A stretch of DNA of 64,000 nucleotides from an uncultured Jannaschia sp. (GTDB lineage Bacteria; Pseudomonadota; Alphaproteobacteria; Rhodobacterales; Rhodobacteraceae). The position numbers and the translations under genes are program-made. The notes below the pieces were generated by a model that was not told where the DNA came from, made no database searches, and worked only from the letters and a program-made list of their open reading frames with translations. The stretch spans positions 425,001-489,000 of the forward strand of contig NZ_CANNEZ010000001.1 of NCBI RefSeq assembly GCF_947503795.1. The letters are read 5' to 3'. Of this stretch, positions 1 to 64,000 are shown in pieces (positions within the stretch are counted from its first letter, which is position 1; each line of letters starts with the position of its first letter).

Positions 1-1
1 C

Positions 2-109
2 ACCGGTATCTATCCCGAGCCGCAGGGCGTCGCATATGTCCTGTCGCCTGCGGATGGTATGTTGGAGGTTCTCGGGTCAATCCCCCCCGATGCCTGGCCC
101 GACCTCTGA
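2..109 (+). CDS. 3' end of an unidentified gene (partial)
   Basis: An open frame runs in from the window edge and stops at TGA 107-109, giving 35 residues that end in PPDAWPDL. The third-position G/C bias matches the other genes here. A hairpin terminator follows 6 bp after the stop. Together these support a real gene end rather than a chance frame. I do not recognise the family from this tail, and no motif is visible. Confidence 0.55.
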   Translation, partial: TGIYPEPQGVAYVLSPADGMLEVLGSIPPDAWPDL

Positions 110-115
110 CACGAA

Positions 116-145
116 GCGCCCGCCCCGCGGTCACGGGGCGGGCGC
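116..145. terminator. Perfect 12-bp stem hairpin between convergent genes
   Basis: Bases 116-127 are the exact reverse complement of 134-145, with a six-base loop (CGGTCA). The hairpin lies between the converging ends of the partial gene and dps, so it probably terminates both. There is no clear T-tract on either side, so its efficiency is uncertain. Confidence 0.6.
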
Positions 146-166
146 GGACCTGATGGGTAGCGCGGA

Positions 167-646
167 TCAGCTGGCGGCGTTGGCGCCGATGAACCAGGTA
201 TCCTTCTCGACCATGCGGCTGACCTCGGTCAGCAGGTCGGCGGTGTCCTCGTCACCGGCCTCGTCTGCGGCGTCCATGCTCTTGCGGACGGCTTTGCCGT
301 AGGTCTTGAAGCGCTTCACCAGCTCGGCGACGTGCTCCTCGATATCCGTGAGCTCGACCGGATAGGGATCGAGCCCCGATTTTTCGGCCACGACCTGCGT
401 GGTGCCGCGCGCGAATCCGCCCATCAGCGCGACGCGCTCGGCCATCATGTCGGTGCCTTCGCCGAGACGGGCGGAGACTTCGTCCAGGAGCTCGTGGACG
501 CCGATGAAGCCGCGACCGCGCAGGTTCCAATGGGCCTGCTTGACGGCGAGGCGAAGGTCGATGCCCTGGGCGAGGCGGGCGTTGAGCTCCTCGCACATCT
601 GTTCCTGGGTCTGTTGGTCGATACCGGTGACGAAACTGTCGGGCAT
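167..646 (-). CDS. dps: Dps family DNA-starvation/ferritin-like protein
   Basis: This 159-aa protein should form the dodecameric Dps cage, which oxidises ferrous iron with peroxide, stores it and shields DNA. The family pattern is intact: KQAHWN (His39), GVHELLDE (His51, Asp55) and DMMAER (Asp66, Glu70). These are the intersubunit ferroxidase ligands. The open frame continues upstream, but the ATG at 646 is chosen because AAGGAGA lies just before it and the upstream part has no family counterpart. The neighbours (dnaX, a terminator) give no functional hint. A GAAAC/TGTT pair upstream only loosely resembles the stress promoters seen elsewhere in the window. Confidence 0.93.
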   Translation of the reverse strand: MPDSFVTGIDQQTQEQMCEELNARLAQGIDLRLAVKQAHWNLRGRGFIGVHELLDEVSARLGEGTDMMAERVALMGGFARGTTQVVAEKSGLDPYPVELTDIEEHVAELVKRFKTYGKAVRKSMDAADEAGDEDTADLLTEVSRMVEKDTWFIGANAAS

Positions 647-811
647 GGGGGCTCTCCTTGGCGCTGCGGTTGCGACGGGCCAACACGGAAGGGGACGATT
701 CGGTTTCAGGCAGAGGCGCGGGAAACGGAGGGCGGGGCCGGGGGACGCCCCCCGGACCCCCGGTGGGACGGGCTGTGTAGTGCGGCCGGGCCGTCGTCGG
801 TCGCGGGTGCG

Positions 812-865
812 GAGGGGGCGCTGCCCCCGCCCTTCGGGCCCCCCGAGGTGTTTCGGGCCAGAGGA
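812..865 (+). repeat. Dispersed intergenic repeat, copy A
   Basis: A GGGGGC/GCCCCC hairpin (814-819 with 823-828) is followed by CCCCCGAGGTGTTT and then GGCCAGAGGA. The same order of elements recurs in inverted orientation at 23059-23111. The copy sits in the roughly 250-bp gap between dps and dnaX. That gap also has a CCGGGGG/CCCCCGG hairpin at 738-755 and no convincing gene. Confidence 0.6.
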
Positions 866-897
866 TCGAGGGGACGTGCCTGCGGGACGAAGCGCGG

Positions 898-2619
898 TCA
901 GTCCTCGTCGAAGGGGTCCCATTCGTCCTCGACCTCGCCCAACGCCTCTTCGGCGGCGGCTTCGGCGATCGCGGCGCGGGAGCGGACCTCGACCAGCTCG
1001 GCGCCGGGGAAGGCGTCGAAGATGGCCTGCGTCGTCGGGTGGGCCAGCGCTTCGGCCTCAATCCGCTTTGCTTCGCCGTCGCGTGTCTCGGCGATGGTGG
1101 GATCGCCGCCATCGGCCACGACCGAAACGCCCCAGCGCGCGCCGGTCCAGCCTTGCAGCCGGCCGCCGAGGCGCGCGGCGAGGTCGGCGGCGGCACCGGG
1201 CGCAGGTTCGAACTCGATGCGGCCGGGCCGGTAGCTGACGAGACGGACGCCCGTCTCGACCTCGACCAGCAGTGCAACGTCGCGATTGGCACGGATCAGT
1301 TCGACCACCTCGGGGAAGGTGCCGAACCGGGCGAGGGCCTCTTCGGCTCCGGCCTGCGGCGCGGGCTGGGCGCCGCCGCGTGCCACGCGGGCCACGGGCG
1401 CACCGCCGGGTTCGGGCGCGGGGCGCGGGGCCGACGGCGCGGCGCCGGCGGGCGGTGCGTCGCGGAGCTTGCGGACCAGCTCGTCCGGGGAGGGGAGGTC
1501 GGCCACATGGGTCAGTCGGATCACAGCCATCTCGGCGGCCATCATCGCGTTGGGGGCGGCGGCCACCTCCTCGAGCGCCTTCAGGAGCATCTGCCATGTC
1601 CGCGTCAGCGCGCGCATCGGCAGGCCGGTTGCGAAGGCTTGGCCCCGGGCGCGTTCATCGGGGCTGACCGTCGGGTCCTCGGCGGCGTCGGGCGTGATCT
1701 GAATGACCGAGACCCAATGCGTGATCTCGGCCAGGTCGCGCAGGATCGCCATCGGGTCGGCGCCGTGAGAATATTGCGCCGAGAGCTCGGTCAGGGCAGC
1801 CGCAGCCTCCCCCTTCATGATGAGGTCGAAGAGGTCGAGGACCCGCCCCCGGTCGGCCAGCCCCAGCATGGCGCGGACCTCGTCGGCGGTGGTTTCGCCC
1901 GCGCCATGACTGATGGCCTGGTCGAGCAGGGACATCGCGTCGCGGACCGAGCCCTCGGCGGCGCGCGCGATCAGGGCGAGGGCGTCGCCCGCGATCTCGG
2001 CCTCTTCCTTCGTGGCCACGCCGCGAAGGTGGGCGATCATCACCTCGGGTTCGATCCGGCGCAGGTCGAAGCGCTGGCAGCGGCTGAGCACGGTGACCGG
2101 GACCTTGCGGATCTCGGTGGTGGCGAAGATGAACTTCACATGCGCAGGCGGTTCCTCGAGCGTCTTCAGGAGCGCGTTGAACGCGCTGTTCGAGAGCATG
2201 TGCACTTCGTCGATGATGTAGATCTTGTAGCGCGCCGAGGCGGCCCGGTAGTGCACGCTGTCGATGATCTCGCGCATGTCGCCGACGCCGGTATTCGATG
2301 CGGCGTCCATTTCGAGCACGTCGACATGGCGGCCCTCGGCGATGGCCACGCAGGGCTCGCAGACGCCGCAAGGGTCGGTCGTCGGCCCGCCCGTGCCGTC
2401 GGGGCCGACGCAGTTGAGGCCCTTGGCCACGATGCGTGCCGTCGTCGTCTTTCCGGTGCCGCGGATGCCCGTGAGGATGAAGGCCTGCGCGATGCGGTCG
2501 GCGGCGAAAGCGTTGCGGAGGGTGCGGACCATTGCGTCCTGGCCGATCAGGTCGGCGAAGGTCGCGGGGCGGTACTTGCGGGCGAGCACCTGGTATTCGG
2601 GTTTGGTCTCGTCGCTCAT
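898..2619 (-). CDS. dnaX: DNA polymerase III gamma/tau subunit
   Basis: This 573-aa clamp-loader ATPase of the replicative polymerase opens the beta clamp and links the core polymerases. Visible features, in order: Walker A GIRGTGKTT (51-59), a zinc module with Cys70, Cys84, Cys87 and Cys90, Walker B with IDEVH (136-140), an SRC arginine-finger motif, and a Pro/Ala-rich linker from about residue 385. A C-terminal tau-like domain follows. I see no A-rich slippery site in the linker region, so a separate gamma product by frameshifting is not supported. The YbaB/recR neighbours common in other bacteria are not in view. Confidence 0.96.
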   Translation of the reverse strand: MSDETKPEYQVLARKYRPATFADLIGQDAMVRTLRNAFAADRIAQAFILTGIRGTGKTTTARIVAKGLNCVGPDGTGGPTTDPCGVCEPCVAIAEGRHVDVLEMDAASNTGVGDMREIIDSVHYRAASARYKIYIIDEVHMLSNSAFNALLKTLEEPPAHVKFIFATTEIRKVPVTVLSRCQRFDLRRIEPEVMIAHLRGVATKEEAEIAGDALALIARAAEGSVRDAMSLLDQAISHGAGETTADEVRAMLGLADRGRVLDLFDLIMKGEAAAALTELSAQYSHGADPMAILRDLAEITHWVSVIQITPDAAEDPTVSPDERARGQAFATGLPMRALTRTWQMLLKALEEVAAAPNAMMAAEMAVIRLTHVADLPSPDELVRKLRDAPPAGAAPSAPRPAPEPGGAPVARVARGGAQPAPQAGAEEALARFGTFPEVVELIRANRDVALLVEVETGVRLVSYRPGRIEFEPAPGAAADLAARLGGRLQGWTGARWGVSVVADGGDPTIAETRDGEAKRIEAEALAHPTTQAIFDAFPGAELVEVRSRAAIAEAAAEEALGEVEDEWDPFDED

Positions 2620-2662
2620 CGCGGCCCCTCTCGGTCAGGGGGCCTGTGTAGCGCCCGCGTGG

Positions 2663-3055
2663 TCAGAGCGTCCAGAGGATGCCGCCGACAAGGACCGCGC
2701 CGGCCGAGAAGATCGCGGCCAGGAGGCCGAAGGTGCCGGTCGATTGTTCCTCGGTGTCATGGGTGTCGAGGCGGCGCTGGCCTTTGCACGAGTTGCGCCA
2801 GGCGGCGTAGAAGATGATGAGCGCGGCGCCGATGAAGACGGTGGCCACGCCCTTCGGGAGCCAGGTCGGCTCGGCCTCGTTGAACACGGCCTTGAGGCCG
2901 ACGGCGATGGCGATGGCGGCCATTCCGGTGCGCATCCAGCCCGCGAAGGTCCGCTCGTTGGCGAGAACGGTGCGATCCTCGGCCCAATCGGTGCGGTCCT
3001 CGGCCCATTGCGTCTTGGTGTCGGCGTCGGACTTGTCGGGATGGGTATCGGCCAT
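2663..3055 (-). CDS. DUF202 family inner-membrane protein
   Basis: This 130-aa protein carries the DUF202 (YidH-type) signature LANERTFAGWMRTGMAAIAI near residue 31. It has three predicted membrane segments, around residues 40-58, 70-86 and 108-128. A charged N-terminus holds a short tandem WAEDRT repeat. The function of the family is unknown. The gene starts 6 bp after the tetR stop, so it is almost certainly co-transcribed with the regulator. That makes it a plausible member of the TetR regulon. Confidence 0.88.
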   Translation of the reverse strand: MADTHPDKSDADTKTQWAEDRTDWAEDRTVLANERTFAGWMRTGMAAIAIAVGLKAVFNEAEPTWLPKGVATVFIGAALIIFYAAWRNSCKGQRRLDTHDTEEQSTGTFGLLAAIFSAGAVLVGGILWTL

Positions 3056-3061
3056 GTCGCC

Positions 3062-3628
3062 TCAACCCCCCGTGGCGGGCGCGGTTCCGAGGAGGGCCGG
3101 CAGGGCGCGGAGGGGGGCGGGGTCGTCCTCGGCCCGGGCGAGCGTCCAGACCCCGATCAGCATCGACCAGAGGCGCCGCGCGGCCTCGGCGGGCGCGGGA
3201 TGACCGAGACGCGCGGCATGGCGGGCGGTGGCGTCGATCCAGCGTTCGAGATGCGCGAGCCCGGCGGCCCGGCCCTCGGCACTCGGCCCGTCGAGCAGAA
3301 GTGTCTGGACGGGGCATGTGCGCCAATGGGGATGGCGCTCGAAGAGGCGGGCGAATTTCTCGGCGAGGCGCTGGGTGCCGGCGTCGAAATCCTCGGCCGG
3401 GTCGTAGGCCCGCGCCACGATGTCGAGAAGGAGGTCCGACGTGGCATCGGTGGCGGCGCGCGCCAGGTCGGCCTTTCCTTCGGGAAAGTGGTGGTAGAGC
3501 GAGCCCTTGGGCGCACCCGCCCGCGTCAGGAGATCGGCGACCGACGTGCCGTGATAGCCGCGCTCCTGAAAGAGCGTGATGGCCGCGTCGATCAGGCGCG
3601 TGCGGGTGTCGGGCGGCTGCGTCGTCAT
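3062..3628 (-). CDS. TetR family transcriptional repressor
   Basis: This 188-aa regulator has a TetR helix-turn-helix in residues 8-55, with the recognition region GTSVADLLTRAGAPKGSLYHHF, which is highly typical. The C-terminal ligand domain resembles the LmrA/YxaF branch. The gene is divergent from an alpha/beta hydrolase. The gap holds a near-perfect 32-bp palindrome that overlaps the hydrolase translation-initiation region, plus a further half-site (TTGGTCCA, 3657-3664) nearer the regulator. It probably represses the hydrolase and its own operon. The inducer is unknown. Confidence 0.93.
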   Translation of the reverse strand: MTTQPPDTRTRLIDAAITLFQERGYHGTSVADLLTRAGAPKGSLYHHFPEGKADLARAATDATSDLLLDIVARAYDPAEDFDAGTQRLAEKFARLFERHPHWRTCPVQTLLLDGPSAEGRAAGLAHLERWIDATARHAARLGHPAPAEAARRLWSMLIGVWTLARAEDDPAPLRALPALLGTAPATGG

Positions 3629-3674
3629 GGCCCGGTGACTGACATGACTTGACCGATTGGTCCAGCCGTGCAGA

Positions 3675-3706
3675 TTGGACCAAACGGTCTAGACCATTTG
3701 GTCCAA
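3675..3706. promoter_or_regulatory. 32-bp palindromic operator for the adjacent TetR
   Basis: The arms TTGGACCAAACGGTCT and AGACCATTTGGTCCAA match as reverse complements at 15 of 16 positions. The site lies between the divergent tetR and hydrolase genes and runs into the hydrolase Shine-Dalgarno (AAGGAGG, 3705-3711). Its length suits two TetR dimers or one long site. A half-site TTGGTCCA lies at 3657-3664. Repressor binding is inferred from position and symmetry. Confidence 0.8.
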
Positions 3707-3716
3707 GGAGGCGCCC

Positions 3717-4553
3717 ATGTCAGTGGAGACGAAATCGATCCCCTCGGGGGACCGCTGGCTGGCCGGGCGGCTGGCGCGCCCGGATACGACGCCGCGCGCG
3801 GTGGCGGTGCTGCACGGGGCGACTGGTGTTCCGGCAAGGTTCTACGCCGAATTCGCGGATTGGCTGGCGGCGACACGCGGTCTCGCGTGCTTGACCTACG
3901 ACTACCGCGATTTCGGCGCGTCCAGCTCGGCCCGCGGCAGCGACGCGACGATGACCGACTGGGGTGTGCGCGACCAGCAGGCCGCGCGGGACTGCTTGCG
4001 GGCCGCCCTGCCGGACGCGCCGCTTTGGGTGATCGGGCATTCGCTGGGCGGCATGATGCTGCCGTTCCAGACCGGGCTGGACGGGATCGAACGCGTCTTC
4101 ACCGTGGCATCGGGCGCCGTCCATGTCTCGGATCATCCCTGGCCCTACCAAGCCCTGGCGCGGGCGTTCTGGTCTCCGGTGCTGCCGCCATTGGCGCGGC
4201 GGCTGGGCTACCTGCCCGCGCGCGCGATGCGGGTCGGGCATGACCTTCCGGCGGAGGTCTACGCGCAATGGCGTATCTGGTGCACCTCACGCGGGTTTCA
4301 CGCGGCGGACGCGACACTCGGACGCCCGAACCCGCACGCGCTGACCTGCGGGGTGCGGATGGTCGCGGTGGCGGATGACGATCTCTGTCCGCCGCAGGCC
4401 GTTTGGCGGCTGATGCGGGCCTATCCGCAGGCGCGGAAGCGTCAGGTCACGATTGTACCGGGCGCCGTGGGGTTGGAGCGGATCGGGCATCTCGACATCC
4501 TAGGGCCCCGGGGCCGCCCGGCCTGGGACAGCGTGATGGGTCCGGCGGACTGA
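3717..4553 (+). CDS. Alpha/beta hydrolase
   Basis: This 278-aa hydrolase has the nucleophile elbow GHSLGG (Ser109), an early LHGATG oxyanion region and a late GHLDI histidine. The acidic residue is probably in VADDD near 219. The overall look is of the COG4757-type predicted hydrolases. There is no signal peptide, so it should be cytoplasmic. The start at 3717 follows AAGGAGG closely. The divergent TetR and the palindrome make it a likely inducible detoxification or ester-cleaving enzyme. The substrate cannot be told from sequence. Confidence 0.85.
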   Translation: MSVETKSIPSGDRWLAGRLARPDTTPRAVAVLHGATGVPARFYAEFADWLAATRGLACLTYDYRDFGASSSARGSDATMTDWGVRDQQAARDCLRAALPDAPLWVIGHSLGGMMLPFQTGLDGIERVFTVASGAVHVSDHPWPYQALARAFWSPVLPPLARRLGYLPARAMRVGHDLPAEVYAQWRIWCTSRGFHAADATLGRPNPHALTCGVRMVAVADDDLCPPQAVWRLMRAYPQARKRQVTIVPGAVGLERIGHLDILGPRGRPAWDSVMGPAD

Positions 4554-4602
4554 CTTGCCGATCGGGACGTCTCGGCGCAGCGTGCGACCCGGAGGTGATC
4601 CG

Positions 4603-5547
4603 ATGACCGACCCGAACCGGAATTGGCCCGACATTCCCTATGCGCCCTGGGCCGAGACCTGCACGGCGCTGCATCTCTGGTGCCAGATGCTGGGCAAGGT
4701 CCGCCTGTCGCAGACGCGCTGGGTGAACCATTCGTGGCACGCGACGCTTTACGTCACACCGCGCGGGCTGACGACGGGGCCAATCCACGCGGCGGGTGGT
4801 GATTGTCTCACGCTGACGCTCGACCTGCACGATCACCGTTTGCTGGCCGAGGCGGCTTCGGGCAAGCGGGACGGGTTCGTGCTGGCGCCGATGTCGGTCG
4901 CGGCGTTCCACGACCGGCTGCGGCGCGCGGTCGAGGCCGTGGGCGGGCGCTTCGACATCCACGGCGCGCCCAACGAGCTGCCCGACCCGGTGCCCTTCGC
5001 CGAGGACCGGACCGAGCGGCCCTATGACGCGGATGCCGTGCGCCGCTTTCACGAGGCGCTTCTCCGGATCGTGCCGGTCTTCGAGCGGTTCCGGACGGGG
5101 TTTCTGGGCAAGGTCAGCCCGGTGCATCTCTTCTGGGGATCGTTCGACCTGGCCGTGACGCGCTTTTCGGGGCGGGGCGCGCCGCCGCATCCGGGCGGCA
5201 TCCCCGCGTTGCCCGACGCCGTGACGCGCGAGGCCTATAGCCACGAAGTGTCGTCGGCGGGGTTCTGGCCGGGTGCAGGGGCGGGCGTGGCGATGTTCTA
5301 CAGCTACGCCTATCCCGGCCCCGAGGGCTTCGCGGATCGCGGGGTGGACCCGGAGGCGGCACATTGGGACGCCGACCTGGGCGAGTTCCTGCTGCCCTAC
5401 GCGGCGGTACGGGCGGCCGACGATCCGGCCGAGACGCTGCTGGCATTCCTGCGCTCGACCTATGACGCGGCGGCCGACACGGGCGGCTGGGACCGTGCGG
5501 CGCTGGAGTGTGCCGAGGGTGAGGTGGGGCGGCCGCGTCCGGTCTGA
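4603..5547 (+). CDS. DUF5996 family protein
   Basis: This 314-aa protein matches the DUF5996 pattern as I recall it: WPDIPYAPWAETCTALHLW at the start, GKVSPVHLFWGSFDLAVTRF in the middle, and REAYSHEVSSAGFWPG later. The family has no known biochemical role. Conserved His and Trp residues suggest an enzyme or a cofactor pocket, but that is speculation. The ATG at 4603 is preceded by GGAGGTGA. The gene lies 49 bp downstream of the hydrolase on the same strand and may be co-transcribed with it. Confidence 0.85.
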   Translation: MTDPNRNWPDIPYAPWAETCTALHLWCQMLGKVRLSQTRWVNHSWHATLYVTPRGLTTGPIHAAGGDCLTLTLDLHDHRLLAEAASGKRDGFVLAPMSVAAFHDRLRRAVEAVGGRFDIHGAPNELPDPVPFAEDRTERPYDADAVRRFHEALLRIVPVFERFRTGFLGKVSPVHLFWGSFDLAVTRFSGRGAPPHPGGIPALPDAVTREAYSHEVSSAGFWPGAGAGVAMFYSYAYPGPEGFADRGVDPEAAHWDADLGEFLLPYAAVRAADDPAETLLAFLRSTYDAAADTGGWDRAALECAEGEVGRPRPV

Positions 5548-5554
5548 TCCGGCG

Positions 5555-5773
5555 TCAGTCGTCGATGCGGCGGAACGCGACCGAGAACCACGGCGCCTTG
5601 TCGGGCTGGTCATTGGCCTTGAGCACGCAGACCAGCTCGTCCCCGACCTGGAGCTGCGCGGCTTCGGCGGCGGCGTGTGGGATAAAGACCTGTTCGTCGG
5701 TGTCGCTGCGGATGGCGAAGGCTGGGGCGTTCTCGTTCGCCTTTGTGACGAACACGATGGTCTTTTCGGCCAT
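5555..5773 (-). CDS. Small beta-rich protein of unknown function
   Basis: This 72-aa acidic protein alternates short hydrophobic strands (TIVFVTK, EQVFIPHAAA, DELVCVLKAN, WFSVAFRRI). The pattern is compatible with a compact OB-like nucleic-acid-binding fold, similar in feel to cold-shock-domain proteins. I cannot name the family. It converges on the DUF5996 gene with a 7-bp gap. The SRP RNA gene lies just upstream on the same strand. Codon bias supports a real gene. Confidence 0.7.
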   Translation of the reverse strand: MAEKTIVFVTKANENAPAFAIRSDTDEQVFIPHAAAEAAQLQVGDELVCVLKANDQPDKAPWFSVAFRRIDD

Positions 5774-5831
5774 GGGCGGAGCGGTCCTGAAACCTGAAAG
5801 CTAAATGATCATGCGCTGGCGCGGCGAGGGT

Positions 5832-5930
5832 GAGAGGCTGGACGACGACCCAAGTGGGACTCGTTGTGGCTGCTTCCTTCCGGACCTGACCAGGTTGGCG
5901 AGGCACCTGCCCGCGCCAACCTCTCGGGGC
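5832..5930 (-). ncRNA. ffs: Signal recognition particle RNA (small bacterial 4.5S type)
   Basis: The minus strand contains the universally conserved SRP core: GGTCAGGTCCGGAAGGAAGC followed by the asymmetric-loop region. The ends GAGAGGTTGG and CCAGCCTCTC pair to close the helix. This RNA binds Ffh and targets nascent membrane proteins to the translocon. The 5' end is set by a good promoter ending at 5934. The exact ends are estimated to within a few bases. Confidence 0.93.
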
Positions 5931-5933
5931 TCG

Positions 5934-5961
5934 AGATAAGGCCAGAGCAGGGCTGATGCAA
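5934..5961 (-). promoter_or_regulatory. Sigma-70 type promoter of the SRP RNA
   Basis: On the minus strand TTGCAT (5961-5956) and TTATCT (5939-5934) are spaced 16 bp apart. This places the start at about 5930, exactly where the closing helix of the RNA begins. The -35 element abuts the stop codon of the upstream hydrolase. Confidence 0.6.
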
Positions 5962-5962
5962 G

Positions 5963-6886
5963 TCAGTCGAGCCGCGCCGCGAGCCACGTCCAGGCATCGG
6001 CCGCGATTGCCTCGCCGGTTCCGTAGAACCAGTGCGAGTGGCCTTCGAGGCGGATCAGGTCGAACGGATGGCCCATCTCGGCGGCGCGGCGGGCGCTGTC
6101 CTGCGCCAGGCCGAACGGGAAGGTCCGGTCCACCGAGCCAAGGTAGTGGCGGATCGGGACGCCCGCGCCGGCGGGCACGAGGTAGTCCGGCGGCACGGTC
6201 CCGGCATGGACGGCCACGGCGCGCCACGGGCCGTCGTAGCGGTTGGCGATGGTCTGCGCGGCCATGCCGCCCCGCGAGTGGCCGAAAAGAACGACGCGGG
6301 TCCGGTCGACGGGATAGATCTCGGCCGCCGCGTCGAGGGCGACGAGCAACGCGCGCGGGTCGGGTATGCCGGCATCCCAGCCGTCGATGGCATCGAGATT
6401 CGGCGCGACGAGAACGAGACCTTTCGCCTCCGCCGTCTCGCGCCACATGTCGACCATGCTCTCGCCCGTGCGGCCCGCCCCATGGAGGAGGAGGATCGTC
6501 GGCCGGGGCGCGTCGCCCTCGGGCGCCCAGCCCCACCAGTGGAGGCCCGCGTCAGCGACCAGGTGGCGGCTGCCCTGATCAGGTTCGGGGGTGTATTCGA
6601 TGGACGCGCTGCAATCCGTGAGGTCGGTGGTCGACCGCTCGGTCAGGCGCGCATGGCCCGGTGCGGCGACGGCGCGCAACGGCACCTCCGGCATCACTCG
6701 CGCCAGGCTTGCGAGACCCACGACGCCGCGGGCGCGGACGGCGACGTCGCTGGCGGCGGTCCGCACCTGGGCGGCGACGTCCCGGGCCTGGGTACGCGCG
6801 CCTTCGGGCAGGGCCTGCGACCCCGCGCCCACGATCAACGCCAGACCCATCGAAAGGAGCGCCAGCGCCCCAATCCGTGTCAGCAT
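5963..6886 (-). CDS. Exported alpha/beta hydrolase (PHB-depolymerase/LpqC-like)
   Basis: This 307-aa protein has an N-terminal hydrophobic segment (residues 4-24) that looks like a signal peptide or anchor. A low-complexity Ala/Arg region follows, then the hydrolase domain: LLLHGAGRTG oxyanion loop (about 133-142), nucleophile FGHSRGG (Ser204), and a late GHSHWFY histidine. Such enzymes cleave esters or polyesters in the periplasm or outside the cell. The substrate is unknown. No partner gene is evident. Its stop lies next to the ffs promoter. Confidence 0.82.
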   Translation of the reverse strand: MLTRIGALALLSMGLALIVGAGSQALPEGARTQARDVAAQVRTAASDVAVRARGVVGLASLARVMPEVPLRAVAAPGHARLTERSTTDLTDCSASIEYTPEPDQGSRHLVADAGLHWWGWAPEGDAPRPTILLLHGAGRTGESMVDMWRETAEAKGLVLVAPNLDAIDGWDAGIPDPRALLVALDAAAEIYPVDRTRVVLFGHSRGGMAAQTIANRYDGPWRAVAVHAGTVPPDYLVPAGAGVPIRHYLGSVDRTFPFGLAQDSARRAAEMGHPFDLIRLEGHSHWFYGTGEAIAADAWTWLAARLD

Positions 6887-6957
6887 CCCATTCGTCCCGT
6901 TCTGGTTCGTTCCGGGAGCGCTCTGCCGGATAAACCGGGCGAAAGTTCGGCGTGCGG

Positions 6958-7725
6958 TCAGCCGGGCGCGCGTTCCGCCCAGCCCGCGAAGATGCGTTCG
7001 AGAAACACGACCACGTAGAAGAGCGCGATGCCGAGGAAGGCGAGCGCGATCAGCACCGCGAACATCAACGGGTAGTCCGCGTTGGTGCGCCCGGAATCGA
7101 ACAGCGCGCCGAGGCCCTTCCCATGGGGCGACACGATCTCCATCAGGTTCGTTCCGATGAAGGCCAGCGTGACCGAGACCTTCAGCGCGCCGAAGAACTC
7201 CGGCAGGGTCTTCGGCAGCGCGATCTTCCAGAAGATCGTGGTGTTGGATGCCCCGAGGGACCGAAGGATGTCACGGTATTCCGGCTCGAGCGTCGAAAGG
7301 CCGATGGAGATCGAGACGGCGATCGGAAAGAACGAGATCATGAAGGCCATCAGCACCGTGTTGAGGTCGTGCTGGCCGATGAAGAGAAGTGCCACGATCG
7401 GGACCACGGTCGCCTTGGGGACGGCGTTGAAGCCGACGAGAAGGGGATAGAGCGCCTCGCGGGCGAGGCGCGAGAATCCCATGATCATGCCGAGGACGAC
7501 GCCGAAGATCACGGCAAGTGCGAGGCCCAGCATCGTGCGCCAGAGCGTCTGCCAGCCGCCGACGAGGAACAGCTCCCAGTAGCGGGCATAGGCGGGGGGC
7601 AGGTCCGAGGGCGAGGCCATCACGAAGTTAGGCCAGCCATTCGCCCAGACGAGCAGCTCCCAGAGCAGAAGGAAGATCAGCATCGCGGCGGCGGGCACGG
7701 CGATCTGGCGCAGTGTGCGGATCAT
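6958..7725 (-). CDS. ABC transporter permease (SsuC/TauC/ThiX family)
   Basis: This 255-aa integral membrane protein has about six hydrophobic segments. The BPD-type permease EAA loop is seen in SLGASNTTIFWKIALPKTLP (about residues 155-174). The family moves sulfonates, nitrate, taurine or pyrimidine precursors inward. Its start overlaps the ATPase stop by 4 bp (ATGA), so translation is coupled. It is the last gene of the three-gene importer operon. Confidence 0.92.
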   Translation of the reverse strand: MIRTLRQIAVPAAAMLIFLLLWELLVWANGWPNFVMASPSDLPPAYARYWELFLVGGWQTLWRTMLGLALAVIFGVVLGMIMGFSRLAREALYPLLVGFNAVPKATVVPIVALLFIGQHDLNTVLMAFMISFFPIAVSISIGLSTLEPEYRDILRSLGASNTTIFWKIALPKTLPEFFGALKVSVTLAFIGTNLMEIVSPHGKGLGALFDSGRTNADYPLMFAVLIALAFLGIALFYVVVFLERIFAGWAERAPG

Positions 7726-8579
7726 CGCGGGCTCTCCGTAGCGGTGTCGCGGGCCGTGGCGGCGACGTCGCGGTCGGGGGCGGAGTGCGGATCGGGGGCT
7801 TCGACCTCGCGGCCCTGTGCGATCTGGATCTCGCGGCGGAGCGTCGCCAGAAGCTCGACGGCGCGCGGCGCGTAGAGGTCGTCGAGCGAGCGGTCATTCC
7901 CGAGGTCGATCTCTACGATGCGCTGGGCGCGGGCGGGCCGGGCGCTGAAGACGACGGTGCGGTCCGAAAGGAACACCGATTCCCGAAGGTCATGGGTGAT
8001 CAGGACGCAGGTCACCCGCTCCTGCCGCCGCAGATCGTGCATCGTCTGCCAGAGATCCTCGCGGGTGAAGGCGTCGAGCGCGCCGAAGGGCTCGTCGAGG
8101 ATCAGGACCTCGGGGCGGTGCACAATCGAGCGGCAGAGCGAGGCGCGCTGACGCATGCCGCCCGAAAGCTCCGACGGCTTCTTGTCCTCGAACCCTTCCA
8201 GACCGACCAGCGCGAGGAGTTCGCGGGCGCGGTCCTGCTGCTGGATCTTCGACATGTCGGTCGAGACGATCTCCAGGGGCAGCATCACGTTCTGCAGGAT
8301 CGTGCGCCATTCCAGAAGGACGGGGTTCTGGAAGGCCATGCCGACCGTGCTGCGCGGCCCGGTCACCGGCTCGCCCCCCAGCCGCACGGCGCCCTGGTCG
8401 GGCTTCATCAGCCCCGCGACGAGGCGGGTCAGGGTGGACTTGCCGCAGCCCGAGGGGCCGACGACGGCGGTGAAACTGCCCTCGGGCATCTCCATCGACA
8501 GGTCGTCCAGCACCGGCAGCGGTCCCGCCGCCGTGGCATAGGCATGGGTGACGTGTTCGAGGGCGATGGGCAGCGACAT
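7722..8579 (-). CDS. ABC transporter ATP-binding protein (SsuB/TauB/ThiZ family)
   Basis: This 285-aa ATPase has Walker A GPSGCGKST (41-49), signature LSGGM (138-142) and Walker B LILDEP (159-164), followed by a D-loop and H-loop. The frame extends 43 codons upstream, but MSLPIALEH at 8579 is the natural family start. The upstream stretch is the GC-rich intergenic hairpin region. The acidic C-terminal tail (about 250-285) is unlike the family core and dispensable-looking. It should energise the adjacent permease. Confidence 0.92.
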   Translation of the reverse strand: MSLPIALEHVTHAYATAAGPLPVLDDLSMEMPEGSFTAVVGPSGCGKSTLTRLVAGLMKPDQGAVRLGGEPVTGPRSTVGMAFQNPVLLEWRTILQNVMLPLEIVSTDMSKIQQQDRARELLALVGLEGFEDKKPSELSGGMRQRASLCRSIVHRPEVLILDEPFGALDAFTREDLWQTMHDLRRQERVTCVLITHDLRESVFLSDRTVVFSARPARAQRIVEIDLGNDRSLDDLYAPRAVELLATLRREIQIAQGREVEAPDPHSAPDRDVAATARDTATESPR

Positions 8580-8672
8580 GGGCAGGGGTGTCCGGGTATC
8601 GGGGGGCCACCCCGGATCAGGCCGGGGACGGGACATGCGCCCGGCGAAGGCGGGGCCGGGCGCGGGGATCGA

Positions 8673-8698
8673 GGGGCGCGCGACGGCGCGCGCGCCCC
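8673..8698. promoter_or_regulatory. Intra-operon hairpin between binding protein and ATPase genes
   Basis: GGGGCGCGCG (8673-8682) and CGCGCGCCCC (8689-8698) form a perfect 10-bp stem with a six-base loop. The hairpin sits 7 bp beyond the binding-protein stop, inside the 125-bp gap. Such stems commonly block 3' exonucleases or partly terminate. That would give more binding protein than transporter, but the role here is inferred. Confidence 0.55.
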
Positions 8699-8704
8699 GT
8701 CGTG

Positions 8705-9718
8705 TCACTTGAGCATGCGATCCGCCGCGTCGGGCAGGTATTGCCCGTCGAAATAGAGGCTCGCGTCAGGCTCGTTCTGGAATTCGTAGACCAGCTTCGT
8801 CTGCTCGATCGCCGCGGCCATCCGGGCGTCGTCGATGCCGCCCATGCCGTTCTCCATCGCAAACGGCGTGGCGACATTGGCGTCGATGGCCAGTTGCAGG
8901 CGACGCTGTTCGAGATCCACATCGCCCGCGGGGTTGCGGTCGATCACGGCCTGCGCGCCCATCGCGGGATCGGCGATGACGTCGGCCCAGCCCTTGGCGA
9001 CGGCCCGCAGGAAGCCCTTCACGGCATCCGGGTTCTCGGCGGCGAAATCCGTGTTCACGATAATCGCGTTGCCGTAGAGATCGACGCCGTGATCCGCCAT
9101 CAGGATGGTGACGATGTCGTCCTCGGGCACGCCGAGGCGGACGAGGTTCAGATAGCTCGAGAAGCTGAAGCCCGTGACGCTGTCGACCTCGCCCTCGGCC
9201 AGCATCGGCTCGCGTGTCGGGAAGCCCACGGGCTCGACGGTGATGCTGTCGACGTCGAGGTCGTTGGCGGCGGCGAAGATCGGAAACTGTGCCCAGGCGC
9301 CGTCGGGCGGCGGCGCGCCCAGCGTCGAGCCGTTGAGCGAGGCGACGTCCGTGATGCCCTGGCTCTTGCGGCCGACGATGGCGAAGGGCGGCTTGTCGTA
9401 GACCATCATCACGGCGGTGACCGGCGCGCCTGGGTTCTGGTCGAGAAAGCGCATCAGCGAATTGATGTCGGCGAAGCCCACGGGGAAGGCGCCGGTCGCG
9501 ACCTTCGGGATGGCGTCGAGCGAGCCTTGGCCCGCGGTGACCTCGACCGACAGGCCCTCGGCTTCGAAATGGCCGTTGTCGATGGCGGCGAAATAGGCGG
9601 CGGACGGGCCCTCGAATTTCCAGTCGAGCGCGAAGGGCATCTCGGTCTGGGCCCAGGCCGGGACGGCGAGGGTCAGGGCGGCGGCGAGGCCGGACAGACG
9701 TGCGAACATTGGTTTCAA
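8705..9718 (-). CDS. ABC transporter periplasmic substrate-binding protein (NMT1/SsuA-like)
   Basis: This 337-aa protein has a signal peptide (cleavage predicted after the AWA near residue 23). An NMT1/THI5-like binding fold follows: FALDWKFEGPSAAYFAAIDNGHF, then a ligand-loop region with GQGSLDAIPKVATG. It feeds the ATPase and permease downstream. The DWKFEGP opening resembles riboflavin- or pyrimidine-precursor (ThiY/RibY-like) binders more than sulfonate binders. I cannot assign the substrate and see no riboswitch upstream. Confidence 0.9.
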   Translation of the reverse strand: MKPMFARLSGLAAALTLAVPAWAQTEMPFALDWKFEGPSAAYFAAIDNGHFEAEGLSVEVTAGQGSLDAIPKVATGAFPVGFADINSLMRFLDQNPGAPVTAVMMVYDKPPFAIVGRKSQGITDVASLNGSTLGAPPPDGAWAQFPIFAAANDLDVDSITVEPVGFPTREPMLAEGEVDSVTGFSFSSYLNLVRLGVPEDDIVTILMADHGVDLYGNAIIVNTDFAAENPDAVKGFLRAVAKGWADVIADPAMGAQAVIDRNPAGDVDLEQRRLQLAIDANVATPFAMENGMGGIDDARMAAAIEQTKLVYEFQNEPDASLYFDGQYLPDAADRMLK

Positions 9719-9920
9719 CTCCCCAGTTGGATCGGCGCCCGGTTGTGCGCGGGCGGCCCGGCAGGGACCAGCCGCGGGGCCGTCGCCGTTCAGCCTGCGC
9801 GCGTCGTTGCTCGGTTTTCAAGCGATTCCCCGAAGTGGCGCCTGATTTCCGGGCAACGCGTCGGGGCTTGCCCGGCCCGGCGGCATCGCCCATTCAGGGC
9901 GGATCGCGACGGGAGGAGCC

Positions 9921-10856
9921 ATGAAGATCGCCGAAACGGTTACATTCGGCGGCGGTGGGCTCGACCGCGCCGAAGACCTGCGCCGCCATCCCGAGCTTCT
10001 GGCCGAACTGCCGGTGCGCACGCTCCTCCTCTGGCGCGGCAAGCCCTTGGTGCGGGGCGACGCGCTGCATGTGATAGACGGGCCCGCGATGACGGATCAC
10101 GGGCATCCGGTGCTGGTCGGCAAGATCGACGGGCACGCCCTGATGGCGCGGGACGTGTCGGGGCTGGCGGTCGACGGCGTGGACGAGGAGACGGGCGCCT
10201 TCCGCGATCCGACGCGGCAAACCCATCCCGACCTGCCGGACAGCACCGAATTCGCCGAGCTGCGCCAGCTCATGACGCAGCTGACCCCGATCGAGGCCGA
10301 GATCGGCGCGACCGCCAAGGGCGTGCTGGAATGGCATCGGACGCACGGGTTCTGCTCCAATTGCGGCACGGCCACGCAGTCGGGAAAGGCCGGATGGATG
10401 CGCGGCTGCGCGGGCTGCGGGCGGATGCATTTCCCGCGCACCGATCCGGTGGTCATCATGCTGGTGACGCGGGGCAACCGCGTGCTGCTCGGCCGGTCGC
10501 CCGCTTGGCCCGAGGGGTTCTTCTCGTGCCTCGCCGGGTTCATGGAGCCGGGCGAGACGATGGAGGCCGCTGTCCGCCGCGAGGTCTGGGAAGAGACGGG
10601 GGTGCATGTCGGACGGGTCGGCTATCTCGCGTCGCAGCCGTGGCCCTTTCCCGGCTCGCTGATGCTGGGCGCCCATGGCGAAGCGACGTCCGATGCCATC
10701 GAGATCGACCCCGAGGAGATCGCCGAGGCGATCTGGCTCGAGCGCGAGGAGCTGATGGACGTTTTCGCCGGTACCCATCCGCGGATCACGCCCGCGCGCG
10801 AAGGGGCGATCGCGCATTTCCTGTTGCGGAACTGGCTGGCCGACCGGCTGGACTGA
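9921..10856 (+). CDS. nudC: NAD(+)/NADH diphosphatase
   Basis: This 311-aa Nudix enzyme cleaves NAD(H) to NMN(H) and AMP, and in bacteria removes NAD caps from RNA. It has a zinc ribbon with Cys145, Cys148, Cys163 and Cys166. The Nudix box runs from about 206 to 228 (GFMEPGE, then REVWEETGV). The NudC-specific motif SQPWPFPGS lies at 238-246. All diagnostic residues are present and the length suits the family. The gene is divergent from the ABC transporter operon. Confidence 0.95.
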   Translation: MKIAETVTFGGGGLDRAEDLRRHPELLAELPVRTLLLWRGKPLVRGDALHVIDGPAMTDHGHPVLVGKIDGHALMARDVSGLAVDGVDEETGAFRDPTRQTHPDLPDSTEFAELRQLMTQLTPIEAEIGATAKGVLEWHRTHGFCSNCGTATQSGKAGWMRGCAGCGRMHFPRTDPVVIMLVTRGNRVLLGRSPAWPEGFFSCLAGFMEPGETMEAAVRREVWEETGVHVGRVGYLASQPWPFPGSLMLGAHGEATSDAIEIDPEEIAEAIWLEREELMDVFAGTHPRITPAREGAIAHFLLRNWLADRLD

Positions 10857-10951
10857 TCGCGCGTCGATCGCCACCTCCGCGATTGACCCGATCGCGCCCT
10901 TCGCAGTATCGGCCCAGCCAGCCCAGCCCCCGTACGAACCCCGGAGTCGCC

Positions 10952-11413
10952 ATGAAATTCGTCGCCGTCGAAGACATCGCCGCCCCGATCGAGCACGTCT
11001 GGGCGCGGGTGTCCGATCTCGACCGGTTCGAGGCGCGGATCGCGCCCCGTGTCGGCCGCATGACGCGCAGCCCCGACGGCGAACCTCGGCCGGGCACCGC
11101 GTGGTCTGCGCGGGCGGAGGTGGCGGGCAAGAAGCGCGACGTGACCGTCACGCTCAACCAGCTGGACGGGCCGCAGCGCATGGACCTGAGTGCCGCGACC
11201 GACGGGATGGACGTGGGCATCGACGTCGCGCTCGAGGCGATGTCGCCGATGCGCACGCGGCTGACCGTGACGACGGAGGCCAAGGCGCGGTCGCTGGCCG
11301 CGCGGCTGATGCTGCAATCGGCCAAGCTGGCGCGGCAGACGCTGGCAAAGCGCTACAAGGGCCGCGTCGCCGAGTTCGCGCAGGCAGTCGAGACGGGCTA
11401 CGGCGCGGGCTGA
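10952..11413 (+). CDS. SRPBCC family protein
   Basis: This 153-aa protein looks like a START/SRPBCC helix-grip fold: MKFVAVEDIAAPIEHVWARVSDLDRFEARI at the start, alternating strands in the middle, and a long C-terminal helix (about 115-145). Such proteins bind hydrophobic ligands. No ligand can be inferred here. The ATG at 10952 follows a weak purine stretch (CCGGAG). It ends within the 3' end of the convergent GST gene (16-bp overlap). Confidence 0.82.
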   Translation: MKFVAVEDIAAPIEHVWARVSDLDRFEARIAPRVGRMTRSPDGEPRPGTAWSARAEVAGKKRDVTVTLNQLDGPQRMDLSAATDGMDVGIDVALEAMSPMRTRLTVTTEAKARSLAARLMLQSAKLARQTLAKRYKGRVAEFAQAVETGYGAG

Positions 11414-12060
11414 GACGGGCGCGGCGGGCCGGGATCGGTCGCCGCGAGCGCGGGCCAGTCGGCGATCGCCGTCCACCAATCGGCCAAAGCGGGGCGGCGC
11501 GCCACGCGGTCAGCCCCCTCGGGGGCCTGCACGAAGGCCGCGACCATCGGCGCGAGATGGCAATCGGCCAGAGTGATTGCCGTGCCGTCCAGCACGAGCC
11601 CTTCGGCGGCCACGGCGTCCAGCGCGTCGAGCACCGGCCCGGCGGCGGCCAGCCCGTCCGCGATGGCGTCCGGGTCGGCGGCCACGCCCATCGCGGAGCG
11701 GAAGACGGCATGGGAATAGACGCCGCGCACCATCGGGCGATAGGCGTAGGCATCGACGATCGAGATGACCTGCGCCATCCGCGCCGCGGCGCGGGCGTCG
11801 GCGGGCACCATCGGCGGGCCGGGAAAGGCCGCATCGACATAGCGTGTGATCGCCGCCGTCTCGTAGATCGTGGTGTCGCCATGGACGAGGATCGGCACCC
11901 GCCCGAACGGATGCAGCCGGCCCAGCGCGGGGTCGGGCGGATCGGCGAAGGGGTCGATCTCGGCCGTGGCATGGTCGACGCCCTTGGCACAGAGCGCGAG
12001 GCGGGCGACGCGGGTATAGACGCTGTAGCGGTAGCCGTAGAGGACCACCGCGTCTGTCAC
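11398..12060 (-). CDS. Glutathione S-transferase family protein
   Basis: This 220-aa protein has an N-terminal thioredoxin-like domain with YRYSVYTRVARLAL and the cis-proline/ligand motif GRVPILVHGDTTIYETAAI. An all-helical C-terminal domain with LADCHLAP follows. This is the classic GST plan. Ser13 or Tyr in the first helix could be the catalytic hydroxyl. The start overlaps the pheA stop by 4 bp, so it is translated as the second gene of that operon. Pairing of GST-like and prephenate dehydratase genes has no clear metabolic logic that I know of. Confidence 0.88.
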   Translation of the reverse strand: MTDAVVLYGYRYSVYTRVARLALCAKGVDHATAEIDPFADPPDPALGRLHPFGRVPILVHGDTTIYETAAITRYVDAAFPGPPMVPADARAAARMAQVISIVDAYAYRPMVRGVYSHAVFRSAMGVAADPDAIADGLAAAGPVLDALDAVAAEGLVLDGTAITLADCHLAPMVAAFVQAPEGADRVARRPALADWWTAIADWPALAATDPGPPRPSQPAP

Positions 12061-12905
12061 GCCGCGCCGCCGCCTTCGAAATGCTCCGGATCGGCGGGAT
12101 AGACCCCGAGGATGTCGAGCGCCGAGGTGAAGTAGCGCAGTTCCTCGAGGGCGCGGGCGACGGGCGGGTCGTCGGGATGCCCTTCGATATCGGCGTAGAA
12201 CTGGGTCGCGGTGAAGACGCCGTCGACCATGTAGCTCTCGAGCTTGGTCATGTTGACGCCGTTGGTCGCGAAGCCGCCCATCGCCTTGTAGAGCGCGGCG
12301 GGGATGTTGCGGACGCGGAAGACGAAGGTCGTCTTGATCGGCCCCGAGCTAGGCGCGGCGCGGGTCGGATCGCGCGACATGATGAGAAAGCGCGTGGTGT
12401 TGCGGTCGTGGTCCTCGATATGCCTTGCCAGCACGTCGAGCCCGTAGATGTGACCCGCCATCTCGGAGGCGAGCGCGGCCTCGGCGGGATCACCGGCCGC
12501 GGCGATCTGCTTGGCGGACCCGGCGGTGTCCGCGCCGATCCGGGGGCGGATGCCATGGGTCCCGAGGAAGTGGCGGCACTGGCCCAGAAGCACGGTGTGG
12601 GATTGCGCGACCCGCACGTCCTCGAGCCGCGTGCCGGGCACGGCGAGGAGGTTGATATGCACGCGCACGAAGGCCTCCTCGATGATGTGGAGGCCGGAAT
12701 GGGGCAGCAGCGAATGGATGTCGGCCACGCGCCCGTAGGTCGAGTTCTCGACCGGCAGCATGGCCAGGTCGGCCGTGCCGTCGCGGACGGCGGCGATGGC
12801 GTCCTCGAAGGTCGGGCAGGGCAGGGGATCGTGATCGGGCCGCGCCTCGTGGCAGGCCTGGTGCGAATAGGCGCCCAGCTCCCCCTGGAAGGCAATCGTC
12901 GACAT
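12057..12905 (-). CDS. pheA: Prephenate dehydratase
   Basis: This 282-aa enzyme turns prephenate into phenylpyruvate in phenylalanine synthesis. The catalytic domain begins at residue 4 (AFQGELGAYSHQA). It contains LPVENSTYGRV and the TRF motif (NTTRFLIM). An ACT regulatory domain follows (from about 187, TTFVFRVRNIPAALYKAMGGF, with NMTKLES). That predicts feedback control by phenylalanine. This is a monofunctional form without chorismate mutase. The start at 12905 is preferred over an upstream extension because of homology and a GAGGG sequence nearby. Confidence 0.95.
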   Translation of the reverse strand: MSTIAFQGELGAYSHQACHEARPDHDPLPCPTFEDAIAAVRDGTADLAMLPVENSTYGRVADIHSLLPHSGLHIIEEAFVRVHINLLAVPGTRLEDVRVAQSHTVLLGQCRHFLGTHGIRPRIGADTAGSAKQIAAAGDPAEAALASEMAGHIYGLDVLARHIEDHDRNTTRFLIMSRDPTRAAPSSGPIKTTFVFRVRNIPAALYKAMGGFATNGVNMTKLESYMVDGVFTATQFYADIEGHPDDPPVARALEELRYFTSALDILGVYPADPEHFEGGGAA

Positions 12906-13013
12906 CGTTGAACCCTCGCGGCGCTGGTGCGTTTGGTCGCGGGGACGCCACTTGCTTCCCCGGCCCGAGTTCACATACATACCCGCGAGCCCAGACGCGA
13001 GAGAGTGCAGCAT

Positions 13014-13538
13014 ATGGATACGATGACGATCACCAAGGCCGGCGGCGCGATTTGCGGGTCACTTCTGATCGCACTGCTGGGTTTGTGGTTCGCCGAGGGG
13101 CTTTATCATTCGGACACGGGTCACGGCGAAGAGCATGCTGCGGGCTATGCGATCATCGTCGAGAGCGAGGATGCCGGGGCCGACGTGGACGATGCCGTCC
13201 CCGAGGCCCCCTTCGAAGAGGTCTACGTCAACGCCTCCGCTGACGCGGGAGAGCGTCTCTGGCGGCAATGTTCGGCCTGTCACCAGCTCGAAGCCGGCGC
13301 GAATGCGACCGGCCCCTATCTTCACGGTGTCGTTGGACGGGCCAAGCATTCCGTCGATGGCTACGACTATTCCGATGCGCTCCTGTCACAGGATGGCGAA
13401 TGGACGCCGGAGAACATCTCGGCCTTCCTCGAGAACCCGCGTGAATACGCGCCGGGCACCAAGATGGCCTACCGCGGCATGGAAGATGTCGAGGACCGGG
13501 CGAACCTGATCGCCTATCTCGCGACCTTCGGCGGCTGA
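13014..13538 (+). CDS. cycM: Membrane-anchored cytochrome c552 (CycM/cytochrome cy type)
   Basis: This 174-aa protein has an uncleaved N-terminal membrane anchor (about residues 9-30). An acidic periplasmic linker follows, then one c-type heme domain with CSACH (Cys86, Cys89, His90) and the sixth ligand Met151 in GTKMAY. It closely resembles Paracoccus CycM, which carries electrons from the bc1 complex to cytochrome c oxidase. The ATG at 13014 matches that N-terminus (MDTMTITKA). The gene is divergent from pheA and has its own terminator. Confidence 0.94.
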   Translation: MDTMTITKAGGAICGSLLIALLGLWFAEGLYHSDTGHGEEHAAGYAIIVESEDAGADVDDAVPEAPFEEVYVNASADAGERLWRQCSACHQLEAGANATGPYLHGVVGRAKHSVDGYDYSDALLSQDGEWTPENISAFLENPREYAPGTKMAYRGMEDVEDRANLIAYLATFGG

Positions 13539-13560
13539 GATCCGCCCCCGACATGCAGCG

Positions 13561-13586
13561 GGGCTGTCCATCGGGGCGGCCCTTTT
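13561..13586 (+). terminator. Intrinsic terminator after cycM
   Basis: GGGCTGTCC (13561-13569) pairs with GGGCGGCCC (13574-13582) in a 9-bp stem with two G-U pairs and a four-base loop. TTTT follows at 13583-13586. It separates cycM from the peptide-transporter operon. Confidence 0.75.
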
Positions 13587-13714
13587 CGCGCGCCTTTCCC
13601 CGTGGCGCCAATGCCCTATCTCACGCACTGGTGAATCGAACGGGTCGCCGCGCCCCTTGCGCCCGGTCGCGCCCGCTCTTTACCTGTTCGCCAACCTTTA
13701 GGGAGGGCCTGTCC

Positions 13715-15559
13715 ATGCTCGCACGTGCCGCCGCCATCGCCATTCTCGCCGCCGCCCCCGCCGCGGCCCAGGAGAATGTCACCGTCAGCCACGGCTACAC
13801 GAATTTCGGCGAGCTCAAATACGGCCCCGACGAGGTGCTGGCCTACGTCAATCCCGATGCGCCCAAGGGCGGCGAGATCAGCCTCGCGACGCTGGCCACC
13901 TTCGACAGCTTCAACCCCTACGCGCGCAAGGGCGTGGCGGAATCGACCGCCGCCGATCTGGTCTACGAGCGGATCATGTTTTCGGCCGCCGACGATCCTT
14001 ACGGCACCTACTGCTATCTCTGCACGACAATCGAATATCCCGACGACCTCGAATGGCTAATCATCAACTTGCGCGAGGACGTGACCTTCTCGGACGGCAC
14101 GCCGATGACCGCCGAGGACGTGGTGTTCACCGCGAACCTCTTCCTCGAACAGGGCATCCCGGAGTTCCGGCAGGCGATCGGCAACTTCTTCTCGAAGATC
14201 GAGGCGACCGGCCCCTACCAGGTCCGCTACGAGTTCGGGCCCGATGCCGACTTCCGGACGCGCGTGGCGCAATCCGGTGCCTGGGTCGCGTGGTCGAAGG
14301 CGTGGTTCGAGGAGAGCGGCCAGCGCCTTGACGATAGCTCCGACCGGCCCTTCCTCGGAACCGGGCCATATGTGCTCGACCGGGTCGATATGGGGCGCAA
14401 CGTCGTCTACCGGAAGGATCCCGACTGGTGGGGCGCGGACGTGCCGTCGAATGTCGGGCGGCACAATTTCGATGCCGTCCGGATCGAGGCGTTTCTCGAT
14501 CAGACCGCCGCGCTCGAAGCGTTTAAGGCGGGCGAGTACACCGTGCGCACGCCCGGATCGGCGCGCGAATGGGCGGTCGACTACAACTTCCCGGCGGTCG
14601 AACGGGGTGACGTGATCGCCGAGACGATCCCCGACGGCGGCATCGACGCGGCGCGCGGACTGGCCTTCAACCTGCGCCGCGAGAAGTGGCAGGATCCACG
14701 GGTGCGCGACGCGGTGCGGATGCTCTTCAACTTCGAATGGTCGAACGAGACGCTGTTCAACGGTCTCTACGAGCGGCCCTATTCCGTCTGGGGCAATTCC
14801 GACCTGGCCGCCGACGGCCCGCCCACGCCGGGCGAGCTGGCCGTGCTGGAGCCGCTGGTCGCCGAGGGCCTGCTGGACGAGGCGATCCTGACCGAGGACG
14901 CCGTCATGCCGCCGGTCAGCGATCCGTCGGGCAACGCGCCCGACCGCCGCACCCGCCGCGAGGCAACGCGGCTTCTGGCCGAAGCCGGCTGGACCGTGGG
15001 CGATGACGGCCTTCTGCGCAACGAGGCGGGCGAGACGCTGACGCTTTCGATCATCCAGTTCGACGCCAATCTCGACCGGGTGATGAACCCGTTCATCCAG
15101 AACCTGCGCCTTGTCGGGATCGACGCAAGCCTGCGCCGCACGGACACGTCGCAATATGTCGAGCTGCGCCGCAACCGCGACTGGGACCTGTCGAACATCA
15201 TTCCGGGGCAGGGATACGAGCCGGGGCCGGGCCTCGTGCAATGGTTCGGCAGCGAGACGCGCGAGGACAGCAGCCGCAATATCATGGGTCTCGCCGATCC
15301 GGCGGTCGACAGCCTGATCGAGTCGGTCGTCGTCTCGGACACGCTCGACGATCTGCGCGACCGCACGCGCGCGCTTGATCGGGTGCTGCGCGCCCATGGC
15401 TTCTGGCTGGCGCAGTGGGAGAACCGGGACATCTGGGTGGCCTACTGGAACCAGTACGGGCGGCCCGATCCGCTGCCGCCGCTGGCGGTCGGCCTTCTGG
15501 ATTTCTGGTGGTACGAGGCCGAGAAGGCCGAAGCCCTGCGGGCCTCCGGGGCGCTGTAA
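13715..15559 (+). CDS. yejA: Peptide ABC transporter substrate-binding protein (YejA-like, SBP family 5)
   Basis: This 614-aa secreted protein has a signal peptide (residues 1-20, ending AAAQ). It has the family-5 binding-protein features typical of Yej[41 protein letters not shown], and a late [14 protein letters not shown] loop. It should capture oligopeptides or microcin C-like compounds and hand them to YejBEF. The open frame extends upstream to 13553, but that part covers the terminator and is not homologous. GGGAGG precedes the ATG at 13715. Confidence 0.93.
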
Positions 15560-15566
15560 CCTCCCG

Positions 15567-16655
15567 ATGGGCGCCTACATTCTCCGACGTCTGTTGCTCA
15601 TGATCCCGACGCTGCTCGGGATCATGATCATCAACTTCACGCTGGTGCAGTTCGTGCCGGGCGGCCCGGTCGAGCAGATCCTCGCCCAGCTCGAGGGTGG
15701 TGGCGACGTCTTCGGCAACATCTCCGGCGCCTCGACCGAGCTGCAGGAGGGTCAGGGCCAGGGCAACAACTCGGGCTATGCCGGCGCCCAGGGTCTGCCG
15801 CAGGAATTCATCGACGAGCTGGAGGCCCAGTTCGGTTTCGACAAGCCGCCGCTGGAGCGGTTCCTCAACATGATGTGGGACTACATGCGGTTCGACTTCG
15901 GCGAGAGCTACTTCCGCTCGATCTCGGTCGTGGACCTCGTGATCGAGAAGATGCCCGTATCGATCACGCTGGGCCTCTGGTCGACGCTGATCGCCTACCT
16001 CATTTCGATCCCGCTGGGTATCCGCAAGGCCGTGCGCGACGGCTCGGGCTTCGACACCTGGACCTCGGGCGTCGTGATCGTGGCCTACGCCATTCCCGGC
16101 TTCCTCTTCGCGATTCTGCTTCTGGTCGTCTTCGCGGGGGGCAGCTACCTGCAATGGTTCCCGCTGCGCGGCCTGACCTCGGACAATTTCGAGACGCTCT
16201 CGCCGATCGGCAAGGCGCTCGATTACCTGCACCACATCGCGCTGCCGGTGCTGGCCTCGACCATCTCGGCCTTCGCGGGGCTGACGCTCCTGACGAAGAA
16301 CTCGTTCCTCGACGAGATCCGCAAGCAATACGTCGTCACCGCCAAGGCCAAGGGCCTGCCGGAAAGCCGCGTCCTTTACGGGCACGTCTTCCGCAACGCG
16401 ATGCTGATCGTGATCTCGGGTTTCCCGGCGCTCTTCGTCAGCGTGTTCTTCGGCGGCTCGCTCATCATCGAGACGATCTTCTCGCTGGACGGGCTGGGAC
16501 GGCTGGGCTTCGAGGCCGCGGTCAGCCGCGATTACCCGGTGATGTTCGGCACGCTCTTCACCTTCTCGCTGATCGGGCTGGTCATGGGGCTGATCACGGA
16601 CCTGACCTATATCTGGATCGACCCCCGGATCGACTTCGAGAGCCGGGAGGCCTGA
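15567..16655 (+). CDS. yejB: Peptide ABC transporter permease (YejB)
   Basis: This 362-aa permease starts [20 protein letters not shown]. It has the long periplasmic insertion after the first helix that marks YejB (about 45-85, Gly/Gln/Asn-rich). The EAA loop is in [21 protein letters not shown]. It has six predicted helices. The gene starts 7 bp after yejA. The frame could extend upstream into yejA, but the chosen start is the family start. Confidence 0.93.
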
Positions 16656-16659
16656 CGCC

Positions 16660-17769
16660 GTGGCCCTCTCCCCCCTCAACCAGCGGCGGCTGCGCAACTT
16701 CCGCAAGAACCGGCGCGCCGTCTGGTCGCTGGCGATCTTCACGGTGCTGTTCGGGCTGAGCCTGATCGCCGAGCTCATCGCCAACGACAAGCCGCTCCTC
16801 GTCTCGTATCGGGGCGAGTTGCACGTGCCGGTCTTCGCGTTCTATCCCGAGACGGCGTTCGGCGGCGATTTCCAGACCGAGGCGGCCTATACCGATATCG
16901 AGGTCCAGTGCCTGATCGTGTCGGGCGGCCTTGAGGATTGCTTCGACGACCCCGAGGGCGTCATCGCCGAGGTCGAGGCGACGAACGCCGTCGCGGGCGA
17001 GCCGGTCGAGGCGGGGTGGATCCTCTGGCCGCTCATTCCCTACAGCTACAACACGGTGAACGACATCGACGGCGCGGCGCCCTCGGCCCCCGACGGCCAG
17101 CACCTGCTGGGCACCGACGACACTGCGCGCGACGTGCTGGCAAGGGTGATCTACGGCTTCCGCCTCTCGGTCATGTTCGCGCTGATCGTAACGCTGCTGA
17201 CCTCGGTCATCGGCATTGCGGCGGGGGCGGTACAGGGCTTCTTCGGCGGCTGGACGGACCTCATCTTCCAGCGGATCATCGAGATCCTGGGCGGGGTGCC
17301 GAGCCTCTACATCATCATCATCGTGGCCGCGATCATACCGATGAACTTCTGGCTGCTGGTCGGGCTGTCGGTCCTGTTCGGCTGGACGGCGCTGGTGGGC
17401 GTGGTGCGGGCCGAGTTCCTGCGTGCGCGCAACTTCGAATACGTCCGCGCCGCCCGCGCGCTGGGCGTCGGCAACGGCACGATCATGTTCCGACACGTTC
17501 TGCCCAACGCGATGGTCGCGACGCTGACCTTCCTGCCGTTCCTCGTCACGGGCTCGATCGCGGGGCTGGCCTCGCTCGATTTCCTCGGCTTCGGCCTGCC
17601 CTCCTCGGCGCCGTCGCTGGGCGAGTTGACGCTGCAAGCCAAGCAGAACCTGCAGGCCCCGTGGCTGGCCTTCACGGCCTTCTTCACCTTCGCGATCATG
17701 CTGTCGCTGCTGGTCTTCATCTTCGAGGGCGTCCGCGATGCCTTCGATCCGCGGAAGACCTTCGCATGA
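16660..17769 (+). CDS. yejE: Peptide ABC transporter permease (YejE)
   Basis: This 369-aa permease is the second membrane subunit. It has one N-terminal helix, a large periplasmic domain (about 45-140, including QCLIVSGGLEDCFDD with two cysteines that could form a disulfide), then five helices and the EAA loop RAARALGVGNGTIMFRHVLPN. It begins with GTG at 16660, four bases after the yejB stop. Its stop overlaps the yejF start (ATGA). Confidence 0.93.
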   Translation: MALSPLNQRRLRNFRKNRRAVWSLAIFTVLFGLSLIAELIANDKPLLVSYRGELHVPVFAFYPETAFGGDFQTEAAYTDIEVQCLIVSGGLEDCFDDPEGVIAEVEATNAVAGEPVEAGWILWPLIPYSYNTVNDIDGAAPSAPDGQHLLGTDDTARDVLARVIYGFRLSVMFALIVTLLTSVIGIAAGAVQGFFGGWTDLIFQRIIEILGGVPSLYIIIIVAAIIPMNFWLLVGLSVLFGWTALVGVVRAEFLRARNFEYVRAARALGVGNGTIMFRHVLPNAMVATLTFLPFLVTGSIAGLASLDFLGFGLPSSAPSLGELTLQAKQNLQAPWLAFTAFFTFAIMLSLLVFIFEGVRDAFDPRKTFA

Positions 17770-19376
17770 CCGCGCTTCTCGAGGTCCGCGACCTGCGCAT
17801 CGCCTTCCGCCAAGACGGCGTGACGACCGAAGCGGTTCGCGGCGTGTCCTTCACCGTCGAGAAGGGCGAGACCGTGGCCCTCGTGGGCGAGAGCGGGAGC
17901 GGCAAGTCGATCACGGCGCTCTCGACCGTCTCGCTCCTGCCCGACAGTGCGCAGGTCTCGGGATCGGTGACCTATGACGGCGCGCAGATGATCGGGGCCG
18001 ACGAGGCCGAGCTGCGCCGCGTGCGCGGCAACGATGTCAGCTTCATCTTTCAGGAGCCGATGACCTCGCTCAACCCGCTGCACACGATCGAGAAGCAGCT
18101 CGCCGAGTCGATCCGCCTGCACCAGGGGCTTGAGGGCGACGCGGTGCGCGCGAAGATTCTCGACCTGCTCGACAAGGTCGGCATTCAGGACGCCGAGAGC
18201 CGGTTGCCCTCCTATCCGCACCAGCTGTCCGGCGGGCAGCGGCAGCGGGTCATGATCGCCATGGCGCTGGCCAACGGGCCGGAGCTTCTGGTCGCGGACG
18301 AGCCGACGACGGCGCTGGACGTGACGATCCAGGCGCAGATCCTCGAACTCCTCGCCGATCTCAAGCGCGAGGAGGGCATGTCGATGCTCTTCATCACCCA
18401 TGATCTCGGGATCGTGCGGCGCTTCGCCGACCGGGTCTGCGTGATGGAGAAGGGGGTCATCGTCGAGACCGGCCCCGTGGCCGAGATCTTCGACCGGCCA
18501 CAGCATCCCTATACGCGGAAGCTTCTGGCCGCCGAGCCGACCGGGCGACCCGATCCGGTGCCCGCAGACGCGCCCGAGATCGTGTCGACCGAGCACCTGA
18601 AGGTCTGGTTCCCGATCCAGAAGGGCCTCCTGAAACGGACGGCGGGTTACGTGAAGGCCGTCAACGACGCGACGCTGAGCGTGCGCGCGGGCGAGACGGT
18701 GGGCATCGTCGGCGAGAGCGGGTCGGGCAAGACGACGCTGGCGCTGGCGATCATGCGGCTGATTTCGTCCGAGGGCGCGATCACGCTGGAGGGCCGCCGC
18801 ATCGACGGGTTGAAGTCCAAGGCCTTGCGCCCGCTCCGCCAAGCGATGCAGATCGTGTTCCAGGACCCCTACGGCTCGCTCAGCCCGCGCATGACGGTGG
18901 CCGAGATCGTGGCCGAGGGTCTCAAGCTGCACGACACGGGCGATACGCGCCCCCACCGCGACCAGGTGGCCGAGATCCTGACCGAGGTGGGCATCGACCC
19001 CGCCGCGATGGACCGGTACCCGCACGAGTTCTCGGGCGGGCAGCGGCAGCGGATCGCTATCGCGCGGGCCATGATCCTGCGCCCGAAGCTCGTCGTGCTG
19101 GATGAGCCGACCAGCGCGCTCGACCAGACGGTGCAGGTGCAGGTGGTGGAACTGCTGCGCGACCTGCAGGCGAAGTATGGCCTCGCCTATCTCTTCATCA
19201 GTCACGATCTGAAGGTCGTGCGCGCGCTCAGCCACAAGGTGATGGTGATGAAGCGCGGCGACGTGGTCGAGTCTGGCGACGCGGCCCAAATCTTCGACGC
19301 GCCCGCCGACCCCTATACGCGCGCGCTGATGGCGGCGGCGTTCGATCTTAAGGCGGCGGAGGCGATCCCGGCCTGA
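17766..19376 (+). CDS. yejF: Peptide ABC transporter ATPase with two nucleotide-binding domains (YejF)
   Basis: This 536-aa protein is two fused ABC ATPases. The first has Walker A GESGSGKS (41-48), LSGGQRQR and [12 protein letters not shown]. The second has GESGSGKTT (about 318-326), FSGGQRQR and [12 protein letters not shown]. Each half carries an oligopeptide-transporter C-terminal extension ([16 protein letters not shown]). The fused form is the rule for YejF. It completes the yejABEF operon, which lacks an obvious regulator. Confidence 0.95.
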
Positions 19377-19383
19377 CGGGGGT

Positions 19384-20664
19384 CTAGCTGCCCTGAACGA
19401 CGTCGCAATCGACTTCGCGGGCGCGCAGCCGGGTGCAGGCGCGCTCGGCCTCGCGTTCCGACAGCCCGACGAAGCTGGGGTCATAGCCGCCCTGAGCCTG
19501 GTTCACCTGTCGCAGCGCGTCGTCGAGCGTGTCGAGCTCCTGCAGCGCCGTCCGCAGCAGAAGCTTGTCGGCCGCCGAGCGCGACGGCTGGCGACTGAGC
19601 GAGATCGCGAAGACGCGCCCGCCGGATGTCGAGGCGCGGGTGACGACCTCGCGCGGGGCGGGGACCGCGGCCTGTTCCTCGATCGCGACGGGGCGCGGCG
19701 CGGGCGTCACGGTCGAGGGAAGCGTCGCCGAGGCGAAGAGCTGGACACCGAGGGTCCCGCGCATGATCGGGCGGACCGACACCGCGGGCGCCGAGGGGCC
19801 GGGCCGCGATGCGCCGTTATAGACGGGCAGGGCGGGGCGCCGTTCGGTCACGTGCCGGGGCGCGCGGTCGAAGCCCATGTCCAGAAGCTCGGCGATGCGC
19901 GCGTTGCGCGCCGCCGTCGAGCGGCCGCCGAAGACCGTGGCGATGATCCGAACCCCGCCCCGCTCGGCCGAGGAGACGAGGTTGAAGCCCGCCGCGCGGG
20001 TGTAGCCGGTCTTGATGCCGTCCGCGCCGCGATAGGCCGCCAAGAGCTTGCGGTTTGTGTTGCGCACCTGGGTGATGCCCGCATCGGTCGAGACCCGCGA
20101 GAAGAGGTTGTAATATTGAGGATAATCGTAAAACAGCCGCCGTCCCATCGTGGTCATGTCGCGGGCGGTGCTGAGATGGCCCGACTGCGTGAGGCCGTGG
20201 GCGTTGTGGAAGGTCGTCGATCCCATCCCGAGGGCGCGGGCGGTGCGGGTCATGCGCTCGGCGAAGGCCTGCTCCGAGCCGCTGATCGCCTCGCCGATGG
20301 CAGTCGCGGCGTCGTTGGCGGATTTCACGGCGGCGGCGCGGATCAGGTAGCGAAAGGCGATCTTCTGTCCGGCGCGCAGGCCCAGCTTCGAGGGCTGTTC
20401 ATTGGCGGCGTTGCGCGAGATTCGGACCTCGGTGTCCAGCGTGATCTCGCCCAGGCGCACGGCCTCGAAGGCGACGTAAAGCGTCATCATCTTCGTCAGC
20501 GAGGCGGGATGCAGGCGTGCGTCGGCATTGCGCGACCGGAGAACCTCGCCGGTGCGTGCGTCGATCACCATCTCCGCATAAGGCGCGGCCTGCGCCGGAA
20601 GGGCCAGGAGAAGGGCGACGATAAGCGGCATCAGACCCCCGAGGGCCCGCTGGATCATTGTCAT
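19384..20664 (-). CDS. D-alanyl-D-alanine carboxypeptidase with C-terminal SPOR-like domain
   Basis: This 426-aa secreted penicillin-binding protein has a signal peptide (1-26) and the three serine-peptidase motifs: SLTK (Ser55, Lys58), SAN (115-117) and KTG (218-220). It trims the terminal D-Ala of peptidoglycan stem peptides. A Pro/Ala linker (about 270-345) leads to a SPOR-like domain, GGRVFAISLSRQPSRSAADKLL with two late cysteines. SPOR domains bind denuded septal glycan, so action at the division site is likely. It converges on yejF with a 7-bp gap. Confidence 0.92.
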   Translation of the reverse strand: MTMIQRALGGLMPLIVALLLALPAQAAPYAEMVIDARTGEVLRSRNADARLHPASLTKMMTLYVAFEAVRLGEITLDTEVRISRNAANEQPSKLGLRAGQKIAFRYLIRAAAVKSANDAATAIGEAISGSEQAFAERMTRTARALGMGSTTFHNAHGLTQSGHLSTARDMTTMGRRLFYDYPQYYNLFSRVSTDAGITQVRNTNRKLLAAYRGADGIKTGYTRAAGFNLVSSAERGGVRIIATVFGGRSTAARNARIAELLDMGFDRAPRHVTERRPALPVYNGASRPGPSAPAVSVRPIMRGTLGVQLFASATLPSTVTPAPRPVAIEEQAAVPAPREVVTRASTSGGRVFAISLSRQPSRSAADKLLLRTALQELDTLDDALRQVNQAQGGYDPSFVGLSEREAERACTRLRAREVDCDVVQGS

Positions 20665-20917
20665 GGTGCGACTGCTCTGTCTGCCGTACGGGCCGACTTT
20701 GCGTCGGTCCCAATTGCTATGAGGGTAACCGCAGGCGGGCCCCGGAATCCACCCTCGAACGGTCTTGCCCCGAAATTACCCCGATCTGTTGCGGGATCCC
20801 CAGATGTGGGGTCAGGGCGGCGTTCGGCCTACCAATCCCGGCGTGGAATGTGGCAGGATCGTGGCACCGGACGCCCCCCATGTGGCCCGGGCGACTCTAC
20901 GCACGAATGGATCGACC

Positions 20918-21826
20918 ATGACCGAGACCTCGACCCCCCGCGCCGCCGCGGCCCCCGACCATGCCAGGCGCGAGGCCGCGGCTTGGTTTCGCACGCTGCG
21001 CGACCGAATCGTCGCGGCCTTCGAGGCGCTCGAGGACGTGGCCAGCCCCCATGCCGATATGCCCGCCGGACGGTTCGAGGTGACGCCCACGACACGCAGC
21101 TCCGACGACGGCTCGGACGCAGGCGGCGGGATCATGTCGGTGATGCGGGGCGGTCGGCATTTCGAGAAGGTCGGCGTCAACTGGTCCGAGGTGCACGGGA
21201 CGCTCGCGCCGCGCGCACAGAAGGCGATGGCGGCGCGGGGCGTGCCGGGCATGGCCGAGGATCCCCGCTTCTGGGCCAGCGGCATCAGCCTCGTGGCGCA
21301 TATGCGCAACCCGCACGTGCCTGCGGTCCACATGAACACGCGAATGTTCTGGACGCCCCATGCGTGGTGGTTCGGCGGCGGGTCCGACCTGAACCCCGCG
21401 ATCGAGTATTCCGAGGACACGGCACATTTCCACGGCGAGATGCAGGCCGCCTGCGACGCCCACGAAGCGGGACGCTACGACCGGCTGAAGGAATGGGCCG
21501 ACGAGTATTTCTATGTCCCCCACCGGGGCCGGGCGCGGGGCGTGGGCGGTATCTTCTACGATGATCTCAACACGGGCGACTGGGACGCGGATTTCGCCTT
21601 CACTCGATCCGTGGGCGAGCATTTCCTGCCCGCCTTCGAGCCGTTGGTGGTCAAGCGCCGGGACCAGCCCTGGACCGAGGCCGACAAGGACGCGCAGCTC
21701 GTACATCGCGGGCTCTATGCCGAGTACAACCTCGTCTATGACCGGGGCACCAAGTTCGGGCTCGAGACGGGGCATGATGCAAATGCCGTCCTGATGAGCT
21801 TGCCGCCGCTGGCCAAGTGGATCTGA
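20918..21826 (+). CDS. hemF: Oxygen-dependent coproporphyrinogen III oxidase
   Basis: This 302-aa enzyme oxidatively decarboxylates coproporphyrinogen III to protoporphyrinogen IX in heme synthesis. Family marks are strong: GGGIMSVMRGGRHFEKVGVN, HMNTRMFWTPHAWWFGGGSDLNP, and YFYVPHRGRARGVGGIFYDDLN. The ATG at 20918 gives the family length. The upstream extension in frame has no homology. It is part of a local heme group with hemE and hemC. The 250-bp gap to the divergent carboxypeptidase holds no Fnr-like box that I can see. Confidence 0.96.
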   Translation: MTETSTPRAAAAPDHARREAAAWFRTLRDRIVAAFEALEDVASPHADMPAGRFEVTPTTRSSDDGSDAGGGIMSVMRGGRHFEKVGVNWSEVHGTLAPRAQKAMAARGVPGMAEDPRFWASGISLVAHMRNPHVPAVHMNTRMFWTPHAWWFGGGSDLNPAIEYSEDTAHFHGEMQAACDAHEAGRYDRLKEWADEYFYVPHRGRARGVGGIFYDDLNTGDWDADFAFTRSVGEHFLPAFEPLVVKRRDQPWTEADKDAQLVHRGLYAEYNLVYDRGTKFGLETGHDANAVLMSLPPLAKWI

Positions 21827-21827
21827 C

Positions 21828-22994
21828 CTAGGCCCAGACCGCCCTGAAGTCGCAGGCGTAGCCCTCGCCGTTGAGCCGACCCCCGGTGGCGGCGATCGCG
21901 CCCAGCCGGCCCCATTCGTCGCCGCATTTGGCCGAGGCCCCGTTGCCGCCGCAAAGCACGGTCACCCGGTCCGAGAGCCGTTCGATATAGGGATAGCCCG
22001 TCGCGCTCCAGACCACGGCGCAGGGGCCGGGCATCGTCCGGACGGTGGTGAGGCCCGGCAGGACGGCGCGCATCTCGGCCAGCAGGCGGTCGGCGACCGC
22101 GGCGTCCCCACCCGAACGGAACCACGCGGTCATGTCAGCGGCGCTCTCGATCCGGGGGCTGTCGACCTGGCCGCCGATCTTGAGATAGAGCTTTCCGTCC
22201 GGGTAGCGCACGGGCGGCAGCATGTAGAGGTCGTGGTCCCAGCCCTCGGGCGCCCAGATGACCGACGGCATGGCGGCGAGCCGCGCGCCCTCGGCCTCCG
22301 AGAGTTCCGCGAAGGCGATGGTGCGGGCCCAGACCTTGAGGGCGGGCCGCGCTGGCAGCAGCCCGTCCGAAGCGGCATGGGGGCCTGTGGCGACGATCAC
22401 ATGATCCGCCCCGATCCGCGTCCCGTCGGCCAGCGTCACCGTGCTGTCATCCCGCGCGCGGGCGTGCTGCGTGTAGAGGGTCGCACCGGCCTGCACCGCG
22501 AGCGCCTGGCTTGCCTGCCGCATGGCGCGGGGATCCATCCAGCCGCCGCTGGTCGCCTCGTAGCTCGCGATCGAACCTGGTGGCAGTGCCAGGCCGAGGC
22601 GGGCCCGGACCTCCGCGGTGTCGAGCATCGTCGCGCCGGGCACACCCGCCGCGACCTGCCGAAAGCCGCGTGTCCAATCGGCGAGCGGGCCGTCGGTCGG
22701 CCCGGCCATCAATGCGCCGGTCTCGTGGAATATACGTTGGCCCGACCGCGCCTCGAGGTCGGCGTAGCGCGCGATGGCACGGGCCGAGGCCAGCGCCCAG
22801 TCGGGATCGGCAGCGACATGGCGGGTGATGCGCGCGGCGTCGAAATGGCTGCCGAACGGGCCGGTCCAGCTCTGGACGTCTTCGGGTTCCGGGGCGGCAA
22901 CAAGGGCGACGGATCGCCCCGTCTCGGCCAGATAGCGGGCGCAGGGGGCACCCATCATGCCGCCGCCGATCACGATGAAATCGTAGCTGTCCAT
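21828..22994 (-). CDS. FAD-dependent oxidoreductase (DAO/sarcosine-oxidase-like)
   Basis: This 388-aa flavoenzyme has the N-terminal dinucleotide motif VIGGGMMGAPCARYLAE (about 8-24). The DAO substrate domain carries GGWMDPRAMRQA, and the FAD-closing region VLCGGNGASAKCGDEWGRLG lies near the C-terminus. It probably oxidises an amino or N-methyl amino acid. The precise substrate is unknown. Its stop is one base from the convergent hemF stop. Confidence 0.88.
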   Translation of the reverse strand: MDSYDFIVIGGGMMGAPCARYLAETGRSVALVAAPEPEDVQSWTGPFGSHFDAARITRHVAADPDWALASARAIARYADLEARSGQRIFHETGALMAGPTDGPLADWTRGFRQVAAGVPGATMLDTAEVRARLGLALPPGSIASYEATSGGWMDPRAMRQASQALAVQAGATLYTQHARARDDSTVTLADGTRIGADHVIVATGPHAASDGLLPARPALKVWARTIAFAELSEAEGARLAAMPSVIWAPEGWDHDLYMLPPVRYPDGKLYLKIGGQVDSPRIESAADMTAWFRSGGDAAVADRLLAEMRAVLPGLTTVRTMPGPCAVVWSATGYPYIERLSDRVTVLCGGNGASAKCGDEWGRLGAIAATGGRLNGEGYACDFRAVWA

Positions 22995-23058
22995 GGCGCC
23001 TCAACCGATCGCTTGCCCGCGCGCCAGCCTGCCACGGCTTGGCCGGCCGGTCATCCCG

Positions 23059-23111
23059 TCCTCTGGCCGCAAAATACCTTCGGGGGTCGGCAGGGGGCAG
23101 ACGGCCCCCTG
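23059..23111 (-). repeat. Dispersed intergenic repeat, copy B
   Basis: Read on the minus strand it has an AGGGGGC/GCCCCCT hairpin (arms 23092-23098 and 23104-23110), then CCCCCGAAGGTATTT and GGCCAGAGGA. This is the same layout as 812-865. A second hairpin follows at 23122-23141 (GCGAGGGGC/GCCCCTCGC). It lies downstream of hemE and could double as its terminator. Confidence 0.6.
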
Positions 23112-23151
23112 ACCGGGGAGCGCGAGGGGCTGGCCCCTCGCCCCCGCCCGT

Positions 23152-24195
23152 TCAGCTTGCGGGAACGGAGGCCGTCTCGCGCAGGGTCTCGATCATCAGC
23201 GCGACGTTGTCGGGATCCGCGTCGGGCGTGATGCCATGCCCGAGGTTGAAGATATGCGGCCCGCCCGAGAGCGCGTCGCGGATGCGCCGGACCTCGGAGA
23301 CGAGAGCCTCGCCCCCGGTGACCATGTGCGACGACTTGAGATTGCCCTGCACGCAGCCGTCGGGCTGGACGTGTTCGGCGACCCAGGCGGCGTCGACGCT
23401 GTCATCGACCGCCACGCAATCGGCCCCGGTCGCGGCATGAAAGCCGATATAGCCGTCGCCCGCCTCGCGCGGGAAGGCGATGACCGGCAGGCCGGGGTGG
23501 CGGGCCTTCAGCTCGGATATGATGCGCTTGGCGGGGGCGACCGCGTATTTCGCGAAATCGTCGCCCTTCAGCGACCCGGCCCAGCTATCGAAGATCTTCA
23601 CGACCTCGGCGCCGGCCTGCACCTGCTGGTCGAGATATTCGATCGTGGCCTCGGTAATGCGGTCGAGCAGCGCCTCGAAGGTCGCGCGATCACCGTCCTT
23701 CAGGGCATGGGCCGGAGCCTGGTCGGGCGTGCCGCGCCCGGCGATCATGTAGGTCGCGACCGTCCAGGGCGCGCCCGCGAAGCCGATCAGCGCCACCTCG
23801 GACGGCAGGGCCGAGGCGAGGTTGCGCACGGTCTGGTAGACCGGGGCGAGCGTGTCGTGGATGTCGTCGCCGCCCTTCAGCGCGGCCACGCCCTCGGGTC
23901 CGGTGATGGTCGAGAGGCGCGGGCCCTCGCCGGTGACGAACCAGAGATCGGCCCCCAGCGCCTGCGGCACCAGGAGGATGTCCGCGAAGAGGATCGCCGC
24001 GTCGAACCCGAAGCGGCGGATCGGCTGCAACGTCACCTCGGTCGCAAGGTCCGGGTTGTAGCAGAGCGACAGGAAATCCCCGGCCTCCGCCCGCGTCGCC
24101 TTGTATTCCGGAAGGTAGCGGCCCGCCTGTCGCATCATCCAGATCGGCGGCACGGGCAGGGTCTCTCCGGCGAGGGAGCGCAGCAGGGTTTTCAT
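23152..24195 (-). CDS. hemE: Uroporphyrinogen decarboxylase
   Basis: This 347-aa enzyme converts uroporphyrinogen III to coproporphyrinogen III. It contains the signature [16 protein letters not shown] near residue 17 (with the key Arg pair), the second signature [14 protein letters not shown], and a late HGITPD. Length and motifs are complete. It is divergent from hemC, which acts earlier in the same pathway, with 88 bp between the starts. Confidence 0.97.
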
Positions 24196-24283
24196 GGGGG
24201 CAGGGCCTTCGGTCGGTGCGTCTTGTCAACTGTCCCATGCGGCGCGTAGGTGTCAACCGCACTAGACAGACCGGACGCCGCCG
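24196..24283. promoter_or_regulatory. Divergent hemE/hemC promoter region
   Basis: The 88-bp gap must drive both genes. On the minus strand a perfect TTGACA (24256-24251) faces hemE, and another TTGACA lies 22 bp further downstream. The -10 elements are poor. No Fnr or Irr-like palindrome is clear. The promoter placement is tentative. Confidence 0.35.
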
Positions 24284-25225
24284 ATGACGACCTTCTCCCC
24301 CGATCGCCCCCTGAAGATCGGCACGCGCGGCTCACCCCTCGCGCTGGCCCAGGCGCATGAGACGCGGACCCGACTGATGGCCGCGATGGACCTGCCCGAG
24401 GCGGCCTTCGAGATCGCGATCATCAAGGTGACCGGAGACGCGGTACAGGACCGGCCCCTGAAGGAGATCGGGGGCAAGGGGCTGTTCACCCGCGAGATCG
24501 AGGAGGCGCTGCTCGACGGCGGGATCGATATCGCGGTCCATTCGATGAAGGACATGCCGACACTGCAGCCCGAGGGTTTGCTGCTCGACGTCTACCTGCC
24601 GCGCGAGGATGTGCGGGATGCCTTCGTGACGCTGGACGGCGGCTCGATCGCGGACTTGGCCGATGGCGCGCGGGTCGGCACCTCGAGCCTCCGCCGACGG
24701 GCGCAGCTGACGCTTCGGCGCCCGACGCTGGAGGTGGTCGAGTTCCGCGGCAACGTGCAGACCCGAATGGGCAAGCTGCGCGACGGCGTGGCGGACGCGA
24801 CCTTCCTCGCCATGGCGGGGCTGAACCGGCTGGGGATGGGCGAGGTCCCCCGCCGCGCGATGGATCCCGGCGACATGCTGCCCGCCATCGCGCAGGGCGC
24901 CATCGGGATCGAACGGCGCGCGGATGACCACGCGATGGGCGACGTGCTGGCGGCGATCCACGATCACGACACGGGCCTCCGGGTCGAGGCCGAACGCGCT
25001 TTTCTCCGGCAGCTCGACGGCTCCTGCGAAACACCCATCGCGGGGCTGGCGGTGCTCGACGGCGGAACGTTGCGCTTGCGCGGCGAGGTTCTGCGGCCCG
25101 ACGGCTCCGAAGCGCTGGAGGAGGCGGGCGATTGCGTCGCCGGGGACGGACCGGCGCTGGGGATCGAGCTGGCGCGCCGCCTGCTGGACCGCGCGCCGGA
25201 CGGGTTCTTCGACTGGCGGATGTGA
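24284..25225 (+). CDS. hemC: Hydroxymethylbilane synthase (porphobilinogen deaminase)
   Basis: This 313-aa enzyme joins four porphobilinogens into hydroxymethylbilane. It shows IGTRGSPLALAQA, IKVTGD, the KGLFTREIEEAL and HSMKDMP active-site segments, LRRRAQL, and the dipyrromethane-cofactor cysteine in GSCETPIAG (Cys248). The assignment is unambiguous. The stop is directly followed by a 16-bp palindrome. Confidence 0.97.
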   Translation: MTTFSPDRPLKIGTRGSPLALAQAHETRTRLMAAMDLPEAAFEIAIIKVTGDAVQDRPLKEIGGKGLFTREIEEALLDGGIDIAVHSMKDMPTLQPEGLLLDVYLPREDVRDAFVTLDGGSIADLADGARVGTSSLRRRAQLTLRRPTLEVVEFRGNVQTRMGKLRDGVADATFLAMAGLNRLGMGEVPRRAMDPGDMLPAIAQGAIGIERRADDHAMGDVLAAIHDHDTGLRVEAERAFLRQLDGSCETPIAGLAVLDGGTLRLRGEVLRPDGSEALEEAGDCVAGDGPALGIELARRLLDRAPDGFFDWRM

Positions 25226-25241
25226 GCGCAGGCGCCTGCGC
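25226..25241. repeat. Perfect 16-bp palindrome after hemC
   Basis: GCGCAGGCGCCTGCGC directly follows the hemC stop codon. It could fold as a small hairpin at the transcript end or act as a dimer-binding site. No T-tract follows. Confidence 0.4.
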
Positions 25242-25270
25242 ACACCTTGCCCGCATGCTAGGCTGGCCCG

Positions 25271-25759
25271 ATGACGCCGGCCCCCGACTACGCGTTCCGC
25301 CCTGCGACGCTGGATGATCTCGCTCTTCTGGCGGGCTGGCTGGCGGCGCCGCATGTCCGCGAATGGTGGGACGCGGACGAGCCCTATGACGCGGCGGAGC
25401 TGACCGACCCGCGCGTGGCGCGCTGGATCGTATCGGTGGGCGGGCGCCCCTTCGCCTACATGCAGGATTACACGGTGCACGGCTGGGACGACCACCATTT
25501 CGCGCATCTGCCCGAGGGTGCGCGGGGCATCGACCAGTATATCGGAGACCCTGCAATGCTGGGGGCCGGGCACGGCACGGCCTTCATCGGGGCGCGCGTG
25601 CGGGCGCTGTTCGACGCCGGCGCGCCGGTCGTCGCGACCGATCCGCACCCGGACAACGCGCGGGCGATCGCCGCTTATCGAAAGGTCGGGTTCGCCGTGT
25701 CGGGCCCACGCGAAGAGACCGCGTGGGGGCCGATCCTGCCGATGCTGGCGCGGCCCTAG
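25271..25759 (+). CDS. GNAT family acetyltransferase (AAC(6')-like)
   Basis: This 162-aa protein begins with YAFRPATLDDLALLAGWLAAPHVREWW, typical of the aminoglycoside 6'-acetyltransferase/IucB-like GNATs. Its acetyl-CoA region is HGTAFIGARVRALF, followed by TDPHPDNARAIAAYRKVGF. The conserved Asp/Pro/Asn-Ala-Ala motif is present. The substrate cannot be inferred, and resistance should not be assumed. It lies 45 bp after hemC and overlaps the end of gnd by 4 bp, tail to tail. Confidence 0.85.
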   Translation: MTPAPDYAFRPATLDDLALLAGWLAAPHVREWWDADEPYDAAELTDPRVARWIVSVGGRPFAYMQDYTVHGWDDHHFAHLPEGARGIDQYIGDPAMLGAGHGTAFIGARVRALFDAGAPVVATDPHPDNARAIAAYRKVGFAVSGPREETAWGPILPMLARP

Positions 25760-27150
25760 CCCGCCCAGGGCCCGTGCTGATCGGTCTCGCCGTTAATATG
25801 GACGAAGCCGTGCAGGCCGAAGAAGTCGCGCTGCGCCTGGATCATGTTGGCGGTGCCGCGCGCGGTCCGCATGTTGTCGAAATAGGCCAGGCCGGAGGAA
25901 AGCGCGGGCGTCGGGTGCCCGTTCAGCGCCGCTTCGGCCACGACCTGCCGCAGGGCGTCGTGATTGTCCTTCAGGATCGCCGAGAAGGTTTCGGTGCGCA
26001 TCAGGTTGGTGCCCGGCTGCGCGTCGAGGGCGGCGGCCATGTCGTCGAGCATCGTCGAGCGGATGATGCAGCCCTGCCGCCAGATCTGGGCGATCCGGCT
26101 CATGGGAAGATCCCAGCCGAAGTCGCGGGTCGCGGCCGACAGCATCTCGAAGCCCTGCGCATAGCAGAGCACCTTGCCCGCGATCAGCGCGCGCTCCAGC
26201 GTGGCATGGTCGAGCGTGTCGAAGGCTTGCGGCGCGGGGCCGAACACGTCCTCGGTCGCGGCCCGCTCGTCCAGCCGGGCCGAGAGGTTGCGGGCGACGA
26301 CGGCGGCCTCGATGGCGGGGACGGGGGCGAGGCGGTGCTGGCTCTCGATCGCGGTCCAGCGGCCGGTGCCCTTCTGGCCCGCTGCATCGACGATGACCGA
26401 GAGGAGCGGCTCGCCCGTGGTCACGTCGCGGGCGTGTGCCACCTTGCCCGAGATCTCGATCAGGTAGCTTTCCAGCGGACCGTTGTTCCATGCGTCGAAC
26501 ACGTCGCCGATGGCGTCGGGGTCCATGCCATGCCCGTCGCGCAGGATGCCGTAGACCTCGGCGATCATCTGCATGTCCGCATATTCGATGCCGTTATGGA
26601 CCATCTTCACGAAATGGCCCGCCCCGCCGGGACCCATCAGGGCGGCGCAGGGGTCACCCTGATGCTTGGCGGCGATGGCGAGCATGATGTCCTCGACCCG
26701 CGCCCAATGCGCCGGGTCGCCGCCGCCCATGATCGACGGGCCGTGGCGCGCGCCCTCTTCGCCGCCGGACACGCCGACGCCGAGGAAGGGGCCGCGATCG
26801 TCGGCGACGCGGCGGTCGGTGTCGTGGAAATTGGCGTTGCCGCAATCGATGATCAGATCGTCATCGTCCAGAAGCGGGCGCAGGGCGTCGATCTGATCGT
26901 CGACCGCCGCGCCCGCGGGCACCATGAGGATGATGGCGCGCGGCGTGGAGAGGGCTGCGACCAGCTCCTCGAGCGTCTCGGTCGGGGTGATGCGGGGGGC
27001 CAGTTCGCCGGCACCTGCAGCGAAGTCATGCGTGACCTGCGTCGTGCGGTTGAACACCGCGATGTCAAAGCCTTTCTCGGCGATGTTCGAGGCCAGCGCG
27101 GCCCCCATGGTGCCAAGGCCGATCAGCCCGATCCGTGATGTGTCTGACAT
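25756..27150 (-). CDS. gnd: 6-phosphogluconate dehydrogenase (decarboxylating)
   Basis: This 464-aa enzyme turns 6-phosphogluconate into ribulose 5-phosphate with NADPH. It has the nucleotide motif GLIGLGTMGAALA (8-20), the GVSGGEEGARHGPSIM substrate segment, and GGAGHFVKMVHNGIEYADMQ with the catalytic lysine. The late IQAQRDFFGLHGF motif is also typical. It is full length. No zwf or pgl neighbour is visible. Confidence 0.96.
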   Translation of the reverse strand: MSDTSRIGLIGLGTMGAALASNIAEKGFDIAVFNRTTQVTHDFAAGAGELAPRITPTETLEELVAALSTPRAIILMVPAGAAVDDQIDALRPLLDDDDLIIDCGNANFHDTDRRVADDRGPFLGVGVSGGEEGARHGPSIMGGGDPAHWARVEDIMLAIAAKHQGDPCAALMGPGGAGHFVKMVHNGIEYADMQMIAEVYGILRDGHGMDPDAIGDVFDAWNNGPLESYLIEISGKVAHARDVTTGEPLLSVIVDAAGQKGTGRWTAIESQHRLAPVPAIEAAVVARNLSARLDERAATEDVFGPAPQAFDTLDHATLERALIAGKVLCYAQGFEMLSAATRDFGWDLPMSRIAQIWRQGCIIRSTMLDDMAAALDAQPGTNLMRTETFSAILKDNHDALRQVVAEAALNGHPTPALSSGLAYFDNMRTARGTANMIQAQRDFFGLHGFVHINGETDQHGPWAG

Positions 27151-27320
27151 GCCGTGCCTCCCGCGCCATACCGGGCCGACCTAGCCTGCCGCCGGTCCGG
27201 TGGAAAGAGAGAGCGCGCCGAACCGCGCCATGCGGGTACGGGCCGGAAACGGTTCTTTGGGGAGCCGGGCGGTTGAAGAGGCGCCGCCGCCATAGAGAGG
27301 TCGGGCGCGTCCGCGTCTCG

Positions 27321-27878
27321 TCACGCGTCGGATCGAACCTTCCGGTGGTTCTCGTGGGCCGTGGTCTCGAAGATGGCGAACCAGTCATTCGCGGCGCGCA
27401 GGATCCGGTCGGGGTCCGGGCCGCGCGCGGGCATGTCCTCGGCCTCGGTCGAGAAGAGCCGCCATTCGCCGCGATCGGGATCTTGCCCGAGATAGGCATC
27501 CGCCGCGCGCACCTTCGGGTCGGTCGCGTCGCGCCAGTGCCGGGTCAGCATCCGCGTCCCGAGTCGCGAGGCGAGCCAGACATAGCGGCGCGCGACGGGA
27601 TCGTCGGTCGCGGGACCGGCAGGCGGCGCGGCGGGCGCGTCATGGCCCAGCGCGCCGAGATCGGCCTCGAGTGCCGCGAGGGCGGCGTCGAGCGCGGGTG
27701 CCAGCTGGCCCGATCCTTCGGCCTTGCGCAGGCTGGTGATGGCATCGCGATGCGCCGCGAGGAACCCCCGGACGCCATCGGGATCGGTGAGGTCGAACCG
27801 GGCGAAGGCCCGGTCTGACGCGTCATGGGCCCGCCGCGTCTCGGCCCGAAACCGTTCCCGGAGATTGATAATGACCAT
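27321..27878 (-). CDS. Biliverdin-producing heme oxygenase
   Basis: This 185-aa protein resembles bacterial heme oxygenases. It opens LRERFRAETRRAHDASDRAFARFDL, where His18 would be the proximal heme ligand. It is mostly helical, with a YVWLASRLGTRML segment in place of the distal-helix GSRLG motif. It should open heme to biliverdin, CO and iron. No phytochrome or heme-uptake gene adjoins it. The neighbourhood is stress-related, so a redox or iron role is possible. The call rests on overall similarity rather than a catalytic signature. Confidence 0.78.
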   Translation of the reverse strand: MVIINLRERFRAETRRAHDASDRAFARFDLTDPDGVRGFLAAHRDAITSLRKAEGSGQLAPALDAALAALEADLGALGHDAPAAPPAGPATDDPVARRYVWLASRLGTRMLTRHWRDATDPKVRAADAYLGQDPDRGEWRLFSTEAEDMPARGPDPDRILRAANDWFAIFETTAHENHRKVRSDA

Positions 27879-27961
27879 CAGTGCGATCCGCCTTGTCAGT
27901 TACTGAAACGCGGAAAGCCCCGACGTCTCAAGGTGTTCGCCTGCGCCTGGGCCTTCGTCAG

Positions 27962-27987
27962 GGAACCGTCCGACCCGCGCCGGGGTT
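27962..27987 (+). promoter_or_regulatory. EcfG-type stress promoter upstream of SDR gene
   Basis: GGAAC (27962-27966) is followed after 17 bases by GGTT (27984-27987). This is one base off the alphaproteobacterial general-stress consensus GGAAC-N16/17-CGTT. It lies 31 bp before the ATG of the SDR, a family often stress-induced. Function inferred. Confidence 0.55.
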
Positions 27988-28017
27988 TTCGCACGACCCA
28001 TTTGAAAGGAACTCACC

Positions 28018-28869
28018 ATGAACGCGCCAGCCATTCCGCCGCAATCCCAGGATTCCATGCCCGCCGAAGAGTGGAAGATGGATCCTGCCCCCGACTATAC
28101 GCCACGACATCCCGGCGCGGGCAAGCTCGACGGCAAGGTTGCGCTCATTTGCGGTGGCGACAGCGGGATCGGGCGCGCGGTGGCGGTGCTTTATTCGCGC
28201 GAGGGCGCGAAGCTCGCCATCGCCTATCTCGAGGAGGATCGCGATGCCGAGGAGACCAAGCGTCTGGTCGAAGCCGAAGGCGGTGAATGCCTGCTGATTC
28301 CCGGCGATCTCGGCCAGAAGGCCCATGCCACCGAAGCCGTGGAGAAGACCGTCGCCGAATACGGCCAGCTCGACGTGCTGGTGAACAACGGCGCGCAGCA
28401 ATGGCTGGACGAGGACTTCGCCGATCTCGACGAGGAGAAGATTCGGCGCATGATCGATTCGAACATCATGGCCTACATGTTCACCACGCAGGCCGCGCTG
28501 GCGCATCTCAAGGAAGGCGCCGCGATCATCAATACGTCGTCGGTCAACGCCTTCGCCGGGATGGGATCGCTGATCACCTATTCGATGACGCGGGGCGCGT
28601 CGCTGGCCTTTACCCGTTCGATGGCCGGGAACCTCGCCGACAAGGGGATCCGGGTGAACTCGGTGGCGCCCGGCCCGATCTGGACGCCGTTCATCCCCGG
28701 CACCATGCCCGCCGACCAGGTCGAGGGCTTCGGGTCCGAGACGCCGATGGGTCGCGCGGGCCAGCCGTGGGAGGTGGCGACGGCGTTCCTGTTCCTCGCG
28801 TCCGACGACAGCAATTACTACACCGGCCAATGCCTGCATCCCAATGGCGGCATGGTGGTCGGCGCCTGA
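28018..28869 (+). CDS. SDR family oxidoreductase (general stress Gsp39/YhxD-like)
   Basis: This 283-aa short-chain dehydrogenase has the long N-terminal lead (DYTPRHPGAGKLDGKVALI) of the YhxD/YdaD stress subgroup. The cofactor motif is GGDSGIG (46-52). NNGA and the catalytic Ser in NTSSVNAF are present. The catalytic YxxxK reads Tyr-Ser-Met-Thr-Arg, so the expected lysine is an arginine (CGG codon). That could alter or abolish activity. A possible EcfG promoter precedes it and a good terminator follows. Confidence 0.9.
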   Translation: MNAPAIPPQSQDSMPAEEWKMDPAPDYTPRHPGAGKLDGKVALICGGDSGIGRAVAVLYSREGAKLAIAYLEEDRDAEETKRLVEAEGGECLLIPGDLGQKAHATEAVEKTVAEYGQLDVLVNNGAQQWLDEDFADLDEEKIRRMIDSNIMAYMFTTQAALAHLKEGAAIINTSSVNAFAGMGSLITYSMTRGASLAFTRSMAGNLADKGIRVNSVAPGPIWTPFIPGTMPADQVEGFGSETPMGRAGQPWEVATAFLFLASDDSNYYTGQCLHPNGGMVVGA

Positions 28870-28896
28870 TCCGGCATTAGATCGACGTATCGAAGC

Positions 28897-28921
28897 GGGG
28901 CGCCTTGCGGGGCGCCCCTTT
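28897..28921 (+). terminator. Intrinsic terminator after the SDR gene
   Basis: GGGGCGCC (28897-28904) pairs with GGCGCCCC (28911-28918) across a six-base loop and is followed by TTT. It ends the SDR transcript 20 bp before the glucosidase start. Confidence 0.78.
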
Positions 28922-28940
28922 GCCATGCGGGAGCCGCACC

Positions 28941-30482
28941 ATGACCCAATCCGACCTCCCCTGGCCCGAAGCGCCCGTCATCTATCAGGTCTATCCACGA
29001 TCGTTCCGCGACACGCGGGGCCACGGGATCGGCACGATCGACGGGATCGTTCAGAAGCTCGACCACATCGCCTCGCTGAATGTCGACGCGCTCTGGCTGT
29101 CGCCCTTCTATCCCTCGCCGCTCTCGGACGGGGGGTACGACGTCGCCGATCACTGCGACGTCCATCCCGCGATGGGGACGCTCGACGATTTCGACAAGCT
29201 GGTCGAACGGGCGCATGGGCTGGGCCTTCGGGTCGTGATCGACCAGGTGTTCAACCACACCTCTATCGAGTGCCCGTGGTTCCAGCGCGCCGTGATGGGC
29301 GACCCCGACTATGAGGATTACTACGTCTGGTCGGACCCCAAGCCCGATGGCACCCAGCCCAACAACTGGCTGTCGCAGTTCGGGCCGCCCGCATGGACGT
29401 GGAGCCACAAGCGGCGGCAATACTACTTCCACAACTTCACCGCCGAGCAGCCCAGCCTCAACCTCCGCTGCGAAGGCGTGCAGGACCAGATGAAGCGTAT
29501 CATGCAGTTCTGGCGCGACCGGGGCGTCGACGGGTTCCGCATCGACGCGATCACGTCCTTCCTGTTCGACCCCTCGCTGGCCGACAATCCGCCCGCCAGC
29601 CCGGAGGTGCAGGAGAAGGTCTCGGGCGAGAATTTCGTGCCCTACACCTACCAGGACCACGCAAACGACATCCTGCCGGGCGACGGTCTGGACTTCGTCA
29701 ACATCGTGCGCGGCTGGGCGGGCGACGACGCCTATCTCCTGGGCGAGGTGACGTCAGGCAATCAGTCGGTCGAACTCGCCGCGCAGTTGGCCGAGGACGG
29801 GCGGCTCGACGCGGCCTACACGACCGATTTCCCCGAGAACAAGGGCACCGCCGAAGCCTATGCGGACGTGCTGACGCGGGCGGGCGATCCGGGGCGGATC
29901 GGCTGGTGGCTGTCCTCGCATGACCAGCCGCGCCATGCGGGCAAGTCCGGCGACGGGTCCGACCGGGACGTGCGGTTCCTTGCGACGGTCCTTGCGACCG
30001 CGCCGGGCCCGACGATCCTCTACCAAGGCGAGGAACTGGGCCTCGTCCAGCCGGACCTGCCCAAGGCGGCGGTGACCGACCCGCTCGATCTCCTCTACTG
30101 GCCCGACGGGCCGGGCCGCGAGGGCGCTCGGGTGCCGATCCCCTGGGCCGAGGGCGACGACCGGGGGTTCTCGACCGGCCGCCCGTGGCTGCCGATGGAC
30201 TGGCCCTCCGGCATTTCGGTCGCGGTGCAGGATATCGGGTCGGACACGATCCTCGCGTATTACCGCCGGGTCTTCGCATTTCGGCGCGACAAGATGGGTG
30301 AGCGGCGGCTGGAGGACTGGTCGCGCGACGGCGAGGTGATCCGGCTGACCTATCCCGGCGCGCGAGTGGTGTTGAACTTCGGGAGCAGTCCCATCGCTGT
30401 CGAGGCCGACCCCGATCTGACATCCGCCCCGCTGGACGACGGTAGCCTGCCGGGCCGGACGGCGGCGATCTGGTTGACCTGA
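28941..30482 (+). CDS. Alpha-glucosidase, glycoside hydrolase family 13
   Basis: This 513-aa cytoplasmic enzyme has the four GH13 regions: DQVFNHTS, GFRIDAI (nucleophile Asp), LGEVTSG (acid Glu) and SSHDQPRH. The N-terminus VIYQVYPRSFRDTRGHGIGTIDGI is that of the oligo-1,6-glucosidase/alpha-glucosidase group. It should hydrolyse small alpha-glucosides. The ATG at 28941 is used because an in-frame upstream ATG at 28905 would lie inside the terminator hairpin. No sugar transporter adjoins it. Trehalose-synthesis genes lie 9 kb away. Confidence 0.92.
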   Translation: MTQSDLPWPEAPVIYQVYPRSFRDTRGHGIGTIDGIVQKLDHIASLNVDALWLSPFYPSPLSDGGYDVADHCDVHPAMGTLDDFDKLVERAHGLGLRVVIDQVFNHTSIECPWFQRAVMGDPDYEDYYVWSDPKPDGTQPNNWLSQFGPPAWTWSHKRRQYYFHNFTAEQPSLNLRCEGVQDQMKRIMQFWRDRGVDGFRIDAITSFLFDPSLADNPPASPEVQEKVSGENFVPYTYQDHANDILPGDGLDFVNIVRGWAGDDAYLLGEVTSGNQSVELAAQLAEDGRLDAAYTTDFPENKGTAEAYADVLTRAGDPGRIGWWLSSHDQPRHAGKSGDGSDRDVRFLATVLATAPGPTILYQGEELGLVQPDLPKAAVTDPLDLLYWPDGPGREGARVPIPWAEGDDRGFSTGRPWLPMDWPSGISVAVQDIGSDTILAYYRRVFAFRRDKMGERRLEDWSRDGEVIRLTYPGARVVLNFGSSPIAVEADPDLTSAPLDDGSLPGRTAAIWLT

Positions 30483-30499
30483 CCGGTCATCCGGCCATG

Positions 30500-30524
30500 A
30501 AAAAGGGGGGCTACATGGCCCCCC
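30500..30524 (-). terminator. Terminator shared by convergent glucosidase and SDR genes
   Basis: GGGGGGC (30505-30511) pairs with GCCCCCC (30518-30524). The five A residues at 30500-30504 give a T-tract on the minus strand, so it should terminate the minus-strand SDR best. Confidence 0.75.
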
Positions 30525-30549
30525 TCGTACCTTCGATAACCCATCTCCG

Positions 30550-31620
30550 TCAGTGACGGTATTCCATCGGCCGCGCGTAGTAGGGCGCGTCCACACCCCA
30601 AGGCGTGTCATCGCGGTCGTCGCGGATCCTTTCGCGCGCCGCGGATGCGGGCTTGGTCGCGCGGCCGAGCATCGTGCCGATCGCCAGAAGTGCGGCCGCG
30701 CCGCCGAAGACCAGTGCCTTCCGGGTGCGGTCGCCATCGACGATGATCCCCGTCGTCTCGGCGCGGTGATCGTAGGACCCGTGGGACTTGGACGGATACT
30801 CTGCCAGCGGCCCGTCGAGATTGTCGTCGCGGCCGAAGTCGATCTGATCGGATTGCTGCGCCTCGACGCCCGCATCCTCGAGCTGGTTCTCCACGAGGTT
30901 CGGGAAGAGCATGTTGCCGAACATCAGTTGCAGCACCGAGCGCCCGACGATGACCTCGCGCGAATCCTCGTCGATGGCCTTGAGGATCGCGCGGGCGGCG
31001 ACCTCGGGCTGGAAGATCGGCGGCGCGGGCTGGGGCTTTCGGGCAAGCCGGTTGCGGGCCCAGTCGAATTGCGGCGTGTTGATCGCGGGCAGCTGCACCA
31101 TGCCGAGCGTCAGGTCGGGCCGCGTGCGCGCCAACTCGATCCGGAGCGCCTGCGTGAAGCCTTCCATCGCGTGCTTGGCCCCGCAATAGGCGGTCTGCAT
31201 CGGGACCGACGTGTAGGCGAGGCCAGAGCCGACATTGACGATGTTGCCTCCGTCCATGACCCGCATCGCCGCCCGGCAGCCGTTGACGGTGCCCAGATAG
31301 GTCGTGTCGGTGATCTTGCGGAACTCGGCCTCGTCCACCTCGGTGAAGGGCGAGAAGCTGGTCAGCATGGCGCTGTTGATCCAGACATCCGGCGCGCCCC
31401 AATGGGCGACGATGGCGTCGGCGGCGGCCTCGACCTGCGCGGCCTCGCTGACATCCGTGGCGTGGGTGAAGACCCGGTCGCCATGGGTGGCTTCGATCTC
31501 GTCCAGGCGCTCCTGCCCGCGCGCGAGGACCGCGATGCGGTAGCCCCGGTCCAGCAGGGCATCCACGGTGGCGCGGCCTACGCCAGCGCTTCCTCCGGCG
31601 ACGACGGCAATGCGGCTCAT
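30550..31620 (-). CDS. SDR family oxidoreductase with C-terminal membrane segment
   Basis: This 356-aa protein has a complete SDR domain: VAGGSAGVGRATV (7-19), NSAML, the catalytic serine in NVGSGLAYTS, and YCGAK with the lysine retained. A roughly 100-residue extension follows, with a predicted transmembrane helix (KALVFGGAAALLAIGTMLG) and a charged tail ending in YARPMEYRH. The ATG at 31620 follows AAGGAGATGAAC. It is probably an envelope-associated stress dehydrogenase of unknown substrate. Confidence 0.88.
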   Translation of the reverse strand: MSRIAVVAGGSAGVGRATVDALLDRGYRIAVLARGQERLDEIEATHGDRVFTHATDVSEAAQVEAAADAIVAHWGAPDVWINSAMLTSFSPFTEVDEAEFRKITDTTYLGTVNGCRAAMRVMDGGNIVNVGSGLAYTSVPMQTAYCGAKHAMEGFTQALRIELARTRPDLTLGMVQLPAINTPQFDWARNRLARKPQPAPPIFQPEVAARAILKAIDEDSREVIVGRSVLQLMFGNMLFPNLVENQLEDAGVEAQQSDQIDFGRDDNLDGPLAEYPSKSHGSYDHRAETTGIIVDGDRTRKALVFGGAAALLAIGTMLGRATKPASAARERIRDDRDDTPWGVDAPYYARPMEYRH

Positions 31621-31656
31621 GTTCATCTCCTTCACGAATTGTCTTGTCGGATCCCC

Positions 31657-31682
31657 AACGAATGCGGGGCGCCCCCGGTTGC
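31657..31682 (-). promoter_or_regulatory. Possible EcfG-type promoter of the membrane SDR
   Basis: On the minus strand GCAAC (31682-31678) and CGTT (31660-31657) are 17 bases apart. The -35 has one mismatch to GGAAC and the -10 is perfect. It overlaps the hairpin that terminates the upstream gene. Confidence 0.4.
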
Positions 31683-31694
31683 GGAGACGCCCCG
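31665..31694 (-). terminator. Hairpin after the PA2169-family gene
   Basis: CGGGGCG and CGCCCCG (31665-31671 with 31688-31694) form a 7-bp stem with a GC-rich loop. The hairpin lies 25 bp beyond the stop of the PA2169-family gene on the minus strand. There is no T-tract, so it may be leaky. Confidence 0.45.
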
Positions 31695-31719
31695 ATAATC
31701 TGGCTCGTCGGGCGCGGCG

Positions 31720-32160
31720 TTACGCCGCGAGGTCGCGGCGGGTCTCGAGCTGGGCGATGGCCTGTCCGAGGGAGGCATGCTGCTCCTTGAGGAACATGTA
31801 TTCCGGGTCGGCGCCGCCCGACGCGGTCAGCGCCTCGTCATAGGCGTCGAGCAGGACATTCTCGCCGCGCACCACCTCGGCCAGCGTGGCCGCGTCGTCG
31901 GCGGCGGTGACGGCATCCTTGAGTCCGACGAAGACGCGATGGGCGGCACCCAGCAGCGAGCCGTCGGCATCGACGCTGTGGCCTTCGCCGGTCAGGTAGG
32001 CACGGATCTCGGAGGCGTTGCGGTCGCGGCGGGTGAGGAACCCTTCGAAGATCTCGCGGATATGTGGGCTTTCGACGTGGTCGAGGCTCTCGCGGTAGCC
32101 TTCGCGGGAATCGATCAGGCGGGTCATCAGCGTCTTCAGCGCGTCGATACGGTCGGTCAT
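31720..32160 (-). CDS. PA2169/DUF2383 family four-helix-bundle protein
   Basis: This 146-aa, wholly helical protein contains LIDSREGYRESLDHVESPHIREIFEGFLTRRDRNASEIRAYL, which matches the DUF2383/PA2169 ferritin-like group as I know it. Its Glu and His residues are spaced as if able to bind metal. The ATG at 32160 is preferred over an extension to 32301, which would run through promoter sequence. It is divergent from the DUF892 gene. The 152-bp gap carries back-to-back EcfG-like promoters. Confidence 0.85.
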   Translation of the reverse strand: MTDRIDALKTLMTRLIDSREGYRESLDHVESPHIREIFEGFLTRRDRNASEIRAYLTGEGHSVDADGSLLGAAHRVFVGLKDAVTAADDAATLAEVVRGENVLLDAYDEALTASGGADPEYMFLKEQHASLGQAIAQLETRRDLAA

Positions 32161-32199
32161 TCTGGGCAAGTCCTTATGTTTGCAGGTATTCCCCGCCTC

Positions 32200-32226
32200 A
32201 ACGCGCGGCGGCGGGGAAAATGTTCC
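32200..32226 (-). promoter_or_regulatory. EcfG-type promoter of the PA2169-family gene
   Basis: On the minus strand GGAAC (32226-32222) and CGTT (32203-32200) are 18 bases apart, one longer than the usual spacing. It lies 40 bp upstream of the ATG. Confidence 0.5.
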
Positions 32227-32249
32227 ACGCCGATCCCGCGTTCCCGGAC

Positions 32250-32275
32250 GGAACGGGCGAGGGGCGGCGGACGTT
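32250..32275 (+). promoter_or_regulatory. EcfG-type promoter of the DUF892 gene
   Basis: GGAAC (32250-32254), 17 bases, then CGTT (32272-32275): an exact match to the alphaproteobacterial general-stress sigma consensus, 38 bp before the ATG. Confidence 0.75.
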
Positions 32276-32312
32276 TGCCAAGGGTATGATATCTGCACCA
32301 AGGAGAGACCCC

Positions 32313-32804
32313 ATGGACACCCTCAAGGACCTCTACGTCGATCAGCTTCAGGACATCTATTCGGCCTGCAAGCAGTCGCGCGACGCCACCATGAAGATGG
32401 AAGAGGCCGCGACCGATCCCGACCTCAAGGCGGCGCTTCACGCGGGCCACAAGGGCATCGAAAAGGGCATGAGCATGATGGCGGACGTCCTGCGCGGCCA
32501 CGGCGCCGACCCGGACGGCGAATTCTGCAAGGGCATGGAGGGCCTCGTGAAGGAGGTCGACGCTCATGTGTTCAACGAGGAGTTCGGCGACGACGCCGTG
32601 CGCGACGCGATGATCATCACGCAGTACCAGCGGATGGCCCATTATGCGATCGCGGGCTACGGATGCTGCAAGGCCTTCGCGCATCGCCTCGACCTCGAGG
32701 ACGAGGCGTCGAAGCTCGATAAGCACCTCTCGAACACCTATGACGGCGACGAGACGATGACCGCGCTTGCGATGGGCGGCATCAACCGCGACGCCGCGGC
32801 TTGA
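32313..32804 (+). CDS. Ferritin-like DUF892 (YciE/YciF) protein
   Basis: This 163-aa protein has the DUF892 opening MDTLKDLYVDQLQDIYSACKQ. Four long helices follow, with Glu and His at metal-ligand positions (HKGIEKGM, NEEFGDDAVRD, QYQRMAHYAIAGYG). The family is strongly stress-induced, and the YciF structure is a di-metal four-helix bundle. AAGGAGA precedes the ATG. An exact EcfG promoter lies upstream and a strong terminator downstream, so the gene is monocistronic. Confidence 0.92.
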   Translation: MDTLKDLYVDQLQDIYSACKQSRDATMKMEEAATDPDLKAALHAGHKGIEKGMSMMADVLRGHGADPDGEFCKGMEGLVKEVDAHVFNEEFGDDAVRDAMIITQYQRMAHYAIAGYGCCKAFAHRLDLEDEASKLDKHLSNTYDGDETMTALAMGGINRDAAA

Positions 32805-32856
32805 TCACGGACGGGCGGCGCCGGAGATCGGCGTCGCTCGCAACGACACGGAAGAA

Positions 32857-32889
32857 GGGGCGCGATCCGACTGGATCGCGCCCCTTTTT
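32857..32889 (+). terminator. Strong intrinsic terminator after DUF892 gene
   Basis: GGGGCGCGATCC (32857-32868) and GGATCGCGCCCC (32873-32884) form a perfect 12-bp stem with loop GACT, followed by TTTTT. It faces the convergent DUF3618 gene. Confidence 0.9.
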
Positions 32890-32911
32890 CGTATCGGCGA
32901 TGGTCGCCGCG

Positions 32912-34147
32912 TCAGTTCAGGTTGCTGCCCAGCTTCTGGCGCTGTGCCTCGGCTTCGGCGGCGGCCTTCACTCGGTCGGCGGCAGAGGTCGCTGCATCTT
33001 CGGCGCGATTCACGGCGTCCTGACCGGTGGGCGTGTTGCCTTTGGCCGTTTCGATCGCGTCGGAGGCTATGTTCTTTGCCTCATCGACAGCGGCACCGGC
33101 GACGGCCTTCAGCTTGGCGCTTTCCTCCTGGAAGACGCGGTCGGCTTCGTCGAATGCTCGGTCGCGATAGCCGCCCAGCATCTCGTTTTCACGCTGGGTG
33201 CGGGGCAGGGCGGCACCGATGGCGGCCCCGATACCGGCGGCGATGAGGCCACCGATCAGCGGCTGCGAGTCGAAGACGCGGCGGCCTTCGTCGGCATAGT
33301 CCCCCATGCGCTCCTCGATACGGCGCTGGGCTTCGTAGGCGGTCTGGCGGGCGCGCAGGACGCGCTCTCGGGCTTTGTCGGACATGGATTGGGTCCCTTC
33401 GCTGAAGGTGGATCGAAGTTCGGCCGAGGACTTGTAGCCCCGACCGCGTGCGGACGGCGCCGAAACGGCGGCATTGCGATACCGGGCGGCGGCATATCCC
33501 TCGCGGGCGCCGGTTAGCCAGGCATCACGAGCGCGTTCGGCGCGGTCGTCATCATCATCGTCGTCGCCCTCGAAAAGATCCTCGATCTTTTCCCAGGCAT
33601 CGGACGCTCTGTGAGTGAGATCGGACCAGCCGCGTGCTGCGGCATCGCCAAGATCTTCGGCCTTGGCCGAGATCTTGTCCCAGGTCGACGGATCGTTGCG
33701 ATCGCCGGCGGCATAGGCCACCCGCTCATCGAACCCGGCCATACGGGGCGCGTCGTCCCTGAGGCCCGGCGCCGTGCTGTAGCTGCGGTCGTCCCAGGCG
33801 GGACGGGGGGCTGCCACTGCAGGCGTATCCCGCTCGGAAGAGAAGGACGGCGCACGCTCGTCATGGGTCGAGGCCCAACGATCATAGGTCGGAGCCTTCC
33901 GGCCGGACCCGGCCATCAGCCACGTCACACCGATGCCGGCCAGCGCGGCCGCGATCGGGTTGTCCTTGACCTGGCGGGCGATATTCTGGGCCAACTCGCC
34001 GCCGTGTTCGCGGGCATAACCGGTCGCGGTGTCGATCAAATGATCGGGCGAGAATTGTCGCTGAAGATCTTCGAGCGAGCGGGCGAGCGCGCCGCGCTCG
34101 GCCTCGATCTCGCGCTCGATCTCCGCGGGGGAGCGATCGTCTGACAT
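32912..34147 (-). CDS. DUF3618-domain membrane-associated protein
   Basis: This 411-aa protein starts with a DUF3618-like region (about 5-70: AEIEREIEAERGALARSLEDL, then a NPIAAALAGIGVTWLMAG membrane segment). A long Asp/Arg-rich variable middle follows, with a DDDDDD run (about residues 195-210). Next comes a second glycine-rich hydrophobic segment (PLIGGLIAAGIGAAIGAALP), and last an Ala/Lys-rich amphipathic tail resembling LEA or apolipoprotein-like helices. This fits an envelope-linked stress protein. Its ATG overlaps the holin-X stop (TGATG), so it is the last gene of that operon. Confidence 0.85.
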   Translation of the reverse strand: MSDDRSPAEIEREIEAERGALARSLEDLQRQFSPDHLIDTATGYAREHGGELAQNIARQVKDNPIAAALAGIGVTWLMAGSGRKAPTYDRWASTHDERAPSFSSERDTPAVAAPRPAWDDRSYSTAPGLRDDAPRMAGFDERVAYAAGDRNDPSTWDKISAKAEDLGDAAARGWSDLTHRASDAWEKIEDLFEGDDDDDDDRAERARDAWLTGAREGYAAARYRNAAVSAPSARGRGYKSSAELRSTFSEGTQSMSDKARERVLRARQTAYEAQRRIEERMGDYADEGRRVFDSQPLIGGLIAAGIGAAIGAALPRTQRENEMLGGYRDRAFDEADRVFQEESAKLKAVAGAAVDEAKNIASDAIETAKGNTPTGQDAVNRAEDAATSAADRVKAAAEAEAQRQKLGSNLN

Positions 34148-34554
34148 CAGAATGTCTCCTTCACCGCCTCGGCGTCGCGACGGACATTCTTGACCGTGCG
34201 GGTCGGTGCGAGGCTGCTGAGTTTGAGGTCGTTGATCCCCTTGGCGACCATGGCGAAGGCCACGACCGCGAGCAGACCACCGACGATGAGGGCGGACCAT
34301 CCAGCGTCGAGCCCCAGCTCGGTGATCGCAGCCACGAGGGCGGCCGCCAGCACGTTGAGCGCGACAAGGGCGATTACCAGCGCCCCGACGAGCAGGCCGA
34401 TGGCGATGCCCGCGCGGGACAGGTTGTCGTTTATCTCCGCGCGGGCGAGGTCGACTTCCTTGCGGATCAGGCTCGAGACGTGACCGAGCACGTCCCCGAT
34501 GATCCCCGTCGCGCTCTTGGCGCGCGGCTCATCGGTATGTGCGTCGTCCTTCAT
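34147..34554 (-). CDS. Holin-X (phage holin superfamily-like) membrane protein
   Basis: This 135-aa protein has two or more hydrophobic helices (about 50-75 and 85-105). Ahead of them lies the family segment HVSSLIRKEVDLARAEINDNLSRAGIAIGLL. Despite the family name no phage genes surround it. Relatives sit in stress operons with DUF3618 genes in many alphaproteobacteria. Its start and stop both use TGATG one-base overlaps with its neighbours, implying coupled translation and a shared function at the inner membrane. Confidence 0.88.
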   Translation of the reverse strand: MKDDAHTDEPRAKSATGIIGDVLGHVSSLIRKEVDLARAEINDNLSRAGIAIGLLVGALVIALVALNVLAAALVAAITELGLDAGWSALIVGGLLAVVAFAMVAKGINDLKLSSLAPTRTVKNVRRDAEAVKETF

Positions 34555-35186
34555 CAGCGGAACTCCCGGCTCTCACGCTCGTACGGCGTGTGGCGCACGC
34601 CGGCGGGCGGGGCGTCGAAACGGGCGTCGCGACGGGTCGTGTAGCGCGGACGCTCCGCCCGTTCGGAGGCCTTCATCAGGCGCGCGGCGGCGAAGCCCAG
34701 AAGTGCTGCCCCACCGAGGAACACGGCCGGGTTGCGGCGCGCGAACTGCGTCAGGTCGTCGGCGACCGAGGAGAGGTCCTTGTCGCGGATGGCGTCGGCG
34801 GCATAGCTCAGGTTCGAGGCCAGGTAGTCGGCGGCCTGCGCCTGATAGCTGCTCTCGCCGAACTGTCGGCCCGCATCGCGGATCTGCTGAGCGGTGCGGT
34901 CGATCTCGCCGGAGGCATAGCTCTTGGCTTCGTCGACCTTGGCGTCGGCAATGCCCTTGGCGCGATCGGCGGCGGCGGCGGCCTCGGCCTTGGCGCGCTC
35001 GGTCAGCTCGGCGGCCCGGGACTTGGCAGCGGCGCCGGTCTCTTCGGCGAGCTTGGCGGCGTCCTTATCCTTGTCGGCCTTGGGGGCGGACGTGGCGGCC
35101 GCCGTCGAAGCCATGTGGACTTCGGGGGCGGGCGTTTTGGCGGCGGGCGTCTTGGCGGCGGTCGTCTTGTTGCTGCTGTCGGACAT
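34554..35186 (-). CDS. Nutrient-deprivation-induced (NdiA-like) membrane protein
   Basis: This 210-aa protein has an Ala/Lys-rich N-terminal half with LEA-like amphipathic repeats (AAELTERAKAEAAAAADRAKG). A DLSSVADDLTQFARRNPAVFLGGAALLGFAAARLMKAS module with one membrane helix lies near residues 140-180. The tail is Arg-rich. This layout matches proteins annotated as nutrient-deprivation-induced in rhizobia, by memory of the family. AAGGAGG precedes the ATG at 35186. It is the first large gene of the stress membrane operon. Confidence 0.78.
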   Translation of the reverse strand: MSDSSNKTTAAKTPAAKTPAPEVHMASTAAATSAPKADKDKDAAKLAEETGAAAKSRAAELTERAKAEAAAAADRAKGIADAKVDEAKSYASGEIDRTAQQIRDAGRQFGESSYQAQAADYLASNLSYAADAIRDKDLSSVADDLTQFARRNPAVFLGGAALLGFAAARLMKASERAERPRYTTRRDARFDAPPAGVRHTPYERESREFR

Positions 35187-35242
35187 CGGGTCCTCCTTCA
35201 GGAATGGTTCTGGCGGTGGCGGTCGGTTCGAGGGCGATCCGT

Positions 35243-35311
35243 TCAGGCGATGAACGAGATGACCGCCAGAGCGACGACGACGACACCGATGACGTAGAAG
35301 ATGCTGTTCAC
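35243..35311 (-). CDS. 22-residue single-helix membrane microprotein
   Basis: On the minus strand a GTG start, spaced 7-8 bases from GGAG, opens a 22-codon frame: MNSIFYVIGVVVVVALAVIS then FIA. It is almost entirely one transmembrane helix. I recall very similar tiny proteins (ending in LSFLGL) in other alphaproteobacteria, which supports it being real. It lies 56 bp ahead of the NdiA-like gene and behind an EcfG-like promoter, so it should be the first product of the stress operon. Confidence 0.72.
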   Translation of the reverse strand: MNSIFYVIGVVVVALAVISFIA

Positions 35312-35374
35312 GATATTTCTCCGGCTTTTGAATCACATGGGCGGGAACCGGTGATCGGTCCCTGATGCTGCCTA

Positions 35375-35401
35375 AACGCCAAGTCCCCCCCTCGTTGTTC
35401 C
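35375..35401 (-). promoter_or_regulatory. EcfG-type promoter of the membrane stress operon
   Basis: On the minus strand GGAAC (35401-35397) and CGTT (35378-35375) are 18 bases apart. The predicted start gives a leader of about 55 nt before the 22-aa gene. Spacing is one base longer than the common form. Confidence 0.55.
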
Positions 35402-35468
35402 ACACGCCCCACGTGTATTTTCCGGCCCGACCCTTGCCGAGCTCGAGCGCAGAACGTAAGAGGAACAA

Positions 35469-36698
35469 ATGGGAAAGATGTCGATTCAGCAGAAGCTTGC
35501 GCTTCTTTCAGATGCCGCCAAATACGACGCCAGCTGCGCGTCGTCGGGCACGACCAAGCGCGGATCGCGCGATGGCACCGGGCTGGGTTCGACCACCGGG
35601 TCAGGCATTTGCCATGCCTATGCCCCCGACGGGCGGTGCATCAGCCTTCTGAAGATCCTGATGACGAATTACTGCGTCTACGACTGCGCCTATTGCGTGA
35701 ACCGGCGGTCATCCAACGTCCCGCGCGCGCGGTTCACCGTGGACGAGGTTGTGTGGCTGACGACCGAGTTCTACCGCCGCAACTATATCGAGGGGCTGTT
35801 TCTGTCCTCGGGCATCATAGCGTCCTCGGATTACACGATGGAGGAGATGGTCCGCATCGCCGAGACGCTGCGCGCGCAGGGCTTTCGCGGCTACATTCAC
35901 CTCAAGACCATCCCCGAGGCCAGCCCCGAGCTGATCGAGCGGGCGGGCCTCGCCGCGGATCGCCTGTCGATCAATATCGAGCTTCCGACCGATGCCAGCG
36001 TCAAGGCCTACGCGCCCGAGAAGGACGCGGGCAACATCCGGCAGGCGATGGGCAAGGTCCGCCTGACCAAGGAGGATTACGCCGACCGGAGCCACACCGG
36101 CCGCCAGCGCGGCAAGTTCGCGCCAGCCGGGCAGTCGACTCAGATGATCGTCGGTGCCGACGCATCCGACGACGCGACCATCCTCGGCAATGCGGATCGC
36201 CTCTACGGTGCCTACGGGCTGAAGCGGGTCTATTATTCCGCCTTCTCGCCCATCCCCGATAGCAGCGCGGTCCTGCCGCTGGTCGATCCGCCTCTGATGC
36301 GCGAGCATCGTCTCTATCAGGCCGACTGGCTGATGCGGTTCTACGATTTCGACCTCTCCGAGATCGTGACCCGCGACAATGCGGGGATGCTCGACCTCGA
36401 CGTCGATCCCAAGCTGGCCTGGGCTCTGGCCAATCGCGACCGCTTTCCTGTCGACGTGAACCTCGCGCCGAAGGAGATGCTGCTGCGGGTGCCGGGCTTT
36501 GGCACCAAGATCGTGCAGCGTATCCTGAAGGCGCGCCGCAGCGGGGCGCTGGGCCTCGAGGATATTCGCCGGATGGGCGGGCGCGTGAAGGCGGCGCGGC
36601 CCTTCGTCGTGACGCGCGACCACAATCCGGGGGCGACGCTCGACGCGGCGGACCTGCGGCAGCGCTTCGTCAAGCCAAAGCAGATGGAGCTGTTCTGA
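35469..36698 (+). CDS. Putative DNA modification/repair radical SAM protein
   Basis: This 409-aa radical SAM enzyme has the cluster motif CVYDCAYC (Cys69, Cys73, Cys76). A conserved N-terminus (KYDASCASSGTTKRG) and a SPL-like barrel follow. The C-terminal helix-hairpin-helix DNA-binding element is VPGFGTKIVQRILKARRSGAL (about 335-356). This is the TIGR03916 type, whose reaction is unknown. The UdgX-type gene follows on the same strand and in the same reading frame, separated by this stop codon and nine codons. The pair is typical for the family and points to joint work on damaged or modified bases. Confidence 0.9.
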   Translation: MGKMSIQQKLALLSDAAKYDASCASSGTTKRGSRDGTGLGSTTGSGICHAYAPDGRCISLLKILMTNYCVYDCAYCVNRRSSNVPRARFTVDEVVWLTTEFYRRNYIEGLFLSSGIIASSDYTMEEMVRIAETLRAQGFRGYIHLKTIPEASPELIERAGLAADRLSINIELPTDASVKAYAPEKDAGNIRQAMGKVRLTKEDYADRSHTGRQRGKFAPAGQSTQMIVGADASDDATILGNADRLYGAYGLKRVYYSAFSPIPDSSAVLPLVDPPLMREHRLYQADWLMRFYDFDLSEIVTRDNAGMLDLDVDPKLAWALANRDRFPVDVNLAPKEMLLRVPGFGTKIVQRILKARRSGALGLEDIRRMGGRVKAARPFVVTRDHNPGATLDAADLRQRFVKPKQMELF

Positions 36699-36725
36699 CA
36701 TGGGCCGCGCGGGCCGCCGCACATC

Positions 36726-38162
36726 GTGACCTACGCGCCGCGCCTTCCCCGGCTGGGCACCCATGCCGCATGGCGCGCCGCCGCGCGCCGCCTTGTCCAC
36801 GTCCCCCCGGAGGAGGTCGCGTGGGGCTGGGAAGACGCGGCCCCATCGATGTTCGATGCGCCCCTGCCGGACCCGGCCCCCGATCTGACGGTGCCCAAGG
36901 CCTTTGCGACCCTGTCGTCGACGCTCATGGCCGAGCGGTCGGGTCGCGGCTTCGCGCTGACCCACGCCCTTCTACACCGGGTCCAGTCCGAGCGGGGTCT
37001 TCTGGCGAACCGCGCCGATCCCATCGTGGCCGAGGCCGAACACATCGCCAAGGACATCCGCCGCGACATCCACAAGATGCATGCCTTCGTCCGCTTCCGC
37101 GAGGTGGGTGACCAGAGCCTGCGCCGCCGCTTCGCCGCCTGGTTCGAGCCAACCCACCGGATCGAGGAGACGACCGCCGATTTCTTCGTGAACCGCTTCG
37201 GCGACATGGACTGGGCCATCGTCACGCCCGAGGTGACGCTGACCTATGCCGAGGGTTCGCTGTCGATGCGGGCCGTCGCATCTGTCCGGCCGGATGCCGA
37301 GGATCCGCTCGAACAGCTCTGGACCACCTACTACAGCAACATTTTCAACCCGGCCCGGCTCAAGGTCGACGCCATGCGGGCCGAGATGCCCAAGAAGTAT
37401 TGGCGGAACCTTCCCGAGGCCCGCGCGATTCCCGGTCTGATCGCAAATGCCCGCGCCCGCGTCACCGAGATGCACGAGGCCGGGCCCACCGTGCCGCCGC
37501 CCCAGGCGCGCCTCCGGACGGAGCCCGAGATGAAGATGCCCAGCCAGACCGACCTCTTCGGCGGCCAGACCGTCGCCGATCTGCGCCAAGGCGCCTCCGC
37601 CTGCACTCGCTGTCCGCTCTACGGCCCCGCCACACAGGTCGTGTTCGGCGAAGGCCCGCCCGATGCGCCGGTAATGATCGTGGGCGAGCAGCCGGGCGAC
37701 CGCGAGGATCTGGCCGGGCGTCCCTTCGTGGGCCCCGCGGGCCAGCTCTTCGACGAGGTGGCCGAGGCGGCCGGGCTGGACCGCGAGGCCTGCTACGTCA
37801 CCAATGCGGTCAAGCATTTCAAGTTCGTGCAGAAGGGGCGCCGGCGCATCCATCAGAAGCCCGCGACCTCCGAGGTAAACGCCTGCAACTGGTGGCTGGC
37901 GCAGGAGTTGGACGCCGTCGACCCCGCGATCGTCGTGGCGATGGGGGCCACAGCGCTGCACGCGCTGACCGGCAAGGGCGCGGGCATCCTCAAGCGGCGC
38001 GGCTCCGTCGAAGAGACGAAGGACGGGCGTCCCGTGCTGATCACCGTGCATCCGTCCTACCTGTTGCGCCTGCCCGATGCCGCGAGCCGCGCGCGAGAGA
38101 CCGAGCTGTTCCGCGCCGACCTCGCCCGCGTCCCCGACCTGCTTGCCAAACGCGCATCCTAG
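36726..38162 (+). CDS. Fusion of DUF4130 (TIGR03915) with UdgX-type uracil-DNA-binding domain
   Basis: This 478-aa protein has two parts. Residues about 1-255 are the DUF4130/TIGR03915 region (FVRFREVGDQSLRRRFAAWFEPTHRI, FVNRFGDMDW). Residues about 285-478 are a family-4-like uracil-DNA glycosylase: CTRC iron-sulfur ligands (Cys293, Cys296), GEQPGDREDLAGRPFVGPAG, and the UdgX hallmark GRRRIHQKP. There His376 would be the residue that links covalently to the uracil site. The HPSYLLR motif follows. The start is GTG, with no good Shine-Dalgarno, so re-initiation after the radical SAM gene is likely. Confidence 0.9.
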   Translation: MTYAPRLPRLGTHAAWRAAARRLVHVPPEEVAWGWEDAAPSMFDAPLPDPAPDLTVPKAFATLSSTLMAERSGRGFALTHALLHRVQSERGLLANRADPIVAEAEHIAKDIRRDIHKMHAFVRFREVGDQSLRRRFAAWFEPTHRIEETTADFFVNRFGDMDWAIVTPEVTLTYAEGSLSMRAVASVRPDAEDPLEQLWTTYYSNIFNPARLKVDAMRAEMPKKYWRNLPEARAIPGLIANARARVTEMHEAGPTVPPPQARLRTEPEMKMPSQTDLFGGQTVADLRQGASACTRCPLYGPATQVVFGEGPPDAPVMIVGEQPGDREDLAGRPFVGPAGQLFDEVAEAAGLDREACYVTNAVKHFKFVQKGRRRIHQKPATSEVNACNWWLAQELDAVDPAIVVAMGATALHALTGKGAGILKRRGSVEETKDGRPVLITVHPSYLLRLPDAASRARETELFRADLARVPDLLAKRAS

Positions 38163-38235
38163 ACGCGTTTCGGCGCGTCTTTCGGCGCCCGCCTGTTCGC
38201 GAAGGACGCCAGCGGGATGTTTCCCGGCATGGGCG

Positions 38236-38261
38236 GGAACCCCCGGTCGGGGACCCCCGTT
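38236..38261 (+). promoter_or_regulatory. EcfG-type promoter of galU-otsB-otsA
   Basis: GGAAC (38236-38240), 17 bases, CGTT (38258-38261): an exact general-stress consensus 44 bp upstream of the galU ATG. It links UDP-glucose and trehalose synthesis to the stress sigma factor. Confidence 0.72.
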
Positions 38262-38305
38262 GTGAGGGCCGACATCCCTCCCGACCTGCAACCCCGGAGC
38301 CTCCC

Positions 38306-39154
38306 ATGACCCGTATCGACACCGTCATCTTCCCCGTCGCCGGCATGGGGACCCGCATGCTCCCTGCCACCAAGGTCACGCCGAAGGAATTGCTGCCGGT
38401 CTACGACACGCCGCTTCTGCAATTCGCCATCGACGAGGCCTTGGCGGCGGGCGCGCGTCGGATCGTGCTGGTCTCGCACCCGAAAAAGGCGGCGATCGAG
38501 GCCTATCTCGCCGCAGAGCCCGAGCTTGAGGACACCCTGGCCGAGAAGGGCAAGTCGGACCTCCTGCGGGCGGTGCGGACGACCCGGCTCCCCGAGGGGG
38601 TCGATCTGAAGGTCGTGATGCAGGAAGAGCCGCTTGGTCTCGGGCACGCCGTACTCTGCGGCGGGGCAGCGGCGCTGGACGGACCCGTCGGGGTCATCTT
38701 ACCTGACGATTTGATCCTAGGGCGCCCCTGCCTGGCCGAGATGGTGGCGGCCTACGACCCCAACACGATGAAAAGCCTTGTCGCAGCGCAGGACGTCTCG
38801 CGCGGGAAGGTGTCGAGCTACGGCATCTTCGACTGCGACGACGCCTCGGGCTCCGGCGCGATTCCGGCGCGCGGCATCGTCGAGAAGCCGGATCCCGAGG
38901 ACGCGCCCTCGACGCTCGCCGCCGTCGGTCGCTACATCCTGTCGCCCGAGATCTTCGACGTGCTGGAAGGTATCGGGCAGGGGGCCGGGGGCGAAATTCA
39001 ACTGACAGACGCGATCGCCGCCCTAGGTTCAATCTCGGCCTTCCGGTTTTCCGGCGACCGCTACGACTGCGGCAGCAAGGACGGGCTGGTCGAGGCCACG
39101 CTCGCGGTACAGGCGTCCCGCGCGCGACACCACCTGCGCGTCGCTGCCGAATAG
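38306..39154 (+). CDS. galU: UTP--glucose-1-phosphate uridylyltransferase
   Basis: This 282-aa enzyme makes UDP-glucose. It has the nucleotidyltransferase start TVIFPVAGMGTRMLPATKVTPKELLPV, the EEPLGLGHAVLC segment, VILPDDLI with the metal aspartates, and GIVEKPDPEDAPS. It is full length. It precedes otsB and otsA by 27 bp, so UDP-glucose is supplied in the same transcript that makes trehalose. The ATG follows CCGGAG. Confidence 0.95.
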   Translation: MTRIDTVIFPVAGMGTRMLPATKVTPKELLPVYDTPLLQFAIDEALAAGARRIVLVSHPKKAAIEAYLAAEPELEDTLAEKGKSDLLRAVRTTRLPEGVDLKVVMQEEPLGLGHAVLCGGAAALDGPVGVILPDDLILGRPCLAEMVAAYDPNTMKSLVAAQDVSRGKVSSYGIFDCDDASGSGAIPARGIVEKPDPEDAPSTLAAVGRYILSPEIFDVLEGIGQGAGGEIQLTDAIAALGSISAFRFSGDRYDCGSKDGLVEATLAVQASRARHHLRVAAE

Positions 39155-39181
39155 CGGGGCGCCATTCTCACGGGGGGACCG

Positions 39182-39967
39182 ATGCAGTATTACCAGATGA
39201 CCGGCTTCCTCGGGGGCCCCGACCCCTGCACACAGAAAGCCGACGACATCGACCTTCCCCATCCCGACACCGCCGCGCTGCTCCTCGATTTCGACGGCAC
39301 GCTCGTCGACATCGCCGACCGTCCCGACGGCATCACCGTTCCAGACGATCTGGCCGACCTTCTGGCCCGCGCGATGGACCGCACGAATGGCGCCGTGGCG
39401 CTTGTCTCCGGGCGGACCATCGACGACCTCGTAGATTTCCTGCCGGGCTTCGACGGCACGCTGATCGGCGCCCACGGATCCGAGTTCCGCGTCGCGGGTG
39501 AACGGTTCCCCGCCGCCGATTACGACCACGACACGATCGAACGGCTGCAACGGCTGGTCGAGGATTTCGGCGCGCTCCGGCCCGAGTTCCTGGTCGAGCC
39601 GAAGCCGACAGGGGTCGTTTTGCACTACCGCCAGGCCGAGGCCCTGGGCGCGCTGGCACTGCACTTCATGGAAAGTCTTGCCGACGCGGCCGAGGGCTTC
39701 CGGCTCCAGCCCGCGCTGATGGCCTACGAGATCAAGCCCGACAGCGTCGGCAAGGACATCGCGCTCGACCGGCTTCTGGGCGACGGGCCGTTTGCGGGAC
39801 GCACGCCGATCTATGCGGGCGATGATTTGACGGACGAGCCCGCGCTCGAGTTGGTGCGCGCGCGGGGCGGTGCGGCGATCAAGATCGGCGATGCCGAGAC
39901 GGTCGCAGCCCACCGGCTCGCCGATCCCACGGCGCTCCGCGCGCTGCTGGACGGCTGGCTTGGCTGA
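39182..39967 (+). CDS. otsB: Trehalose-6-phosphate phosphatase
   Basis: This 261-aa HAD-type phosphatase removes phosphate from trehalose 6-phosphate. It has LLLDFDGTLVD (nucleophile Asp36, Asp38), SGRTIDDL, and the late metal motif YAGDDLTDEPAL near residue 215. The first 30 residues are a lead not needed for the fold. GGGGGGA lies just before the ATG. The stop lies inside the first codons of otsA (8-bp overlap), coupling the two. Confidence 0.94.
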   Translation: MQYYQMTGFLGGPDPCTQKADDIDLPHPDTAALLLDFDGTLVDIADRPDGITVPDDLADLLARAMDRTNGAVALVSGRTIDDLVDFLPGFDGTLIGAHGSEFRVAGERFPAADYDHDTIERLQRLVEDFGALRPEFLVEPKPTGVVLHYRQAEALGALALHFMESLADAAEGFRLQPALMAYEIKPDSVGKDIALDRLLGDGPFAGRTPIYAGDDLTDEPALELVRARGGAAIKIGDAETVAAHRLADPTALRALLDGWLG

Positions 39968-41354
39968 CAGACAGGATGATGGACGGCTGATCGTCGTCTC
40001 GAACCGGATCCCAAAGGGCGACGTTCCCTCGGGCGGTCTGGTCTTTGCGCTGCACGAGGCCCTGACGGGCGCGGGCGGTCTCTGGATCGGGGCGGCGGAC
40101 GTCACGGAAACGGCCGAGGACGGGCTGACACCGATCGGCTCCGACGCCTATGACCGCGCGACCTTCGCGCTGACCGAGGCCGAACATGACGGCTACTATC
40201 TTGGCTATGCCAATTCGGTGCTCTGGCCGCTCTTCCATCACCGGCCCGACCTGCTGACCTTCTCGGAGGGCGATTTCGACGCATATGTCGCGGTCAACAA
40301 GCGGGTGGCGCGGGCCATCGCCAAGATTGCCGGGCCGGACGACCTGATCTGGATCCACGACTATCATTTCCTGATGGTCGCCCACGAGCTGCGCGCGCTC
40401 GGCGTCGCGAACCGCATCGGCCTCTTTCTGCATATCCCCTTCCCCAATCCCAACGACATCATGGCGTTGCCGCAGGTCGCGATGATGCCGTCGTGGCTGG
40501 CGGCGCATGACATCGTCGGGGTTCAGACGCGCCGGGACGTCGTCTCGGTCCGCGAGACGATGCGCCACGATCCCAAGGCGCAGATTCTCAACGACGGGAC
40601 CTGGATCCGCGACGGCCGGACCTTCGCCGTGCTGAGCTTCCCGATCGGGATCGATGCCGAGGGGTTCGAGATCGCCGCACGCGAGGCGCCGACCGTCGAC
40701 CTGCAGATGGCGCCCGACGCGCCGCTGCTCCTCGGGGTGGACCGGCTCGACTATTCCAAAGGTCTCGTCCACCGGTTCGAGGCCTTCGACGCCTATCTCT
40801 CGGCCCGCAAGCCCGGCATGCCGCGCCCGACCTTCATCCAGATCGCGCCCGGCTCCCGCGAGGACGTCGCCGCCTACAAGGAGATCCGCGAGGACCTGGA
40901 ACGCGCGGCCGGTTCCATCAACGGCGCACATGCCGATCTCGACTGGACGCCGATCCGCTACATCCGGAGGCATGTCGACCGCGACCGGATCGCGGGGCTC
41001 TATCGCCGAGCGGATGCCGCATTGGTGACGCCGCTGGCGGACGGCATGAACCTCGTCGCCAAGGAGTTCGTCGCCGCTCAGGATCCGGACGACCCCGGTG
41101 TGCTGATCCTGTCGCATTTCGCGGGCGCGGCCGAACAGATGGAAGCAGGTGCGCTTCTGGTGAACCCGTTCGACCGCGCCAGCTTTGCGCGGGCGATCCG
41201 GCAGGCCGTCGAGATGCCACTGGAGGAACGCAAGTCGCGTCACGCGGATCTCAGGGCGGGCGTCTTCGCGCAGGATATCGATTGGTGGACGACCAACTTC
41301 ATCGATCGGTTGCGTGCGGCCCCCGGACAGGGTCCCAACCGCGGCGCGGCCTGA
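39960..41354 (+). CDS. otsA: Trehalose-6-phosphate synthase
   Basis: This 464-aa GT20 enzyme joins UDP-glucose and glucose 6-phosphate. Recognisable parts are LIVVSNRIPKGDVPSGGLVFAL at the start, WIHDYHFLMVAHELR, HIPFPNPND, GVDRLDYSKGLVHRFEAFDAYL, and the late DGMNLVAKEFVAAQDPDDPGVLILSHFAGAAEQM. The best start is TTG at 39960, overlapping the otsB stop; no ATG lies suitably close. The only in-frame ATGs upstream lie well inside otsB. Expression should depend on translation of otsB. Confidence 0.93.
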   Translation: MADRQDDGRLIVVSNRIPKGDVPSGGLVFALHEALTGAGGLWIGAADVTETAEDGLTPIGSDAYDRATFALTEAEHDGYYLGYANSVLWPLFHHRPDLLTFSEGDFDAYVAVNKRVARAIAKIAGPDDLIWIHDYHFLMVAHELRALGVANRIGLFLHIPFPNPNDIMALPQVAMMPSWLAAHDIVGVQTRRDVVSVRETMRHDPKAQILNDGTWIRDGRTFAVLSFPIGIDAEGFEIAAREAPTVDLQMAPDAPLLLGVDRLDYSKGLVHRFEAFDAYLSARKPGMPRPTFIQIAPGSREDVAAYKEIREDLERAAGSINGAHADLDWTPIRYIRRHVDRDRIAGLYRRADAALVTPLADGMNLVAKEFVAAQDPDDPGVLILSHFAGAAEQMEAGALLVNPFDRASFARAIRQAVEMPLEERKSRHADLRAGVFAQDIDWWTTNFIDRLRAAPGQGPNRGAA

Positions 41355-41387
41355 CGGCCACGTCGTCGGGCCGGATCAATCGAAGCG

Positions 41388-41421
41388 AGATCGGTGGCGG
41401 TGCAGGTACCTCAATCCCGGA
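41388..41421 (-). repeat. Partial second copy of the tRNA-Met 3' end
   Basis: Bases 41393-41421 match 41499-41526 of the nearby tRNA at about 25 of 29 positions, with a shared AGAT flank. The matching part covers the CCA, acceptor 3' strand and T-arm only. The 5' half of the tRNA is absent. Such 3'-end copies typically mark tRNA-targeted integration sites. Here only about 75 bp lie between the two copies. Confidence 0.6.
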
Positions 41422-41497
41422 ATCAGCAGCGCCCGCGGCGCGCGTCGATCCGGTGCGGGTCCCAGAGCGACCATTCTTCTTGTGGTGATGGCGGAGA

Positions 41498-41574
41498 TGG
41501 TGGCGGTGCAGGGACTTGAACCCCGGACACGCGGATTATGATTCCGCTGCTCTAACCAACTGAGCTACACCGCC
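41498..41574 (-). tRNA. tRNA-Met (anticodon CAT), elongator type
   Basis: The minus strand folds as a complete cloverleaf of 77 nt with encoded CCA. The acceptor stem is GGCGGTG/CACCGCC. The D-arm contains AGCTCAGTTGG. The anticodon stem-loop is GCGGA-ATCATAA-TCCGC, giving CAT, and the T-loop contains GTTCAAGT. The acceptor begins with a paired G, so it is not initiator tRNA. A lysidine-modified tRNA-Ile(CAT) is less likely, but sequence alone cannot fully exclude it. Confidence 0.93.
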
Positions 41575-41664
41575 ACTGGCGCGCGAGATAAGACGGTGGG
41601 CGAGGGGCGTCAATAGTCGGTGGCACGACTTCCGCGCCGCCTTCGCGCATGCCACAAGCGCCCC

Positions 41665-43038
41665 ATGACCGATGCGCTCTCCGACCTCTCTCACCTTCTG
41701 GGCGATGCCCATGTCCTGACCGGCGCCGACACGGACCGTTTCGCGCGGGACTGGACGGGCAAGTGGCGCGCCGACCCGCTGGCGGTGCTGCGCCCGGCTA
41801 CGACCGATGAGGTCTCGGGCATCGTCCGCATCGCGGCGGCGCATGACCTCACGATCGTGCCGGTCGGCGGCAACACCGGCCTCGTCGGCGGGACGGCCAA
41901 CGAGGGCGCGCTGATGATCTCGTTCGAGCGGATGACCGCCATCCGCGAGGTGCGGCCCGAAGCGGGCATCGCGATCGTCGAGGCGGGCGCGATCCTGTCG
42001 GACGTCCATGACGCTGTGGCCAGGCACGACCTGATCTTCCCCCTGACGCTGGGCGCGCGCGGATCGGCGCGGATCGGCGGGCTGCTCTCGACGAATGCGG
42101 GCGGATCCAATGTCGTGCGCTACGGCCCGACGCGGGGCCTCGTGTTGGGACTGGAGGTGGTCTTGGCGGACGGGCGCGTGCTGGACCTGATGACCGAGCT
42201 GCGGAAGGACAATTCCGGCTATGACCTGCGCGATCTCTTCATCGGGGCCGAGGGCACGCTGGGGATCATCACTGCCGCCGTCCTGCGCCTGACGCCCGCG
42301 CCCAAGCACCACGCCGCCGCCTTCGCCGCCGTGGCCGACCTGCCCGCCGCTCTGCGCCTGCTGCAAGCGCTCCAGACCGCGTCCGACGGTGCGGTCGAGG
42401 CGTTCGAATACATGCCCCGCTCCTACATGGCGGAACTGGAACGCCACCGCCCGGACCTGCGCCCGCCCTTCGAGACGCGCGATCACGCGGTGATGATCGA
42501 CATGGGCGGGCTGTCGCGTCCGCTCGACGATGTGATGGAGGATGTGCTGGCCCGCGCGATGGAAGCGGGTGACGTGCTCGACGCGACGATCGCCCAGAAC
42601 GAGGGACAGCGCGCCCATATCTGGGAGATGCGCGAGGCGGCTGCCGAGATCACCTTCACCCGCCTGCCGATCGTCGACAACGATGTGGCGCTGCCGCTCG
42701 ACGGCGTCGAGCCGTTCATCGAGACGATGCTCGCCCGGTTGCGCGACATGGATGACGGCGCCGATCACCTGATCTGCGCACATCTGGGCGACGGCAATAT
42801 CCATCTGACGGTCTATCCCACCGATGACAGCCAGCTCGACGCCATCCGCGAGATGATCGAGGGCGTGACCGTGTCCTTGGGCGGGTCGATCAGCGCCGAG
42901 CACGGCATCGGCCTGTCGAAGCTGTCGACGATGACGCGTCGCAAGGACCCCGTGGCACTCGACGTGATGCGGGCGGTCAAACAGGCGCTCGACCCCGAGA
43001 ACCGTCTGAACCCCGGCAAGGTCGTGCCACCGGTCTGA
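41665..43038 (+). CDS. FAD-linked D-2-hydroxyacid dehydrogenase (GlcD/D2HGDH-like)
   Basis: This 457-aa flavoprotein has the PCMH FAD domain (VPVGGNTGLVGGTANEG, PLTLGARGSARIGGLLSTNAGG, DLFIGAEGTLGIIT). The C-terminal FAD-oxidase domain has HLGDGNIHL and the closing ISAEHGIGLSK and NPGKVVPP motifs. The group oxidises D-lactate, glycolate or D-2-hydroxyglutarate. The intact HLGDGN metal-binding motif suits any of these. There is no GlcE/GlcF partner, so a single-subunit type is likely. An in-frame ATG at 41620 is a possible alternative start. Confidence 0.9.
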   Translation: MTDALSDLSHLLGDAHVLTGADTDRFARDWTGKWRADPLAVLRPATTDEVSGIVRIAAAHDLTIVPVGGNTGLVGGTANEGALMISFERMTAIREVRPEAGIAIVEAGAILSDVHDAVARHDLIFPLTLGARGSARIGGLLSTNAGGSNVVRYGPTRGLVLGLEVVLADGRVLDLMTELRKDNSGYDLRDLFIGAEGTLGIITAAVLRLTPAPKHHAAAFAAVADLPAALRLLQALQTASDGAVEAFEYMPRSYMAELERHRPDLRPPFETRDHAVMIDMGGLSRPLDDVMEDVLARAMEAGDVLDATIAQNEGQRAHIWEMREAAAEITFTRLPIVDNDVALPLDGVEPFIETMLARLRDMDDGADHLICAHLGDGNIHLTVYPTDDSQLDAIREMIEGVTVSLGGSISAEHGIGLSKLSTMTRRKDPVALDVMRAVKQALDPENRLNPGKVVPPV

Positions 43039-43101
43039 GACGGCGCTTGCAACCTGCGGGCGATCCGCGTCCCATGGCGCCGTCACTCAGGAGGGATCGA
43101 C

Positions 43102-43533
43102 ATGGGTATCTGGAATTTCGTCAAATCCGCTGGCCGCAAGCTGTTGCCCGGCGCCGCCGAGGCCGCCGAGGCCCCCGATGCCGACACGCTGCGCAAGGAG
43201 ATCGACGATCTCGGGCTCGACGCCAAGGACGTGCAGATCGAGGTCGCGGGCGACACGGTCAAGGTCTCCGGCAAGGGTCTCGATCAGGAAACGAAGGAGA
43301 AGGTCATCCTCGCCGTCGGCAATGTCGAGGGCGTGGCCGCGGTCGAGGAGGACATCGACGGCGACGATCCCGTCTTCCACACCGTCGAGAAGGGCGACAC
43401 GCTCTGGGCGATCTCGGAGAAGACCCTCGGGAGCGGCGCGCGCTACAAGGAGATCTTCGAGGCCAACCGCCCGATGCTGTCGGATCCCGACAAGATCTAT
43501 CCCGGCCAGAACCTGCGCATTCCGCAGGGATGA
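43102..43533 (+). CDS. kbp: LysM/BON protein (Kbp/YgaU-like potassium-binding protein)
   Basis: This 143-aa protein combines a BON domain (about 28-86, DADTLRKEIDDLGLDAKDVQIEVAGDTVKVSG) and a LysM domain (about 92-141, FHTVEKGDTLWAISEKTLG, then PGQNLRIPQG). This is the architecture of E. coli Kbp, which binds potassium and responds to osmotic stress. There is no signal peptide, as in Kbp. AGGAGGG precedes the ATG. A perfect tetraloop hairpin follows the stop. Confidence 0.92.
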   Translation: MGIWNFVKSAGRKLLPGAAEAAEAPDADTLRKEIDDLGLDAKDVQIEVAGDTVKVSGKGLDQETKEKVILAVGNVEGVAAVEEDIDGDDPVFHTVEKGDTLWAISEKTLGSGARYKEIFEANRPMLSDPDKIYPGQNLRIPQG

Positions 43534-43538
43534 ACGCC

Positions 43539-43562
43539 GCGCGCGGCCTTCGGGCCGCGCGC
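43539..43562. terminator. UUCG-type hairpin between kbp and a convergent gene
   Basis: GCGCGCGGCC (43539-43548) and GGCCGCGCGC (43553-43562) form a perfect 10-bp stem capped by TTCG. It lies between convergent stops and probably terminates both directions. No T-run is present. Confidence 0.72.
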
Positions 43563-43569
43563 CACCCGC

Positions 43570-44013
43570 TCAGCCGCGCCCGGCCAGTTGCGTCATCGCA
43601 AGCCCGCCGGCCATCGCGACGAGGCCCAGCACCCGCAGCGGCGAAAGCGGCACGATCTTCGCGCCGAAGAGGCCGAACTGGTCGATCGCCGCCGCCGAGA
43701 TCAGCTGGCCCAGCAGCACGAAGAAGACCGCGTTGCCCACCCCGAAGACCGGCGCGATCCACGTCACCGACAGCACGTAGAACGCGACGAGCCCGCCCGC
43801 GAGGAACAGGTGCGGCGGCTGGCCCGCCATCCGCGCAAGTGCGCCCGGCCCCGTCACGATCGTCGCCACCCCCGCGACTGCGAAGGCCACGGCAAAGAGC
43901 ACGAGCGCCGCCGCAGCCGGTCCCCCGACATTCGCCCCGAGCCGGGCGTTGAGTGCGGCCAGAACCGGAATGCCGATCCCCGCCGCCAGCATGATGAGTG
44001 CGTGATGGGTCAA
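43570..44013 (-). CDS. DMT-family membrane protein (DUF606/YdcZ type)
   Basis: This 147-aa protein has about five hydrophobic helices and the family start AGIGIPVLAALNARLGANVGGP. Such half-size DMT proteins often function as pairs. No second copy is adjacent. The TTG at 44013 is chosen: AGGAGG lies 8 bases upstream, and the TTG overlaps the stop of the hydrolase gene (TTGA). A longer frame to 44049 would lie wholly inside the hydrolase. Confidence 0.82.
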   Translation of the reverse strand: MTHHALIMLAAGIGIPVLAALNARLGANVGGPAAAALVLFAVAFAVAGVATIVTGPGALARMAGQPPHLFLAGGLVAFYVLSVTWIAPVFGVGNAVFFVLLGQLISAAAIDQFGLFGAKIVPLSPLRVLGLVAMAGGLAMTQLAGRG

Positions 44014-44726
44014 CGGCCCGCCTCCTCGGTGTCGACGCGCGAGAGCCATGCGGCCAGCGCGGTATTGACGGCTTCGGGCCGTTCCAGCGTGGGCAGGTGG
44101 CCCGCGCCCGGCACGATCTCCAGCACCGCGTCGGGCAGAAGCCCGGCCATCCGCTCATGGCGATGTACGGGGCAAAGCGTATCCTCGGCCCCGCAGAGAA
44201 CCAGCGACGGCACCGCCATGGCCCGCAACGCATCCTGTCGGTCCGCGCGCGTCATGAGCGCCCAGGATTGCCGCAGGAACGCCTCGGGGCCCAGCGCTTC
44301 GGCCATCGCCATGCAGAGGTCCAGCATCGCGGCGCGGCGCGGCCCCTCCGCGAGGTAGTTGGGCTTCATTTCGTCGCGCATCACGGCGCGCAGCTCCCCC
44401 GCCGCCACGCGCGCCATCTGCGGCACCCGCCGATTGGCGATCGCGGCTGCCTCGGCCTCGGAATTGGTGTCCATGAGGCAAAGGCCCGCGATCCGCTCCG
44501 GCGCCTGCGCGGCCATCTCCATCGCAACGATCCCGCCCATGCTGAGACCGCCGAGCGCGAAGCGTGGCGGGGCCTCGGCCAGCACCGCGCGCGCCAGGTC
44601 GGCCACGCGATCCGCGCCGTCGATCGCGGCGACCGTCACCGTCCGATCCGTGATCGCATCGCGCTGCGGCGCAAAGAGCCGTTCGTCGCACATCATGCCG
44701 GGCAGAAGGATCAGTGGCGTGTTCAT
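44010..44726 (-). CDS. Alpha/beta fold hydrolase
   Basis: This 238-aa hydrolase starts MNTPLILLPGMMCDERLF. It has the nucleophile motif GLSMGG (serine near residue 63), a late acidic residue in LVLCGAEDTLCP, and the GAGHLPTLERPEAV histidine. It resembles haloperoxidase/esterase-like MenH relatives. The ATG at 44726 gives the family start. The longer frame to 44882 has no homology. The substrate is unknown, and the operon partner is the DMT protein. Confidence 0.86.
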   Translation of the reverse strand: MNTPLILLPGMMCDERLFAPQRDAITDRTVTVAAIDGADRVADLARAVLAEAPPRFALGGLSMGGIVAMEMAAQAPERIAGLCLMDTNSEAEAAAIANRRVPQMARVAAGELRAVMRDEMKPNYLAEGPRRAAMLDLCMAMAEALGPEAFLRQSWALMTRADRQDALRAMAVPSLVLCGAEDTLCPVHRHERMAGLLPDAVLEIVPGAGHLPTLERPEAVNTALAAWLSRVDTEEAGR

Positions 44727-44810
44727 GCCGGCACCACACCCTGCGGTTGACCGCTGCGCAAGCCCCGGCCTACCGTCGGTCCCAGCCATTCGTTTTCGTG
44801 GGAGGAACGC

Positions 44811-44927
44811 ATGACTGACTTCTTCATCCTCGCCGTCGCGGTGTTCGCCGCCGTCGTGCTGGTCCGCATGCTGACCTCGCATTGGGTCGCCGTCGAGGAG
44901 GACGTGGACGAGCCGCAGATCCGCTGA
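44811..44927 (+). CDS. 38-residue membrane microprotein
   Basis: A strong GGAGG lies five bases before this ATG. The 38-codon frame encodes MTDFFILAVAVFAAVVLVRM, then a short charged tail (HWVAVEEDVDEPQIR). The result is a single N-terminal membrane helix followed by an acidic cytoplasmic or periplasmic end. It is divergent from the hydrolase and converges on trhO. I know no family name. The good Shine-Dalgarno and clean amphipathy argue that it is translated. Confidence 0.6.
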   Translation: MTDFFILAVAVFAAVVLVRMLTSHWVAVEEDVDEPQIR

Positions 44928-44960
44928 CGCGGAGCGCCGCCCGTCGCCGGATGGCCAGTG

Positions 44961-45872
44961 TCAGGTGCCGTCCGCCCCCAGATGTCGTGCGCCCCGCTCC
45001 TCGGCCAGGCGCATCTGCCGCATCCGTTCGCGAAAGCGGGCGCGATCCGCGTCGGAATAGGTTCCGATGCAGAGATGGCAGGACACCCCCGCCTCGTAAT
45101 CAGGGTGCTCGCGGTCGCCCGGCGTGATCGGTCTGCGGCAGGCATGGCAAAGAACGTGATCTCCGATCGCCAGACCGTGCGTGACGCCGACCCGCCCGTC
45201 GAAGACGAAGCAGTCGCCGCGCCAAAGGCTCTCGGCTTCCGGCACCGTCTCAAGATAGTTCAGGATGCCGCCCTCGAGATGCACGACATCGGGCACGCCC
45301 TCGGATCGCAGATAGGCCGTCGCCTTCTCGCAGCGGATGCCGCCCGTGCAGAACATCGCGATGCGCTTGCCCGCAAAGCGCGCGGCGTTCTCGTCCCACC
45401 AGCCGGGAAAATCGCCGAACGCCTCGGTTCCCGGATCGACCGCGCCCGCGAAGCTGCCGATCGCGACCTCGTAGCCGTTGCGCGTGTCGATCGTCACCGT
45501 ATCCGGGTCCGCGATCACGGCGTTCCAGTCCTCGGGCGCGACGTAGCGGCCGACGCCCGCGCGCGGATCGACGCCGTCGACGCCCATCGTCACGATCTCG
45601 CGCTTGAGCCTGACCTTCATCTTGCCGAACGGCGCGGCCGGGGCCTCGGACCAGTTCGGCTCCAGATCGGCGCAACCCGGCAAGGCCCGGATCGCCGCCA
45701 GCGCGTGCGCCATGCCCTCGGGCGGCCCGGCGATCGTGCCGTTGATCCCCTCGGGCGCGAGAAGAAGGCTGCCCGTGACGCCGTGCGCGCGGCAAACCTC
45801 CAGCAGCGGGCCGCACAGGGCGGCCGGGTCCGCGAAAGGCGTGAACCGGTAGAGGGCGGCGACTTGAATCAT
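44961..45872 (-). CDS. trhO: tRNA uridine(34) hydroxylase (rhodanese family)
   Basis: This 303-aa protein (formerly YceA) has an N-terminal acylphosphatase-like domain (VTGSLLLAPEGINGTIAG) and a rhodanese domain with the active-site loop CTGGIRCEKATAYL. A C-terminal zinc-like module follows: CHACRRPI with HP.YEAGVSCHLC. TrhO makes 5-hydroxyuridine at tRNA position 34 with oxygen. The family length and motifs are complete. It is divergent from pncA. Confidence 0.94.
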   Translation of the reverse strand: MIQVAALYRFTPFADPAALCGPLLEVCRAHGVTGSLLLAPEGINGTIAGPPEGMAHALAAIRALPGCADLEPNWSEAPAAPFGKMKVRLKREIVTMGVDGVDPRAGVGRYVAPEDWNAVIADPDTVTIDTRNGYEVAIGSFAGAVDPGTEAFGDFPGWWDENAARFAGKRIAMFCTGGIRCEKATAYLRSEGVPDVVHLEGGILNYLETVPEAESLWRGDCFVFDGRVGVTHGLAIGDHVLCHACRRPITPGDREHPDYEAGVSCHLCIGTYSDADRARFRERMRQMRLAEERGARHLGADGT

Positions 45873-45980
45873 CGATGCGTCCTATCGCGGCATCCGCGCC
45901 GCCTCAATCGGGGTCCGCGCGCCCTACACCTCGGCCCCCGATCGCTCTAGACCAGTGGCGAAGCACCCGCAGGAGGCCCC

Positions 45981-46577
45981 ATGTCCGACGCCCTCATCGT
46001 GATCGACGTCCAGAACGGTTTCTGCCCCGGCGGCCAGCTCGCCGTGCCCGGCGGGGCCGATATCGTGCCGGGCATCAATGCCCTGATGCCCGAGTTCGCC
46101 CATGTCATCCTGACGCAGGACTGGCACCCGTCGGGCCATTCGAGCTTCGCGTCCAGCCACCCCGACCGCGCGCCTTACGACGTGGTCGAAATGCCCTACG
46201 GCCCCCAGGTCCTCTGGCCCGACCATTGCATTCAGGGCTCGGACGATGCGGCCTTTCATCCCGACCTCGCCACCGACCGCGCCCGCGCCGTGATCCGCAA
46301 GGGAATGAACCCGGCCGTCGACAGCTATTCGGCCTTCTTCGAGAACGATCACGCCACGCCCACCGGCCTCGATGGCCTGCTGCGGACGCTCGGGGTCGAG
46401 CGGCTGGTGCTGGTGGGGCTGGCCACGGATTTCTGCGTCAACTTCTCCGCCGTCGACGCCGCACGGCTGGGCTATGCCGTCACCGTGCGCGAGGACCTGA
46501 CCCGCGCCATCGACCTCGACGGCTCGCTCGCCGCCGCCCGCGATGGCATGCGTGCGGCGGGGGTCGTTCTCGAGTGA
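45981..46577 (+). CDS. pncA: Nicotinamidase/pyrazinamidase
   Basis: This 198-aa amidase turns nicotinamide into nicotinate for NAD salvage. The catalytic triad is visible: Asp9 in ALIVIDVQNGF, a lysine in VIRKGMN, and a cysteine in GLATDFCVN. The metal site is in TQDWHPSGHSSF. pncB, the next step of the Preiss-Handler route, lies 1 kb downstream on the same strand, which supports a salvage cluster. AGGAGG precedes the ATG. Confidence 0.96.
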   Translation: MSDALIVIDVQNGFCPGGQLAVPGGADIVPGINALMPEFAHVILTQDWHPSGHSSFASSHPDRAPYDVVEMPYGPQVLWPDHCIQGSDDAAFHPDLATDRARAVIRKGMNPAVDSYSAFFENDHATPTGLDGLLRTLGVERLVLVGLATDFCVNFSAVDAARLGYAVTVREDLTRAIDLDGSLAAARDGMRAAGVVLE

Positions 46578-46623
46578 ACCGGCCCGATATGCTCGATCGC
46601 GTCAGCGAGGGAGGGCGGGCCTC

Positions 46624-46878
46624 GTGCCGCTGACCGAGGATCCGCTTCGGCTACGTATCGAGATCTCGTGCCCCGCATATGTCGCCGGCGCGCTCGACAC
46701 CCATGGCGCGTCGTTCGGGGCCACCGGCGCCAACTCCGCCCGCGTACGCCTCACGCCCGTGGTGGACGGACCTGTCATCGCGACCTTCGCCGCGCGCCTC
46801 TACGGCGATGCCGGCGCGGTACGGGTCGGCCCGGCGCTCGCCTGGTCGGATCATCCCGTCCTCCGCTACACGGACTGA
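46624..46878 (+). CDS. Small conserved-looking protein of unknown function
   Basis: This 84-aa protein begins at GTG 46624 after GGGAGGGCGGGCCTC. It is probably a small beta-sandwich (LRIEISCPAYVAGALDTHG, ARVRLTPVVDGPVIATFAARLYG). I do not recognise the family. It lies between pncA and the cysteine-cluster gene on the same strand with short gaps, so it is probably in the operon. Its codon bias matches the neighbours. Confidence 0.6.
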   Translation: MPLTEDPLRLRIEISCPAYVAGALDTHGASFGATGANSARVRLTPVVDGPVIATFAARLYGDAGAVRVGPALAWSDHPVLRYTD

Positions 46879-46885
46879 TCCCGCC

Positions 46886-47599
46886 ATGGCCCTCACCACC
46901 CCCGCCGCCCTCCGCGCCGCCCTCGGCCGCGCCCGCGCGCCCGGCACGCCGAAGGATATCACCGAGCGGGCCCGCGCGGGCCTTCTGGCGTGGCTCGACG
47001 CCTCGGCCGCGCGGCCCGTGGCCGACCTCCTGCGCGACCTCGCCTCGGGTGCCGTCGCCACGCAGATCGGTCATGCCATGCTGGGTCAGGTACCCGCACC
47101 GCCGGGTCTTGCCTGTGCGGCCGGCTGCGCGTTCTGCTGCATCCTGCCGGGCGCGGACGGGGCGACGATCACCGGCACCGAGGCCAAGGCCCTCCACGGC
47201 GCGCTCGCCCCGCTCGACGGGCCAGACGGCACCGCCTGGCATCCCGAGGCCTGCCCATCGCTCGATCCCGTGACCCGGATGTGCCGGGCCTACGACGCGC
47301 GCCCGATGATCTGCCGCACCTATGTCAGCACCAGCGCCGAGGCCTGCGCCGCCATCGCAGAGGGCACGCCCGCGCCCGGCCCCATGACCCATCCCGCGCA
47401 GATCACCTACCTGACAGCCCATGCGCTGGCCCGCGATGCCCTTCGGGGGGCCGCCGCGGTCCCGACCTATTCGCTCAAGCGCGTCGCCGCCGCCGCGACC
47501 CGGGCCACGCCCGATCCGCTCAGGCAGGCGCGCCATGCCCCGAAGGCGCTCGAGGCCGAACGGCGGCGCCTCGCCCGCGGCCTGTCCCGCGCGCGCTAG
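46886..47599 (+). CDS. YkgJ family cysteine-cluster protein
   Basis: This 237-aa protein has a YkgJ/CxxCxxCC-type metal-binding core: CAAGCAFCC, then ACPSLDPVTRMCRAYDARPMICRTY. The later cysteines are spaced as in the zinc/iron-chelating domain. The helical lead (1-75) and tail (185-237) are less conserved. The function is unknown. Being in the pncA-pncB stretch may reflect NAD or cofactor work, but that is speculative. Start ATG 46886. Confidence 0.85.
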   Translation: MALTTPAALRAALGRARAPGTPKDITERARAGLLAWLDASAARPVADLLRDLASGAVATQIGHAMLGQVPAPPGLACAAGCAFCCILPGADGATITGTEAKALHGALAPLDGPDGTAWHPEACPSLDPVTRMCRAYDARPMICRTYVSTSAEACAAIAEGTPAPGPMTHPAQITYLTAHALARDALRGAAAVPTYSLKRVAAAATRATPDPLRQARHAPKALEAERRRLARGLSRAR

Positions 47600-47647
47600 A
47601 CACCCCCGGTCGGCCATGCCTTAAACCCGAAGGGCAGGGAGGCCGGA

Positions 47648-48940
47648 ATGATCGACATCGCCACGCGCGTCTGGAACCACAAGTGGAAGATCGACCCGAT
47701 CGTCCGGTCCCTGATCGACACCGATTTCTACAAGCTGCTGATGTGCCAGTCGGTCTTCCGCAACCGGCCCGACACGCAGGTCACCTTCAGCCTCATCAAC
47801 CGGTCGACCCACCTGCACCTCGCCCAGCTCATCGACGAGGGCGAGCTGCGCGAACAGCTCGACCATATCCGCACCCTGTCGCTCACCCGCGGCGAGTCGA
47901 CCTGGATGCGCGGCAACACCTTCTACGGCAAGCGCCAGATGTTCACGCCCGCCTTCATGGACTGGTTCGAACAGCTCCGCCTGCCGCCCTACCATCTCGA
48001 GCGTGTCGGCGACCAATACGAGCTGACCTTCGAGGGCAGCTGGCCCGAGGTCATGCTCTGGGAGATCCCGGCCCTCGCCGTCATCATGGAACTTCGCTCC
48101 CGTGCCGTCCTCTCGGGCATGGGCCGGTTCGAGCTGCAGGTCCTCTACGCCCGTGCCATGACCCGCGTCTGGGAGAAGGTCGAACGGCTGCAACCTCTCG
48201 ACGGCCTCCGCCTCGCGGATTTCGGCACCCGCCGCCGCCATTCCTTCCTGTGGCAGGACTGGTGCGTGCAGGCGCTGCGTGAGGGTCTTGGCCAGAACTT
48301 CACCGGCACCTCAAACTGCCTCATCGCCAAGAACCGCGACCTCGAGGCCATCGGCACGAATGCCCACGAACTCCCCATGGTCTATGCCGCGCTGGCCGAG
48401 GGCGACGCCGCGCTGGCCGCCGCCCCCTACGAGGTGCTGGCCGACTGGCACGAGGAGCACGAGGGGAACCTCCGCATCATCCTGCCCGACACCTACGGGA
48501 CCGAGGGCTTCCTCGCGAACGCGCCCGACTGGCTGGCGGGCTGGACCGGTATCCGCATCGACTCGGGCGACCCCGCGACGGGCGCCGAAGCCGCGATCCG
48601 CTGGTGGCAAAGCCGCGGCGAGGACCCGCGCGAGAAGCTGGTGATCTTCTCCGACGGCCTCGACGTGGACAAGATCGCCGCCCTCCACCAGCAGTTCCGC
48701 GGCCGCGTGCGCACGTCCTTCGGCTGGGGGACGCTCCTGACCAACGACTTCCGCGGGCTGGTGGAGGGCGACGCGCTGGCCCCGTTCTCGCTGGTGTGCA
48801 AGGCCGTGGCGGCGGACGGGCGGCCCACGGTCAAACTCTCGGACAATCCCCGCAAGGCGATGGGACCGGAGGCCGAGATCGAGCGCTACAAGCGGGTGTT
48901 CGGGGTGGGGGAGCAGGTGCCGGTTGAGGTTGTGGTTTAG
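47648..48940 (+). CDS. pncB: Nicotinate phosphoribosyltransferase
   Basis: This 430-aa enzyme turns nicotinate and PRPP into nicotinate mononucleotide. It has [18 protein letters not shown] at the start, the autophosphorylated-histidine motif FGTRRRHSF, the ligand segment [18 protein letters not shown], and a late [10 protein letters not shown] loop. It is full length with GGGAGG before the ATG. With pncA it forms the nicotinamide-to-NAMN salvage route. The gene ends where base composition drops sharply. Confidence 0.96.
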
Positions 48941-48944
48941 GCCA

Positions 48945-48972
48945 TTGTAACTCCAAACGGTTCGCTTAGTAT
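48945..48972 (+). promoter_or_regulatory. Promoter of the A+T-rich orphan gene, leaderless arrangement
   Basis: TTGTAA (48945-48950) and TAGTAT (48967-48972) are spaced 16 bp apart. The expected start is about 6-7 bases later, at the A of the ATG (48979). No Shine-Dalgarno precedes the ATG. Together these suggest a leaderless mRNA. Confidence 0.5.
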
Positions 48973-48978
48973 CTGAGA

Positions 48979-50583
48979 ATGAATAGATTCTCTGAAGCGC
49001 TCCGAGACTTTGAGGCTACAAATTCTGGTCCTGTTCGAGAACGTGAAATTTTGCGTGTGGCCGGAGTTCTGCCAAACTGCAAATTCGTTGATGTTCGAAA
49101 ACAGGTTCTACTTTGGGCAAGAAAGAGAACACCATCTCAATTGCCGCAGGATGCTTGGAACGGTGGTCCTGTTGAAGTCCTGTCGGGTGGTCGGAGTGTT
49201 CATATTGAAACTCTTGAGACATCAAGCGGCAATCTTTGGGCATTTCGTAACGATGATCCAGACAAAAACGTACCCGGGCGCGTTTGGACCACCGAGGTAA
49301 CTGTAGGCGGCGAAGATAATCAAGACTTGATGCTGAGTCTAAGGCAGATGGTCTCAAGCAGTGAAGGTGAACTTCACATCGAACCCCATGTTCCGGGGCC
49401 CATCCTGCAGATCGCTGAAAAGCTGAACTTTATTTCTGGTGGAGAGGCGGTCTCGAAATCGCCAAAATACGTAAGAAATGAAAATGATTTGGCGAAGCTC
49501 CTTGACCTTATGGAGCGACCTCAGAGAGCGTTGCCTGTGATCATTGCTTCAGGCGACGAACGCTCGGACGACCCAGAAAAGCCATATATTGACATATATT
49601 CAATTGCACGGGCGTGCTGCGGATTAGCCCACTGTTTTGTTTTGCCTGCCGATTTCACCTACGGCTTGAGCAACGCGTTTGGAAAAGTCCGATCAGTCTT
49701 CCACGGCGGTGTCCGTATTTATCTGCCGGGGTTCTCCGGCCAATCTCGGCCGTTAGATCATCGGCTTTTTGTCGGAGATTCGTTGAAAGATATTGCGGGA
49801 CGAGAGCTATGTGAGAGCTCGCTGAGGCAATTATCTGCCCGAATTAGTTTGAGCAAAACCAGACTTGGTCGTGAGATTGTCACTTTTTCCTCCGTGCGGA
49901 GCGCCGCTAGTCGGAAGGCGGTTCCTGAACCCGTTTCCCCGATGGGAGTTGACGGAGAGGAAGTTGCGGCTATCCGTACTCAACTTGACGCCATGGAAGA
50001 TGAACTTACCGAGGCGAAAGCATGGGAAGAACAACTCACAAATCTTCATGATGAAATGGAGGAGCGAGCACTTGCTGCTGAGGGCCAAGCTTCAAGCGCC
50101 GCTTTCAGAATTCAGCAACTGCAAAGTTTGCTTGAAGCCAAAGGTACTGATCCCGATGAAGATGTCGAACTCCCGACATCTTGGAGTGAAATCGGCGATT
50201 GGATCGATATCAGGCTGGCGGGAAGACTAGTTCTCGTCCCATCAGCTAGGAGGAGCCTCAAAAAGGCAAAATTTGAAGATGTGAGTGCTGTTGCTAAAAG
50301 TCTACTTTGGCTTGCCGCCGATTGCCGAAGAAGAAGAATTTCCGGGGGGGGCTCTGTTGGAGAAGAGCCAATAATGGAAGGTGTCAGAAACGCTTCATGC
50401 GGCGGGGACACATTTGATTTTGAGCATCAGGGACAGAAAATGAAAGCCGATTGGCACGTCAAGAACGGCGGCAACACGCATGATCCCAAAAGGTGCCTCC
50501 GGATCTATTATGGCTGGGACCCCAATTCGACCCAAATAGTGGTCGCGTCGTTGCCCGCGCACGTAAAGACTGGTGCAAGTTGA
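48979..50583 (+). CDS. A+T-rich orphan multidomain protein, probable recent acquisition
   Basis: This 534-aa protein of unrecognised family is plainly richer in A+T than all neighbours, by eye near half G+C with many AAA, TTT and GAT codons. There are four apparent regions. The N-terminal domain (1-150) is beta-rich, with RVWTTEVTVGGED. The mixed alpha/beta domain (about 180-270) has IYSIARACCGLAHCFVLP and VFHGGVRIYLPGF. A coiled coil covers about 325-388. The C-terminal domain (about 430-534) ends LRIYYGWDPNSTQIVVASLP. The last pattern recalls RelE-like toxin-fold domains in mobile defence genes (by memory, weak). No transmembrane segment is visible. It stands alone between pncB and arfB. 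Confidence 0.85.
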   Translation: MNRFSEALRDFEATNSGPVREREILRVAGVLPNCKFVDVRKQVLLWARKRTPSQLPQDAWNGGPVEVLSGGRSVHIETLETSSGNLWAFRNDDPDKNVPGRVWTTEVTVGGEDNQDLMLSLRQMVSSSEGELHIEPHVPGPILQIAEKLNFISGGEAVSKSPKYVRNENDLAKLLDLMERPQRALPVIIASGDERSDDPEKPYIDIYSIARACCGLAHCFVLPADFTYGLSNAFGKVRSVFHGGVRIYLPGFSGQSRPLDHRLFVGDSLKDIAGRELCESSLRQLSARISLSKTRLGREIVTFSSVRSAASRKAVPEPVSPMGVDGEEVAAIRTQLDAMEDELTEAKAWEEQLTNLHDEMEERALAAEGQASSAAFRIQQLQSLLEAKGTDPDEDVELPTSWSEIGDWIDIRLAGRLVLVPSARRSLKKAKFEDVSAVAKSLLWLAADCRRRRISGGGSVGEEPIMEGVRNASCGGDTFDFEHQGQKMKADWHVKNGGNTHDPKRCLRIYYGWDPNSTQIVVASLPAHVKTGAS

Positions 50584-50587
50584 GAAT

Positions 50588-50619
50588 TGTAGGGCTGTCA
50601 GCACCCTATATACCCTACA
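50588..50619. terminator. Inverted repeat at the end of the orphan gene and arfB
   Basis: TGTAGGG (50588-50594) and CCCTACA (50613-50619) flank an A+T-rich 18-base loop that itself contains a smaller AGGG/CCCT pairing. The right arm includes the arfB stop codon. It may serve as a weak bidirectional terminator or mark an insertion boundary. Confidence 0.4.
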
Positions 50620-51034
50620 AATCCACCCCACCCCTCAACGCCTTCACCTCCCCCCGCCGCTTCTTCGCCTCCACCCGCTTGCGCTTCTGGTTGGCCGAGA
50701 CCCGCGTCTTCACCCGGCGCTTCGGCTTCACCGCGGCCGCGCGGACCAGCTCCACCAGCCGCTCGCGGGCCACCGCGCGGTTGCGGGCCTGGGAGCGTTC
50801 CTCGGAGGCCTGGATCACCACCGCGCCCTCCTTCGTCCAGCGCCGTCCCGCCAGCCGCCGGAGCCGGGTCTTCACCGGCCCCGGCAGGGACGGCGAGCGC
50901 TCCGCCTCGAAGCGCAGCTCCACGGCCGAGGATACCTTGTTGACGTTCTGCCCGCCGGGCCCCGAGGCGCGGACGAACTGCTCGGTCAGCTCCCAGTCCT
51001 GGATCTCGATCGCGTCGGTGACGTGCAGGGGCAT
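50615..51034 (-). CDS. arfB: Alternative ribosome-rescue factor ArfB (peptidyl-tRNA hydrolase)
   Basis: This 139-aa release-factor-like protein frees ribosomes stalled on truncated mRNA. It has the catalytic GGQ (27-29) in SGPGGQNVNKVSS and the basic C-terminal tail (KPKRRVKTRVSANQKRKRVEAKKRR) that enters the empty mRNA channel. The ATG at 51034 has GAGGAGG five bases upstream. A terminator lies 36 bp upstream, fed by a leader with a tiny ORF, so expression may be attenuated. SmpB of the other rescue system is also in this window. Confidence 0.95.
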   Translation of the reverse strand: MPLHVTDAIEIQDWELTEQFVRASGPGGQNVNKVSSAVELRFEAERSPSLPGPVKTRLRRLAGRRWTKEGAVVIQASEERSQARNRAVARERLVELVRAAAVKPKRRVKTRVSANQKRKRVEAKKRRGEVKALRGGVDL

Positions 51035-51070
51035 CCCGGCCTCCTCGGTGGTGGTGGCATCCGGCAAGAA

Positions 51071-51102
51071 GAAGGCCGCCCCTCGACAACGGGACGGCCT
51101 TC
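51071..51102 (-). terminator. Strong terminator between the leader ORF and arfB
   Basis: GAAGGCCGCCCC (51071-51082) pairs with GGGACGGCCTTC (51091-51102) through 12 bp (one G-U) across an eight-base loop. On the minus strand TTCTT follows. It lies just 37 bp before the arfB ATG, so transcripts from upstream must read through it to make ArfB. Confidence 0.85.
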
Positions 51103-51111
51103 CGAAAGTTC

Positions 51112-51239
51112 AGGAGGTGTGTCGGTTAGAGTGACCTCACCTACGGAGTTCTCATGCCTCAGGGCTGCCTCAGGCACGGACCTCCGGAGTTGTCCCGACG
51201 CTCTTCTCCACCATCTTTCTTGACACTGGATCACCTCCT
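51112..51239 (-). promoter_or_regulatory. Leader segment with long-range Shine-Dalgarno masking potential
   Basis: AGGAGGTG of the leader-ORF Shine-Dalgarno (minus strand, 51239-51232) is exactly complementary to CACCTCCT near the leader end (51119-51112), about 110 nt away. Between them lie a direct repeat (CCTGAGGCA twice, 51155-51174) and a CTCCGGAG palindrome. The distal arm is close to the terminator stem. Pairing of the two could change terminator folding or block translation. Confidence 0.5.
51170..51226 (-). CDS. 18-residue leader ORF with maximal Shine-Dalgarno
   Basis: GTG 51226 opens MSRKMVEKSVGTTPEVRA and a TGA stop. Upstream, GAAAGGAGGTGATCC matches the full 3' tail of 16S rRNA by complementarity over about 15 bases, and the spacing to GTG is seven bases. 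A start at ATG 51214 is also possible but is worse placed. No run of one amino acid codon suggests a classic biosynthetic attenuator. It sits between the queuosine-precursor transporter gene and the arfB terminator. Confidence 0.5.
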   Translation of the reverse strand: MSRKMVEKSVGTTPEVRA

Positions 51240-51296
51240 TTCGAATGTTGCCGATAGGTTGGAGGTTGGCACGGATTTTGTGTCGGTCAAGCCCCT

Positions 51297-51893
51297 TCAC
51301 GCAACCCGTTGTGCCAAATTCCGCGTGATGACGCGAAACGGCACCAGCGCGGCCAAGGCGACCGTCAGCTTCACCGCCCAATCTGCCAGCGCCAGCCCGA
51401 CCCAGAGCGGGCCCACGGCGGTCGGATCCTGGGCCCAGGACACGTCGCCCCAGGCCGCCGGAAACGCGATGAACCCGGCGAAGGCGATGGTGAAGAAGAG
51501 CGCCGTGTCGACGGTCGATCCCACCAGTGTCGAGAGGAGCGGCGCGCGCCACCAGCGGACCTCCGAGATGCGTGCGAAGATCGACACGTCGAGGAGTTGC
51601 GCCACGAGGAACGCGGTCCCCGAGGCGAGCGCGATGCGGAGCGTGACGAGCGGTCCGAACTCGCCGACGATCTGCGTCCCGATCAGCGAGCAGAGAAGCC
51701 CCACCGCGAAGCCCCAGAGCACGACGCGGCGCGCGCGGTCGGGGCCGTAGAGCCGGTTGGTGACGTCGGTGACGAGGAAGGCGAGCGGATAGGAGAAGGC
51801 CCCCCAGGTCAGCCAGCCGTCGGCGATGAGGAACTGGACGCCGATATTCGAGGCGACGACGATCGCCCCCATGGCGAGGATCGCGATGATCAT
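51297..51893 (-). CDS. Queuosine precursor transporter (YhhQ/VUT family)
   Basis: This 198-aa membrane protein has about six helices. It carries the family segment LTWGAFSYPLAFLVTDVTNRLYG (residues 28-50) and WWRAPLLSTLVGSTVDTALFF (about 113-133). The YhhQ family imports preQ0/preQ1 for queuosine in tRNA. No preQ1 riboswitch is evident upstream, and no queuosine synthesis gene is nearby. The tRNA-modification gene pair that follows upstream (MnmC parts) is a thematic match only. Confidence 0.9.
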   Translation of the reverse strand: MIIAILAMGAIVVASNIGVQFLIADGWLTWGAFSYPLAFLVTDVTNRLYGPDRARRVVLWGFAVGLLCSLIGTQIVGEFGPLVTLRIALASGTAFLVAQLLDVSIFARISEVRWWRAPLLSTLVGSTVDTALFFTIAFAGFIAFPAAWGDVSWAQDPTAVGPLWVGLALADWAVKLTVALAALVPFRVITRNLAQRVA

Positions 51894-51956
51894 GATGTGG
51901 TAACCCGTTTTGACATGGTGGTCGGAGACATGGCCCCGGTGGGGCAGGCGGGCCGT

Positions 51957-52991
51957 CTAGTCCTCCGCGCGCCACGGCGCAAGGGTGTCGGTGCGGAACG
52001 CCTCGGGGATGCGGTCGGTGCCGTCGAGGATGAGGTCGGCGATCGTCTCGGCCACCTTCGGGGCCATGCCGAAGCCGATCTTGAACCCGCCATTGGCGAT
52101 GAAGTGACCGGGTCGGCCGGGCCAGGCGCCCATCAGCGGCGCGCGGCTGCGGGCGCGGGGCCGGAGCCCGGCCCAGTGGCGCAGGACCGGTGCATCGGCC
52201 AGCACCGGAAGGGCGGCACGGGCGCGATCCAGCAGGTGGTCGGCCAGCGCGTCCGGGCGATCGTGATCGAACTCCCGCTCGGAGGTCGAGCCGATCGCCG
52301 TGGTGCCGTCGCCATGGGGCACGACATGCAGCCCGTCGAGATAGAGCTGCGGCGCGTCCCGTCGGTCGAGATCGAGAAGCACGGCCTGCCCCTTGATCGG
52401 CGCGCCTGCGGCACGTCCTCTGTCGTCCCGCATCTCGGCCAGCCCCTGCCAGCCCGTCGCGTGGAGGACGGGGCCGCGCTCGGTCGCATTTGTATCGATC
52501 GTGCCGCCGAGGGCGTGGATGGCCCGCGCCAGCGCATCGCAAGCCCGCGCGGGATGGATGCGCGCGCTGAGCGTGTCGCGGATCACCCGGTCGCCACCGG
52601 GGGACCAGTCCTTGGGCGCATCCACAACCTCCCACGTCGCGGCCCCGCGCCAGAGCGTTCGCGCCTCGACGCCCCGCGCCTCGGCCCGTTCAAGGGCGAC
52701 CGCGTCCGGGATCGGTTGCAATCGGCCGATCCGCGCGTACCCGGGATCGCCGCCGCCGATCTCCGCCACGGCCGCCCACCAGTCCGCCGCCATCAGAAGG
52801 CTGTCGAGCTGGAACGCCTTCTTGTCGTTCCACTGTTCGGGAACATGGGGCGCCAGCGCGCCGACGATCCCGCCCGACGCGCCCGCGCCGACGCCGGCCG
52901 GATCGACGACCCGGACCCGCGCGCCGCGCCGCGCCATCGCCCAGGCACAGGAGAGGCCGAACACGCCCGCCCCGCGGATGGTAACGTCCAT
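51957..52991 (-). CDS. FAD-dependent oxidoreductase, MnmC C-terminal-domain-like
   Basis: This 344-aa DAO-family flavoprotein has the motif IRGAGVFGLSCAWAMARRGARVRVVD (5-30), GASGGIVGALAPHVPEQWN, and a late FIANGGFKIGFGMAPKVAETIADL region. The divergent neighbour is MnmD. Together these correspond to the two halves of bifunctional MnmC, so this may be the enzyme that converts cmnm5(s2)U34 to nm5(s2)U34 in tRNA. A generic amino-acid oxidase remains possible. The start at 52991 leaves only 34 bp to mnmD. Confidence 0.8.
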   Translation of the reverse strand: MDVTIRGAGVFGLSCAWAMARRGARVRVVDPAGVGAGASGGIVGALAPHVPEQWNDKKAFQLDSLLMAADWWAAVAEIGGGDPGYARIGRLQPIPDAVALERAEARGVEARTLWRGAATWEVVDAPKDWSPGGDRVIRDTLSARIHPARACDALARAIHALGGTIDTNATERGPVLHATGWQGLAEMRDDRGRAAGAPIKGQAVLLDLDRRDAPQLYLDGLHVVPHGDGTTAIGSTSEREFDHDRPDALADHLLDRARAALPVLADAPVLRHWAGLRPRARSRAPLMGAWPGRPGHFIANGGFKIGFGMAPKVAETIADLILDGTDRIPEAFRTDTLAPWRAED

Positions 52992-53025
52992 TGCCAAGCC
53001 TCGATCCCTCCGACATCTGTCGGCC

Positions 53026-53694
53026 ATGGGCATAGGGCAGGGCAGGTCGGACGGGAACACCCCGGCGCTGGAATGGCAGGGCGACACGCCGGTGGCGGTC
53101 GCGTTCGGCGACCCGTATTTCGCACGCGCCGACGGCCCGGCCGAGACGCGCCACGTGTTCTTGGGCGGCAACGACCTGCCGGCGCGGCTGCGGGCCGGGT
53201 TCCACGTGGCCGAACTGGGCTTCGGCACCGGGCTGAACGCGGTGGTGCTGGACGCCGCGTGGCATGGGCCTGGGCGCATTCGGATGACCAGCTTCGAAGC
53301 CTTTCCGATGGCGCGGGACGACATGGCGCGCGCGCTCGGCCCCGATCCTAGCCCTGCGGCGGAGGCGTTGCTGGCCGCGTGGCCCGCGCCGCGCATCGCG
53401 CTGCCGCATCTGGACCTCGAGATCGTGTTCGGTGACGCGCGGGAGACGGTGCCCGCCTGGAAGGGCACCGCCGATGCGTGGTTCCTTGACGGGTTTGCAC
53501 CCGCACGGAATCCCGAGATGTGGGGTCCTGACCTGATGCGCGCGGTGGCTAACCGCACCGCGCCCGCCGGTACCTTCGCGACCTACACCGCGGCGGGGCA
53601 TGTGCGGCGCGCGCTGGCAGATGCGGGCTTCGCCGTCGAGCGCGTGGCGGGCTATGGTCGCAAGCGGCACATGACGCGCGGTCGACTGGCATGA
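53026..53694 (+). CDS. mnmD: tRNA 5-aminomethyl-2-thiouridine(34) methyltransferase, MnmD (MnmC N-half)
   Basis: This 222-aa SAM-dependent methyltransferase matches the MnmC1/MnmD domain: ARFGDPYF-type opening (FGDPYFARADGPAETRHVFLGGN), SAM motif AELGFGTGLNAVVL, DAWFLDGFAPARNPEMW, and TYTAAGHVRRALADAGF. It makes mnm5(s2)U34 in tRNA. No clear Shine-Dalgarno precedes the ATG at 53026. The stop overlaps the next gene by 4 bp (ATGA). Confidence 0.9.
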   Translation: MGIGQGRSDGNTPALEWQGDTPVAVAFGDPYFARADGPAETRHVFLGGNDLPARLRAGFHVAELGFGTGLNAVVLDAAWHGPGRIRMTSFEAFPMARDDMARALGPDPSPAAEALLAAWPAPRIALPHLDLEIVFGDARETVPAWKGTADAWFLDGFAPARNPEMWGPDLMRAVANRTAPAGTFATYTAAGHVRRALADAGFAVERVAGYGRKRHMTRGRLA

Positions 53695-54557
53695 GCGCCA
53701 CCGGGCGCGGCATCGCGCTGATGTGCATCACGATGTTCGTGCTGGCCGTGCAGGACGGGTTCTCGCGCCATCTTGCCGGCCGCTACGACGTCACGATGGT
53801 GGTGATGCTGCGCTACTGGTTCTTCGCGGCGCTGGCGGTGACGATCGCGTGGCGGCGGGGCGTGCTGCGCCGGGCCTGGGCCACGCCGCGGCCGGGGCTG
53901 CAATTCGCCCGCGCCGCGATCCTCGCCTTCGAGATCGTCGTCCTCGTCTGGGCGTTCGTGGCGCTGGGCCTAACCGAGAGTCACGCCATCTTCGCGCTCG
54001 GCCCCCTTCTGGTCGCCGCCCTGTCGGTCCCGCTCCTGGGCGAGCGCGTCGGTCCGGCGCGCTGGGGGGCCATCGGCGTGGGGTTCGCGGGCGTACTCGT
54101 CATCCTGATGCCCGATGGCGGGGTGTTCAGCCCGCTCGCGCTGGTGCCGCTGGGCGCGGCGTTCATGTTCGCGCTCTATGTCGTGCTGACGCGCCTGGCT
54201 TCGCGCACCGACAGCGCGCTCACCTCGTTCGTGTGGACCGGCGTGGTGGGGGCCGTCCTGCTCGCGCCGTTCGGCCTCTGGGCGTGGGAGCCGATGACCC
54301 CCGCCGACTGGGGCTGGATGGCCGGTCTCTGCGTCATCGCGGCGGGGGCGCAATGGCTCTTCATCCTCACCTACGAGGCGGCGGAGGCGAGCGCCGTGCA
54401 GCCCTTCGCCTATCTCCAGCTCGTCTTCGCCTCGGCCATCGGCGTGATGATCTTCGACGAGGTGCTGCGCCCGAACGTGGCCGTCGGCGCGGTCATCGTG
54501 ATCGGGGCCGGGCTGTTCACGCTTTGGCGGGCGCGGCGGGCGACGTCAGCGCGCTGA
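53691..54557 (+). CDS. EamA/DMT family transporter
   Basis: This 288-aa protein has ten predicted helices in two EamA repeats. The first repeat closes with PLLVAALSVPLLGERVGPARWGAIGVGFAGVLVIL. The second closes with PFAYLQLVFASAIGVMIFDEVLRPN. It exports metabolites or amino acids, with the substrate unknown. It is coupled to mnmD by the ATGA overlap and converges on the transglycosylase gene with a 4-bp gap. Confidence 0.92.
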   Translation: MSATGRGIALMCITMFVLAVQDGFSRHLAGRYDVTMVVMLRYWFFAALAVTIAWRRGVLRRAWATPRPGLQFARAAILAFEIVVLVWAFVALGLTESHAIFALGPLLVAALSVPLLGERVGPARWGAIGVGFAGVLVILMPDGGVFSPLALVPLGAAFMFALYVVLTRLASRTDSALTSFVWTGVVGAVLLAPFGLWAWEPMTPADWGWMAGLCVIAAGAQWLFILTYEAAEASAVQPFAYLQLVFASAIGVMIFDEVLRPNVAVGAVIVIGAGLFTLWRARRATSAR

Positions 54558-54561
54558 GCGC

Positions 54562-56541
54562 CTATTCGCCCCGCGTGGCCTTCAGGCCTTCGGGCACCAA
54601 CTCGCCGTAGCCGTCCTTCAGCCAGTCGAGAAGCCGCACCTCCTCGGGGGCGCCACCGAGACGCGCGTGGTAAGGCAACAGGCTCTCGGACACGCGCATG
54701 ATGTAGTTCCGTGTCTCCGAGAAGGGCACGTCCTCGATCCAGTCGATCACATCGACCGACGGGTCGGACGGGTCGCCGAATTCCGACGACCAGCGCCGCG
54801 CACGGCTGGGACCCGCGTTGTAGGCCGCGGGCACGAGCACGGGCGACAGGCCGAACTCAGCCTCCAGCTCGCCCAGATAGGCCGTACCAAGCCGCGCGTT
54901 CAGCAGCGGGTCGCGGGTCAGGTCGCTCTGCCGGTAATCCTCGACGCCGATCAGGTTCGCCATCTCCCGCGCCGTGCCGGGCATCAGCTGCATCAGGCCG
55001 CGCGCGCCCGCCGGGCTCGTGACGATGGGGTCGAACTCGGATTCGCGTCGCGCGATCGCCAGTGCCAGCTCGGGGGCCACGGGGGAGGGCAGCCCGGCGA
55101 GGTCGGTGACGGGGAAGTAGCCGGCATGTAGCTCGTGGCCGGCCTGCGCGGCGCGCTTGGCGATGATCAGCGCGATATGCGGCTCGTCCCGTTCGAGGAC
55201 GAGGTCGATCAGCGTGCCGATCTCGGCGCGGGGCAGGGTCTCGGCCATATGCGCCATGAACCGCTCGGCCAAGTCCCGCTCGCCCAGATCGTCCAGCGCC
55301 AGCGCCGCACGCAGCACAGTGCTTTGGGGCAGCGAGGTCGCGGCGAGCGGCGGGAAGGTCTCGGTTCCGGCGAGGTCCGGATCAACGGGAAGGCCCGCGC
55401 GCTGGGCGGCGAGCTGTCCGTAGAAGCTGGTCTGGTACTCGGCCCCTGCCGCATAGGCCGCCGCCGCGCCCTCGGCATCGCCCGCGCCTTCCAGCGCGCG
55501 GCCCAGCCAATATCCCGCGCGCCCCTTCGAGATCGGCGACGCGACATGCGCGTCGAAGGTGCGGAAATGTGCGGCGGCCTGCGCCGGATCGTCCGCGAAG
55601 CGCAAAGCCATGTAGCCCGCGAGCCACTCGAGCTGGGCCACGTCCGGGTGGCCATCGGGCAGGTGGTGGTTCGCGGCCACGCGGTAGCCATCCTCGGTGC
55701 GTCCGTCCTGCATTAGGCCACGCGCCAGTCGCTGGCGATGCCCGCTCCAGGCCTCCGGCGCGCCCAGCGTATCGGCGCTCTCGTCATAGGCGAACAGAAG
55801 CTCCAGCGCCTCGTCCCGGCGCCCCCGATCGAGGCGCCAGCGGAACCGCTCGTAGGCGAGGCCCTGGTGGTCGCGAAGATTCTCGGGGACGGCCTCGATC
55901 AGGGCGTCCACCCCGTCGCGGTCGTCGCGAAGCGCGATCCGGGCGCGGGCGAGCGCGTTCTCGGGCCCGTCCACGAGCGGCAGCATGCGGTCCGCGCTGG
56001 AGACGTCGCCAGACCAGGCCAGCGCATCAAGCCGCGCGGCGTGATAGGGTTCGAGCGCGTCCGAGAAGAGCTCGAGAAAGCCGGCATGGCTGGCCGGGGT
56101 CATCGGCTCGCTCAGCCAGTATTCGATGGCTGCGATATCGGCCTCCTCGGCCCGCCCCTTGGCCCGGAGCGCGATCGCCTGCATCAGCGCGCCCTTCGAG
56201 CTGCGCGGCGGGCGCGCGTCGAAGAATTCGAGGATGCGGTCGGGTGCGGTCGTGGCCGGGATCGCCGCCTCGACCCGCGCCTGCAACAGGTCCAGCCCCG
56301 GCCAGTCGGGGTTGCGCGCAACGAACGCCTCGGCCTCGGCGAAGGTGCCGTTCCGGTCGCGGATGAGATACCAGAGCACCACGTCCGCGAGCGCCGGGTC
56401 GTCGATCCGGTCGATGGCCGCCAGCGCCGCGTCCCGGTCACCCGCGCGCGCATGGGCCAAACCGACGGCGAGATTGGGGTCGGCCGTGGCGGGAACGGCC
56501 ATCAGAAGGGCGGCGCAGAGGCCCAGAACGCGTCTCAACAT
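54562..56541 (-). CDS. Soluble lytic murein transglycosylase (Slt-like)
   Basis: This 659-aa periplasmic enzyme has a signal peptide (1-20). A long alpha-superhelical U-domain (about 25-480) follows, then the C-terminal goose-lysozyme-like catalytic domain. That domain contains ALAIARRESEFDPIVTSPAGARGLMQLMPGTA, where the Glu of RRES is catalytic, and VPAAYNAGPSRARRW. It cleaves glycan strands to anhydro-muropeptides. It is full length for Slt70-type proteins and divergent from dapA. Confidence 0.94.
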   Translation of the reverse strand: MLRRVLGLCAALLMAVPATADPNLAVGLAHARAGDRDAALAAIDRIDDPALADVVLWYLIRDRNGTFAEAEAFVARNPDWPGLDLLQARVEAAIPATTAPDRILEFFDARPPRSSKGALMQAIALRAKGRAEEADIAAIEYWLSEPMTPASHAGFLELFSDALEPYHAARLDALAWSGDVSSADRMLPLVDGPENALARARIALRDDRDGVDALIEAVPENLRDHQGLAYERFRWRLDRGRRDEALELLFAYDESADTLGAPEAWSGHRQRLARGLMQDGRTEDGYRVAANHHLPDGHPDVAQLEWLAGYMALRFADDPAQAAAHFRTFDAHVASPISKGRAGYWLGRALEGAGDAEGAAAAYAAGAEYQTSFYGQLAAQRAGLPVDPDLAGTETFPPLAATSLPQSTVLRAALALDDLGERDLAERFMAHMAETLPRAEIGTLIDLVLERDEPHIALIIAKRAAQAGHELHAGYFPVTDLAGLPSPVAPELALAIARRESEFDPIVTSPAGARGLMQLMPGTAREMANLIGVEDYRQSDLTRDPLLNARLGTAYLGELEAEFGLSPVLVPAAYNAGPSRARRWSSEFGDPSDPSVDVIDWIEDVPFSETRNYIMRVSESLLPYHARLGGAPEEVRLLDWLKDGYGELVPEGLKATRGE

Positions 56542-56680
56542 GGTGTCGTAACCTCGGTGGCGGCGGACCCGTTCCCCGCGCTCCTGGCAGGACGGTCCGA
56601 TCCGATATAAGCATCGCCTTGCCGCGCGGCAGGGGCTTGGCTAGTTTCCGCTCGATTTGGCCCCACAGGAGGATGCGTCA

Positions 56681-57553
56681 ATGTTGAAGGGTTCGATGGT
56701 TGCCCTGGTGACGCCCCTGAAAGGCGGATCGGTGGATTTCGAGGCGCTCGACGCGCTGGTCGACTGGCAGATCGAGGAGGGCACCAAGGCGCTCGTCCCG
56801 GTCGGCACCACGGGCGAGAGCCCGACGCTCAGCCATGACGAACATGATGCCGTCGTCGTCGCCGTCGTCAAGCGCGCCGCGGGCCGCGTGCCCGTCATCG
56901 CGGGGGCCGGATCCAACAACACCGCCGAGAGCCGCCGGCTCGTCGAGCACGCCAAGGAGGCGGGTGCCGATGCGGCGCTCGTGGTCACGCCCTATTACAA
57001 CAAGCCGACGCAAGCCGGTCTCATCGCCCATTTCGAGGCGGTGGCCGAGGTCGGGCTGCCGATCCTGATCTACAACATTCCCGGTCGCTCGGTCGTGGAC
57101 ATGACGCCCGAGACGATGGGAAAGCTGGCCAAGAACCCGAACATCATCGGTGTGAAGGATGCGACCGGCGACCTTGCGCGCGTCAGCCAGCAGCGGATCA
57201 GCTGCGGGCGCGATTTCGTCCAGCTTTCGGGCGAGGACGCGACCGCGCACGGGTTCAACGCCCAAGGCGGCGTCGGCGCCATCTCGGTCACCTGCAACGT
57301 CGCGCCGCGGCTTCTGTCGGACATGCACGAGGCGACCGAGGCGGGCGACTACGCCACCGCGCTCGACATTCAGGACCGCCTGATGCCGCTGCACCTCGCG
57401 ATCTTCGCCGAGCCGGGTCTGGTGGGTGCCAAGACCGCGCTGTCGCTTCTCGGGCGCTGCGACCCGGAGGTCCGCCTGCCGCACGTCCCCTCGACCGAAG
57501 GCGCGCGCGGCCGGATCGCGGACGGTCTCCGCCACGCCGGATTGCTGAACTGA
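56681..57553 (+). CDS. dapA: 4-hydroxy-tetrahydrodipicolinate synthase
   Basis: This 290-aa aldolase condenses pyruvate and aspartate semialdehyde in lysine/diaminopimelate synthesis. It shows VPVGTTGES (Thr43, Thr44), YNIPGRS (Tyr131) and the Schiff-base lysine in [10 protein letters not shown] (Lys159). The ATG at 56681 follows AGGAGG. An upstream in-frame ATG at 56657 would be before this Shine-Dalgarno. The product feeds peptidoglycan, in keeping with the divergent transglycosylase. Confidence 0.96.
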
Positions 57554-57561
57554 CCGCGGCC

Positions 57562-58719
57562 ATGCCACGGGGCCTCGTCCCCATCCTGTCGATGGCCAAT
57601 TTCGTGATCGGGATGGGGGCGTTCCTCGTGATCGGGGCGCTCACGCCCATCGGGCAGGGCCTGTCGCTGACCCCCGAACTGGCGGGTTGGATCCTGACGG
57701 TCTACGCGCTGGCCTATGTCGTGCTCTCGCCGCTTCTCGTGGCGCTGACGGGCGCGTTCGGGCGACGGCGCGTGATGGCCGCGGGTCTTGCAGTCTTTGC
57801 GCTGGGGGCCGCGGCGTCCGCGCTGGCGCCGTCGATGGGCTGGCTTCTGGCGGCGCGCGTCCTCGCCGCCGCGGGAGCCGGGATGACCACGCCGGTCGCC
57901 GCTGCCACCGCCGCCGCACTCGCCCCGCCCGAGGCGCGGGGCCGCGTCCTCGCCATGGTGTTCCTCGGCTTGACGCTGGCACAGGTCGCGGGCGTCCCCT
58001 TCGGAAGCTGGATCGCCTACAGCTTCGGCTGGCGCGTGGCGTTTTGGATCGTGGCGGCGCTCTCGATCCTCGCCGCAGCGGCGATCTGGGTCCGCGTCCC
58101 CGCCGGCCTCAGGTTCCAGCCCGTGCGGCTTGCCGATCTCGGCGCGGTCCTGGCCGACCCCAAGCTGATGCTGGCGATCCTCTTCACCGCGACCTTCCTC
58201 GGCGCGATCTACATCCCCTTCACCTACGTCGCCCCGCTGCTGGAGGAGACGATGGGCATGGGCCGGAATGGGGTGACCATCGCGCTGGTGATCGCGGGGC
58301 TGGGGGCCGTGGCGGGCAACCTGGCCGGCGGGGCGCTGGCCGACCGGCTGGGCCCGGTCCGCACGCTTTTGATTCTCGCATGCGCGCAGGTCGTGTTGAT
58401 GCCGCTTCTATCGGCGCTGCCCGTCCCGATCCTGCTTCTCTACCTGCTGATCTTCACCTGGAACGCCTGCGGCTACGGCTTCAACGCGGCCCAGCAACTT
58501 CGCCTCGTGGCCAAGGCGGGCGCCCGCGCGCCGGTCGCGCTCTCGCTCCATGCGGCATCGATCTATCTCGGGGCGGCGGTCGGGGCCGCGATCGGCGGCT
58601 GGGTCATCGCCGGCTACGGCGTCCGCGCGCTGGGCGTCGCGGGCGGGCTCACGGCGCTCCTGGCGATCGTCCACCTTGTCGCGTCGCACCGGCTGGACAG
58701 GGGCGCGGGCCGCACATAG
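57562..58719 (+). CDS. MFS transporter (arabinose-efflux/DHA1-like)
   Basis: This 385-aa protein has twelve predicted helices. Motif A appears as LVALTGAFGRRRVM near residue 58. The second-half FGWRVAFWIVAALSILA and GALADRLGPVRTLL repeat is present. It resembles sugar or drug efflux DHA1 carriers (AraJ/YdhP type). It starts 8 bp after dapA, so co-transcription is likely. No regulator adjoins it. Confidence 0.9.
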   Translation: MPRGLVPILSMANFVIGMGAFLVIGALTPIGQGLSLTPELAGWILTVYALAYVVLSPLLVALTGAFGRRRVMAAGLAVFALGAAASALAPSMGWLLAARVLAAAGAGMTTPVAAATAAALAPPEARGRVLAMVFLGLTLAQVAGVPFGSWIAYSFGWRVAFWIVAALSILAAAAIWVRVPAGLRFQPVRLADLGAVLADPKLMLAILFTATFLGAIYIPFTYVAPLLEETMGMGRNGVTIALVIAGLGAVAGNLAGGALADRLGPVRTLLILACAQVVLMPLLSALPVPILLLYLLIFTWNACGYGFNAAQQLRLVAKAGARAPVALSLHAASIYLGAAVGAAIGGWVIAGYGVRALGVAGGLTALLAIVHLVASHRLDRGAGRT

Positions 58720-58728
58720 GTCCGGTCC

Positions 58729-59205
58729 ATGGCCAAGAACGACGACGACAAGAACTACAAGGTGATCGCCGAGAACCGGCGGGCCCGGTACGATTACGCG
58801 ATCGAGGACGATATCGAATGCGGCATCGTGCTCGAGGGCTCGGAGGTCAAATCCCTGCGCGAGGGCGGTGCCAACGTGGCCGAGAGCTATGCCGCCGTCG
58901 AGGGCAGCGAGCTCTGGCTCGTGAACGCCTATATCGCGCCCTACGCGCAAGCCAAGACCTTCGGCCACGAGGAGCGCCGCCGCCGCAAGCTCCTGGTCTC
59001 CAAGCGCGAGATGTCGAAGCTCTGGAACGCGACCGCGCGCGAGGGATACACGCTCGTCCCGCTGGTGATGTATTTCAACCATCGCGGCATGGTGAAGCTG
59101 AAGATCGGCGTCGGCAAAGGCAAGAAGACCGAGGACAAGCGCGCCGCGACCGCCAAGCGCGACTGGCAGCGGCAGAAGGCCCGGCTCATGAAGGACCACG
59201 GGTGA
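58729..59205 (+). CDS. smpB: SsrA-binding protein
   Basis: This 158-aa protein partners tmRNA in trans-translation. It opens [37 protein letters not shown] and ends with the basic tail [25 protein letters not shown]. All family landmarks are present ([23 protein letters not shown]). It lies 9 bp after the MFS gene. No ssrA RNA gene is visible in the window. Confidence 0.97.
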
Positions 59206-59249
59206 GCGCGGCCCCGGTCTCCGCGACCGCCGCCCATTCGGCCCGCTAA

Positions 59250-60392
59250 ATGTCGATCCTCTCCGCCCTGCGCCTCAGCCGCGCGCCGGTCGCGGCCTTC
59301 ATGGCGGTCGGCCTGACGTGGGGCTGCGTCGCGGCGATGGCGCCGGTGCTGAAGGCGCGCATCGGGGCGGATGACGCGACCTTCGGGCTCCTGCTGCTGG
59401 GCACTGCGATCGGGCTTTCGACGACGCTCTACGTAGCCCCCCGCTGGGACCGGCGGCTGGGCGGGCTGGCCCTGCCGATCGGGTCGGTGATGCTGGCCGC
59501 TGCGGCCCTTCTGCCCGTCGGCGCCGTGACCGTGCCGCTTTTCTTCGCCGCACTTCTTGTGATGGGCGCGACCAGCGGCCTGACCGACGTGGTGATGAAC
59601 GCCCGCGTCTCCGAGATCGAGGCGCGGACGGGCCGCAGCCTGATGAACGTCAACCACGCGATGTTCTCGGTCGCCTATGCCGCCTCGGCGCTGCTGACCG
59701 GCGCGATGCGCGAGGCGGGGTGGGGCCCCGAGGTGGTCTTCCCCGTCATCGCCGCGCTCATCCTCGCGACGGTCCCGTTCCAGCGGATGGAAGTGGCGCC
59801 GGTCGCAGAGGGCGATGCCGGCGCGGGCCGCCTGCCCACCGGCCTCATCGCCGCCTGCGCGGTCATCGTCCTCATCGCCTTCATGGCCGAGGCCACGGTC
59901 GAAAGCTGGTCGGCGCTGCATATCGAACGCACGCTGGGCGGCGGCGCGGCCGAGGGCGCGTTCGGCCCGGCCATGCTGGGCCTGACGATGGCCGTCGGAC
60001 GGTTCTCGGGACAGGCGGTCTCGGCACGAATGTCCGAGATCACCGTAATCCGCATGGCGACCGGCCTCGCCGTGATCGGCGTCCTTGTCGCGGCGGCGGC
60101 CCCGTCACCGGCCATCGCCTATCTCGGTTTTGGCCTTCTGGGTCTGGGAATTTCGGTGATCGGACCGATGGGCCTCGCGCTCGCGGGCCGTCTTGCCGAC
60201 CCGCGCCAGCGCACCGCCGTGATCGCGCGGGTCGCGGTGATCGGCTTCACCGGCTTTTTCATCGCGCCCGCGCTGATGGGCCTCGCCTCCGACGCGTTCG
60301 GGCTCCGCTGGGCCTTTGCGCTCGTGGCCGTCGTGACCGCAGCCGCCTGGCCGCTCAGCTATTCCGGCCGGTTGGCTCCCACTCGCCCCTGA
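59250..60392 (+). CDS. MFS transporter (YbjJ-like)
   Basis: This 380-aa protein has about twelve helices with a short lead. It has the YbjJ-type features AMAPVLKARIGADDATFGLLLLG and GATSGLTDVVMNARVSEIEARTGRSLMNVNHAMFSVAY (about 108-146). The substrate is unknown. The stop lies 38 bp inside the convergent lldD gene, so the last 12 codons share DNA with the lldD 3' end. Confidence 0.9.
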   Translation: MSILSALRLSRAPVAAFMAVGLTWGCVAAMAPVLKARIGADDATFGLLLLGTAIGLSTTLYVAPRWDRRLGGLALPIGSVMLAAAALLPVGAVTVPLFFAALLVMGATSGLTDVVMNARVSEIEARTGRSLMNVNHAMFSVAYAASALLTGAMREAGWGPEVVFPVIAALILATVPFQRMEVAPVAEGDAGAGRLPTGLIAACAVIVLIAFMAEATVESWSALHIERTLGGGAAEGAFGPAMLGLTMAVGRFSGQAVSARMSEITVIRMATGLAVIGVLVAAAAPSPAIAYLGFGLLGLGISVIGPMGLALAGRLADPRQRTAVIARVAVIGFTGFFIAPALMGLASDAFGLRWAFALVAVVTAAAWPLSYSGRLAPTRP

Positions 60393-61539
60393 AATCCTTC
60401 GGGATCAGCAGGTTGTGCGGGCCGACATCGTGAATGTCCTTCTCGCCGCAGAGCGCCATCGTGGTATCCAGCTCCTTGCGGATAACCTCCAGCGCATGGC
60501 CGACGCCCTTCTGCCCCATCGCGCCAAGCCCGTAGATATAGGCGCGCCCGATCATCACGCCGCGCGCACCCAGCGCCACGGCCTTGAGCACGTCCTGACC
60601 CGACCGCACGCCGCCATCCATCCAGACCTCGATCTTGTCGCCCACCGCGTCCACGATCTCGGGCAGCATCCGGATCGACGAGAGTGCGCCGTCGAGCTGC
60701 CGTCCGCCATGGTTCGATACGATGATCGCGTCCGCGCCCACATCCAGCGCCAGCCGCGCGTCTTCGGGGTCGAGGATGCCTTTCAGGACGACCTTCCCCT
60801 TCCACTTGTCGCGCAGCATCTTGATCTTGTCCCAGTCGAGCCGGGGATCGAACTGCTCGGCGGTCCAGGAGGACAGCGACGAGGTATCGCCGACCCCCTT
60901 CGCGTGCCCAACGATATTGCCGAAGGTCCGCCGCGTGGCCTGCATCATCTCGAGGCCCCAGCCGACCTTTGTGGCCATGTTCGCGATGCTGGCGGGCGTC
61001 AGCTTGGGCGGGGCCGAGAGGCCGTTCTTGAGGTCCTTGTGGCGCTGCCCGAGGATCTGGAGGTCGAGCGTGATCACCAGCACGTCGCAGCCCGCGGCCT
61101 CGGCGCGGCCGATCAGGTTGTCGACGAAGTCCTCGTCGCGCATCACGTAGAGCTGGAACCAGAACGGGCTCGCGGTCTTGCGGGCGACGTCCTCGATCGA
61201 GCAGATCGACATGGTCGACAGGCAGAACGGCACGCCGAAATCCTCGGCCGCGCGCGCCGCGAGGATTTCGCCATCCGCATGCTGCATCCCCGTCAGCCCG
61301 ACGGGGGCGAGCGCCACGGGCATCGACACGTCGCGGCCCACCATTGTCGTCGCGACCGACCGGCCCTCCATGTCCACGGCCACGCGCTGACGCAGCCGGA
61401 TCAGGTCGAAGTCAGTCTCGTTCTCGCGGAAGGTCTGCTCTGTCCAGCTGCCGGACTGACAGTAGTCATAGAACATCTTGGGGACCCGGCGGCGGTAAAG
61501 GGTGTGGAGGTCGTCGATGGTGGTGATGACGGGCGACAT
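60355..61539 (-). CDS. lldD: L-lactate dehydrogenase / FMN-dependent alpha-hydroxy acid dehydrogenase
   Basis: This 394-aa FMN enzyme oxidises L-lactate (or a related 2-hydroxy acid) to pyruvate at the inner membrane. It has the VPKMFYDYCQSGSWTEQT opening, APVGLTGMQHADGE, the catalytic motif SNHGGRQLDG and the FMN phosphate site GARGVMIGRAYIYGLGAMG. The start at 61539 follows family length. A longer frame to 61779 runs through operator sequence. A FadR/LldR-like inverted repeat lies 24-53 bp upstream. Confidence 0.94.
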   Translation of the reverse strand: MSPVITTIDDLHTLYRRRVPKMFYDYCQSGSWTEQTFRENETDFDLIRLRQRVAVDMEGRSVATTMVGRDVSMPVALAPVGLTGMQHADGEILAARAAEDFGVPFCLSTMSICSIEDVARKTASPFWFQLYVMRDEDFVDNLIGRAEAAGCDVLVITLDLQILGQRHKDLKNGLSAPPKLTPASIANMATKVGWGLEMMQATRRTFGNIVGHAKGVGDTSSLSSWTAEQFDPRLDWDKIKMLRDKWKGKVVLKGILDPEDARLALDVGADAIIVSNHGGRQLDGALSSIRMLPEIVDAVGDKIEVWMDGGVRSGQDVLKAVALGARGVMIGRAYIYGLGAMGQKGVGHALEVIRKELDTTMALCGEKDIHDVGPHNLLIPKDFRGEWEPTGRNS

Positions 61540-61562
61540 GGGCGCGAACCTCCGGCTGGCCA

Positions 61563-61592
61563 CGAAATTGGTGAGGACTTCTAACCAATTCG
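61563..61592 (-). promoter_or_regulatory. Inverted repeat upstream of lldD, GntR/FadR-type arms
   Basis: AATTGGT (61566-61572) and ACCAATT (61584-61590), with further CGA/CG symmetry outside, are separated by 11 bases. The arms equal those of PdhR/LldR operators, which use a 3-base spacer, so the wide spacing is unusual. No GntR gene is in the window. Binding is inferred. Confidence 0.5.
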
Positions 61593-61612
61593 CGGGTTGG
61601 CCGCAATCCAGT

Positions 61613-61626
61613 GCCGATGCATCGGC
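61613..61626. promoter_or_regulatory. Perfect 14-bp palindrome in the lldD/nitroreductase gap
   Basis: GCCGATGCATCGGC is fully symmetric. It lies between the lldD inverted repeat and the MarR-type site. It could bind a dimeric regulator of either gene. Confidence 0.4.
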
Positions 61627-61638
61627 GGGGTTGAAAGT

Positions 61639-61674
61639 AATGCAATATTGCACTAGATAGTGCGACATTGCATT
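61639..61674 (+). promoter_or_regulatory. 36-bp near-palindromic operator for the MarR regulator
   Basis: Arms 61639-61655 and 61658-61674 are reverse complements at 15 of 17 positions. Within them TGCAATATTGCA (perfect) and TGCGACATTGCA are two boxes 20 bp apart, two helical turns. The site ends just before the AAAGGAG of the nitroreductase gene, whose operon encodes a MarR protein. Autoregulation is likely. Confidence 0.78.
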
Positions 61675-61687
61675 AAAGGAGCCTGAC

Positions 61688-62791
61688 ATGCCCGACCTGT
61701 CCCGCCGCAAGACCCTCGCCCTGATCGGGGGCGGCACGATCCTCGCCGCGACCGGCGGCCTCGCCACCTTCGCCGCCACCCGAACGCCGCATGCCGCACT
61801 CGCGCCTTGGGACGCGGCCGGGACCTACGCCGATCCGCGGATGCGGGCGCTGAGCTATGCGCTGCTGGCGCCCAACCCGCATAATCGCCAACCGTGGGAA
61901 GCCGAACTGACGGGGACGGATGGCATCGCGATCTGGCGCGACCCGGCGCGCGACCTGCCGGTCACCGACCCCCATGCCCGCCAGCTGACCATCGGCATGG
62001 GCTGCTTTCTCGAACTCTGCCGCATGGCCGCCGCCGAGGAGGGCTACGCGACCGACACCGTGCTCTTCCCCGAGGGCGAGGACGGGCCGGTCGCCCGGCT
62101 CACCCTGACCGAAGGCGGCACGCCTGACCCCCTCTTTGCCCACGTCATGGCGCGCCGCTCGCACAAGGAGGCGTTCGACCCCCGGCCCGTCGGCCCCGAA
62201 GCCTCGGTCCTCGCCGAACATGCGGACCTCCATCTCGTCGGCGAAACGCGCGACGCGATTCGCACCATCGCCCATGATGCCTGGATGGCCGAGGTCTCGA
62301 CCCCCGCCGCCCTGAAGGAGAGCATCGACCTGCTGCGCATCGGGCGGGCCGAGATCGAGGCCAATCCCGACGGCATCGACCTCGGTGGCCCCATGATGGA
62401 AGGGCTCGCCCGCGTGGGCCTCCTGACGCGCGAGGCGGCGATGGATCTCGACAACCCCGGCACCCGTGCCAATGTCGAGGCCACGGCCGCGGCGATCCTC
62501 GGTGCGCCGGGCATGGTCGTGCAGACCACCGCAACCAACACGCGCGCCGACCAGATCGAGGTCGGGCGCCGCTGGCTGCGCCTCAACCTCGCGGCAACCG
62601 GGGCCGGTCTGGCCCTCCGGCCCGTGAGCCAGGCGCTGCAGGAATATCCCGAGATGGCCGCGCATTTCGACGCCATTCACGCGATCGCCGCCCCCGACGG
62701 CGGCACGGTTCAAATGCTGGGTCTGCTGGGCTATGCCGAGCCTACGCCGCGCACGCCGCGCTGGCCGCTGGACACCCGCATGAGGGCCTGA
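61688..62791 (+). CDS. Exported nitroreductase-family protein (Acg-like) with Tat signal
   Basis: This 367-aa protein begins with a twin-arginine signal (SRRKTLALIGGG, residues 5-16). A nitroreductase-type fold of the Acg group follows: LLAPNPHNRQPWEAEL, HVMARRSHKEAFDPRPV, and a late RWLRLNLAATGAGLALRPVSQ segment. It is probably an FMN-binding or FMN-sequestering oxidoreductase exported folded. AAGGAG precedes the ATG. It is co-transcribed with the MarR gene (TGATG overlap) behind a long operator. Confidence 0.88.
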   Translation: MPDLSRRKTLALIGGGTILAATGGLATFAATRTPHAALAPWDAAGTYADPRMRALSYALLAPNPHNRQPWEAELTGTDGIAIWRDPARDLPVTDPHARQLTIGMGCFLELCRMAAAEEGYATDTVLFPEGEDGPVARLTLTEGGTPDPLFAHVMARRSHKEAFDPRPVGPEASVLAEHADLHLVGETRDAIRTIAHDAWMAEVSTPAALKESIDLLRIGRAEIEANPDGIDLGGPMMEGLARVGLLTREAAMDLDNPGTRANVEATAAAILGAPGMVVQTTATNTRADQIEVGRRWLRLNLAATGAGLALRPVSQALQEYPEMAAHFDAIHAIAAPDGGTVQMLGLLGYAEPTPRTPRWPLDTRMRA

Positions 62792-63273
62792 TGGACGAGC
62801 CGCCGACCGAGACTGACGACCCGCGACGCGTGTTCGCGATCTTCAACGAGATCGGCATCATCGCGCAACTCAGCCGGGCCCTGTTCGAGGCCCGGCTGCC
62901 TGACGGCGTCCTGCTGCCGCATTTCACGCTGGTCAATCACCTCGTCCGGGTGCGGGACGGACAGACGCCGCTGGCCATGGCGCGGGCGTTCCAGCTTCCG
63001 AAGACGACGGTGTCGCACATGGTCTCGGTCGCCGTCCGACACGGCTGGGTCGAGCTGCGTCCGAACCCCGATGACGGCCGCTCCAAGCGCGTCTGGCTGA
63101 CCGATGCGGGCCGCGCCTTTCGCGACAAGGCCATCGCCGACCTGATGCCCGAGTTGACCGAGGTCGGTGCCGCGCTGAAGCCGCAGGCGCAGGAGAACCT
63201 GCTGCGCCACCTGACAGGCCTGCGCATCTTCCTCGACGCTCAGCGCGATCCACCGAACGGGTCCGACGGGTAG
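62791..63273 (+). CDS. MarR family transcriptional regulator
   Basis: This 160-aa regulator has the winged-helix segment [48 protein letters not shown] (about 65-112), including the DGR wing motif. Dimerisation helices lie on both sides. It probably controls its own operon through the palindrome at 61639. A small ligand or oxidant would relieve repression. Its 3' end overlaps truA by 34 bp on the opposite strand. Confidence 0.93.
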
Positions 63274-64000
63274 CGCACGCCCGTCAGGACCAGCCCGTCC
63301 GGCGGCGCCACCGGCCCGCAGGTCGCGCGGTCCCGCGCCGCCAGCGCCTCGGCCACCCGCGCGGGCGTCCAGGCCCCGGCGCCGACCCGCTCCAGCGTGC
63401 CCGCGATCGACCGGACCTGGTTGTGCAGGAACGACCGCGCCCTCAGATGCAGCCGAATGTCCTGCCCGCCCGGATAGGGGCGCGCCTCGACCGTGATCTC
63501 GTCCAGCGTCTTGACCGGCGACTTAGCCTGGCAGATCGATGCCCGGAACGTCGTGAAGTCGTGCTGGCCCAGCAAATGCGCCGCCCCGGCCTGCATCGCC
63601 TCGGGGTCGAGCGGCCCGATCACCCGCCAGGCTTGGCCCGCGTCGAGGGTCAGCGGTGCGCGGCGGGCGATGATGCGGAAGGTATAGCGCCGCTCGACCG
63701 CATCGAAGCGCGCGTGCCAGTCGTCCGCGACCCGCGCACAGGCGGTCACCGCGACCGGCGCGGGCTTCAGGTGCCAGTTGACGGCTTCCGACAGACGAAA
63801 CGGCTCCCAGTCGCGCGCCAGGTCCGTATGGGCGATCTGTCCCGTCGCGTGGACACCTGCATCGGTCCGGCCCGCAGCCGCGATCGATTCCATGTCCGGC
63901 TCAAGCGCCCTTAGCGCCTCCTCCAGCGTCTGCTGGACCGAAGCCGGGCCGTCCTGGCGCTGCCACCCGGCAAACGGGCGGCCATCATATTCGACGCGGA
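63240..64000 (-). CDS. truA: tRNA pseudouridine(38-40) synthase, 5' end beyond the window
   Basis: The minus-strand frame is open to the window edge and reads [13 protein letters not shown], then the catalytic [12 protein letters not shown] (nucleophile Asp). Later come AHHDF-type [23 protein letters not shown] and the [19 protein letters not shown] core. TruA makes pseudouridine at positions 38-40 of many tRNAs. About 10 N-terminal residues are missing. An internal ATG at 63893 should not be taken as the start. Confidence 0.95.

Follow-up and report, generated by a model that had tools for sequence, protein, structure and literature searches.

The DNA analysed here, referred to as the window, is a stretch of 64,000 nucleotides from an uncultured Jannaschia sp. 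of the family Rhodobacteraceae, and the features considered in the following lie on its minus strand (Table 1). Between a gene for a transporter of the YhhQ/VUT family and the ribosome-rescue gene arfB, an element was found that contains a predicted promoter, an extended Shine-Dalgarno (SD) sequence, a short open reading frame (ORF), a set of nested helices (P1 to P5) and an intrinsic terminator. A preliminary description of this locus, made from the letters alone, had pointed to a tiny ORF followed by a 12-bp terminator shortly before the arfB ATG, and to two exactly complementary segments further upstream. Both observations were borne out: the gap between the terminator stem and the ATG is 36 nt, and the complementary segments, with 112 nt between them, are the two strands of helix P1. 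The same unit, with a translated-looking ORF, a stem of SD and anti-SD, and a terminator, usually located before arfB, recurs in genomes of the same family, in agreement with the leader-like layout that had been proposed.

Table 1 Features of the yhhQ-arfB region of the window, in the order of transcription
Feature	Position	Strand	Remarks
Gene of the yhhQ/VUT family transporter	51297..51893	-	Stop codon 51299-51297; TIGR00697 above cut-off, PRK11212 below cut-off; PF02592
Predicted promoter of the element	51263..51290	-	-35 TTGACC 51290-51285; extended -10 TG 51271-51270; -10 CAACCT 51268-51263
CC2171-like element, about 185-190 nt	between yhhQ (51893-51297) and arfB (51034-50615)	-	
Extended SD sequence GAAAGGAGGTGATCCAG	51226..51242	-	17 nt, putative complement of the 3' tail of 16S rRNA
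P1, closing helix	51112..51239	-	AGGAGGTG 51239-51232 with CACCTCCT 51119-51112, exact complements of 8 nt; 99.4% of cells paired over 7 pairs in 97 rows
P2, start-codon hairpin	51207..51230	-	TCCAGT 51230-51225 with GGTGGA 51212-51207; 98.8% of cells paired
18-codon ORF, peptide MSRKMVEKSVGTTPEVRA	51170..51226	-	GTG 51226 to TGA 51172-51170; conserved start and stop
P3	51121..51199	-	GTCGG 51199-51195 with CCGAC 51125-51121; 95.4% paired; double changes in 4/5 pairs
P4, helix within P3	51138..51192 (limits approximate)	-	89.6% paired; double changes in 6/7 pairs, 97 rows
P5, stop-codon hairpin	51151..51178	-	CAGC loop; 77.9% paired; double changes in 5/6 pairs; present in the window fold
Intrinsic terminator with a 12-bp stem and a run rich in T	51066..51102	-	GAAGGCCGTCCC 51102-51091 with GGGGCGGCCTTC 51082-51071, 12 pairs, one G-U, then TTCTT; 99.6% paired (8 pairs in the model); double changes in 7/8 pairs
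SD-like GAGGAGG of arfB	51046-51040	-	Read from the window letters
arfB ATG	51034	-	36 nt past the end of the terminator stem
arfB, downstream neighbour	50615..51034	-	NF006718, 173 bits (cut-off 100); Pfam RF-1, PF00472

The neighbourhood of the element was compared among relatives. The upstream neighbour is yhhQ at every one of the first 30 loci; the gene was likewise found at 74 of 80 named loci and at all of L034-L067 except L046 and L059. In 48 of the 74 named loci that have it, the yhhQ match ends 54-62 nt ahead of the element. arfB follows directly downstream in 24 of the first 30 loci and in 19 of 24 further genomes of the same family. Among 74 named loci with enough sequence it lies at most 400 nt from the element in 47, and anywhere downstream on the same strand it was found in 53 of 74 named loci; these sets of 30, 24 and 74 loci overlap in part. 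One of the relatives that carry the element ahead of arfB is Cereibacter johrii (L216). yhhQ is the more constant neighbour of the element, and since genomes of the class are also found that carry the element without an arfB match, the case for a dedicated linkage to arfB is weakened. The gap between terminator and arfB has a median of 43 nt (84 loci with a readable start). In five loci (L007, L009, L013, L062, and L240) this gap holds short repeats such as CGTATGG or GTACACACCCC. In the arfB gene of L018, the glutamine codon of the GGQ motif is replaced by TAG, which may reflect a pseudogene, a sequencing error, or recoding. In the window, a 534-aa ORF on the plus strand (48979-50583) converges on arfB; its G+C content is about 0.48-0.53, compared with 0.68 around it. 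Searches of Pfam and NCBIfam assigned it to no family. Among candidate defence models, HEC-07 of PADLOC (PDLC04161) matches it with E 1.4e-163; it has the appearance of an acquired defence gene.

The predicted promoter of the element has its -35 hexamer just past the yhhQ stop codon. TTGAC occurs in the searched stretch upstream of the SD sequence in 97 of 117 distinct loci, and loci aligned on it yield the pattern TTGACA-N16-CANNcT, in which the two bases of the extended -10 TG are conserved to 96 and 97%, the A at -11 to 97%, and the T at -7 to 98%. The -10 hexamer CAACCT departs from TATAAT, and a generic scan that relied on its own consensus reported no sigma-70-type promoter in 50300-52000 and did not report the predicted promoter of the element. 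The alignment of the loci supports a conserved promoter motif belonging to the element itself, from which transcription would start near 51255.

The stretch 51256-51068 folds with -87.5 kcal/mol, compared with -64.9 +/- 4.3 kcal/mol for shuffled sequences (z = -5.2; none of 200 shuffles as good). For a comparative analysis of this fold, we used alignment A3, which comprises 100 loci reduced to 97 distinct rows and which is biased in favour of the structure, having been fitted to the model. Over the whole fold, 93.8% of the cells of the 97 distinct homologues are paired, a value that falls to 52-55% when the partners are slid by one column. Double changes were found in 23 of 39 pairs, the shuffled mean being 13.0 and none of 500 shuffles as high, and the covariation score is 0.263 versus 0.158. 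A like result was obtained with the MAFFT alignment A1 (17 pairs with double changes versus 8.7 in shuffles); A1 and a further alignment, A2, misplaced P1 and P5 in part. The covarying pairs which the preliminary description had proposed to look for in upstream regions of relatives exist, and they reside in P3, P4, P5, and the terminator. P1, in which the SD sequence pairs with CACCTCC, shows one-sided changes only in the 97 rows and is supported by consistency instead of covariation, because its 5' side is the SD sequence; P2 is nearly invariant and therefore covaries little (in one of its six pairs). In the minimum free energy structure of the window genome, P4 is shifted to around CGGAG/CTCCG. 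The terminator before arfB was returned by a generic terminator scan as stems of 5 and 6 pairs only.

The element is widespread in the family. Leader DNA was detected in 46 of 61 same-family genomes, and a covariance model derived from alignment A1 (29 loci, the initial set of 30 without L028, whose terminator end the script missed) matched 226 of 248 same-family genomes taken one per genus, 208 of them at E <1e-10. The ORF and the stems are thus strongly conserved in relatives, a lack of which would, according to the preliminary description, have spoken against its proposal. The Rfam search suggested there gave a divided answer: at the gathering score nothing was found in the element stretch, the only two matches in the window being a tRNA and an SRP RNA elsewhere, whereas at a relaxed threshold CC2171 (RF01867), and only this family, was matched over the full model (1-159 of 159, window 51250-51073) with 41.2 bits, below the gathering score of 75 (E 1.2e-7 with 261 bases given, 3.9e-7 for the whole genome). 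Of 278 genomes sampled across the class Alphaproteobacteria, 58 contain an RF01867 match at E 0.001, 33 of these at 1e-6, and seven scored above the gathering cut-off; Caulobacter vibrioides, which was among the controls, also exceeded it. The class-wide counts are from strictly filtered searches with weak matches included, the tables for element and arfB being paired by genome name on the premise that both describe one and the same sample of 278. In genomes of other families (among them G250, G341, G339, G333, and G409), the covariance model and RF01867 match the same coordinates, for G250 with E values of 1.8e-7 and 2.3e-9, respectively. Such intermediate homologues appear to link the element to the CC2171 group, and on the basis of these matches the element looks like a distant relative of the CC2171 sRNA. 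The original paper on the Caulobacter sRNAs is reportedly that of Landt from 2008. No published function for CC2171/RF01867 was found in the open-access papers searched, a coverage outside which most subscription journals lie. For a CC2171 homologue of Mesorhizobium huakuii, an RNA-seq product seems to be given in a published table (PMC5596092).

The architecture of the element is largely retained in the out-group. At 28 of 29 out-group loci an ORF of 18-35 codons begins with ATG or GTG 7 nt after GGAGG, with peptides that start with MSHCH, MSR, MSNE, and others. Pairing energies were computed between the ORF start and the 25-nt segment preceding the terminator: the own combination reached -21.9 kcal/mol and swapped combinations -16.1 +/- 0.6 kcal/mol with a minimum of -17.4 in 200 (26 of 29 loci; for three the script gave no terminator). 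As the pairing of ORF start and 3' strand is better with the own partner than with a swapped one, the closed-rod design is shared by the out-group. Within the family, a divergent form, subtype C, was recognized in five of eight yhhQ-arfB gaps that were read and in 6 of 29 genomes searched; in the other three of the eight gaps no element was seen, even though the two genes have stayed close together. The 22 of 248 genomes that lack a covariance-model match partly hold subtype C (20 of the 22 were tested for arfB). Subtype C encodes a different peptide and lacks the extended 16S complement; it again contains CACCTCC, most of its members have by eye a start-codon hairpin CCAAU/AUUGG, the stop-codon hairpin has a GCAG-type loop, and in 6/6 genomes it is located directly before arfB. 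The subtype C loci L156, L165, L167, L169, and L172 read GGAGGTGCCAATG... or GGAGGTGCCTATG....

The position of the element raises the question of how arfB itself is transcribed. In the window, arfB has an SD sequence and no TANNNT motif, and a promoter could scarcely be fitted into the gap to the terminator; some read-through into arfB may well occur in this genome. An SD-like motif precedes just 7 of 89 adjacent arfB starts, which makes the window genome a representative of the rarer type. In other relatives the start of arfB is preceded by a -10-like motif: TANNNT occupies -13..-11 of the ATG at 20 of the 89 adjacent loci, where shuffling gives 2.2 on average and never more than 8, and it was found there in 6 of 11 arfB genes uncoupled from the element (shuffled mean 0.2), and in 6 of 11 arfB genes of genomes with no or a weak model match, some with subtype C (shuffled mean 0.2); the exact motif is missing before 69 of the 89 adjacent starts. 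This pattern suggests leaderless arfB transcripts that begin past the terminator in part of the family. Transcription of arfB from downstream of the terminator, which the preliminary description had named as an observation that would count against its proposal, is accordingly indicated for part of the relatives and not for the window. The alternative that survives best is passive read-through, in which an independent element ends in a leaky terminator and part of the arfB mRNA originates from the promoter of the element or of yhhQ, with no regulation by the ORF. The 36-nt gap and the SD-led arfB of the window fit this idea, as do the 44 of 84 gaps shorter than 45 nt by the script's measure; the 12-bp terminator stem argues against it, and so do the putative promoters of arfB that TANNNT suggests in part of the relatives, adjacent and uncoupled. 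We regard it as possible, well short of even odds, and it is compatible with the explanation of the element as an autonomous RNA.

The preliminary description had interpreted the locus as a transcription attenuator with a rescue feedback, in which the behaviour of ribosomes on the leader ORF selects between terminator and antiterminator and thereby controls arfB. The order of promoter, ORF, terminator, and arfB speaks for this model, as do the short median gap, the usual adjacency of arfB, the joint absence of element and arfB from 12 of 17 element-negative family genomes, and the location of subtype C directly before arfB wherever it was found. No covarying antiterminator was detected in a swap test over 97 rows: the leader pairs with the 5' arm of its own terminator with -19.7 kcal/mol and with swapped arms with -19.9 kcal/mol. 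The controls of this test worked (P4 own -8.9 versus swapped -5.3 kcal/mol; terminator own -23.9 versus swapped -18.7 kcal/mol). For P5 alone against the terminator arm, the own combination gave -16.2 kcal/mol and the swapped ones -16.0 +/- 0.2 kcal/mol, one standard deviation in favour, so that a weak effect is possible. A candidate antiterminator, GGCAGCCCUU of P5 with the 5' arm of the terminator, is convincing by eye in single sequences, shows no covariation, and was rejected.

The element is also retained in genomes whose arfB lies elsewhere. Of 54 family genomes, 11 have the element with no arfB close by. All 11 nonetheless possess arfB: seven carry it on a different contig or at a distance of megabases, one at some 12 kb on the opposite strand, and three on the same strand as the element, 1.6-7.4 kb farther downstream. 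At 21 uncoupled named loci, the next gene predicted by heuristic gene calls is convergent in 11 and on the same strand in 10; at the out-group loci it is co-directional in 18 of 29, some of these heuristic calls being surely spurious. Of the element-bearing genomes of the class, 23 of 58 have no arfB match, and 10 of 33 when the element is required at E <=1e-6, some of these genomes being incomplete. In about 1.5 kb on either side of the out-group loci, some of which are weak model matches, arfB was seen only at L086, on the other side of the match, and weakly at L102. Taken with the negative search for an antiterminator and with the -10-like motif that some relatives have past the terminator, the persistence of the element apart from arfB leaves attenuation of arfB mostly unsupported, and we consider this explanation very unlikely. 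No description of an attenuation of arfB was found in the open-access literature searched.

The short ORF bears marks of being translated. The SD complement reaches into the start codon by one base, and its sequence includes the initial 15 nt of AAGGAGGTGATCCAGCC, which we take to be a reverse primer for the 16S 3' end; this word occurs in papers together with 16S rRNA. No 16S 3' ends were found in the genomes searched, and the pairing with the organism's own 16S rRNA is a predicted one. The full 17-mer is kept in 56 of 97 homologues, and a perfect run of at least 11 nt in all 97. The length of the ORF is exactly 18 codons in 92 of the 97 homologues, and codon 19 is TGA in 40, TAA in 26, TAG in 26, TGG in none, and another codon in 5 of the 97 rows, a distribution that departs from independence of its last two bases (Fisher 1e-8 over all 97 rows, relatedness ignored). 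Because the stop codons at position 19 are interchangeable, TGG is absent, and the length of 18 codons is kept, the stop appears to be selected, and therefore ribosomes should arrive at it.

Selection on the encoded peptide is not visible in the same data. In the 92 ORFs of 18 codons, pN/pS is 0.75, 0.74, and 0.75 in frames 0, +1, and +2, respectively, and the variability at codon positions 1, 2, and 3 is 0.209, 0.217, and 0.205. With codon positions equally variable and pN/pS equal in the three frames, the conserved letters of the ORF seem to serve the RNA and not the peptide, and the ORF seems to be kept for being translated, with an indifferent product, as judged from these substitution patterns; an overlapping constraint on the RNA could mask a weak selection on the peptide. 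That the 18-residue peptide is itself the product, a small functional protein, would agree with the conserved length of the ORF and with conserved residues such as S2, R3, L6, E7, V10, G11, and T12, and is scarcely probable in view of the frame comparison and of the different peptides encoded by subtype C and by other families. Equally hard to credit is a ribosome-binding RNA that would capture 30S subunits through its 17-nt complement to the 16S tail, with a secondary role of the ORF: the 17-mer of the homologues and the similar extended SD in most of 27 out-group loci inspected speak for it, and the maintenance of start and stop codons, which indicates translation, the restriction of 30 of 97 homologues to just the 11-nt perfect run (GGTGGTCC and GGTGCTTC forms), and the loss of the extension in subtype C speak against it.

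The element and arfB are statistically associated. arfB is present in all 60 element-bearing family genomes tallied (43 adjacent, 11 elsewhere, 6 with subtype C) and in 5 of 17 family genomes without a detectable element (Fisher 1.7e-10); when six weak-match genomes are added to the latter, it is present in 11 of 23 (Fisher 1.4e-8). Class-wide, it was found in 35 of 58 element-bearing and in 55 of 220 other genomes (1.1e-6). All three probabilities ignore relatedness, completeness, and genome size. The co-occurrence could reflect a functional tie, a joint deletion of the two neighbours, or small genomes that lack both.

Our favoured interpretation, to which we assign a probability of roughly 0.64, is that the element specifies an autonomous sRNA of the CC2171 superfamily with its own promoter and terminator, which is opened by the translation of a peptide-indifferent ORF, and that arfB is mainly a syntenic neighbour. 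The homology to CC2171, the promoter motif, the fold, the conservation of ORF start and stop, the lack of visible selection on the peptide, and the uncoupling from arfB are supported by the sequences; that the element is transcribed as one RNA and that this RNA switches between closed and open states is what we infer. Transcription would begin at the extended -10 promoter of the element and end at its terminator, yielding an RNA of about 185-190 nt. In the closed rod, P1 would hide the SD sequence, the start codon would lie in P2, and the stop codon in an arm of P5. The near-perfect SD sequence would load ribosomes early, ahead of the synthesis of the 3' strand of P1, and the reading of the 18 codons would open P1-P5 and leave the 3' half single-stranded; without ribosomes, P1 would close and the SD would be hidden. 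Translation would thus toggle between the closed and the open RNA and alter its stability or the pairing of its 3' half, and selection would act on the translation of the RNA and not on the identity of the peptide. In some of the relatives, arfB seems to be served by a promoter of its own. The CC2171 score below the gathering cut-off, the usual adjacency of arfB, its co-occurrence with the element, the arfB of the window with an SD, without TANNNT and with little space for a promoter, and the lack of an exact TANNNT before most adjacent arfB starts count against this interpretation.

A bolder extension, which we consider unlikely as it stands, is that of a class-wide alphaproteobacterial RNA that gauges the availability of ribosomes (30S subunits) by means of a content-free ORF, its frequent place before arfB in Rhodobacterales tying a shortage to the rescue capacity. 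If this were true, free ribosomes would hold the RNA open and a shortage would close it, the co-occurrence of element and arfB would be functional, and a rescue feedback loop would operate via read-through or RNA stability and not via classical attenuation. An RNA detected in most of the sampled genera of the Rhodobacteraceae gives the Rfam entry CC2171 a concrete and testable form, and should the toggle be confirmed, CC2171 would represent a family of RNAs gated by translation that spans the Alphaproteobacteria.

Several known systems invite comparison. In leader-peptide attenuators of the trp type, a short ORF is located ahead of an intrinsic terminator, and the element resembles them in this order; it differs in that no antiterminator, no constant downstream gene, and no obvious run of regulatory codons was found, so that neither the mutually exclusive terminator and antiterminator nor the always co-directional downstream gene of such attenuators is seen. 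The rescue gene arfA is controlled by an internal terminator or RNase III and by tmRNA, a stem within the gene giving rise to a non-stop mRNA. Both arfA and arfB have a terminator nearby, in arfA inside the gene and in arfB before it; the stem found at arfB, ending 36 nt ahead of the ATG, is not placed within the rescue gene as one that truncates the mRNA would be. Regulatory upstream ORFs are known in which translation and not the product matters, and the element is like these in its conserved start and stop codons and its free peptide and unlike them in being apparently an autonomous RNA with its own terminator. For the Rhodobacteraceae branch, the SD-closing helix, and the peptide-indifferent ORF, no description was found in the literature searched, which includes few subscription journals. 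The closest counterparts are the CC2171 homologues, filed in Rfam as an sRNA gene, which share with the element the order of extended SD, short ORF, closing helix, and terminator. P1 of the Rhodobacteraceae element pairs the SD sequence itself, whereas most out-group CC2171 loci pair the first codons, with the exception of L131, L132, L141, and L143, in which the closing helix involves the SD as in the Rhodobacteraceae; the covarying helices P3-P5, the location between yhhQ and arfB, and the 18-codon ORF with interchangeable stop codons further set the element apart from CC2171.
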